Source: Candidatus Sulfotelmatobacter sp. (GTDB lineage: Bacteria > Acidobacteriota > Terriglobia > Terriglobales > Acidobacteriaceae). From it: DNA of 34,737 nucleotides. The DNA lies in the NCBI GenBank assembly GCA_030041215.1, contig JASHOH010000157.1, forward strand, positions 1 through 34,737. Reading direction: 5' to 3'. Shown piece by piece: positions 1 to 34,737 of this stretch. The notes beneath the pieces are model-generated. The model saw only the letters and a list, made by a program, of their open reading frames with translations, ran no database searches and was not told where the DNA came from. A program made the translations under genes and the position numbers. Each line of letters starts with the position of its first letter. The stretch's first letter is position 1.

Positions 1-255
1 AGGCCACGTGGGCGGCTGGAGCCACTGCGCTATTTCTCCATTGCCATCTCCCATGTCGCCGTGACACCCCTCGCAATAGCGGTGGTAGTCGTCCTTCCCG
101 TCGTCGACGTGTCCGGTGTGTCCCGCAACGTGACTCTGCATGTTGTCGCGAGAGGCTATATCCAACGTGGTTAATTGGGCCGTTGAAGTCAGCGGCAGCA
201 TGAAAAATGCGGCCGCACCCACTGCCAGCATCCACTTTTGCAATCCTGTCCGCAT
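1..255 (-). CDS. c-type cytochrome, N-terminal part (cut by window edge)
   Basis: Reading the minus strand from the ATG at 255 gives 85 codons open to the window edge. The first ~26 residues form a signal peptide (MRTGLQKWM, then a hydrophobic AVGAAAFFML stretch ending near STAQ), so the product is exported. Around residue 54 there is a CEGCH motif followed by GDMGDGNGE and then LQPPTWP, the classical class I cytochrome c pattern (CxxCHG, GDG, then a proline-rich turn). It should bind one covalent haem in the periplasm and carry electrons; the axial Met would lie beyond the edge. It starts 35 bases after the stop of the Cyc2-like gene on the same strand, so the two probably form an operon and may be redox partners (inference). 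The family is clear; the exact subclass is not, because the C-terminal part is missing. Confidence 0.85.
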   Translation of the reverse strand, partial: MRTGLQKWMLAVGAAAFFMLPLTSTAQLTTLDIASRDNMQSHVAGHTGHVDDGKDDYHRYCEGCHGDMGDGNGEIAQWLQPPTWP

Positions 256-290
256 ATCCGTCCCTCACGTACGTCTCAAGAAATCGATAG

Positions 291-1814
291 TTAGAAATCG
301 AAGTCAAGCGCAAGCAAGAATTCGTTGATGTTGGTGCTCGTGGTAAGAGCCGTAATCGGCGAAACAGGCCCCGTACCGTTCTGAAGGAAGTGGTTGATTT
401 CCGCCTGCACCGCCATACCGGCTCTGCTGGTCATGAACGGGTTCCAACGAATCAGCGCGTTGTAGTTGTTGATATTTCCCAGGTTCGAAGGAGACGGGCC
501 CGTCGCACCGGTCGGGTTGGTACCCAAGAATCCTAGGCCATCGGCCTGCCGCGACATTTTCTCCAGTTCGTAATCGGCAATGAAGATCAGTTGCGGAGTG
601 AAAACGTAACGGGCCTCGAAGGTGACGCCGTTCCAGGTGGGCCCTTGAGCTCCAGCCGGGAGGGACGTGCCTGGAGTGTTGTTGGGTAAGCAACTCGGAG
701 GACAGGACGGAATTCCATTCTCAGCCGGGCCTGGATTGATCGGGTTGCCATAGCCCTGTCCGAACCACGCATTGTCCAGCCCGTGCTGCGTGACCACGTT
801 CAGGTCAAAGTGCGGACCGAAGTAAAATTGGGTCGTGATGCCGACGCGATAGAAGCTCTTGTTAGTGATCCCTGAGCCGGCAATCGGGATTCCGCCGGTC
901 GTTCGATAGTAGGTGGCGGCTTCTCCCACAAAAGCGTAGGCCCCGAGACGCTGCACGTCCCACTTGCCTGCATCAATGGCTTGATCGAAGGTAAAAAACC
1001 CACTGTACGAATTGGCGCCCGTGATCAGGTTCTCATTGCCGTCGCTTGAACTGAGCAAGGCTGCGGAGACTCGCGTGCGGTCGTTATAGGAGTGCCCCAT
1101 GTACTCCATGCCCAGTTGGTTGCTGCCCATCTGTCCGAAGATGTTTCCATCGTTAACGGGAATGAAGTGGTAGGTCTGATAAATGCCTCCGTTTGCCGTC
1201 AGCCCAACCATTCTCTTCTCGGAAAGGAGGTTGTTGAGTTCGAACCGGCCCATCTTAATGTTGAGCCAGGAACTCCCGAAAAGATTGTCGAAACGCGCCA
1301 TGACGGTTTCGAAATGGAAGGTGGCGGTCGGGTCCGAAGAAGGCAGCACATAGAACGAAATGTTTTTCTCCAACGTGCCGCCGGTGTGGAAGTCGAGGCC
1401 GCTAAGATCGAAGCCGGAAGAAGTGATCCGGTCGATCGCCCCGTTAGTAGTAACGGCTACCGGAGTCACCGATGTGTTGTATACGTCAACATCGCTGGCG
1501 GTGCTGTAACGGTGCCAAATGGGCGTGATGCGGAACGTGACCGGCCAATACGATGGATTCTGCCAAATCGGGGCATCACGATCGTTCATAATCTGGTAGC
1601 CGTTATCGCGGAACTTCAACCCGAAGTTGTTCAGGATCGGCCAGGTTTCATGGCAGGCGGAACAACGCAATCCGTACTTGCGGGCGAAGGCAGGCAGGGC
1701 ATTCGCGGATTGGCTGCAGGTCACAGTTACGAACAGCAGAACCAGGCCCATTGCGGCCAAGGACGTGGCAGCGTGAAATGCTTTGCGAAGACGGGGACGA
1801 CTAGAATCGTACAT
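291..1814 (-). CDS. Cyc2-like fused monohaem cytochrome / outer-membrane beta-barrel protein
   Basis: 507 aa. I chose the ATG at 1814 because GAGGAG lies 7 bases upstream; a TTG six codons earlier is also open. Signal peptide to about SANA, then FARKYGLRCSACH, a c-haem site, followed by FGLKF and DNGY. This order (FAR..G..CxxCH...P.L..FG..F...GY) is the signature I know from the haem end of Cyc2, the fused cytochrome-porin of Fe(II) oxidisers, and from related uncharacterised acidobacterial and deltaproteobacterial cytochromes. The remaining ~430 residues alternate polar and aromatic/hydrophobic residues as in a beta-barrel and end in LLALDFDF, with a terminal Phe typical of outer-membrane proteins. 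Inferred role: electron transfer across the outer membrane to the periplasmic cytochrome encoded just downstream. The substrate is unknown; iron oxidation is only a hypothesis. Confidence 0.75.
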   Translation of the reverse strand: MYDSSRPRLRKAFHAATSLAAMGLVLLFVTVTCSQSANALPAFARKYGLRCSACHETWPILNNFGLKFRDNGYQIMNDRDAPIWQNPSYWPVTFRITPIWHRYSTASDVDVYNTSVTPVAVTTNGAIDRITSSGFDLSGLDFHTGGTLEKNISFYVLPSSDPTATFHFETVMARFDNLFGSSWLNIKMGRFELNNLLSEKRMVGLTANGGIYQTYHFIPVNDGNIFGQMGSNQLGMEYMGHSYNDRTRVSAALLSSSDGNENLITGANSYSGFFTFDQAIDAGKWDVQRLGAYAFVGEAATYYRTTGGIPIAGSGITNKSFYRVGITTQFYFGPHFDLNVVTQHGLDNAWFGQGYGNPINPGPAENGIPSCPPSCLPNNTPGTSLPAGAQGPTWNGVTFEARYVFTPQLIFIADYELEKMSRQADGLGFLGTNPTGATGPSPSNLGNINNYNALIRWNPFMTSRAGMAVQAEINHFLQNGTGPVSPITALTTSTNINEFLLALDFDF

Positions 1815-1967
1815 GACCGGACTCCTCGGCAAAGATCAAATCGGTTGTTTGTTGTGTTGAAGGCCGTGCTCCCACAAAAGCACGGGTGCATCGAGAAAGA
1901 AAAAAACACCTATTTTTCGCCGGCGGTAAAACGGAGTTAAAGGGTCGTACCACCGTACCGGAGCGGA

Positions 1968-1997
1968 ATCCTACTACAGCGTGCAAATAAAGTTCAA
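1968..1997 (-). promoter_or_regulatory. candidate promoter of the cytochrome operon
   Basis: On the minus strand, TTGAAC (1992-1997) is followed after 18 bases by TAGGAT (1968-1973), giving 5/6 and 4/6 matches to the sigma-70 consensus. It lies about 150 bases before the ATG at 1814. Seen by eye only; other arrangements are possible. Confidence 0.3.
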
Positions 1998-2079
1998 GAG
2001 AATTTGACAAGTTTTTTACAATGTCGGCGGTTGGCCCTTCTTCACCCGTCCCGCAACCCCGCAAAGATCGGGTTCAGAG

Positions 2080-2108
2080 TTGACAGTCTTGTGCCTCGAG
2101 GATGAAAC
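2080..2108 (+). promoter_or_regulatory. candidate promoter of the SH3-protein operon
   Basis: A perfect TTGACA (2080-2085) is followed after 17 bases by TGAAAC (2103-2108), a weak -10 with 3/6 matches. It lies about 30 bases before the GTG start at 2139. The perfect -35 makes it worth listing; the poor -10 keeps confidence low. Confidence 0.3.
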
Positions 2109-2138
2109 TCTGAGAAGTTTCGGACCAGTGGAGAATCA

Positions 2139-3272
2139 GTGAACTTCCCGGTATTGAATCGAAGCTGTCGGGTTGCGCGCACTAAAAATCGTATCGCTAG
2201 TTTTTTGCCGCTTCTGTTTTTGCTGGTGGCGCTTCCGGCCGCCGGCCGTGACAAAAATAAAATGGTCTATGGGGAAGGGTTTGTCGTTGATATCCCCATG
2301 CCCATAAGCGAAGTCGAGCCGGTTGTGGAAGAAGTTGCACGGAGCGGGATTATCCACGGAACCAAAGAGTACAACAAGGACCAATTCATTGCGGGAGCGC
2401 AGCCTGCCAAATCTTCAAGCCTTTTTCCCCCGTGGACGGAAGGCGGCAAAGTTTTCTACAAAGTTCGCGAAAAAGCGCTTGACCCCCGTAACTTCCAGAA
2501 CAGCGAAGACGAGGGCACCCTGGCCGTCCGCTACGTGGTAAAGGCGGATGGGGAAAAGAACACGATTTTGCGGATCGACGCGCTCTTTCAGGAGGATGTT
2601 CGCCGCACCATTCACAAATCAAATGGATCGGTCGAAAGCGAAGAATACAGGGACATTCGCGATCACCTCGATGCCGTCCAACTGATGAAGAAGGAGGATG
2701 CGGAGGCCAATGCCAGGCGGCAGGAAATACTCGAGAAAAAAAAGCATCCCTCGGCTGATCTGCCCTTCATGGTTCCGGACAGCTCCAGCCGGGGATCCGA
2801 AAGCCTGGCTGATTCCGGCTCGAAAACCTCCGCATCGTATTCCGAGCCGCCGTCATCCGGCAGTCCTGCTTCCGTTCAAACGGCGACAGCGCAGATTCCT
2901 GCAGCTGCACCTGCGCCTGTACAACCCGGAGCCGGCCAACCCGCGGGAATACCAGTAACGGCGGCCGAGACTTCGCCCGCGCAGGCTTCACCAGCTCCAG
3001 CTTCCGCTTCCGTGGATTTAGCTGCTCCGGCGGTCCCAGGTCAAACTCTCGAAGAACGCGTTAAAGGCCTGCGGCGGGAGGTCGAGAGGCTGGTGAAATC
3101 GCCCGGAGCTGCCCTCAGGTCCGCGCCCTTCCACACGGCCAGCACGTTGGCGACTTTATCGAGCGGCACCGAAGTCTTGATTCTCATTTCCACACCATAC
3201 TGGTATGGCGTGGAGACTCACGAAGGTCAGCACGGCTGGATCATGCGCGACGAACTGGAGGATCTGCGATGA
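2139..3272 (+). CDS. exported protein with C-terminal SH3-like domain, function unknown
   Basis: 377 aa, GTG start with GGAG five bases upstream. A basic N-terminus (NRSCRVARTKNR) and hydrophobic SFLPLLFLLVALPAAG form a signal peptide. Residues ~45-190 make a globular domain that I do not recognise, with mixed strands and many charged residues. Residues ~205-300 are a Pro/Ala/Ser-rich linker. A short coiled coil follows (LEERVKGLRREVERLV, ~305-322), then an SH3b-like end (LRSAPFHTASTLATLSSG, later YWYGVETHEGQHGWI). Bacterial SH3 domains usually bind peptidoglycan or other envelope polymers, so a periplasmic or cell-surface role is inferred. The stop overlaps the next ATG by four bases (ATGA), so the two are co-translated. 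The next gene has the same layout: they look like tandem paralogues. Confidence 0.75.
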   Translation: MNFPVLNRSCRVARTKNRIASFLPLLFLLVALPAAGRDKNKMVYGEGFVVDIPMPISEVEPVVEEVARSGIIHGTKEYNKDQFIAGAQPAKSSSLFPPWTEGGKVFYKVREKALDPRNFQNSEDEGTLAVRYVVKADGEKNTILRIDALFQEDVRRTIHKSNGSVESEEYRDIRDHLDAVQLMKKEDAEANARRQEILEKKKHPSADLPFMVPDSSSRGSESLADSGSKTSASYSEPPSSGSPASVQTATAQIPAAAPAPVQPGAGQPAGIPVTAAETSPAQASPAPASASVDLAAPAVPGQTLEERVKGLRREVERLVKSPGAALRSAPFHTASTLATLSSGTEVLILISTPYWYGVETHEGQHGWIMRDELEDLR

Positions 3273-4651
3273 TGGCACCGTCGCCGACTCGCCGAACCTA
3301 TGGCTTGCTCTTCCTGGCTGCATTGTGCGCTCTGCTGTTTGCCAGCACCGTCCGCAGTACGGGACAAAGCAATGGATTGGAGCGAACCTTCCCGCAATCG
3401 AAAGCTGCGGTCGAAAGTGCGCTCCGGCAGATGCAGTCGGCCATCTCAGGCCGCTTGCCGATTCTGGATGGCTTTGCCACTTCGTCTGATCATCCACTCG
3501 AGAACTATCATCGCGGCTTCTACCAGGCCAAATTCCAGGTGAGCGCACTGCCCTCCGGTGGTTCGGTCGTGCATGTGAACGTGGAAGTTACCGCCTGGTT
3601 CGCCGATCCCACGTCCAGCCGCTCGGGTTATCAGCTGTTGAAGTCGAATGGGCGACTGGAAGCGGACATGCTCGATCAATTGTCCGAGCAACTCGGCCAG
3701 GGCGGCCCTGCGATTTCTTCGGCGCCCGCTTCGCGCCAAGCATTTCCTTCCGAGCGCATAGCATCTACCGAACAAAAAGCGCCAGTGGAGCCGTCGTCCG
3801 GATCAGGGCAGGCGGGTTCTGAGCCGGTAAGGAATGCAGCATCAACCGAAGCCAGGATTGCAGCGCCGCAGCCGCAGCTCCCCGAAAATGGAGGCGGGCT
3901 TAGTTCGCCCCTAGCCAAGGGTCTCTCGCAAAATGAGGCTACATCCTCAATCCCGGAGAATAAAGTTACGGCTAATGATGAACGCGCGCTGCACGCCGAA
4001 CTGGAGAGTCTGCAAGAAATCCTGAAGAACCAGGCGCATCCCAAGAACCTGGTCGCAGTGAAAAAATCAGGAACACCGGTCGTGGCTTCGGCCAGCCTCA
4101 ATGCGAAGACGCTGTTCCTTGCCAGCGCCCACGATGAATTCGAGATGCTGGATTACAACCAGGATTGGGTGCACGTGCGCATTTCCGGCCTCTCGCGAGG
4201 ATGGATATGGCGCAACAGTCTGGAGATGCCCGACAATATTCCCACAAGCGACGCGGCGCCCGATGCGATGCCCGCTGCGGCCGATGTATTTCATGTTACT
4301 CGCGAAGAAACTGCGCAGTTCCCAGGCGACTGGGCGCCGCTGCGCGGTAAAAGTGTGAAGATCATTTCCGTGGAAAAAGCGAATGAAAGCAAGGAAGTCG
4401 GGCCTCAGCTCAGGCTGGAGTTTGTGAAGTCGTTGTTCGATCAGAATTTTGCCGGGCTGACTCAGAAAGCGCAGGAACTTTCGGGAATTGTCGTAATCTT
4501 CGATTCGGCCGATGGCGGCATGATCGCGGCGCCTTTGGCGGTCCTCCAGCAGTGGAAGGCCGGAACATTGTCGGATGCGGCGCTATGGCATCAATGTTTT
4601 TTTGATCCGCCGGAAACCTTTAACGCATCTACGGTTTCGCCGAGCCAGTGA
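3269..4651 (+). CDS. exported SH3-like protein, paralogue of the upstream gene
   Basis: 460 aa, starting in the ATGA overlap with the preceding gene. The signal peptide spans ~8-30 (TYGLLFLAALCALLFAST). Residues ~35-145 form an unrecognised globular domain (FPQSKAAVESALRQMQ; VVHVNVEVTAWFADP). A low-complexity linker rich in Pro, Ser and Ala follows, then a short coiled coil (LHAELESLQEILKNQ, ~242-256) and an SH3b-like domain (~265-325, ending DWVHVRISGLSRGWIWRNSLE). Unlike its neighbour it has an extra C-terminal domain of ~110 residues (KSVKIISVEKANESK; ELSGIVVIFDSADGG) of unknown nature. The order globular domain, linker, coiled coil, SH3 matches the upstream protein, suggesting duplication followed by divergence. 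Probably envelope-located; no enzyme motif seen. Confidence 0.72.
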   Translation: MMAPSPTRRTYGLLFLAALCALLFASTVRSTGQSNGLERTFPQSKAAVESALRQMQSAISGRLPILDGFATSSDHPLENYHRGFYQAKFQVSALPSGGSVVHVNVEVTAWFADPTSSRSGYQLLKSNGRLEADMLDQLSEQLGQGGPAISSAPASRQAFPSERIASTEQKAPVEPSSGSGQAGSEPVRNAASTEARIAAPQPQLPENGGGLSSPLAKGLSQNEATSSIPENKVTANDERALHAELESLQEILKNQAHPKNLVAVKKSGTPVVASASLNAKTLFLASAHDEFEMLDYNQDWVHVRISGLSRGWIWRNSLEMPDNIPTSDAAPDAMPAAADVFHVTREETAQFPGDWAPLRGKSVKIISVEKANESKEVGPQLRLEFVKSLFDQNFAGLTQKAQELSGIVVIFDSADGGMIAAPLAVLQQWKAGTLSDAALWHQCFFDPPETFNASTVSPSQ

Positions 4652-4719
4652 GATCTGGCGAGAGTTTGGACTTGACTTTCGCCGCCTATCAGAGTACGTA
4701 TGAAAGCCTTGAGGGTCTT

Positions 4720-4774
4720 GGCAGCTTTGTGGGGCTGCCTTGGGGAGCACCAGAATCGCCTTTTTGGGTGCTCC
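4720..4774. repeat. two adjacent inverted repeats
   Basis: GGCAGC (4720-4725) pairs with GCTGCC (4734-4739) over an 8-base loop. GGAGCACC (4744-4751) pairs with GGTGCTCC (4767-4774) over a 15-base loop containing TTTTT. They lie between the SH3 operon stop (4651) and the haem O synthase start. The T-run is inside the loop rather than after the stem, so this is not a standard terminator. It may be a dispersed intergenic repeat or a decay/attenuation structure. Confidence 0.45.
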
Positions 4775-4813
4775 ACCCTTCGCTAACAGAACGACCTCGA
4801 TAACTTTTCTTCC

Positions 4814-5749
4814 GTGAGCGCGATGATCCAGGCAAATGTTTTGATTCGCAGGCAGGCGTCGGTCTTGTTGCGTGATTACGCCGAGTTGATGAAGCTGCGC
4901 GTAACCACTCTGATTGTGATGACGGCCTGGTGCGGCTACTACTTTGGGGCGCAGAAGAGTGGGGTATCGTCACTTTCCTGGGGTTTATTCCATGCGCTGC
5001 TGGGAATCGCGCTGGTTTCCAGCGGGACGGCAGCGCTCAATGAAGTGATGGAGCATGAGGTGGATGGGCGCATGCGCCGCACGGCACAGCGTCCTTTGCC
5101 GGCCGGGCGCATGAGCGTGCGTCATGCCACCATCGTAGGTTCGGTGGCCACCTTGGGCGGATCGATCTATCTGGCCGCATTTACCAACCCGCTCACTGGT
5201 TTGCTGACGTTTCTGACCTCGGTTGTATATCTGGCTGCTTACACGCCGTTGAAGCGGGTTTCGCCGGTCTGCACATTCGTAGGCGCTTTTCCCGGTGCCA
5301 TGCCGGGGGTTTTGGGCTGGACCGCTGCCCGCGGCCGGCTCGAATGGGGCGCTTTGATTCTGTTTGCCATTCTTTTTGCGTGGCAATTTCCGCACTTCTT
5401 CTCCATCGCCTGGCTTTACCGCGAGGACTACGCGCAGGGCGGAATTCGCATGCTGCCCGTGGTAGAGGATGATGGACGCTCGACGACGCGGCGCATCGTG
5501 GCCTATTCGTTGATTCTGATTCCGCTTAGTGTTTTGCCGAGCGTGTTTGGAATGGCGGGAAAAATCTATCTGGTCGGCGCGATCGTGTTCAGCTTTGGTC
5601 TCTTCTACTTCGGCGCACGGCTTGCGTTCGCCCACTTACCGTTAAACAATCCACGGTCGAAAATGCTTGCTCGCCACGTTTTGCAGGCTACGATAATTTA
5701 CCTGCCCCTGCTGTTCGCGCTCATGATGAGCAATCCGGCGCGGCCTTGA
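4814..5749 (+). CDS. ctaB: haem O synthase (protohaem IX farnesyltransferase)
   Basis: 311 aa, the normal length for CtaB/CyoE of the UbiA superfamily. It transfers a farnesyl group to haem b, making haem O for terminal oxidases, in the inner membrane. The prenyl-diphosphate site is visible at N76-x3-E80-x3-D84 followed by MRRTAQRPLPAGRM; the second position is Glu where Proteobacteria have Asp. The second conserved loop, YREDYAQGGIRMLPVV, is intact at ~202-217. About eight or nine hydrophobic segments are present. The GTG at 4814 has no clear ribosome site; the ATG at 4823 preceded by GAG is an alternative. No oxidase subunit genes lie beside it here, so it is probably transcribed alone or with genes outside this operon. 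Confidence 0.93.
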   Translation: MSAMIQANVLIRRQASVLLRDYAELMKLRVTTLIVMTAWCGYYFGAQKSGVSSLSWGLFHALLGIALVSSGTAALNEVMEHEVDGRMRRTAQRPLPAGRMSVRHATIVGSVATLGGSIYLAAFTNPLTGLLTFLTSVVYLAAYTPLKRVSPVCTFVGAFPGAMPGVLGWTAARGRLEWGALILFAILFAWQFPHFFSIAWLYREDYAQGGIRMLPVVEDDGRSTTRRIVAYSLILIPLSVLPSVFGMAGKIYLVGAIVFSFGLFYFGARLAFAHLPLNNPRSKMLARHVLQATIIYLPLLFALMMSNPARP

Positions 5750-5838
5750 TTTGAGCTCGGTTGCCTCGGATTTCTTTGAGTACGTTTCTTTTCCGCTTAC
5801 CCAACGCCCACCCATACTGGCAACCCAGGCTTCCCGGC

Positions 5839-6006
5839 TTATGGAAGTGAGCTTCCTACTTGCGAGAACACATTGTTTGCATTGGCGCCGATCAAGCGCA
5901 CTGTGCTAACAACAATCACGAGCACCACTGCCAGCATGACAGCATATTCGGCGATGTCTTCTCCTGCATCGTCGGAGCAGAGCCGCATTAGGCGCGCGTG
6001 ATTCAT
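5839..6006 (-). CDS. Flp/Fap-type (type IVb) pilin, 55 aa
   Basis: A small gene on the minus strand, ATG at 6006, with GAGGAAAG directly upstream as ribosome site. The protein begins MNHARLMRLCSDDAG, then EDIAEYAVMLAVVLVIVVS, and ends near NNVFSQVGSSLP. It has the Flp prepilin signature GxxxxEY (G15, E20, Y21): a TadV-type peptidase would cut after G15, leaving a mature pilin starting with Glu and a single hydrophobic helix. Flp pilins assemble into Tad pili used for adhesion. No tad assembly gene is in the window, so this is an orphan pilin gene served by machinery elsewhere. Length (55 aa) is typical. A different minus-strand frame over the same DNA (5906-6118) is Arg-rich and not credible. 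Confidence 0.85.
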   Translation of the reverse strand: MNHARLMRLCSDDAGEDIAEYAVMLAVVLVIVVSTVRLIGANANNVFSQVGSSLP

Positions 6007-6150
6007 CTTTCCTCAATCGAAAATGATGGCGTGCTGGGAATAGTGTGCGGGAAGACCGGCGAAAGCGGAATGGCCCCGATGTGTGAGGCACAAAGGTAAT
6101 CACCGAACGTCTACGCACGTCACTGTAGTAATCGGGGGCTGCAGACGGGG

Positions 6151-6183
6151 TTACAACCGGATTCGGACGTCGTTATATACGTC
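6151..6183 (+). promoter_or_regulatory. candidate promoter with palindromic operator-like site
   Basis: TTACAA (6151-6156) and TATATA (6174-6179) are 17 bases apart. The -10 lies inside the inverted repeat GACGT-cgttatat-ACGTC (6166-6183), as would fit a repressor site. The predicted transcript would start some 35 bases before the ATG at 6220. The -35 is weak (3/6). Confidence 0.35.
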
Positions 6184-6219
6184 AACTGTGTGGATTATGA
6201 TAGGCATCTAAGAGGGAAG

Positions 6220-6996
6220 ATGGGGATCCGGTTGAAAATCTTTTGGAGCGCAGTGTTGCTGGGCCTGAACTTATCGCCTGTGGGCGGCGCGGCCCTGCGG
6301 GCGGAATCGGGAGCATCGAGCAAGAGCTCTCCGTTGCCCGTCGAAGAGGTCGCCAGAAAATTAGAGGAAAGGAATGCGCAACAATTCGCGACGCTTGCCC
6401 AGTTTCGCGGCACACGCATTTATCACATGCAATATTTCGGATTTCCCAGACGGGAAGCCGAAATGGTGGTGAGGGTTAGTTACCGTGCTCCAGAGGCGAA
6501 AGAGTTCACGATCGTATCCCAAAGTGGTTCGACATACATTATCGATCATGTGTTGAAGAAATTGCTGCACGATGAACACGAATGCAGCAAAGAACAGAAT
6601 CGCGGCAGCATAGAACTGAGCACTCAGAACTACAACTTCAGCTACGCGGGATATGAAACGACAAAAGACGGAGCCCAGTATGTTCTCAACGTCGTCCCCA
6701 AGACCGCGAACAAGTTCTTATACCGCGGAAAAATCTGGGTTGACGCGAAGGATTTTGGAGTGACACGCATTGAAGCCGAACCGGCCAGGAACCCATCGTT
6801 CTGGATCAGCAGGACCAAAATAACTCACAGGTACGAAAAGATACGCGACTTCTGGCTTCCACTTGAGGACCGCACCGAGAGTTCGACGATATTGGGGGGA
6901 CGGGCGATGCTCTCAATCGAATACACAGATTACCAAGTCACCAGGACATCGGGCGTAGCCGCTTTGGGGACCTCGCAGCAGCGGACTTTGAAATAA
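6220..6996 (+). CDS. exported protein, possibly outer-membrane lipoprotein-sorting-like
   Basis: 258 aa from the ATG at 6220, which has AGAGGG just upstream and starts directly with a signal peptide (MGIRLKIFWSAVLLGLNLSP). A GTG at 6190 in the same frame would add ten residues. After the signal, residues ~35-60 hold a helical segment (PVEEVARKLEERNAQQFATL). The rest consists of many short strands (TRIYHMQYFGFP; AQYVLNVVPKTANKFLYRGKIWVD; FGVTRIEAEPARNPSFW). The string 'GKIWVDAKDFGVTRIE' resembles the core of LolA/LppX-fold and DUF4292-type proteins that bind lipids in the periplasm. This is a weak resemblance only. No catalytic motif is seen. It stands alone, with a 100-base gap to the next gene. 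Confidence 0.7.
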   Translation: MGIRLKIFWSAVLLGLNLSPVGGAALRAESGASSKSSPLPVEEVARKLEERNAQQFATLAQFRGTRIYHMQYFGFPRREAEMVVRVSYRAPEAKEFTIVSQSGSTYIIDHVLKKLLHDEHECSKEQNRGSIELSTQNYNFSYAGYETTKDGAQYVLNVVPKTANKFLYRGKIWVDAKDFGVTRIEAEPARNPSFWISRTKITHRYEKIRDFWLPLEDRTESSTILGGRAMLSIEYTDYQVTRTSGVAALGTSQQRTLK

Positions 6997-7096
6997 TGCC
7001 GGGAACACGCTCTGCGCGGCAAAACCTGCGAAAATGTATAGTGTCAATTGATCGTCTGACCTTTACGGCCGATTTCAGTTACTGCACACAACAAAA

Positions 7097-8290
7097 TTGA
7101 TCGCAGCAATTCTATATTTTGCGCTGGTCATAGCCGTTATCGGAACGCTATCGTCCGGCATTTTCCTCTGTCTGGTCCTGGTGGGATTCGTCCACTTCCG
7201 CAAGGATGTTCGTCGGCAATTTCTCGAAATCCCAGACGATGCACAGCTTCCGCCAGTATCCGTGCTGAAGCCCGTTCACGGCCTTGAGGCGCAGCTTCGA
7301 GAAAATATCGAAAGCTTTTTCCGCCAGGATTATCCGCACTACGAAATTCTCTTTGCTGCTGACGAGGCGAACGACGCGGCTCTTGATGTCGTCCGTGAAG
7401 TGTCGGCGCACTATCCCCACATCCCCTGCCGGATTTTGATTACCGGCCGGCCCTGGCCGAATCCGGTTGTGTATTCGTTTCATTCCATGGCGGAAGCTGC
7501 CAACTACGACATTCTGGTCACCACAGACAGCGACGTGGAGGTCGATGCCACCTATCTGCGGGAAGTGGTGGCGCCGCTGCTCGACCCCAAAGTTGGAATG
7601 CTCACCTGCGTATACCGCGGAAAAAATGCGGCAGGATTTTTTTCTGGTCTGACGGCGATCGGCATGTCGATAGAGATGACCGCGGGCGTGCTCGTGGCCA
7701 ACTTGCTTGAAGGAATGAAATTCGGGCTTGGGCCGACGACAGTGGTGCGGAAGGACGCGCTGGCGAGCATCGGCGGATACGAGGCACTGAAAGATTACAT
7801 CGCGTATGACTTTGCCATCGGCAACCTGATCGCAAAAGCGGGATATCGCGTGGTGTTGTCCGGTCACATCATCGATCACGTCGTGAACCAGAAATCTTTT
7901 CGGCAGATGTGGCAGAACCAGTTGCGCTGGGCACAAACCACTCGGTATTCGCGGCCCAGAGGACACTTCGGCAGCGGGCTTATTTTTGCGATGCCTTACG
8001 GAATTCTAGGTTTTCTCGCTGCCGCTGGCCTGGGCCAGTGGAAACTTGGAATTCTGCTTCTGGCGGCCGCTGTGGCGAATCGGCTGGCCGAGGCCTGGCT
8101 GGTGGGCTGGATGGTCGTGCGCGATCCTCAGATTCGGCGAGCGCCGTGGCTTTACCCGCTGCGCGACCTGCTTGGTTTTGCCATCTGGTTTGCCAGCTAT
8201 CTGAATCTGCGATACGAATGGCGTGATAACCGTTTCGAGTTGAAGGGGACAAGAATCGCGATCCGGCAGACGCCGTCGGATACGCGTTGA
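7097..8290 (+). CDS. GT21-like membrane glycosyltransferase (ceramide glucosyltransferase / HpnI family)
   Basis: 397 aa. One N-terminal membrane helix (~3-30) anchors a cytoplasmic GT-A domain that begins PPVSVLKPVHGLE, the typical opening of family GT21. Acidic motifs are in place: DSDVEVD (D144, D146) for nucleotide-sugar and metal binding, and YIAYDFAIG as the D3 region. The (Q/R)xxRW acceptor motif appears as NQLRW (~274-278). Three to four hydrophobic helices close the protein. GT21 enzymes put a sugar on a lipid: ceramide in eukaryotes and some bacteria, or a hopanoid polyol in the HpnI group. A membrane glycolipid product is therefore likely, acceptor unknown. The start is TTG (7097); an in-frame TGA at 7049 limits alternatives. 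The next gene is a sugar epimerase that could supply its donor. Confidence 0.85.
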   Translation: MIAAILYFALVIAVIGTLSSGIFLCLVLVGFVHFRKDVRRQFLEIPDDAQLPPVSVLKPVHGLEAQLRENIESFFRQDYPHYEILFAADEANDAALDVVREVSAHYPHIPCRILITGRPWPNPVVYSFHSMAEAANYDILVTTDSDVEVDATYLREVVAPLLDPKVGMLTCVYRGKNAAGFFSGLTAIGMSIEMTAGVLVANLLEGMKFGLGPTTVVRKDALASIGGYEALKDYIAYDFAIGNLIAKAGYRVVLSGHIIDHVVNQKSFRQMWQNQLRWAQTTRYSRPRGHFGSGLIFAMPYGILGFLAAAGLGQWKLGILLLAAAVANRLAEAWLVGWMVVRDPQIRRAPWLYPLRDLLGFAIWFASYLNLRYEWRDNRFELKGTRIAIRQTPSDTR

Positions 8291-8400
8291 GGTTTTCGTT
8301 TTTCGCACGGCCGTTGGCGTTGCTTACGGATCCTTGCCTTCTTGTGACTTTGAGACGTTCTCGCATCATAGAAATCTGCTTTCAGGAATTCTGAATTTAC

Positions 8401-9387
8401 GTGGGAAATCCATTGCACATCTTCATCACAGGCGCGGCAGGATTTATCGGCAGTCACATGGTGGATCGACTGCTTTCGGCAGGCCACAAGGTTGTCGGCT
8501 GCGACAACATGTCGACGGGGCAGCGGCGGTTTCTGAATGAGGCGATAACCAATTCGCAATTCACGTTCCATGAAGCTGATCTGCTGGATTTGGAAACTCT
8601 GACTCGGGCGATGAAGGGTACAGAGTTGGTCGTACATTTTGCTGCCAACGCTGACGTGCGATTCGGCACGCAGCATCCGCGCAAGGATCTCGATCAAAAT
8701 ACGATTGCCACCTGGAATGTGCTCGAGGCAATGCGCCAGCAGCGGTGCAAACGCATCGTATTCTCTTCCACCGGATCGATCTATGGAGAGCCGGAGATTT
8801 TTCCCACGCCGGAGACTTGTCCGTTCCCCATTCAGACTTCGCTGTACGGCGCTTCCAAACTGGCTGCGGAGGGCCTGATTCAAGCCTACTGCGAAGGTTT
8901 CGGAATGCAGTCTTACATTTTCCGCTTCGTCTCGATTCTCGGCGAGCGTTATTCGCACGGGCATGTTTTCGACTTTTACCAACAGCTTGCCGAGCATCCT
9001 GATCGTCTTCACGTGCTGGGCGACGGTCATCAGCGCAAGTCGTATCTATACGTTCACGACTGTATCGACGCGATTGTGACTGCTCTGGATCGTGCCAATG
9101 ACAAAGTAAACGTCTTCAATCTGGGAACGGACGAATATTGCGAGGTCAACGATTCGATCGGCTGGATTTGCGAGTATCTTGGCGTTCATCCCAAACTGAC
9201 CTATTCGGGCGGCGAGCGGGGGTGGGTGGGCGACAGCCCGTTTATTCTGCTGGATTGCTCGCGCATTCGCGCGTTGGGCTGGAAACCGCGACTCACGATT
9301 CGTGAGGCAGTTCTGGCAACGATCAAATATGTGAGTTCGGAAGCTGCTTCAAAGGCGCCTTCAGTCGCGAGCCAGCCCCGTTCGTGA
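8401..9387 (+). CDS. NAD-dependent sugar epimerase/dehydratase (extended SDR, GalE-like)
   Basis: 328 aa, GTG start. The N-terminus has the Rossmann motif GAAGFIGS (11-18) for NAD(H), then DLLDLE and VHFAANADV, where adenine and nicotinamide contacts sit. The catalytic set is present: Ser in FSSTGSIYGE (~122-131) and Y149-x3-K153 in YGASK. The C-terminal half carries the sugar-nucleotide part (RKSYLYVHDCIDAI; FNLGTDEYCEVND). This fits UDP-glucose/UDP-GlcNAc 4-epimerases or related GDP/dTDP-sugar enzymes; the exact substrate cannot be fixed from sequence. It follows the GT21-like gene after 110 bases on the same strand and probably makes activated sugar for it or for the polysaccharide locus downstream. 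Confidence 0.88.
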   Translation: MGNPLHIFITGAAGFIGSHMVDRLLSAGHKVVGCDNMSTGQRRFLNEAITNSQFTFHEADLLDLETLTRAMKGTELVVHFAANADVRFGTQHPRKDLDQNTIATWNVLEAMRQQRCKRIVFSSTGSIYGEPEIFPTPETCPFPIQTSLYGASKLAAEGLIQAYCEGFGMQSYIFRFVSILGERYSHGHVFDFYQQLAEHPDRLHVLGDGHQRKSYLYVHDCIDAIVTALDRANDKVNVFNLGTDEYCEVNDSIGWICEYLGVHPKLTYSGGERGWVGDSPFILLDCSRIRALGWKPRLTIREAVLATIKYVSSEAASKAPSVASQPRS

Positions 9388-9482
9388 AATCCGAAGGCAA
9401 TACGACAGCCACCGAAAACCGCGAAAAACACGTATTAAACAGGTTCTCAGCCAGATGGCCGGAACCAGCTATACTCTTCGCC

Positions 9483-11489
9483 ATGAATTTACGCACAAGC
9501 TCACGAAAAACTTTTCTCTTCCTGTTCTCTGCCGTCGCATTTTTGTTCGCCGGCCCGGGCGCATTTGCTCAGCATCACGGAGGCGGAACCGCGAGCCCAT
9601 CGCCTTCGCGGGCCGCCGACATACTCGACTCGATGCCACACGCTAAACGAGTTGGTCATGTTTCGCTTTCCCCGGACGGAACTTCAGTGGCTTACTTTGC
9701 AGATCGAAAGCTCACGATCGCGCCAGTGGCTGGCGGTTCGCCGAAAGTCATCGCAATAGAAGGTGATCTTCCACTGCGCGATGTCGCCTGGTCTGCGGAC
9801 AACAAACATATTGCGTTCATCGCCGATGTCGCGGGAGATGCTCCTGCCGCGCAGATTTGGACAGCGGCTCCAGATGGAAGTGCAGCCGTCAAGCACGCGG
9901 AGTTGAAAGGTTATGTCGAGAGTCCACGCTTTTCTCCTGATGGATCAAAGCTTGCGATTCTGTTCATCGAGGGGATTCCGCGAATTGCCGGGCCGCTACA
10001 GCCGATGACGCCGCTGGCGGGCGTGATCGATGAGAAGGTGTACGAGCAGGGGATTGCGACTATCGACCTGAGCAACAATCGTCTGACGCAGGTTACACCG
10101 CCGGATATGTATGTGTATGAGTATGAGTGGACACCTGACGGCCGATCCTGGGCGGCAATTGCCGCTCATGGGGCGGGCGATGCTAATTGGTACATCGCCA
10201 GAATTTATCGCATCGATGCCGCGAGCGGCGAGATGCATGAGATTTACAAGCCAAAGCTGCAGATCGCAGACGCGCGCGTTTCTCCCGACGGCAAAACGAT
10301 CGCCTTTATCGAAGGGTTGATGAGCGACGAAGGTTCGACTGGGGGAGAGATTTTTCTGGTTCCGATTACGGGTGGAGCTGCCCACAATGTGACTCCCGAT
10401 ATTCAGTCATCTCCCTCTGCTCTCGCGTGGACAGCAAACGACCGCATCACGTTCGCTGAAAACGTCGATGGGAGCTCGGGTTTCGGCAGCGTTGATCTTC
10501 AAACCGGCAAAGTCCAGACGCTTTGGACGGGCGAAGAAGCCGCCGGTCCTACAGGTACGGCATGGATTTCAAATCCCGCTCTCTCAAGCGGCAAGATTGT
10601 TACTGCGATCGTGCGGCAATCGGCGCGCACTCCCAGTGAAGTTTGGGCGGGCGAGATCGGCAAATGGAACCAGATCACTCATTTGAACGATGGAGTCGAA
10701 CCGGTCTGGGGCGAAATGAAAAAAGTGCACTGGATGAATGGCTCAATGCGCATTGAAGGTTGGCTGCTGCTGCCCAGGGACTTTGATGAAAACAAGAAGT
10801 ATCCGCTGATCGTAAATGTGCATGGAGGGCCGTCAGCCGCGTGCATGTCACGCTGGGACGAGCGCGGCATGGGTTCTGAATCGGCAATGGGTTACTTTGC
10901 TCTGTGCCCTAACCCGCGGGGAAGCTACGGGCAAGGAGAAAAATTCACGCAGGCCAACGTGAAAGATTTCGGCGGCGGCGACTTTCGCGACATCATGGCG
11001 GGAGTGGATGCGATCTCTAAGCAATATCCTATCGACACAAAACGACTGGGCATTCGCGGCCACAGCTATGGCGGCTACATGACGATGTGGGCGGAAACCC
11101 AGACCAACCGATTTGCGGCTGCCGTTGCTGGCGCCGGCCTGTCTGATTGGGTGAGTTACTACGGTCTGAATGACATCGATCAGTGGATGATTCCGTTCTT
11201 CGGGGCTTCGGTCTACGACGACCCCGCCGTTTACGCCAAGAGCGATCCCATGCACTTCGTGAAGGCGGTGAAGACGCCCACGCTCATTCTGGTCGGCGAT
11301 CGAGATGGCGAAGTGCCAATGGAGCAGTCGGTTGAGTGGTGGCATGCACTGGAAACCTTGCATGTACCGGTGAGGCTCGTCGTGTATCCAGATGAGGGGC
11401 ATGCAATCATGAAGCCGGCCGACGCGCGTGACTACACAGAGCGTTCTCTGGAGTGGTTTGAAGCGTGGTTCGCTAAAGCGGAGCCATAA
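9483..11489 (+). CDS. secreted S9-family peptidase (prolyl oligopeptidase / acylaminoacyl peptidase type)
   Basis: 668 aa from the ATG at 9483. The frame is open further upstream to 9384, but the ATG at 9483 is followed at once by a clean signal peptide (MNLRTSSRKTFLFLFSAVAF ... GAFAQ). Residues ~45-410 contain WD40-like PD40 repeats (SLSPDGTSVAYFADRK; RFSPDGSKLAIL; RVSPDGKTIAFIE) forming the beta-propeller that restricts access to the active site. The C-terminal alpha/beta hydrolase has the full triad: S528 in GHSYGGYM, D608 in GDRDGEVP, H640 in DEGHAI. The nearby GGPSA loop contributes the oxyanion hole. It should cleave short peptides in the periplasm or outside the cell. The gene stands alone and converges with the following minus-strand gene. 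Confidence 0.93.
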   Translation: MNLRTSSRKTFLFLFSAVAFLFAGPGAFAQHHGGGTASPSPSRAADILDSMPHAKRVGHVSLSPDGTSVAYFADRKLTIAPVAGGSPKVIAIEGDLPLRDVAWSADNKHIAFIADVAGDAPAAQIWTAAPDGSAAVKHAELKGYVESPRFSPDGSKLAILFIEGIPRIAGPLQPMTPLAGVIDEKVYEQGIATIDLSNNRLTQVTPPDMYVYEYEWTPDGRSWAAIAAHGAGDANWYIARIYRIDAASGEMHEIYKPKLQIADARVSPDGKTIAFIEGLMSDEGSTGGEIFLVPITGGAAHNVTPDIQSSPSALAWTANDRITFAENVDGSSGFGSVDLQTGKVQTLWTGEEAAGPTGTAWISNPALSSGKIVTAIVRQSARTPSEVWAGEIGKWNQITHLNDGVEPVWGEMKKVHWMNGSMRIEGWLLLPRDFDENKKYPLIVNVHGGPSAACMSRWDERGMGSESAMGYFALCPNPRGSYGQGEKFTQANVKDFGGGDFRDIMAGVDAISKQYPIDTKRLGIRGHSYGGYMTMWAETQTNRFAAAVAGAGLSDWVSYYGLNDIDQWMIPFFGASVYDDPAVYAKSDPMHFVKAVKTPTLILVGDRDGEVPMEQSVEWWHALETLHVPVRLVVYPDEGHAIMKPADARDYTERSLEWFEAWFAKAEP

Positions 11490-11529
11490 ACCTGACTTGC
11501 GTTCTTCAAAGCGCCTAGTTTCCCTTGTT

Positions 11530-12927
11530 TCAGTAAGCGTTCTTGCTGGTGAACATCCGCAAGAACGTCAAGGTGATGATCTGGAGATCAAAAGTAAGGC
11601 TCCAGTTATGAAGGTAGTAAAGATCGTATTCCACACGTTTGGCGATGGAAGTATCGCCGCGCCAGCCATTCACCTGGGCCCAACCAGTGATCCCCGCCTT
11701 AAAGAAATGGCGCGCATTGTAGGTTTCAAACTCGTTCAAGAAACGCTTGACGAAGTAGGGCCGCTCAGGTCGTGGACCGACGATGCTCATGTCTCCTTTC
11801 AACACATTGAGAAACTGTGGCAGTTCGTCGAGATTTGTTCTCCGCAAGAAACCGCCGAGTCTGGTGCGCCTGGGATCATCTTCCTCTGTCCAGCGCGTGT
11901 CCGCTTCCCCTTCCGGTCCAGCTCTCATGGTTCGAAACTTCAGAATACGGAACACCTTGCCATTCAATCCCACCCGATCTTGCCTGAAAAGAGCCGGGCC
12001 GGCGCTCTCCAGCTTGACCGTCAGGGCGATTAGCAGCATAAGTGGCCAGGTAACGGACAGGATCAAGAGAGATAGAGCGACGTCAAAAATTCGCTTGTAG
12101 ACCAGATAAGAACCCGACTCTGCCAGGGTGGGACGGAGATCAAGCATGTTAATGCCACCCAGATCGATCAGGCGATTAGCCACGCCGATTCCCGGAGCAA
12201 AGTCAATGGCCATTCGGGTCGGCACACACAGCCGCTCCAGCATGGGCAGAATCAAACGCATGTCGTCCAACCGGTCATGCGGCAGCGCGATGACGACGTC
12301 ATCGATGGCATCGCCGTTGGAAAAATTCGGCACACTCTCCAGTTCGAACACCGGCGCGCCGTCGATCTCAACTGGGTGACCCGGGAGTCGAACATATCCT
12401 GAGATGCGCCCTGGCAGCACCTGGGCGTTGGTCAGTGCGCGGGCGACCTGCTTGGCGTATGATCCCGTGCCCACCATGAGGATCTTGACCTCGCTCCGTC
12501 CTGAAACGCGGGCCCACTCAAGGAAGACGCGAAAAAGAACGCGCAACATGGTTGCCAGGACGAACAGTACGGCGGCGCTTAACGCGACGACGACGCGAGA
12601 AAAGCTAACCTGGCGATACAGGAAGGCTCCCGCGAGCACGATGGCATAAGTGAAGGCCAGCGCCTCGAGCAAACGGCGAGATTTTCCGCCGGGAAGGTAC
12701 AGCTCTTCGATATTCCAAAGGCCGGATTCTTCCGCAGCAATCGCCCACGCGATGGTGGTGAACAGAATGATGCTCCAATAGGAGTGGAGCCCGAATGGGC
12801 TGCGCCTGTCGGAAAGCATGTTAATGCCGAAATGCACCTTCACGGCGATGAAATACGCCAGCGCAGGCAACAACAACGTGCTGATTCTCAGAAAGAACCG
12901 GGCGTGACTCAAGCGACTTCGTATCAT
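11530..12927 (-). CDS. polyprenyl glycosylphosphotransferase (WbaP/WcaJ type), copy 1
   Basis: 465 aa. It transfers a sugar-1-phosphate from a nucleotide sugar to undecaprenyl phosphate and so starts the repeat unit at the inner membrane. Four N-terminal membrane helices (~15-125) are followed by a cytoplasmic CoA-binding/Rossmann-like region (KILMVGTGSYAKQVARAL). After one more helix (FDVALSLLILSVTWPLMLLI) comes the catalytic C-terminal domain, with KFRTM, DELPQFLNVLKGDMS, VGPRPERP and GITGWAQVNG all visible. Length and layout match full-length WbaP-like enzymes. The protein is a close paralogue of the product of 20233-21627: same start MIRSRLS, same end (..NAY), and well over half of the residues identical by eye. 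The stop lies 40 bases from the convergent S9 peptidase stop. Confidence 0.95.
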   Translation of the reverse strand: MIRSRLSHARFFLRISTLLLPALAYFIAVKVHFGINMLSDRRSPFGLHSYWSIILFTTIAWAIAAEESGLWNIEELYLPGGKSRRLLEALAFTYAIVLAGAFLYRQVSFSRVVVALSAAVLFVLATMLRVLFRVFLEWARVSGRSEVKILMVGTGSYAKQVARALTNAQVLPGRISGYVRLPGHPVEIDGAPVFELESVPNFSNGDAIDDVVIALPHDRLDDMRLILPMLERLCVPTRMAIDFAPGIGVANRLIDLGGINMLDLRPTLAESGSYLVYKRIFDVALSLLILSVTWPLMLLIALTVKLESAGPALFRQDRVGLNGKVFRILKFRTMRAGPEGEADTRWTEEDDPRRTRLGGFLRRTNLDELPQFLNVLKGDMSIVGPRPERPYFVKRFLNEFETYNARHFFKAGITGWAQVNGWRGDTSIAKRVEYDLYYLHNWSLTFDLQIITLTFLRMFTSKNAY

Positions 12928-12975
12928 AACAGTCTTACAATTTCCTGGTATCGCAGATTTTGGCCCGATACAGCC

Positions 12976-13003
12976 TTAACTTGCTGCAGTTTTCCCTTAG
13001 AAT
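12976..13003 (+). promoter_or_regulatory. candidate promoter for the PAP2-Wzi gene
   Basis: TTAACT (12976-12981) is separated by 16 bases from TAGAAT (12998-13003), giving 4/6 and 5/6 matches to the sigma-70 consensus. Direction fits the gene at 13438. Confidence 0.35.
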
Positions 13004-13163
13004 TTCGTGAGCGGTTGGATGCCCTTTCAGCGAAAGAGATGGAATGTGTTCATTCAGCCTAGCCGGTAATCTCGCACGCCAGCCTGCGGTGTCACTCATT
13101 CTGCTGCCAATACTTGCTGATTGGATGGTCAATCCTAACACGGACTGAAAAGGGGGAAATATT

Positions 13164-13206
13164 CAGGGAACGATTTTTTCCCTGTTCATAAGCCCGAACA
13201 GGGAAA
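13164..13206. promoter_or_regulatory. overlapping, mutually exclusive hairpins
   Basis: CAGGGAA (13164-13170) can pair with TTCCCTG (13178-13184). The same bases can instead pair downstream: TTTCCCTGTTC (13177-13187) is the exact complement of GAACAGGGAAA (13196-13206), an 11-base-pair stem with an 8-base loop. A further GGGAAATCCC follows (13201-13210). Two alternative stems sharing one arm are the hallmark of an attenuation switch. Alternatively, the repeated CAGGGAA/TTCCCTG blocks are binding sites for a dimeric regulator. Confidence 0.5.
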
Positions 13207-13437
13207 TCCCTTAGACTTTCGGGAATATGAGTTGCGGGAAAATGCCGAGGTTGTTCTGTTGAGGTGAGAGGATCTGAATCTGCTTCAAGGCCTATGTCAC
13301 CGTAGTCAATTTCTTCGCTCGTATCGTAATATGAACTATCCGGTGCCAGTAATCGCAGGGTAAAATCCGCAACCGATCCATCGATAGTCGCGCGGTGATC
13401 GGAGGCGGAGTTGCCGCTTTGACTCACCATCGGCGAC

Positions 13438-15972
13438 ATGATGAAAAAGTGGAAAAGCAAATTCCTGCGAGATTGGCCGATTGGGGCTTACCCGTACATT
13501 GCCGTCATGGTTATTTGTGGTTCGATGATGTGTGCCGCCCAAACGCCGGCAGAAGAACAAGGCCCGGCCGAAACCGCGAAGAACGATAATCAAGCTGTGG
13601 ACCCTGTCGCAGCTCCGGCGCCAGTCGATCTGAAATCTCTTCCCCGCAATCTTCTCGTCGATCAAAAGAATTTCTGGCTGACCCCGCTGCACGTGAGCGT
13701 GTCGCAATTGCATTGGATTGTCCCGCTGGGGTTCGCGGGGGCAGCTTTATTGGCAAGCGATACGGCGATTGAAAAACACGTTCCTACAGATCCTGGCACG
13801 GTCTCGCACGCGGTTACCGCATCAAATGCCGGGCTTGCAGCTCTCGCGAGCGTTGGCGCAGGGATGTATTTATGGGGACATGCCACGCATAGCGACCAGC
13901 TGCGTGAAACCGGCCTTCTCGCCGGCGAGGCCGGTATCGATGCAGTTGTGGATACCGAAATACTCGAGTATGCGTTTGGCCGGGAATCTCCTTTCACGGG
14001 CAGCGGCAAGGGGCATTTTTTTGAGGGAGGAACATCGTTTCCTTCGGACCACGCTGCCGTCAGTTGGGCGATTGCAAGCGTGATCGCGCATGAATATCCC
14101 GGACCGCTCACTAGCCTGCTGGCTTATGGGACCGCTACGGGCATCGATGCGGCTCGTTGGATTGGGCACAAACATTTTGCCGGGGATCTAGTCATAGGCA
14201 GCGCACTGGGGTGGTATCTGGGACAGCAAGTTTTCCGCACCCACTCTCGGTACAGCGATGCGGAGATTGCAAAATGGGGAACGTTCAGCAAAGGAGACGA
14301 AGATGCCTCTCATCAGCCACGCAATATGGGATCGCCATACGTGCCTCTTGATAGCTGGGTATACGCTGCAATGGAGCGGCTCACCGCTCTTGGGTATATT
14401 CATTCCGGCTTTGCCGATATGCGTCCTTGGACGCGCATGGAATGTGCCCGGCAGATCGAAGAGGCGTCCGATCTCATGGCTGGTGATGAAGCGCCGCTGG
14501 AAGCGACCAGGGTTTACGATTCACTGCACAAAGAATTTGAGCAGGAAATCAGTTTGCTTAACGGCGGTACGAACGCAGAAGTGCGTCTCGAATCAGCCTA
14601 CACTCGAAGCACGGAAATTGCCGGAAAACCTCTCACCGACGGCGATCATTTCGGGCAAACAATCATCAATGACTATGGACGGCCAGAAGAAAGGGGATTT
14701 AACAACGTTACTGGGATGTCGGGATGGGCGGCCTATGGTCCGCTCGTCGTCTACGCTCGAGGCGAGTATCAACACTCTCCGGAAGCCCCTGCGTTGCCTG
14801 AAAGTGCTCTCCAAGCGATTTCAAACGCCGACTTCAGCCGCAGTCCAGTTCCACCGCCCTTTCCCGTCCCGCCTGATGTGCCAACTCCAGCGTTTAACCA
14901 AGGCCGGTTTCTCGACACATACGTTGCATTGAATCTTTCCGACTGGCAGCTTTCCTATGGAAATCAGAGCCTGTGGTGGGGCCCATCGCAAGGCGGACCG
15001 CTGATGTTCAGCAACAACGCGCAGCCGCTGCGAATGTTCCGGGTGAATCGCGTCGTTCCCTTTACCTTGCCGGTACTCGGGCCTATGCGGTTGGAAGGTT
15101 TCATCGGGCAGTATTCAGGTTACGAGTTCATTTACACGCCGTCGGGACTTGCAGGACAGTACGGAGCGTCGCTCAATCCGCAGCCCATCGTTCACGGCGA
15201 GAGACTCAGTTTCAAGCCCACCTCCAATCTTGAAATCGGGTTTTCCCGCACCACGGACTATGGCGGCCCGGGTTATCCGCTGACGTTGCATTCGTTCTTG
15301 CGCAGTGTTTTTTCCACCGGCAACACCGAACCAGGAAACCCCAATAAACCGGGATCGCGGCGGGCCGGCCTAGATTTCAGCTACCGTATTTCGCGGCTTC
15401 GCGACAAAATGACGTTCTACGCGGAGGGTTTGGCCGAACATGATGAGGTTTCGCCGCTGATTGGTCCCGATGTGGCAGCTTGGCTGGCGGGAATTTATAT
15501 TCCAAGGCTCCCCAAGATTGCAAAGCTCGATCTTCGGCTGGAAGGTGGTTACACAGACCCGCCCTATAGCGGCGGAGACGTGGCATATGGAGCGTTTTAT
15601 TGGGATGGAACGTGGATCACGGGATTTCAAAATGCAGGACATTTGATGGGAAGCTGGATGGGCCGCCAAGGCCAAGGAGCGCAGGCCTGGACAACCTATT
15701 GGTTCACGCCGCGGAATAAACTGCAATTCGGGTTCCGGCATCAGAAGGTGAGCCAGCAGTTCATCGCCAACGGCGGCACCTTGGCAGATGCGAATGTCCG
15801 CGCCGAGTTTTGGCCTCGCGGCACTATTGGAGTCTCCACTTGGGCGCAATATGAACGTTGGCTCTTTCCAGTAATTCAGCCGAACGCGTCGAGAAATGTA
15901 ACAGCAGCGGTAGAAATTCTCTTGACACCAAAGCTTTTCCTGCGTTCACATTCCAGAGCAGACCAGCCTTAG
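13438..15972 (+). CDS. PAP2-family phosphatase fused to Wzi-like capsule assembly beta-barrel
   Basis: 844 aa, ATG start, with a signal peptide ending near SMMCAAQ (~residue 35). Residues ~80-275 are a PAP2 domain: FPSDH (H205) and AR-x5-H-x3-D (R240, H246, D250) keep the catalytic histidines. However, the first motif K-x6-RP reads EYAFGRESP, with Glu177 and Ser184 replacing the phosphate-binding Lys and Arg. A helical SLH-like stretch follows (YVPLDSWVYAAMERLTALGY, ~303-350). Residues ~370-840 are a long strand-rich barrel like Wzi (WQLSYGNQSLWWGPSQGGP; RLEGFIGQYSGYEF), the outer-membrane lectin that organises capsule at the surface. Either activity fits the polysaccharide locus: lipid-pyrophosphate hydrolysis and surface assembly. 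Putting both in one exported chain is unusual. Confidence 0.85.
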   Translation: MMKKWKSKFLRDWPIGAYPYIAVMVICGSMMCAAQTPAEEQGPAETAKNDNQAVDPVAAPAPVDLKSLPRNLLVDQKNFWLTPLHVSVSQLHWIVPLGFAGAALLASDTAIEKHVPTDPGTVSHAVTASNAGLAALASVGAGMYLWGHATHSDQLRETGLLAGEAGIDAVVDTEILEYAFGRESPFTGSGKGHFFEGGTSFPSDHAAVSWAIASVIAHEYPGPLTSLLAYGTATGIDAARWIGHKHFAGDLVIGSALGWYLGQQVFRTHSRYSDAEIAKWGTFSKGDEDASHQPRNMGSPYVPLDSWVYAAMERLTALGYIHSGFADMRPWTRMECARQIEEASDLMAGDEAPLEATRVYDSLHKEFEQEISLLNGGTNAEVRLESAYTRSTEIAGKPLTDGDHFGQTIINDYGRPEERGFNNVTGMSGWAAYGPLVVYARGEYQHSPEAPALPESALQAISNADFSRSPVPPPFPVPPDVPTPAFNQGRFLDTYVALNLSDWQLSYGNQSLWWGPSQGGPLMFSNNAQPLRMFRVNRVVPFTLPVLGPMRLEGFIGQYSGYEFIYTPSGLAGQYGASLNPQPIVHGERLSFKPTSNLEIGFSRTTDYGGPGYPLTLHSFLRSVFSTGNTEPGNPNKPGSRRAGLDFSYRISRLRDKMTFYAEGLAEHDEVSPLIGPDVAAWLAGIYIPRLPKIAKLDLRLEGGYTDPPYSGGDVAYGAFYWDGTWITGFQNAGHLMGSWMGRQGQGAQAWTTYWFTPRNKLQFGFRHQKVSQQFIANGGTLADANVRAEFWPRGTIGVSTWAQYERWLFPVIQPNASRNVTAAVEILLTPKLFLRSHSRADQP

Positions 15973-16005
15973 CCTGATTCTGCAATTCACTTGTGGAGGC
16001 AGAAG

Positions 16006-16021
16006 TCTTGCACACGCAAGA
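16006..16021. other. short hairpin after the PAP2-Wzi gene
   Basis: TCTTGC-acac-GCAAGA, a perfect 6-base-pair stem with a 4-base loop, 34 bases after the stop at 15972. No T-run follows, so a rho-independent terminator is not supported; it may protect the 3' end or do nothing. Confidence 0.35.
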
Positions 16022-16089
16022 TGAAGGATTGCGGAAAAGCCTGATAAAATCGCTATCTATGGGGGTTCGAAAGTAGTAACTCTTTGAGA

Positions 16090-17349
16090 ATGATTGACAC
16101 CGAGGTCCAACCCAAACCAGCAATCAGCCGGGAACAGTCGGAGCCGTTTTCATCCGATTCCGAGATTTCACTGCTGGATTTCCTGATCCTGCTCCTGGAA
16201 CGCACGCGTTTTATTGCTGGGTTTGTTCTCGGCGCGGCGGCACTTTCGACCATCGTCGCTTTCCTGTTGCCCGTCCGGTATGAGGGAAAGATCCTGCTCC
16301 TTCCGCCAGCCCAGAACTCATCGTTAGGTACGGCACTGATGGGACAACTTGGAAATTTGGGAGCGCTCGGATCTTTGGCTTCGCTGGCCGGCGGCAGTCT
16401 GGGCATCAAAAATCCGGCCGATATGTATGTTTCTTTATTGACCAGCCGCACAGTTGAAGATGCAATGATCCATCGTTTTGGTCTGATGCAGGAATATCAG
16501 GAAAAACGAATGGTCGACGCCCGGAAGGAACTGGAGCGCCGTACCACGGTCACCGCTGGGACGAAGGATGGGCTGATCCGGCTTACCATCGAAGACCGGG
16601 ATCCGAAGCGCGCGGCAGAATTAGCCAATGGCTACGTGGAAGAATTCCGGAAGCTTTCCGAGTCGCTGGCTATCACCGAGGCCCAACGTCGACGACTGTT
16701 CTTCCAGCAGCAAGTGGAACTGACCAAGAGTGAACTCACTAAGGCTGAGAATGCCATGACGCAGACGCAACAAACGACCGGCGTCTTAGAGATTACCAGT
16801 CAGGCGCGGGCTCTAATCGAATCAGCGGCCATTCTGCGCGCCCAGGTGGCGGCCAAGCAGGTGCAGATCGAAGGTATGCGATCATTCGCTGCGGAAGACA
16901 ATCCCGAGCTCAAGTTGGCGAAGCAGGAATTGGCTGCGCTGCAATCACAATTGCAGCGCGTGGCAGGATCTGAGCAGGATCCCGGGTCGGACATAAATCT
17001 TTCAAAGGGCCGCGTAACGCAAGCGGGCATGGAGTACTTGCGTCGGTATCGCGAGTTGAAGTATCAAGAGACTGTTTTCATGCTGTTGGCAAAGGAGTTC
17101 GAAATCGCCAAACTTGACGAGGCTCGGGAAGGCTCGATTATTCAGGTCGTGGATTCAGCCGTGCCTCCGGACAAGAAGTCTTCCCCGCATCGACTGCTGA
17201 TTATGATCGCTTCTACCGTATTATCTGTATTTCTAGCTATGCTCTGGATTGGGCTGCCACGGCGCATTGCGCTTGCTTCTGAGCTGCCGGAGAATCAACA
17301 CCGCATCCAGATAATAAACGACCTGTGGAGACACCCTAGAAATATCTAA
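16090..17349 (+). CDS. Wzz-family polysaccharide chain-length determinant (no kinase domain)
   Basis: 419 aa from the ATG at 16090; a TTG two codons earlier is also possible. The layout is that of polysaccharide co-polymerases: cytoplasmic N-terminus with SLLDFLILLLERTRF, first membrane helix (~38-62, ending FLLPVRYEG), and a large periplasmic part. The latter has NPADMYVSLLTSRTVEDAMI and heptad-rich coiled coils (~200-330). Before the second helix (~370-392) is the proline-containing segment VVDSAVPPDKKSSPH, matching the conserved PxxP region. It stops shortly after the second helix, with no Walker motif and no tyrosine cluster, so it is a Wzz-like rather than Wzc-like protein. It should set polymer length together with the Wzy protein (26516-27871). 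Confidence 0.9.
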   Translation: MIDTEVQPKPAISREQSEPFSSDSEISLLDFLILLLERTRFIAGFVLGAAALSTIVAFLLPVRYEGKILLLPPAQNSSLGTALMGQLGNLGALGSLASLAGGSLGIKNPADMYVSLLTSRTVEDAMIHRFGLMQEYQEKRMVDARKELERRTTVTAGTKDGLIRLTIEDRDPKRAAELANGYVEEFRKLSESLAITEAQRRRLFFQQQVELTKSELTKAENAMTQTQQTTGVLEITSQARALIESAAILRAQVAAKQVQIEGMRSFAAEDNPELKLAKQELAALQSQLQRVAGSEQDPGSDINLSKGRVTQAGMEYLRRYRELKYQETVFMLLAKEFEIAKLDEAREGSIIQVVDSAVPPDKKSSPHRLLIMIASTVLSVFLAMLWIGLPRRIALASELPENQHRIQIINDLWRHPRNI

Positions 17350-17511
17350 GCAACTCTCCCGGGCGCGGGTTATGATGGAGAGCAGCTTATGCATGGTGCA
17401 GTTGCACTGTGGAGGTTGCCAGGAAACAAAGAATGAGGGATTTCAAAAGGATTTTCTAGCAACTTTAGAGCGCAGTTTGAGGGGGGAATCGAAACTACAT
17501 TGATGTGTGCG

Positions 17512-17536
17512 TGTTGGAGTGTTTGAGTGCCCAACA
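17512..17536. other. hairpin just before the radical SAM gene
   Basis: TGTTGG (17512-17517) pairs with CCAACA (17531-17536) over a 13-base loop. It ends five bases before GGAGAAGAG, the likely ribosome site of the gene at 17560, so it could influence translation. The 210-base gap 17350-17559 also holds the palindrome GTGCA-gt-TGCAC near 17400. Confidence 0.3.
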
Positions 17537-17559
17537 ACTTGGAGAAGAGATAGCTAACT

Positions 17560-19113
17560 ATGCGTGTTCTGTTCCTGAATCCACCCTTTCATCCTCGTTT
17601 TTCGCGTGAGCAGCGCAGTCCAGCGGTTACCAAAAGTGGGACCCTCTATTATCCAAAGTGGCTGGCTACGGCAGCTGGAGTCGCGATAAAGCACGGGCAT
17701 AACGTGGATCTGCTCGATGCGCCGGCAGCCGGTTGCTCCGTACAGGCGGTGATTGACCGCATCAACGCCAGAAATATCGAAGCTGCAGTCTGCGATACCT
17801 CGACGCCAAGTATTCTCAATGACGTTAGCGTGGTCGAGTCCCTGCTTGCAGCCAAGCCCTCTCTGCACGTACTGATGGTCGGACGCCACGTCTCGTCTCT
17901 GCCTCGAGAAACGCTCAGCCTGTGCAATGCCCTCGAGGCTGTTGCCATTCGCGAATACGAATACACGGTGCGCGATTGGTTGGAAGCGAAGGCCTGTGGC
18001 GCAGATCTTTCAAGCGTAGATGGGCTGGTGTGGCGGCGCAGAACCGGAGAGATGATCAATAACGCGCCGCGCGCGGCGATAGAAAATCTGGATGAGCTGC
18101 CCTTCGTCACAGAGGGTTACAAGCGCTTTCTGCACACCCGCGATTATTTTTACGGTCACTCGCTGTGGCCTCTCGTGGTTTTCGATACCAGCCGCGGATG
18201 TCCCTATCACTGTTCGTTCTGCGTTTATCCGCAGACCTTCAGCGGACACAAAATGCGCTACCGCTCGGTGGCCAACGTGGCTGATGAGTTTGATTTTGTT
18301 GCGCGGGAAATGCCGGAAGTCAAGACGGTAATGCTGGAGGACGACACTTTCATTATCAGCAAGCCGCGCACCATGGAGCTCGCCAAAGAACTCATCCGCC
18401 GCGGCAACAAGCTGCCTTTCGACGCGAATTGCCGTGCCGACATCGGAGCGGAGTCCGAACTGCTTTCCACTCTGCACAGAGCCGGCGCACGATTGTTTTG
18501 CGTGGGATTTGAAAGCGGCGACGTCGAAGTCATCCATGGCATGAAAAAAAATAACGACGACCGGCGCGATGCAAAGTATCATGAGGAAGCTCACCGCTTT
18601 GTTCGCCACTGCCGCGACGCCGGCATCATGGTGCACGGGTGCTTTATGGTCGGCAACTTGAACGAAACTCCCGCCAGCATGGAAAAAACCCTTCAGTTTG
18701 CCAAAAAGCTCCAACCCGACACTGCGCAGTTTTTCCCGATCATGGTCTATCCCGGAACTACCGCTTACGAAGAGGCAAAGAGGCGCGATTACATTCAGAT
18801 TGAAGATTGGAATGCATGGTTGACCAAAGACGGTCTCCACAACAGCGTCGTCAACCTGCCCAATATTACTCACGAGCAGTTGGTCAGCTTCTGTGACCGG
18901 GCTCGCCGCAGCTTCTATCTGAGCCCGTCGTATATTCTTTACAAACTGAAACAATCGCTGAAGGACCGCCGAGAACTACAACGCAATCTCAAGGGGTTCG
19001 CTACGCTCTCGAAATATCTTCTACGTGGGAGCCAGCATCAGGAGAACCGAGAACCGCAGAGTCAGCCAAGACGCGCGGCCCCGGCGCGGGCGGTCGGCGC
19101 TCACGGAGATTAA
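17560..19113 (+). CDS. B12-binding-type radical SAM protein (class B-like)
   Basis: 517 aa, ATG start with GGAGAAGAG upstream. The N-terminal ~150 residues match the cobalamin-binding Rossmann domain of this family (MRVLFLNPPFHPRF; YYPKWLATAAGVAIKHGHNVDLLDAP), though I see no DxHxxG base-off histidine motif. The radical SAM core starts at DTSRGCPYHCSFC: C214, C218 and C221 hold the 4Fe-4S cluster that cleaves S-adenosylmethionine. Conserved core elements follow (VMLEDDTFIIS; FDANCRADIGAES; CVGFESGDVEVIHGMKK). Relatives include methylases such as the hopanoid enzymes, BchE-type cyclases and many uncharacterised enzymes. The gene is followed after 8 bases by a GT2 glycosyltransferase, so they are likely co-expressed and it may modify a sugar, lipid carrier or glycan (inference). 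The C-terminal 35 residues are basic and disordered. Confidence 0.9.
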   Translation: MRVLFLNPPFHPRFSREQRSPAVTKSGTLYYPKWLATAAGVAIKHGHNVDLLDAPAAGCSVQAVIDRINARNIEAAVCDTSTPSILNDVSVVESLLAAKPSLHVLMVGRHVSSLPRETLSLCNALEAVAIREYEYTVRDWLEAKACGADLSSVDGLVWRRRTGEMINNAPRAAIENLDELPFVTEGYKRFLHTRDYFYGHSLWPLVVFDTSRGCPYHCSFCVYPQTFSGHKMRYRSVANVADEFDFVAREMPEVKTVMLEDDTFIISKPRTMELAKELIRRGNKLPFDANCRADIGAESELLSTLHRAGARLFCVGFESGDVEVIHGMKKNNDDRRDAKYHEEAHRFVRHCRDAGIMVHGCFMVGNLNETPASMEKTLQFAKKLQPDTAQFFPIMVYPGTTAYEEAKRRDYIQIEDWNAWLTKDGLHNSVVNLPNITHEQLVSFCDRARRSFYLSPSYILYKLKQSLKDRRELQRNLKGFATLSKYLLRGSQHQENREPQSQPRRAAPARAVGAHGD

Positions 19114-19121
19114 GCCATCTC

Positions 19122-20213
19122 ATGCAGATGCGTACCCGGGCTATTCCTCGTAGCTCACTGAATACACCAGGGGGATCGATTTTCGACGTTCCAGTATCTG
19201 TAATCATTCCAACGTTCAATGGCGGCTCGCGCATCGGGAATTGCCTGACTGCCCTTCTGCCGCAAACGGAGTTGCGGAAGGCCGAGATTCTCGTCGTTAA
19301 TGACGGCTCTACTGACAACACGGTAGATGTGGTCCTACGTTATCCTTCAGTTCGTCTCGTCAACCAAGCGAATGGGGGACCAGCCAAGGCTCGAAACCGG
19401 GGGGCGGCAGAGGCCTCCGGGAACATGATTTTATTTACGGATGACGATTGCGTTCCGACGCCGGGCTGGCTGGACGCCATGCTTGCGCCATTTGAGGATC
19501 CACAGATAGTTGCGACAAAGGGAGCATATCGCACTCGCCAGAAAAGCCTGGTCGCCCGTTTCGTGCAGATCGAGTACGAAGACCGCTACCGTTTAATGGT
19601 AGCGTTTCCCCTCATAGATTTCGTCGATACCTACTCCGCCGCGTTTCGGCGTGACCGATTCCTCGAAATGGGAGGTTACGATACTTCATTTCCCGTAGCC
19701 TGCGCGGAGGATGTGGAACTTTCGTATCGTATGTCAGCGCGCAGTTGGAAGATGAAGTTTGTCCCAGAGGCGATCGTTTATCATACTCACCCTGATACTC
19801 TCGCCACTTATCTCAGGAAGAAATACAAGTTCGCTTTCTGGCGCATGCTTGCCATCCGGAAGAACCCGGAAAAGGCGATTAAGGACACGCATACTCCACA
19901 GCTTATGAAGCTCCAGCTTTTGTTCGTGCCGGTATTGTTGCTCGGCTTGATCATTGACCTGACGCTTCGTCCGCAGCTGCCGATGTCAGCGCTGGTGCTG
20001 TGTCTCTTTCTGGTCTCCACGCTGGCTTTTGCGGTGCGAGCGGCTTCAAAGGATCTGATTGTCGGGCTTCTTTCACCGCTGTTGTTGGCACTCCGCGCCT
20101 GCGCACAGTTACTTGGTGTTGCAGCCGGAACGCTGTTCGCTGGGCGCCAGTTCCCGGTGTCAGGCCCAGTAAACGTCAGGTCAAATACGGGAAAAACAGG
20201 ACCGCGAAGCTGA
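19122..20213 (+). CDS. GT2-family membrane glycosyltransferase
   Basis: 363 aa, ATG start 8 bases after the radical SAM gene. The GT-A fold is clear: VPVSVIIPTFNGGSRIG (~25-40), VVNDGSTDNT for nucleotide binding, FTDDDCVP as the DxD motif (~105-112), and CAEDVELSYRM as the catalytic-acid region. The last ~100 residues form three membrane segments (LLFVPVLLLGLIIDLTL; ALVLCLFLVSTLAFAV; LLSPLLLALRACAQLLGV), placing the enzyme at the cytoplasmic face of the inner membrane. It should add one sugar to the lipid-linked repeat unit; donor and linkage cannot be told. Its stop faces the convergent second glycosylphosphotransferase, 19 bases away. Confidence 0.92.
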   Translation: MQMRTRAIPRSSLNTPGGSIFDVPVSVIIPTFNGGSRIGNCLTALLPQTELRKAEILVVNDGSTDNTVDVVLRYPSVRLVNQANGGPAKARNRGAAEASGNMILFTDDDCVPTPGWLDAMLAPFEDPQIVATKGAYRTRQKSLVARFVQIEYEDRYRLMVAFPLIDFVDTYSAAFRRDRFLEMGGYDTSFPVACAEDVELSYRMSARSWKMKFVPEAIVYHTHPDTLATYLRKKYKFAFWRMLAIRKNPEKAIKDTHTPQLMKLQLLFVPVLLLGLIIDLTLRPQLPMSALVLCLFLVSTLAFAVRAASKDLIVGLLSPLLLALRACAQLLGVAAGTLFAGRQFPVSGPVNVRSNTGKTGPRS

Positions 20214-20232
20214 GATCGGCTGCCTGCGTTTT

Positions 20233-21627
20233 TCAGTAGGCATTCCTGCTATTGAACATCGAGAACATTGTCATTATGATGATCTGGAGATCGAAGGTCA
20301 GGCTCCAGTTGCGTAGATAGTACAAGTCATATTCCACGCGCTTGGCGATTGAAGTATCGCCGCGCCAACCGTTTACCTGCGCCCAGCCTGTGATTCCCAC
20401 TTTGAACATGTGGCGAGCGTTATAGCGCTCAAATTGCTCCAGGAAGGTCTCGACGAAATAAGGGCGCTCGGGGCGCGGACCGACAACGCTCATGTCTCCC
20501 ATAAGAACATTGATAAATTGGGGCAACTCATCCAGGTTCCACTTGCGCAGCAGAGCGCCGACAGCAGTTCGCCGTGGGTCCTTTGGCGATGTCCAACGTG
20601 TGTCTGCTTCTTCCCTGCTCCCCTGCTTCATCGTGCGAAACTTGATCATGTGGAAGACGCGGCCATTGAGACCGACGCGATCCTGGACAAAGAATATGGG
20701 ACCTCGACTGGTCAGCTTTATAGCGATCGCGGCGGTAAAGGTGACAGGCAGGCTGAGTATTAAAAACAGTATCGAGAAAACAACGTCAAATATGCGCTTT
20801 TGAAAGAGGTATGAGCCACTTTCTGCCAGGGTCGAGCGGAGATCGAGCATGTGCATGCCGCCCAGATCAATGAGCCGGTCACGCACTCCGACATTGTCTC
20901 CCAGGTCGACAATTACTCGTATTGGCGCACAGAGTTTTTCCAGATAGGGCATTACTTTTTGCACGTCTGCCAGTCGAGGGGCCGGAAGAGCAATGATGAC
21001 GTCACTAATGGAATGCCCGTTTGAGAACGTTGGGATCGCATTCACTTCGTGCACTGGGCCTTCCACAGCGACCTTCTGATCCGGCAGCCGCACGAAGCCA
21101 ACAACTCGACAGGGAAGAACCTCGCCCTGTTCCAGTGAAAGAGCAGCGCGGCGAGCAAACTGGTCTGTTCCTACCATCAGAATCTTGGCCGCTTTTCGGT
21201 CCTTCTTACGCAGGAACTCGAGAAACACTCGAAAAACAACTCTCGTGATGGTTGCATAAACGAAGAGCGCGCAGGCGCTCAGGCCTATAACGAGCCGCGA
21301 ATAGCTCGCTCCTCGATAGAGAAATCCAACCGCCATTACCACGGCGTAGGTGAAGGCCATCGCTTCCAACAGGCGGCGGCTCTTCCCGGAGGGAGCGTAA
21401 AGCTGCTCAACATTCCAAAGCCCCGCTTCTTCCGCCACGATCGCCCAGAGAATGGTGGTCAACAACAAAACGCCCCAATACGATGGGAGTCCGGAAGGAG
21501 GTTGCCGCGAGAAAAAGAAATTAATGCCGAACCGAATTCTAACGGCAGTGAAATAGGCGAGGACGGGAAGCAGCAACGTTAAAATTCTGAGGTAAAGCCG
21601 TACGAAACTAAGGCGACTGCGAATCAT
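20233..21627 (-). CDS. polyprenyl glycosylphosphotransferase (WbaP/WcaJ type), copy 2
   Basis: 464 aa, ATG at 21627. Same fold and length as the product of 11530-12927: four N-terminal helices, Rossmann-like middle (KILMVGTDQFARRAALSLEQ), then the catalytic domain with KFRTM, NLDELPQFINVLMGDMS, VGPRPERP and GITGWAQVNG. Identity with copy 1 is strongest at both ends and lowest in the middle region (residues ~150-240). Each copy should begin a repeat unit on undecaprenyl phosphate. Having two in one locus suggests either two polymers, two alternative first sugars, or redundancy after duplication. It is divergent from the SLBB export gene, with a 267-base shared upstream region carrying hairpins. 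Confidence 0.95.
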   Translation of the reverse strand: MIRSRLSFVRLYLRILTLLLPVLAYFTAVRIRFGINFFFSRQPPSGLPSYWGVLLLTTILWAIVAEEAGLWNVEQLYAPSGKSRRLLEAMAFTYAVVMAVGFLYRGASYSRLVIGLSACALFVYATITRVVFRVFLEFLRKKDRKAAKILMVGTDQFARRAALSLEQGEVLPCRVVGFVRLPDQKVAVEGPVHEVNAIPTFSNGHSISDVIIALPAPRLADVQKVMPYLEKLCAPIRVIVDLGDNVGVRDRLIDLGGMHMLDLRSTLAESGSYLFQKRIFDVVFSILFLILSLPVTFTAAIAIKLTSRGPIFFVQDRVGLNGRVFHMIKFRTMKQGSREEADTRWTSPKDPRRTAVGALLRKWNLDELPQFINVLMGDMSVVGPRPERPYFVETFLEQFERYNARHMFKVGITGWAQVNGWRGDTSIAKRVEYDLYYLRNWSLTFDLQIIIMTMFSMFNSRNAY

Positions 21628-21727
21628 GCTTACGCTATCGATTCAAAAACCGATGAAAGTCATACTTCACATAGCCAGTTTGGTAGCCCCCGTTTCACAT
21701 TCGTCACCGGACAAAAACAACCCTCAC

Positions 21728-21753
21728 GGGGCGGCCTTCATAATGGCCTCCCC
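21728..21753. other. GC-rich inverted repeat in divergent promoter region
   Basis: GGGG-c-GGCC (21728-21736) faces GGCC-t-CCCC (21745-21753) across an 8-base AT-rich loop (ttcataat). The two 4-base stem blocks are separated by a single mismatch. It lies between the divergent genes starting at 21627 (minus) and 21895 (plus), where a shared operator would sit. Confidence 0.4.
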
Positions 21754-21835
21754 TGAATCGAGGTTCCGGCTGAGTCTTAGCTCCTGTCGCTGTGCATTAA
21801 CAAATAGCACTTGAATCCTGACAAATCAAGAGAAA

Positions 21836-21871
21836 TGGGGAAACCCAGTGTTTGAACAGACACTGCTGGGG
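21836..21871 (+). promoter_or_regulatory. structured leader of the SLBB export gene
   Basis: TGGG-GAAA-CCCA (21836-21847) would fold as a GNRA-capped hairpin. It competes with a second one: CAGTGT (21846-21851) pairs with ACACTG (21860-21865) over an 8-base loop, and the outer CC (21844-21845) can pair with the GGGG at 21868-21871 past a small bulge. The likely ribosome site AAGG follows before the ATG at 21895. No known riboswitch class was recognised. Confidence 0.4.
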
Positions 21872-21894
21872 AAAGGATGCAAGCTTAAGGTAGA

Positions 21895-24555
21895 ATGGCA
21901 AATAAGAAATGCAGACTCAGTAGCAATACAGATTTCCCACGACTCATGCAAAAGTCATTTTTCCTTGTGTCCACCGTCTTTTTATGTGCCGCAATGTGTT
22001 TCTCGCAAACGGATATCTTGTCGCAAGGGACGCCCTCGCAGACCAACCTTCCTGATTGCTCTGACCCCTCAATGGCGGGAACACCACAATGTGTCGCGGC
22101 GCAAACTCAGGCAGGTGGCGCCACGCAGGGGCGCGAGGCATCGTCCGCGCTGCCCACGCGCACGCCTGTGCTGACTACGGCGGGAGGAGTTGACCAGGAT
22201 CGGTTCGCCCCTCTTGTTTCTCCGAAAAACCCGTCGGAACTGGCTCAACCCGGACAGCCGGCGCATCCCGAAACCGAGTTCGAACAGATGGTTGCCGATA
22301 CCGTGGGCCATCCCCTGCCTTTGTTTGGCCAGTCGTTATTTCTGCAGCCTCCAAGCACATTTTCTCCAGTGGATTGGATGCAGGTTCCAAGCGACTACGT
22401 GATCGGACCTGGGGATGAGTTGCAGATCAAGATTTGGGGTCAGGTGCAGGCAAGCCTGCGCGTCATTGTAGATCGTTCCGGTCAGATTTATGTCCCTCAG
22501 GTAGGGCAGATTGCAGTCGCCGGCATTCATTATGGCGATTTGGAAGACCATTTAAAGAGTGAGATTTCCAAGTCATTCAAGAATTTCAATCTGACGGTGA
22601 ACATCGGTCGGCTTCGTTCCATTCAAATTCTGGTCGTGGGCGAGGCACGCTATCCCGGCACCTACACCATCAGTTCGCTTAGCACGCTGGTGAATGCAAT
22701 TTTCGCCTCTGGCGGTCCGGCGCCGCAAGGGTCGCTGCGCCATATCGAAGTCAGGCGCGACGGGGCGACGATCAGTGATTTCGATTTTTACGATCTGCTG
22801 ATTAAGGGCGACAAATCCAAAGATGTGCGCCTCCGATCCGGCGACGTACTTTATTTTCCTCACGTGGGTCCGCTGGTAGCAATTTCAGGTTCGGTGAACA
22901 CGCCCGCCATTTACGAGATAAAAGAGAATTCCACCTTAGACGATCTGATTCAAATTGCCGGTGATTTGAGCACGCTGGCCGATATCAACAAAATCACCAT
23001 CGAACGCGTTGTAGACCACAACGCCCGAAAAACCTTGGAGTTTCCCTACGACGATCAATCGCGCGCAGAACCGCTGAAGGATGGCGACATCGTCCGGGTT
23101 TTTTCCATCGTGCCACGCTATGTCGACACGGTTACATTGCGCGGTAACGTTGCCAATCCGGGCCGCTATCCGTGGAAGCCGGGCATGCGGATTCACGACC
23201 TGATCCCGGATGCACAGGCGTTGCTTACCCGGGGCTATTGGCGCTATCGGGCCGAGATGGTAAGCGGCCGCGCGACAGAATATCCCATTCCCGCCCCGCT
23301 ACCGCCAGCGAGCAACCGTCTAGAAAACGCACAACCACCGTCGGTCACAACTTTGCCCACCGGCGAGAAGTCAGCCACCAACCCTCAAAGTCCAGGCGTG
23401 ACTAACAATAACCCTGAGTTTTTACCTCAAGGTGTTTCTCCAAATGCGGCGGATTCTCTTTACGCCGGAGAAGCACAAGGTCTTTCCGGTAACGTATCAC
23501 CGGCATCCCGCCCTTCGGCTGCCACTCAGCAGCCTTCGCTGGCGCCAGGCAATTATCCATACCGTACGCCGGCCAGGAATATTGTCGATGATGTGCGGCG
23601 CTCTGCTCCAGAAATCAATTGGGACTACGCCATCATTCAACGGGTAAATCCACAGGATCTTTCTTCCAGGCTTCTTTGGTTCAGTCCGCGAAAGACAATC
23701 ATTGAAAAAGACGAGGCTACCAACCTTGAGTTGCAGCCGGGCGACATCGTAACCATCTTTTCCCAGCGGGATATCAGCGTGCCGCAGGCGGACCGCTCAC
23801 AGTACGTGATGGTTGAAGGCGAAGTGATGCGCCCCGGCGTTTACAAGCTTGAGACCAACGAAACGCTTCGCTCGATCTTGCAGCGCAGCGGCGGACTCAC
23901 GCCCAATGCCTACGTCTACGGATCGCAGCTTACTCGCGAGTCAGCACGGCTGGACCAGCAGAGGAGCCTGGACGAACTGACTCGCACTATGGAAGTGCAA
24001 GCCCGGCAGTCGGCTCTGTCCGTCGCGGCGTTCGCCAACCCTGGAGATTTGCCGCAAATGCTGGCAGCGCAGCAAGCGATCATCAATGCACTGCGTAGCG
24101 AACGCGCCACGGGACGCGTCGCACTTGAGGTCCGGCCCAAAGACAAAAGCATCTCGGATTTCCCTAACCTGGTGATGGAAGACGGCGACCGGCTGGTCAT
24201 TCCCCACACTCCGTCGACTGTTTCTGTGGTGGGAGACGTCTACAACCCCGGATCATTCGCTTTTGAGCCGCAGAACAATGTGGGGGCATATCTTGAGATT
24301 GCCGGCAAGGGCAAACCGCAATCTGACCTGAAGCACGCCTTTGTGCTGCGCGCCAACGGAGTGGTGGTCGCGGCCAATAACGTGAATGGCCTGTTCACGG
24401 GATCGAGATTTTACCGCCTTCACATGTACCCGGGCGACCAGATCGTGGTGCCCTACAAACTTCCTACCGGGGCCTTCATCCGCGCTCTGCGCGACTGGAC
24501 GCAAATCAGTGGACAACTGGCTCTGACGGCAGCGGCGCTGGCGGTGGTCAAGTAA
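21895..24555 (+). CDS. SLBB-domain polysaccharide export protein (Wza-like, long form)
   Basis: 886 aa, more than twice the length of Wza. The ATG at 21895 has AAGG upstream; an alternative ATG at 21946 starts directly at the signal peptide (MQKSFFLVSTVFLCAAMCFS). I see no clear lipobox. After a Pro/Gln-rich region, the Poly_export domain begins at D167 (DYVIGPGDELQIKIWG). It is followed by SLBB repeats (ILVVGEARYPGTYTIS; VAISGSVNTPAIYEI; VTLRGNVANPGRYPW). A second low-complexity linker (~460-550) precedes more SLBB units (VMVEGEVMRPGVYKL; VSVVGDVYNPGSFAF). A final hydrophobic helix (LALTAAALAVV) closes it. It should form the export channel across the periplasm and outer membrane for the polymer made by this locus. 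Confidence 0.93.
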   Translation: MANKKCRLSSNTDFPRLMQKSFFLVSTVFLCAAMCFSQTDILSQGTPSQTNLPDCSDPSMAGTPQCVAAQTQAGGATQGREASSALPTRTPVLTTAGGVDQDRFAPLVSPKNPSELAQPGQPAHPETEFEQMVADTVGHPLPLFGQSLFLQPPSTFSPVDWMQVPSDYVIGPGDELQIKIWGQVQASLRVIVDRSGQIYVPQVGQIAVAGIHYGDLEDHLKSEISKSFKNFNLTVNIGRLRSIQILVVGEARYPGTYTISSLSTLVNAIFASGGPAPQGSLRHIEVRRDGATISDFDFYDLLIKGDKSKDVRLRSGDVLYFPHVGPLVAISGSVNTPAIYEIKENSTLDDLIQIAGDLSTLADINKITIERVVDHNARKTLEFPYDDQSRAEPLKDGDIVRVFSIVPRYVDTVTLRGNVANPGRYPWKPGMRIHDLIPDAQALLTRGYWRYRAEMVSGRATEYPIPAPLPPASNRLENAQPPSVTTLPTGEKSATNPQSPGVTNNNPEFLPQGVSPNAADSLYAGEAQGLSGNVSPASRPSAATQQPSLAPGNYPYRTPARNIVDDVRRSAPEINWDYAIIQRVNPQDLSSRLLWFSPRKTIIEKDEATNLELQPGDIVTIFSQRDISVPQADRSQYVMVEGEVMRPGVYKLETNETLRSILQRSGGLTPNAYVYGSQLTRESARLDQQRSLDELTRTMEVQARQSALSVAAFANPGDLPQMLAAQQAIINALRSERATGRVALEVRPKDKSISDFPNLVMEDGDRLVIPHTPSTVSVVGDVYNPGSFAFEPQNNVGAYLEIAGKGKPQSDLKHAFVLRANGVVVAANNVNGLFTGSRFYRLHMYPGDQIVVPYKLPTGAFIRALRDWTQISGQLALTAAALAVVK

Positions 24556-24590
24556 ACAGCCATGAAACGAAGGGCAGTTATCTTATCGTT

Positions 24591-25598
24591 GTGCCGATTT
24601 CCCAGAAATGCAACATGATCTACGCCGATCAGCGTTGGATTGGAAACCACGGCATCGGCCGTTTTGCCCGGCACGTACTTGCAGAGCTTGACTATCATCC
24701 GGTTTCGATCACGTCGAATCCGGCCGCGCCGTCGGACTCTCTGCGGCTGTCGCTCGCGCTCAGGAATTTAACTCCCGGTGACCTGTTCTTTTCGCCCGGC
24801 TACAACACACCTCTGTTTTGCCCGGCACCATTCGTGTTTGCCATTCATGACCTGGGCCACGTTTTTTGTCCCGAGAACAGCAACCCGATCATACGGTTGT
24901 ACTACGCGACAATTATGAAGCGCGCCTGCCGACGTGCCGCTAAGATTCTCACTGTTTCGGAGTTCACCAAGACACAAATCATAGACTGGTCTCGAGTGCC
25001 GCCAGAGAAAGTTATCAACGTCGGCTGTGGAGTTGATCCTGCATATCAACCACAGGGAGACGTATATGGCATGCCGTTTTCCTATCTGCTGTGCGTTAGC
25101 AACCGCAAAAAGCACAAGAACGAGTTTCGAGTTGTAGAAGCTTTTGCCAAAGCTGAATTGGACGACCAGATCCATCTTGTGTTCACTGGCGAACCAACGG
25201 CTGGGCTCATGAATTGGGCGGAACGCCAGCACATCAAATCACGCATTGACTTTGTTGGCGAGGTTCCGGAAGCGCGATTGCCATCGCTGTATCGGGGAGC
25301 TCTGGCGCTGATCTTTCCGTCCCTTTATGAGGGATTCGGCCTGCCGGTGCTGGAAGCGATGGCTTGCGGCACACCGGTTGTAACCTCGAACGTCACTGCC
25401 CTGCCAGAACTGGCCGGAGACGCTGCCCTGCTGGTGGACCCCACTTCGATTCATGAGACATCTGCTGCGATGTGGAATGTTACCATTGACAACTCAGTAC
25501 GCATACGCCTGAGGGAAAAAGGAGTCGCGAGGGCCACGAACTTCACGTGGCAGAGAACGTGCGAGCGAATCCGACAAATCCTGGATTGTGGGGGCTGA
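24591..25598 (+). CDS. GT4-family (glycosyltransferase family 1 domain) glycosyltransferase
   Basis: 335 aa, GTG start at 24591; the ATG at 24615 is an alternative. A GT-B enzyme: the N-terminal acceptor half (GNHGIGRFARHVL; FVFAIHDLGHVF) is followed by the donor half (YLLCVSNRKKHKNEFRVVEAF). The EX7E retaining motif EGFGLPVLE is intact near residue 246, and ACGTPVVTSNVTALPELAG follows, as in mannosyl/rhamnosyl transferases related to WbaZ and MtfA. It is cytoplasmic or membrane-associated and should extend the repeat unit. It lies 35 bases after the export gene and directly abuts the following methyltransferase, so the three are probably one transcript. Confidence 0.93.
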   Translation: MPISQKCNMIYADQRWIGNHGIGRFARHVLAELDYHPVSITSNPAAPSDSLRLSLALRNLTPGDLFFSPGYNTPLFCPAPFVFAIHDLGHVFCPENSNPIIRLYYATIMKRACRRAAKILTVSEFTKTQIIDWSRVPPEKVINVGCGVDPAYQPQGDVYGMPFSYLLCVSNRKKHKNEFRVVEAFAKAELDDQIHLVFTGEPTAGLMNWAERQHIKSRIDFVGEVPEARLPSLYRGALALIFPSLYEGFGLPVLEAMACGTPVVTSNVTALPELAGDAALLVDPTSIHETSAAMWNVTIDNSVRIRLREKGVARATNFTWQRTCERIRQILDCGG

Positions 25599-26327
25599 AT
25601 GCCCGTTTCCTACGACCTCACGACTAACTTTCCCGGGTGGGCCGGGGCTCCGGCTCTTTTCGAATCCGTCATTACCGAACACGGCTGCAGACGGATTCTT
25701 GAGATCGGAGCGGGCTCAAATCCGACGCTTCCTTCCGAGTTCGTTAAATCGAAAAACCTATCGTATGTCATAAGCGATTCTAACGCCGTGGAACTGCGCA
25801 AAACGAACACCGGCTTCGAGAAATTGGTCCTTGATCTTTCAGCCAAGGCAATCAATCCCTCGTTGTCTGAGAGCTTCGATTGTGTAATGTCGCGCATGGT
25901 TTCGGAACACATCAGCAACGGCGCTCAATACCACCGCAATATTTACAACATACTCCACCCCGGAGGCATTTCGGCCCACTGTTTCTCTACACTATGGAAT
26001 CTTCCGTTGGCAGCCAACCGATTCTTGCCGGAGGACGTGGGGAGTGTTCTCCAAAGCATCTTTTCGCCACGGGACGAACTTCATGGCAAGTTCAAAGCCT
26101 ACTACAGTTGGAGTCGTGGGCCGACCCCATCTATGCTCCGCCGGTTTGAGAACATAGGATTCGAGGTAATCGAATACGTTGGCTACTTTGGCCACAACTA
26201 CTATCTGCGTATTCCATGGCTGCATCGACTGGAGTTGCAAAAGGCCAAACTGTTGTTGCGGTATCCAATTCCACAGTTCTGCAGTTATGCAATGTTAGTC
26301 GTTCGAAAACCCAAGAGCTCCTCATAG
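25599..26327 (+). CDS. SAM-dependent methyltransferase (class I)
   Basis: 242 aa; its ATG follows the TGA of the glycosyltransferase with no gap, so translation is coupled. The SAM-binding motif I is ILEIGAGSNP (~30-39). Motif II is YVISDSNAVELRK, with the acidic residue for ribose binding, and the later SFDCVMSRMVSEHI and ILHPGGISAH match motifs IV-VI. The C-terminal ~90 residues (RRFENIGFEVIEYVGYFGHNYYLR) are strand-rich and specific to this group. In a polysaccharide locus a sugar O-methyltransferase or chain-terminating methylase is likely (inference); the acceptor is not visible. A gap of about 190 bases follows. Confidence 0.87.
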   Translation: MPVSYDLTTNFPGWAGAPALFESVITEHGCRRILEIGAGSNPTLPSEFVKSKNLSYVISDSNAVELRKTNTGFEKLVLDLSAKAINPSLSESFDCVMSRMVSEHISNGAQYHRNIYNILHPGGISAHCFSTLWNLPLAANRFLPEDVGSVLQSIFSPRDELHGKFKAYYSWSRGPTPSMLRRFENIGFEVIEYVGYFGHNYYLRIPWLHRLELQKAKLLLRYPIPQFCSYAMLVVRKPKSSS

Positions 26328-26515
26328 CCGATTGCGAAGTGCAGCCGAATACTTCGTAGGGCTGTTCGAGAGAAGGATCGGAGATTATCGGCTATACTGA
26401 TTTTTTCGGGCAGAACTATGCCTAGGAGTGCTCTGGCTACACGGGCCAAACCCTAGAGGAGCAAGGTGCGGTTGAAAAACCCGGAACTACAGCTTTGGCC
26501 AGACGCCGCAGAATT

Positions 26516-27871
26516 ATGCCAAGCACGGAACCGATTCCGACCAATCCGCGCCCGCTGAAGTTCAAGTGGTTGCGGGACAACCTCGTCTCTCCCTATGGGC
26601 TGGCGTTGATTTCGTACTTGTTTTTCCTGGCGGCGTGTCTTATACCACCCTCCGTCTACACCTACTTCATGCAAGAACCGGATTTGATGTTCTTGGATCC
26701 ACCAACGATTTTGTTCTATACGCTTTGTGTGTTGAGTTTCTTGGGCGGGGCGTGGCTTATAGGCTGGATGTTTCCCTGCTCGTTTGTCAACCGCAAGCTT
26801 GAGACTCGAATTTGGGCCACGTTGTTTTTAGTGGTTCCGCTGGCGATGGGGATAGCGGCCACGTTAGCGACTGTTGTCTTCTTGATTCTCCAACATCCGG
26901 ACGCGATTATTCTGCTCTTCGCCCAACAAGGCTCACAAGTAAAAGATACCGTCACGTTGGAGTCTGCTGGTAGCCTTCTCATTGCTCCAATCGTCCTCGC
27001 GGCGATTATTTGGTGGGCGTATTGGCGTTCCTTCGATTTCGGACTCCGAGGATGGAAAAAGGGACTGGTCAGATTCGCATTAACCGTTGCTGTCTTGTCG
27101 GAATTCGCTATCGCCACGCTTCTCTTGAGTCGTGGGATATTGATGATGGCAGCTTTTGGCCTCGCGATTCTATATACGGTCCGAAAATGCGCGAAAAATG
27201 CGGTTAGCTTCAGATTTGTGCTCGGATTTGGAATATCAATTGCAACCTGCGTCATTCTCTTGTTTTTCTCTTTTTCTTTCTTGCGCGGAACGTCCAGTTT
27301 AGACATTCTGGTTCGCGTATTCCTTGGATATACGGTGGCAGCCTACAACCGGCTTGCGGCAGTAGTGAATGGAAATCTACGGTACCCGTTCGCGGGTCGG
27401 GGCCTGTACCTCAGTGGTTTCGTTTCATTCAGTCATGCGTTGAATCGAGTGGTGCCGCTCGCAAGTGTGATGAATTGGCCTGATATTCTGGACGTGTGGG
27501 GTTCAGAGTTTGGGGCGGTCACACGTTCTGGCCTGGATGGCAACTTGATTTTGTCAGGCACCTTCGGTTACATCTTCTCGGACCTGGGATGGTTTTCTTT
27601 TCCATTTGTTTTTGGCTACGGCATGCTTTATGGGGTGGCCTGGAACTGGATCAAGCGCGGGAAAATTCTCGGAATCGTACTGTATCCCTCCTTCGCATTT
27701 TCCGCCCTGCTTTGGATCGGAACCAATAGCTTGCTGGATTCTTCGCAGGCGTTGCTATTGGCTACTGCATGCTTCCTGGCTTTCTGTGAGTTCCTGCTCG
27801 TCAGGTCTAAGGCAAGGAAGGGCGCGGGTTATGAGCCGATATTTGCTGGCCGTGAGGCCCCCGGTCAATGA
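26516..27871 (+). CDS. Wzy-like O-antigen/exopolysaccharide polymerase
   Basis: 451 aa from the ATG at 26516; a TTG at 26495 would add seven residues, and neither has a good ribosome site. The protein is almost wholly hydrophobic, with about ten to eleven membrane helices and a sizeable periplasmic loop (~275-345, FLRGTSSLDILVRVFLGYTVAAYNRLAAVV). This is the design of Wzy polymerases and oligosaccharide-repeat polymerases, which share little sequence. By eye the DNA looks less GC-rich than its neighbours, as is usual for wzy genes (not computed). The stop overlaps the start of the next glycosyltransferase by four bases. It should join flipped repeat units on the periplasmic side. Confidence 0.8.
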   Translation: MPSTEPIPTNPRPLKFKWLRDNLVSPYGLALISYLFFLAACLIPPSVYTYFMQEPDLMFLDPPTILFYTLCVLSFLGGAWLIGWMFPCSFVNRKLETRIWATLFLVVPLAMGIAATLATVVFLILQHPDAIILLFAQQGSQVKDTVTLESAGSLLIAPIVLAAIIWWAYWRSFDFGLRGWKKGLVRFALTVAVLSEFAIATLLLSRGILMMAAFGLAILYTVRKCAKNAVSFRFVLGFGISIATCVILLFFSFSFLRGTSSLDILVRVFLGYTVAAYNRLAAVVNGNLRYPFAGRGLYLSGFVSFSHALNRVVPLASVMNWPDILDVWGSEFGAVTRSGLDGNLILSGTFGYIFSDLGWFSFPFVFGYGMLYGVAWNWIKRGKILGIVLYPSFAFSALLWIGTNSLLDSSQALLLATACFLAFCEFLLVRSKARKGAGYEPIFAGREAPGQ

Positions 27872-28956
27872 CAGAAGCTGGGTCGCTTGGTGTGAAGCTC
27901 CCCACTCTGGATGGCAGCGTGGTCCCGATTCGCAAGCTATTTTCCGTGTGTATTCCCGCATACAATCGGGCCGGCTGCCTGAAAAGCCTTCTGGATTCAA
28001 TTCTGAATCAGGACTTCCGCGATTTCGAAGTCGTCATCTGCGAAGATAGGTCCCCGGAACGCGAACAAATTCGCGCCATCGTTTGCGAGTATCAGTCGCG
28101 ATACCCGGGCATCATCCGCTATTTCGAGAACGACGAAAATTTGGGCTACGACGGAAACGTTCGCCGGCTTGTAGAAAGGGCATCAGGCGAATTCTGCTTT
28201 TTTATGGGCAACGACGACATCATGTGCGCGGGTGCACTCGAGAATACCGCTGCCGTCATCTGCCGTCATCCAAACGTCGGGCTCGTGTTGAAAAGTTATG
28301 GTTGGTTTGACGAGGTCCCTGAACGAGTAAATCAGGAAATCCGCTGGTTTAAGGAGGAGAAGGAGATTCCGGCGGGCATTCCAGCCATACGCTTTGCTTT
28401 TCGGAGGTCCGGTGTTCTCTCCGGTTACGTGGTACATCGAAACAGCGCGCTGCAGGCGGCCACGGATAAGTTCGATGGCACGCTTTACTACCAGATGCAT
28501 CTTACGGCCACCGTTCTCATCGATAAGCCGGCAGTCTGCACTCCCAAAGTTCTGATACTGTGCCGGGGCAACGGATCACCCGACTTCGGGCACAGCGCAA
28601 AGGAGAAGGGAAAATTTGTACCTGGAAGGTATACTCCCCAGGCTCGCCTCAATATGGTGGGCGGAGCTCTCTCGATCATTCGCAATTTGAAAGAAACCCG
28701 GGGAATTGACGTCGTGGAGGATGTTATTCACGATTATGCGAACTATTTTTATCCCTACATCAAGGACCAGCTGGACCTTCCGTTCGACCAGTACTATCAG
28801 CTCTATAGGGCTTATGGACGCATGGGATTTGCCCGCTATCCGCTCTTCCACCTGTACTTTCTGCTTGCCTACATGCTGGGGGAAAAGAGATTCGACGCTT
28901 TGGCTGCGTTCATACGCGGCAGGCTGGGACGCAGTCCCCGATTCGGAACATGGTAG
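27868..28956 (+). CDS. GT2-family glycosyltransferase (soluble)
   Basis: 362 aa, starting within the ATGA overlap with the polymerase. The GT-A fold is recognised by LFSVCIPAYNRAGCLKSLLD (~24-43), VVICEDRSPERE for nucleotide binding, and FFMGNDDIM as the DxD equivalent (~110-118). The C-terminal half is helical, without clear membrane segments (DVIHDYANYFYPYIKDQL; YRAYGRMGFARYPLF), and resembles O-antigen sugar transferases of the WbyL/WfgS kind. It should add one sugar on the cytoplasmic face. Its stop lies only four bases from the stop of the convergent minus-strand glycosyltransferase. Confidence 0.9.
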   Translation: MTEAGSLGVKLPTLDGSVVPIRKLFSVCIPAYNRAGCLKSLLDSILNQDFRDFEVVICEDRSPEREQIRAIVCEYQSRYPGIIRYFENDENLGYDGNVRRLVERASGEFCFFMGNDDIMCAGALENTAAVICRHPNVGLVLKSYGWFDEVPERVNQEIRWFKEEKEIPAGIPAIRFAFRRSGVLSGYVVHRNSALQAATDKFDGTLYYQMHLTATVLIDKPAVCTPKVLILCRGNGSPDFGHSAKEKGKFVPGRYTPQARLNMVGGALSIIRNLKETRGIDVVEDVIHDYANYFYPYIKDQLDLPFDQYYQLYRAYGRMGFARYPLFHLYFLLAYMLGEKRFDALAAFIRGRLGRSPRFGTW

Positions 28957-28960
28957 TTGC

Positions 28961-29893
28961 TTAGGAGGTCTTCCGGGCACGAGTATCGCAGACAACACCT
29001 TGATTGAGGAATGTTTCAAGGTCGTTTCGTTTTCCCATTCTTCCGGTTAAGCCGTCCCAGGTTCCGAGCAGGAAGCTGCGGAACTTCAGGGCGCGCTCCT
29101 GCTCGCCAATGAAGCACTTAGTGGTCTCCCGCAGGGAGTCATACATGGATTGCAAAACCCAAAGGGGAAACCTCCGAAAGTACTTGCGGTAGAGAACAAG
29201 GCGGTTGCGCGACATGTAATAACGCCTGGTCGCGCTGTGATGCGTCGGTCGAAAGCTAAATCCCAGAAAGCGAAGAGCCCTCCTGGCATGACCGGCGGCA
29301 TGTAACAGTACTGCATCTCTTGAGTCAGCGACCAGGTAGCCAGCGGCACGGATGCGGAAGCAGTACTCGAAATCCACGCAGTCTATAAAATACTCAGAGG
29401 CAAAATATCCGATCTTGTCGAAAATCCATGATGGCAGCAACTGTCCGGAAGTAATCGATACCACGGGACCCCCATCTTTGGCGCGCCGTACCCGTGGTTC
29501 GTTGCCGGTCTCTGGATCCACATACTTTGGATGAATCGATGCGACACGCTCCCGATCGCGATGTGACTCCCATGCGGCAAACATGTGGGCGATGAAACCA
29601 TCGGTGATGGTACTATCCTGATCGAATAGAATCACCCAAGAGTAGCCTTTACTCCTGGCCCAGCGCACGCCCTGATTCAGCGCCTCCGCAATTCCCAGGT
29701 TTTCTCTGTTTTCGATGAGTTGATATCCGAGGCTTTGGCTTGCCGTCCGTATGGGACCGATCTCGTCGGCGTTCGAGCCATTGTCGACTACGACCATGGC
29801 GTGCACCTGGGCGAGAATCTTCGATAATTTTTCAAGCGTGCTGCCGCTGGGATGATACGTGACCACCACAGCGCAAACAGATTGCGCTGTCAT
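28961..29893 (-). CDS. GT2-family glycosyltransferase, rhamnosyltransferase-like
   Basis: 310 aa from the ATG at 29893, which follows AGGCAAAA; a GTG at 29929 would add twelve residues. The opening VCAVVVTYHPSGSTLEKL, then VVVDNGSNADE, and the motif ILFDQDSTITDGF (~88-100) are typical of the RfbF/WbbL-like rhamnosyltransferase branch of GT2, where DQDS replaces a plain DxD. CVDFEYCFRIRAAGY carries the later acidic residues. The C-terminus (RRYYMSRNRLVLYRKYF) is basic and helical, fitting membrane contact. Rhamnose as donor is only suggested by family. It is the last gene of a minus-strand block with a flippase and a methyltransferase. Confidence 0.9.
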   Translation of the reverse strand: MTAQSVCAVVVTYHPSGSTLEKLSKILAQVHAMVVVDNGSNADEIGPIRTASQSLGYQLIENRENLGIAEALNQGVRWARSKGYSWVILFDQDSTITDGFIAHMFAAWESHRDRERVASIHPKYVDPETGNEPRVRRAKDGGPVVSITSGQLLPSWIFDKIGYFASEYFIDCVDFEYCFRIRAAGYLVADSRDAVLLHAAGHARRALRFLGFSFRPTHHSATRRYYMSRNRLVLYRKYFRRFPLWVLQSMYDSLRETTKCFIGEQERALKFRSFLLGTWDGLTGRMGKRNDLETFLNQGVVCDTRARKTS

Positions 29894-29962
29894 TTTTGCC
29901 TGTTCCCGCCTGGGGCTGTATGGCGTCACGGTGAGTACATGAGGGGCAATGAGCAGGAATAT

Positions 29963-30682
29963 CTATGCGTTTCTAGAGCTATCAAACGTCACATTGCCTA
30001 ATCCAAGCTTTCTTTTGACTCGAGCTGTCAACTTCTCAAACGAGCCACCCATTTCGGGGCCAAATTTCTTGGTGTGCGTGCCGCGCTCAAACACTACAAC
30101 ACTGTCATAGAAATGCATGGACAACGTAGAAGCGGTAAATTCGGTGGGCGGCAAGAGGCCACGACTGTGATCGGCATTCAACTCGTCGATCAGATTCTTG
30201 CACAGCTCGATGAACGTGGACGGCTTGCGCAACCCTCCCTCAAACTCATCCCAATAGGCAGTATGCAGATCCTCCACCAGGTAGATGCCGTTCTTCGGCA
30301 TTCGAGGGTACAGGAACTTGAACGTTGCGGTGATGTGGCTCATGGCATGGCTGCCATCGTCAATCACGATGTCGGGTGTGCCCACTTCATCGATCACTCG
30401 CTGGAGGAACTCGCAGTCCTGTTGCGGCCCAATGTAAATTTCGACCTGGTCTTCTTCGAACTTTTTGCATGCGGGATTAATGTCGATACCGACGATTCGG
30501 GCGTGGGGACCAAAATAGCGCTTCCACATTTGAAGAGACCCACCAAGTCCGCAGCCGACTTCAATGACGGTGACCGACTTGTAGACGAAATCGTTGAAAT
30601 GGCGTTCGTAGATGGGGAAATAGTGCTTCCACTTTTGGATAACCCTTTTGTCGTTCGTGAGGAAGTCAGACCAAAGTGTCAT
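29963..30682 (-). CDS. SAM-dependent O-methyltransferase, MycE/TylF-like
   Basis: 239 aa from the ATG at 30682, whose ATGA overlaps the flippase stop. The frame is open for another 57 codons upstream, but those lie wholly inside the flippase gene. Motif I is VIEVGCGLGGSL, then IVGIDINPACKKF. The stretch IVIDDGSHAMSHI followed by YLVEDLHTAYW is characteristic of MycE-like macrolide-sugar O-methyltransferases, where the Asp-Asp and Glu-Asp residues bind Mg2+. By analogy it would methylate a sugar hydroxyl in the repeat unit. The C-terminus (KKFGPEMGGSFEKLTARVKRK) is basic. It is co-translated with the flippase and followed by the rhamnosyltransferase-like gene. Confidence 0.86.
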   Translation of the reverse strand: MTLWSDFLTNDKRVIQKWKHYFPIYERHFNDFVYKSVTVIEVGCGLGGSLQMWKRYFGPHARIVGIDINPACKKFEEDQVEIYIGPQQDCEFLQRVIDEVGTPDIVIDDGSHAMSHITATFKFLYPRMPKNGIYLVEDLHTAYWDEFEGGLRKPSTFIELCKNLIDELNADHSRGLLPPTEFTASTLSMHFYDSVVVFERGTHTKKFGPEMGGSFEKLTARVKRKLGLGNVTFDSSRNA

Positions 30683-32361
30683 GCCCACCATCGCAACCCA
30701 GAATTTGAAAGTAACAAAAATCCGCTTCTGAGTCGACGCCCCAAATAGACCCTCTCCTCGCCATTCAGTCCTGCATACCATGCGAATGCAAGAGTACTGA
30801 GCCCCCAAACCACCGCCAATGCAGGAGTAACACTCGCCCGGGCAGTCTGCCACCAGAAGGGAAGAAGCAGGAGAGACGGAATTGCTATGCTTGCTGGCCG
30901 CAGGAGCCCTTTCAAGAATAGCCGCGAACGAGAGATTGCCAGAGTTTTGTAGGTGAAATGCATGCTGAATGAAAAATGCAGGCCAACGCTGACGAACGAA
31001 CCGAGCACGGTGCCGAGCGCCACTCCAATCGCGCCAATGCGGCTTGCCAGATAGATACTACTGGCCAGATTCACGATGGCTTCCGCTACCGCCGCCGCGG
31101 TAGCCGGTGCTTGCCTGTCTGTAGCAGCAATCATTGTTGCATAGGGCGCGCACAGGTTGCGAATGATGTTCGCGAAAACCAGAATCCTGAGATATTTGAT
31201 GGTTGCGAATGCGTAGGATGAGCCCACCCACAGACGCAGAAGGGAAAAACCGCAAACGATCAGCGGTAGCCCGGTGAGAAACAGCATGATCGAGATATAG
31301 CGAGTCGCTTTCGCCAGCAGGTCTCCCATTTCGAAAGCAGAACGCTTTGTGCTGAGAGCCGAAGAAGCGGGCATAAGAGGTCCCATCATTGAGCCGATGA
31401 TGGACAAAGCGAAAGTGGTTGGGAGCGTCGCAATGGAATAGTAGGCAGTTTGGACATAGTCATAATGGCCCACGATTGTCACATCGAGTCCCATAATGCA
31501 CAACATGGCGATGATCGAGATCGACTGCAAGGAACAATAACGAGCCACGTTTTTGAGAACCGGATACTCCACAGAACGAAGCGACACCCGGATATATCCC
31601 GCCTTCATACGCCACGCGGCAATCTGTAGTAAACCCGTGATCACATTCACAAGCGCCGCGGCGATTCCCATATCGGCGAGAGTGCCGTGGAAAGTGACAA
31701 CCAAGATGACGATGACGGCGAATAGGACGCGGCTGACGACAGCAACTGCCATCGGGATCCGATAGCGCTGAAGACCCAGAAAAACGGCAGCGTAAACGCT
31801 GCACACAAGGCCCACCGACATCGACGTGCCCAGCAGCAATACGCTCAGCCGCACATCGTGGTAAAGGCTGGCTGGCATCGTCCCGAATAACAACGGTACC
31901 TGCCAGGAGAGTGCGAGCGTAAGAACCACTCCCAGCGTCCCTGTAAGAAGCATCAACGCTAAACCGGCACTGGCATGTCGTGACGCTCCAGCATTATCGC
32001 CCCGAGATTCATATTCGGCCACGAACTTGGAGACGCCGAGTTGTATGCCAAGATCCAGGTAGGACACATACGCCGCAAGTTGCAGGATCAGTACCCAGGC
32101 GGCGTACGTCGTCACCGGCAAGCGATGGGTCAGATAGGCGGGCAGCACCAGAGCGACCAGCGACACCACCAAAACCCGCGCCAGGCTGGCCACGATATTA
32201 CGGGCAATAGTGGCGGTGAAACCGCTCGCCTCCGGTTGAGCTTGTTCTGGCAAATCGCGAACTACAGGAGAGATTTGACCCACGCTTTCGACTCTCGACC
32301 AAATACCACAGGCTTCAAAAGAAGGTGAGATTTCCTTTGCCCCTTCCTCAGCCCTGGACAC
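30679..32361 (-). CDS. Wzx-like polysaccharide flippase (MOP superfamily)
   Basis: 560 aa, GTG start at 32361. After ~48 mostly polar residues there are about 12-14 membrane helices, starting at NIVASLARVLVVSLVALVLPAYL. The segment YVSYLDLGIQLGVSKFVAEY after the second helix is the well-known MOP/Wzx signature, and LRLWVGSSYAFATIKYLRIL marks the middle region. It should flip the lipid-linked repeat unit to the periplasmic side. The N-terminal extension is longer than usual and the start lacks a clear ribosome site, so an internal start around residue 27 is possible. It is first in a block of three minus-strand genes. Confidence 0.9.
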   Translation of the reverse strand: MSRAEEGAKEISPSFEACGIWSRVESVGQISPVVRDLPEQAQPEASGFTATIARNIVASLARVLVVSLVALVLPAYLTHRLPVTTYAAWVLILQLAAYVSYLDLGIQLGVSKFVAEYESRGDNAGASRHASAGLALMLLTGTLGVVLTLALSWQVPLLFGTMPASLYHDVRLSVLLLGTSMSVGLVCSVYAAVFLGLQRYRIPMAVAVVSRVLFAVIVILVVTFHGTLADMGIAAALVNVITGLLQIAAWRMKAGYIRVSLRSVEYPVLKNVARYCSLQSISIIAMLCIMGLDVTIVGHYDYVQTAYYSIATLPTTFALSIIGSMMGPLMPASSALSTKRSAFEMGDLLAKATRYISIMLFLTGLPLIVCGFSLLRLWVGSSYAFATIKYLRILVFANIIRNLCAPYATMIAATDRQAPATAAAVAEAIVNLASSIYLASRIGAIGVALGTVLGSFVSVGLHFSFSMHFTYKTLAISRSRLFLKGLLRPASIAIPSLLLLPFWWQTARASVTPALAVVWGLSTLAFAWYAGLNGEERVYLGRRLRSGFLLLSNSGLRWWA

Positions 32362-32679
32362 TTTTTAGAGAATACACTAAGGACTGACGATTTCGCCTTT
32401 TGCTGCGATAGTGGACTGCTTTGAATTTTTATCCTGTCGGAACACTACGGACGAAAAGATGAACACTGGGTATATGCCACTATTGCAGATTCTTGGCTTT
32501 TTAGACCACTGCGTCTGTGACCTCAATTTGCGCGCTAATGATCCGCAACCAGCGCTTGCTCCCCCCACTGTTGCAGCAAAAGTGATGCTCTGATTTAGGC
32601 AGGGATTCGCCTGCCGGCCGGGTTTTGGTTAGAATGAATTTGTTGTGTCAATGACAGCAGTAAATGGGGATCTAGGACA
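32362..32679. other. divergent intergenic region, 318 bases
   Basis: It lies between the flippase (minus) and the alkaline-phosphatase-superfamily gene (plus). Short open frames here (32377-32568 minus, 32411-32593 plus) lack ribosome sites and recognisable features. One perfect inverted repeat, GGCAGG-gattcg-CCTGCC (32598-32615), is followed by GGCCGGGTTTTGG and TAGAAT (32630-32635), a possible -10 without a good -35. I see nothing else in it. Confidence 0.45.
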
Positions 32680-34650
32680 TTGCTTGCCGATCTCGCCGTA
32701 GCACCTCCTCCGAAGGACGTTTTGCTTCCAAAAAATGTAATTTTGCGATCGGGGCTTGCGCTGCTCAGCATCATTGCTCTCGTCTGCTTAAGCCTTGAAA
32801 TAGAACTCTTGCAGCAGATCGACAGTCTGCGCCTCTATCTGACCGCCCGCGAGATCATGCTGGAAGCAGGAGTTGCTTTACTGCTTTCACTTGCAATCGG
32901 CTGTTGCTGGTGGTTGTTCGTCTTGTTGATCGGAAAATCGGCTGGGGCGCTCTTGCCGACGCGACGGTGGCGAATCCACGTGCTCTGGGATTTGTGGATC
33001 GCCGGGCCGCTGGCATATCTCATTCTGGAGTTGTTGCAGGATTTTAAACTTGAAGTCTTTCGTCACTGGCATCCAGGTACAGCCCTGGTTATCGCCGTTA
33101 CTCTCGGAGTCACTTGCATTTCCATAACAGGCCTTTTTCGTATCGACTGGCGAGTCCTCCAGGAGTTTTGCCGCACCCGCTTGGTTCCGATCGCGTGGTT
33201 CCACATTGTGCTCGCGATTATGGCCGCTGCGACCCTTTGGCTGCATGGCGTCCACCTGTTCCATGATTACGAACGTCCCTGGGTGGCAAGTGCGGCCTCC
33301 AATTCCCCGGATATTTACCTCATAACCATCGATGCACTAAGAGCCGATGATATGTCCGTTTACGGGTATGGCCGAGCGACTACACCCAATCTGGAGAGAT
33401 TTGCGCAGCGCAGCTTTACTTTCGACTACTTCTTCGCAAATTCTAACTTCACAACTCCGACGACTGCGTCAATTGAAACCGGAAAGCTTCCGTGGTCGCA
33501 TCGCGTCTTTCAAGGTGGCAGCTTCCTGCGGGACAGAAATAAGCACGAAACCCTGCCCGTGCTATTGAAGGAACGGGGATATTACACAGCTATGATCTCC
33601 TCAAATCTCCTGGCTTCTCCCTTTCGCCACGGGACGCTCGATAGCTATGATTCGGTGAAATACGCTTCCCCAGGGGGCGTAACTGGCTTTCGCTTCCGCG
33701 CCTCCAACCTGTTAGGCGTTAACACGCAAATAACTCTTGTATACACATTGCTCCGTGGGATGAATATTCGCGTAAGTACTTTTCTCGATACCATGATCTG
33801 GGGCGACCGCTATCTGGCACCGGCTGAGGATGTGTTTGAACGAGCCACGAAGTTCCTGGAAGGACACAATAATTCGCATCCCATCTTCCTCTGGTCGCAT
33901 ATCCTGCCACCTCATGACCCGTATTGGCCTCCGGCCCCGTATCGACACCGTTTCATCTCGCAAGAAGTGCAGGACTACGGAAATTTTTTGGTACCCAATC
34001 CGGAAACCCTGCATCGTGGGGCTACCGTAGAGCAGTTGCGCAACGCTTACGACGAAATGATCCTGTACGCTGACCACTCCGTTGGGGAGTTTCTGGATTG
34101 GCTGGATCGAACCGGGCGTCTGGATCGATCGATTGTAATTGTCTCAGCTGATCACGGGGAATTATTCGAGCACAATCGCCTAGCCCACGAAGGCCCCGAC
34201 CTTTACAGCGGCGTGATCCGCATTCCGCTTTTAATCCACCTTCCCGGTCAAAAAACCGGAGCGCGCATTGAGGAGGCGGGTGAGCAAGCCGACTTGCTGC
34301 CTACGGTCTTGGACCTGATTGGAGCTCCGCTCCCGAATTGGACCGATGGCAGCTCTCTCAAGCCGGCTTTCGCGGCAAAGACTGTGCCAGATCGATACGT
34401 ATTCAGCATGAACCTGGAGCCGAATTCCACTTTCGCCCCTGTTACCAGGGGTACGGTTGCCGTGATGGACGAGGAATTCAAATTTGTGCGCTACCTTGAG
34501 TCAGGTAAGGAGCAACTTTACAGTTACAGAACCGATGAGGCCGAGGAACACAACCTCGTCGAGTCTCAACCTGAAGTGGCCCAGCGGATGCGGAAGGCAT
34601 TGCTCGATAAGATTGAAGAGGTAAACTGGCACTTTAGCGCCAAACGGTGA
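32680..34650 (+). CDS. membrane-anchored sulfatase/phosphotransferase-like protein (alkaline phosphatase superfamily)
   Basis: 656 aa, TTG start with GGGGA nine bases upstream. Five N-terminal membrane helices (~24-205) are followed by a large outward-facing domain, the layout of LtaS and EptA-type transferases. The domain begins ITIDALRADDMSVYGYG (metal ligand D218) and has SADHGE (D491, H492) as the second metal site. Where true sulfatases have C/S-x-P-x-R, this protein has T258-T-P-T-T262: no formylglycine Cys or Ser and no Arg. That argues against a sulfatase and for a Thr nucleophile, as in phosphoethanolamine or glycerol-phosphate transferases. At the edge of a polysaccharide locus it may decorate the polymer or lipid A (inference). 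Further 3' sequence to the window end shows no clear gene. Confidence 0.85.
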   Translation: MLADLAVAPPPKDVLLPKNVILRSGLALLSIIALVCLSLEIELLQQIDSLRLYLTAREIMLEAGVALLLSLAIGCCWWLFVLLIGKSAGALLPTRRWRIHVLWDLWIAGPLAYLILELLQDFKLEVFRHWHPGTALVIAVTLGVTCISITGLFRIDWRVLQEFCRTRLVPIAWFHIVLAIMAAATLWLHGVHLFHDYERPWVASAASNSPDIYLITIDALRADDMSVYGYGRATTPNLERFAQRSFTFDYFFANSNFTTPTTASIETGKLPWSHRVFQGGSFLRDRNKHETLPVLLKERGYYTAMISSNLLASPFRHGTLDSYDSVKYASPGGVTGFRFRASNLLGVNTQITLVYTLLRGMNIRVSTFLDTMIWGDRYLAPAEDVFERATKFLEGHNNSHPIFLWSHILPPHDPYWPPAPYRHRFISQEVQDYGNFLVPNPETLHRGATVEQLRNAYDEMILYADHSVGEFLDWLDRTGRLDRSIVIVSADHGELFEHNRLAHEGPDLYSGVIRIPLLIHLPGQKTGARIEEAGEQADLLPTVLDLIGAPLPNWTDGSSLKPAFAAKTVPDRYVFSMNLEPNSTFAPVTRGTVAVMDEEFKFVRYLESGKEQLYSYRTDEAEEHNLVESQPEVAQRMRKALLDKIEEVNWHFSAKR

Positions 34651-34737
34651 TGAATGCCTCGCAACATTCATCGGCGAATCGATTGCGTTCGTCGCAGGCC
34701 CCGGCGATCATTGGTCCACAGACCCCAGCCGCCTGAC

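Follow-up and report, generated by a model that had tools for sequence, protein, structure and literature searches.

Cyc2 proteins, as known from Acidithiobacillus, from Mariprofundus PV-1 and, as Cyt572, from Leptospirillum, can be recognized by rules given by Keffer et al. (2021; PMC8406198): an AXPXFAR[Q/K][T/Y] motif, a single CXXCH, a PXL about four residues beyond it, a length of at least 365 aa, a 16-stranded outer-membrane porin barrel and a place in one of Clusters 1-3, with OprP and OprO named there as structural templates for Cyc2PV-1. The three activity-tested Cyc2 proteins named in PMC8406198 and PMC7029218 oxidize Fe(II), a role in Mn(II) oxidation has also been proposed (PMC9040806), and Cluster 3 is the group whose function the authors of PMC8406198 call most uncertain. 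In the rus operon of Acidithiobacillus, found also in Acidiferrobacter and Acidihalobacter, the gene order is cyc2-cyc1-cup-coxBACD-rus, and its Fe(II) induction is described in PMC2754497. Acidobacterial homologues have been placed around Cyt572 in a published network (PMC10654088), and the paper that we compared for the rus operon mentions Acidobacteria four times, in connection with homologues of Cyt572 and of PioABC/MtoA rather than with a rus operon. A search of titles and abstract openings, whose coverage excluded most subscription papers and all preprints, returned no report of a rus-like operon in Acidobacteriota.

The window analysed here, 34,737 bp of DNA from a peat-soil acidobacterium, Candidatus Sulfotelmatobacter, is the whole of one contig (C42 of genome G000), which ends 255 bases into the gene that follows cyc2L. 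Its features relevant to the comparison are:

1..255, minus strand: 5′ part (85 aa) of a dihaem cytochrome c gene, which follows cyc2L and is cut by the contig end; its first CXXCH is CEGCH.
291..1814, minus strand: cyc2L, for a Cyc2-like cytochrome-porin of 507 aa; ATG at 1814, stop codon (293-291) included.
297..1541, minus strand: predicted beta-barrel, residues 92-506 of cyc2L (AlphaFold2 and Foldseek).
1596..1700, minus strand: haem segment, residues 39-73, ALPAFARKYGLRCSACHETWPILNNFGLKFRDNGY, with the AXPXFAR[Q/K][T/Y], CXXCH and PXL consensus (PMC8406198).
1650..1664, minus strand: CSACH, residues 51-55, the sole CXXCH in the 507-aa sequence.
1698..1814, minus strand: signal-peptide-like segment, residues 1-39, from the sequence and a predicted helix at 7-33, with ...SANA before LPAF.
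1822..1827, minus strand: GAGGAG, Shine-Dalgarno-like by sequence reading, 7 bases before the cyc2L ATG.
2139..3272, plus strand: orf1, 377 aa, a conserved operon partner with a weak C-terminal SH3-like domain (PF08239, 25.1 bits; cut-off 27).
3269..4651, plus strand: orf2, 460 aa, a conserved operon partner with no Pfam or NCBIfam match.
4814..5749, plus strand: ctaB/cyoE, haem O synthase, 311 aa (TIGR01473, 254.6 bits; cut-off 210.3).

The original prediction placed a Cyc2-like gene of a probable acidobacterium at 291-1814; the interval is correct for the gene, whose minus strand had gone unsaid, and the host bears out the phylum. The plus-strand reading of the same interval was rejected for the stops within its frame, and a scan of 1780-2200 gave no promoters or terminators. 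From its N terminus the protein consists of the signal-peptide-like stretch, whose cleavage site would lie after ...SANA, then LPAFARKYGLRCSACHETWPILNNFGLKFRDNGYQ, then about 430 residues running to Phe507. The signal-peptide-like N terminus, the haem motif LPAFARKYGLRCSACH with one CXXCH in the protein and the strand-rich region of some 430 residues ending in Phe were all read correctly beforehand, whereas the downstream FG..F...NGY exists, as FGLKFRDNGY, with two residues and not three before the N (FG..F..NGY). Set against the rules of PMC8406198, cyc2L has the motif as A39-L-P-A-F-A-R-K-Y47, one CSACH in 507 aa, P59-I-L61 starting at H55 + 4, and a length well within the range of at least 365 aa. 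Neither Pfam nor NCBIfam gave a useful match for the protein, so annotation could miss such a gene; PF07642 (BBP2 porin) was matched by only three of 76 family members (best E 3.4e-5). Searching PDB sequences gave no match for the protein itself and, with the family profile, two weak ones (E 0.4 and 1.1).

An AlphaFold2 model built on an alignment of 76 family members (mean pLDDT 78.3, pTM 0.77) supports a porin-type barrel, with a helix at residues 7-33, at the signal peptide, and 18 strand segments listed between residues 92 and 506, or 17 if two that are parted by one residue are joined. Its best PDB fold in Foldseek is PorB (3wi5, E 8.2e-13), other leading matches being the porins BpsOmp38, OprP (2o4v) and OprO (4rjw), the last two within the best eight. 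Of the 16-strand barrel with an N-terminal haem plug that the original prediction named as a check, the model gives a porin-type fold with 17 or 18 listed strand segments. The haem segment is weakly modelled, at block-mean pLDDT of about 39-54, and values fall below 50 at residues 35-50, 58-64 and 71-84, which cover parts of that segment and its surroundings, so that the model supports neither a haem plug nor a haem position.

Cyc2L thus has in common with the Cyc2 proteins of Acidithiobacillus, Mariprofundus PV-1 and Leptospirillum (Cyt572) a signal peptide, the motif, a single CXXCH, PXL and a length above 365 aa, as well as, in its model, a porin-type barrel, OprP and OprO being among the structural relatives of both (PMC8406198). 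It differs in carrying the K-Y form of the motif, and in the porin region hardly any sequence similarity, or none, could be detected to the Cyc2-like proteins from Proteobacteria with which it was compared: Caballeronia gave one 54-residue alignment outside the haem segment, and the Methylocystis protein is 24% identical over cyc2L residues 3-178. A DNA pattern for the haem motif of Cluster 1 Cyc2 found no match in viral_contigs.

Recurrence in other genomes shows that the gene is no product of chance. Within the genus it is common, its family profile matching at E<=1e-50 in 36 of 41 genomes, our own included. Matches at E<=0.001 occur in 51 of 61 genomes (again with our own), many of them covering only the haem motif of other family members. 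Across the phylum, 87 genomes out of 396 gave matches at E<=1e-10, most of which are confined to the haem segment or to roughly the N-terminal 200 positions. P41, F43, A44, R45, K46, Y47, C51, S52, A53, C54 and H55 are invariant in all 76 aligned proteins, and A39 is kept in at least 90% of them. H241 is likewise invariant and H344 nearly so, which makes both candidates for the distal haem ligand. A contig scan with strict patterns (CSACHE[STA]W and LN[YN]FG[QL][KT]F[KR]) brought up 112 relatives, from which 80 loci were kept, a few of them sharing one genome. All 80 are annotated as acidobacterial, under Candidatus Sulfotelmatobacter, Acidobacteriaceae, Acidobacteriales, Terriglobales, Terriglobia, Acidobacteria/Acidobacteriota, Candidatus Acidiferrum and Acidipila, a distribution that, given patterns this strict, says nothing about absence from other phyla.

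For a phylogeny we aligned 62 rows, namely the window protein, 33 hand-picked from 78 full-length family proteins, 22 other acidobacterial proteins drawn from 29 loci tried, and six plasmid-borne proteobacterial ones, a comparison set without the reference Clusters 1-3. The cyc2L family forms a 36-row group (support 97/99), in which the window protein falls in a four-row set with Candidatus Sulfotelmatobacter proteins (100/96), and the six proteobacterial proteins occupy a side of the tree of their own (100/100). The nearest neighbours of the family come from genomes G324, where cup, cyc2L and dihaem stand together, and G216, which has cyc2L and dihaem. An 'operon' label, applied also to rows without cox, requires three changes on the tree, because the family rows L055 and L056 are labelled 'other'.

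The genes that follow cyc2L encode a dihaem cytochrome c, a cupredoxin (cup) and an aa3-type oxidase, and thereby supply the redox-linked relatives on which the original prediction had staked the Cyc2 assignment. In the host genome the operon is apparently split between two contigs, the window (C42) and C126 (locus L032). On the latter, the final 225 residues of a cyc2L are followed by the dihaem gene, which is complete only there and in relatives, then by cup, coxB, coxA and the beginning of coxC1, in the same order as in relatives. Where the two contigs overlap (window 2-956, C126 4891-5859), identity is 98.9% over the start of the dihaem gene (71-254) and only 78% over cyc2L, a sharp switch at the intergenic gap that suggests either a duplicate of the gene, variation between strains or recombination affecting a surface-exposed gene.

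The full order cyc2L - dihaem - cupredoxin - coxB - coxA - coxC1 - coxC2 - coxD is found in 12 of the 19 same-genus loci examined (L032-L038 and L040-L051). Four more (L032, L047, L048 and L050) have it as far as each contig goes, L045 has one coxC ahead of coxB and no coxD match, and L040 and L041 have dihaem and cupredoxin genes without cox; outside the genus, the full order recurs in L039, from another family of the class, and in L083, from another genus of the family. Across the whole set, no other tested operon gene comes between cyc2L and dihaem in any of the 73 loci with at least 1 kb downstream, and both dihaem and cupredoxin are present in all 58 loci with at least 7.5 kb downstream of cyc2L. 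In 51 of these 58, dihaem, cup, coxB, coxA and coxC occur in that order, with coxA followed by the two coxC genes in 47 of these 51, coxD after the preceding genes in 47, and the first seven matches exactly in the full order in 43; one coxC precedes coxB in L109, L112 and L163. The remaining seven (L119, L166, L168, L170, L173, L174 and L175) are missing cox, as is L084, which lies inside the clade. Upstream, orf1 and orf2, which are perhaps assembly factors, are divergently oriented in 51 of the 59 loci with at least 4.5 kb on that side, and among the same 59, ctaB is divergent upstream in 28 and present on either side in 39.

Adjacency of an ordinary cox cluster was considered as an account of this layout and rejected: 12 loci outside the clade (L085-L096, with unequal and in several cases short flanks) have no coxB match, and their sole coxA match, in L085, is 23% identical over 184 residues. 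L085 itself, from a distant acidobacterial family (G324, 9187-11982), has the order cup - cyc2L - dihaem with no coxB or clear coxA nearby, and the trio may therefore predate its link to cox.

Of 78 dihaem cytochromes, the 74 complete enough to judge have two CXXCH, with Met133 and Met251 (L122 numbering) invariant. Their profile aligns over most of its length, including both CXXCH, with PDB 6h5l chain B ('Conserved hypothetical cytochrome protein'; E 2e-71), a full-length relative from another organism, presumably an anammox bacterium, and reaches only E 0.25 with cytochrome c4 (c552) of A. ferrooxidans (1h1o). Assignment to cytochrome 579 was rejected (NF033864, 41.1 bits against a cut-off of 280). 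The cupredoxin, which is fused to a C-terminal PF13620 carboxypeptidase-regulatory-like domain, shows the ligands His and CNxH(P/A)WM (C-x-x-H-x-x-M) in 70 of 72 sequences, the exceptions being L140, without the ligand Cys and Met in the frame taken, and L171, which is cut. Its AlphaFold2 model (mean pLDDT 89.2) has amicyanin as the top Foldseek match (E 9.4e-6), and a search of plasmids with the cupredoxin gave 38 records, the ten listed being ~28% identical Sinorhizobium relatives.

The oxidase genes match COX1, COX2, COX3 and COX4_pro in Pfam. The CuA motif is present in 56 of 63 CoxB, the other seven being cut or too short to show it, and no CXXCH occurs in any of the 63. CoxA (e.g. L122, 14173-15960) keeps the Glu of HPEVY and the D-channel Asp in all 53 sequences but lacks the K-channel Lys, a position that is occupied in 51 of the 53 and always by V, I, L or M. 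The presence of ctaB suggests that the haem of the oxidase is of the A type.

Compared with the rus operon, the acidobacterial order matches for the first seven functions, with ctaB nearby in 39 of 59 loci and, like that operon, with a CuA-bearing cytochrome c oxidase of aa3 type, if the A-type haem is correctly assigned. The order coxB-A-C-D is common in cox operons generally, so that only the cyc2-dihaem-cupredoxin series ahead of cox carries independent information. The differences are several: the second gene encodes a dihaem cytochrome of another family than cytochrome c4 (Cyc1), as the E values for 6h5l and 1h1o indicate, the cupredoxin carries a carboxypeptidase-regulatory-like domain, there are two coxC genes and the divergent orf1 and orf2, and the host belongs to a different phylum. 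Rusticyanin (TIGR03095) was found in none of the 41 genus genomes, in a search that lacked a strong positive control, its 14 control genomes yielding a single match that fell short of the curated cut-off. The cupredoxin shares its fold and its place as third operon gene with AcoP/Cup of A. ferrooxidans (PDB 7z3b, 7z3f and 7z3g; Foldseek E 2.6e-4, rank 34), but amicyanin and others rank higher, its C-x-x-H-x-x-M loop is short, PF13620 is extra to it, and AcoP gave no sequence match to it at E<=10. The acidobacterial operon is rus-like in architecture and is not filed as a rus operon.

We consider it likely, at a probability of about 0.58, that cyc2L encodes a Cyc2-type outer-membrane cytochrome-porin heading an operon for an inward, O2-respiring electron chain, with Fe(II) as the most likely donor. 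In the sequences the Cyc2 motif, the single haem site and the gene order are in place, and the CXXCH, Met, type-1 copper and CuA ligand motifs are intact; the operon genes would form a single transcript and the porin would lie in the outer membrane. The single c-haem, which would lie either at the opening of the barrel or within it, would be reduced by a one-electron donor outside the cell, most probably Fe(II) in dissolved or weakly complexed form. The dihaem cytochrome c of the periplasm would then take up the electron, perhaps by way of the cupredoxin or in parallel with it, and hand it on to CuA of the aa3-type oxidase (CoxB-CoxA-CoxC), where O2 would be reduced, CtaB supplying haem O as the precursor of haem A. 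The original prediction of electron exchange with an extracellular donor or acceptor is supported, and of the two a donor is the likelier, given the conserved linkage of the operon genes to a terminal oxidase with CuA. It is on account of this linkage that we propose an inward direction, along which the chain would conserve energy, and on account of the Cyc2 precedents that we propose Fe(II), by analogy, as donor.

The same inward chain might naturally be fed by another reductant outside the cell, such as Mn(II) or, in peat, humic substances in reduced form or quinols, a possibility that we regard as clearly less likely than Fe(II): Cyc2 has been proposed for Mn(II) oxidation (PMC9040806), and the tree separates the cyc2L family from the six plasmid-borne proteobacterial Cyc2-like proteins. 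Many of the loci, moreover, come from peat samples (palsa, bog and fen). Humics are abundant in peat. Against such donors, the gene order mirrors that of an Fe(II) operon, and Fe(II) is what the three activity-tested Cyc2 proteins oxidize (PMC8406198, PMC7029218).

Far less probable are two readings that give up the inward chain. If the barrel were a sensor, a protective ferroxidase or an uptake porin, its haem would stand outside respiration and its partners would belong to an ordinary cytochrome c oxidase; consistent with this, cyc2L, dihaem and cup occur without cox at 7/58 loci and at L040, L041 and L084, and the other Cyc2-like genes of the phylum whose surroundings were examined do not adjoin cox. 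The dihaem gene nevertheless follows at every one of the 73 loci, and the Cyc2 motif and haem site are invariant in 76/76 proteins, which makes a non-respiratory role improbable. Outward transfer, with electrons exported to Fe(III), humics or electrodes when oxygen is limiting, seems slightly less probable again: cytochrome-porins can in principle conduct both ways, and Fe(III) respiration, described for certain subdivision 1 isolates, is left unclear for DsrAB-encoding Acidobacteria in PMC6018796, but the CuA-bearing oxidase linked in 51/58 loci points to O2 as the acceptor. A single haem is also unlike the known export conduits.

Whether the inward, O2-respiring chain would support autotrophy can be considered from the host genome, which has four COX1 genes and two RuBisCO large-subunit genes. 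The latter lie in two Calvin-cycle clusters (L185, G000:C152, 6571-13063; L186, G000:C174, 2315-5827), one with rbcL, rbcS and phosphoribulokinase and the other with rbcL and phosphoribulokinase, to which sequence reading adds putative CbbX and transketolase genes. Lithoautotrophy in the host species is possible on this gene content; RuBisCO occurs in only 5 of the 41 genus genomes, and the operon is therefore not tied to autotrophy across the genus. Upstream of one of the Calvin clusters lies a protein with a PF13620 domain that is similar at its N terminus to the operon cupredoxin. Elsewhere in the window, PAP2 phosphatase and Wzi capsule-assembly domains are combined in a single 844-aa frame (13438-15972). 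Part of an apparent exopolysaccharide cluster lies between a pair of bacterial sugar transferases on the minus strand (11530-12927 and 20233-21627) that share 63% identity over 465 positions.

Peat and permafrost soils, in which carbon preservation and methane are governed by iron redox, are rich in Acidobacteriota. The 2018 study that named Candidatus Sulfotelmatobacter describes dissimilatory iron genes as absent from its peatland Acidobacteria MAGs except for one putative metal reductase (PMC6018796), whereas the cytochrome-porin described here is encoded in 36 of the 41 genus genomes that we sampled. Since cyc2L stands first in a gene cluster that includes a dedicated oxidase, a testable prediction, namely inward transfer to O2, can be made for a Cyc2 homologue whose function is uncertain. 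More tentatively, and with the odds somewhat against so broad a claim, the Acidobacteriota of peat, permafrost and soil may include a widespread, unrecognized guild that respires O2 on extracellular electrons, from Fe(II) and possibly Fe-organic complexes or humics, through a rus-like chain of non-orthologous parts, some members, including the host with its two RuBisCO clusters, being autotrophic. The finding opens the question of whether the rus layout has a single origin or several; if the guild is real, that layout would be an ancient or repeatedly assembled module and not a speciality of acid-mine Proteobacteria.
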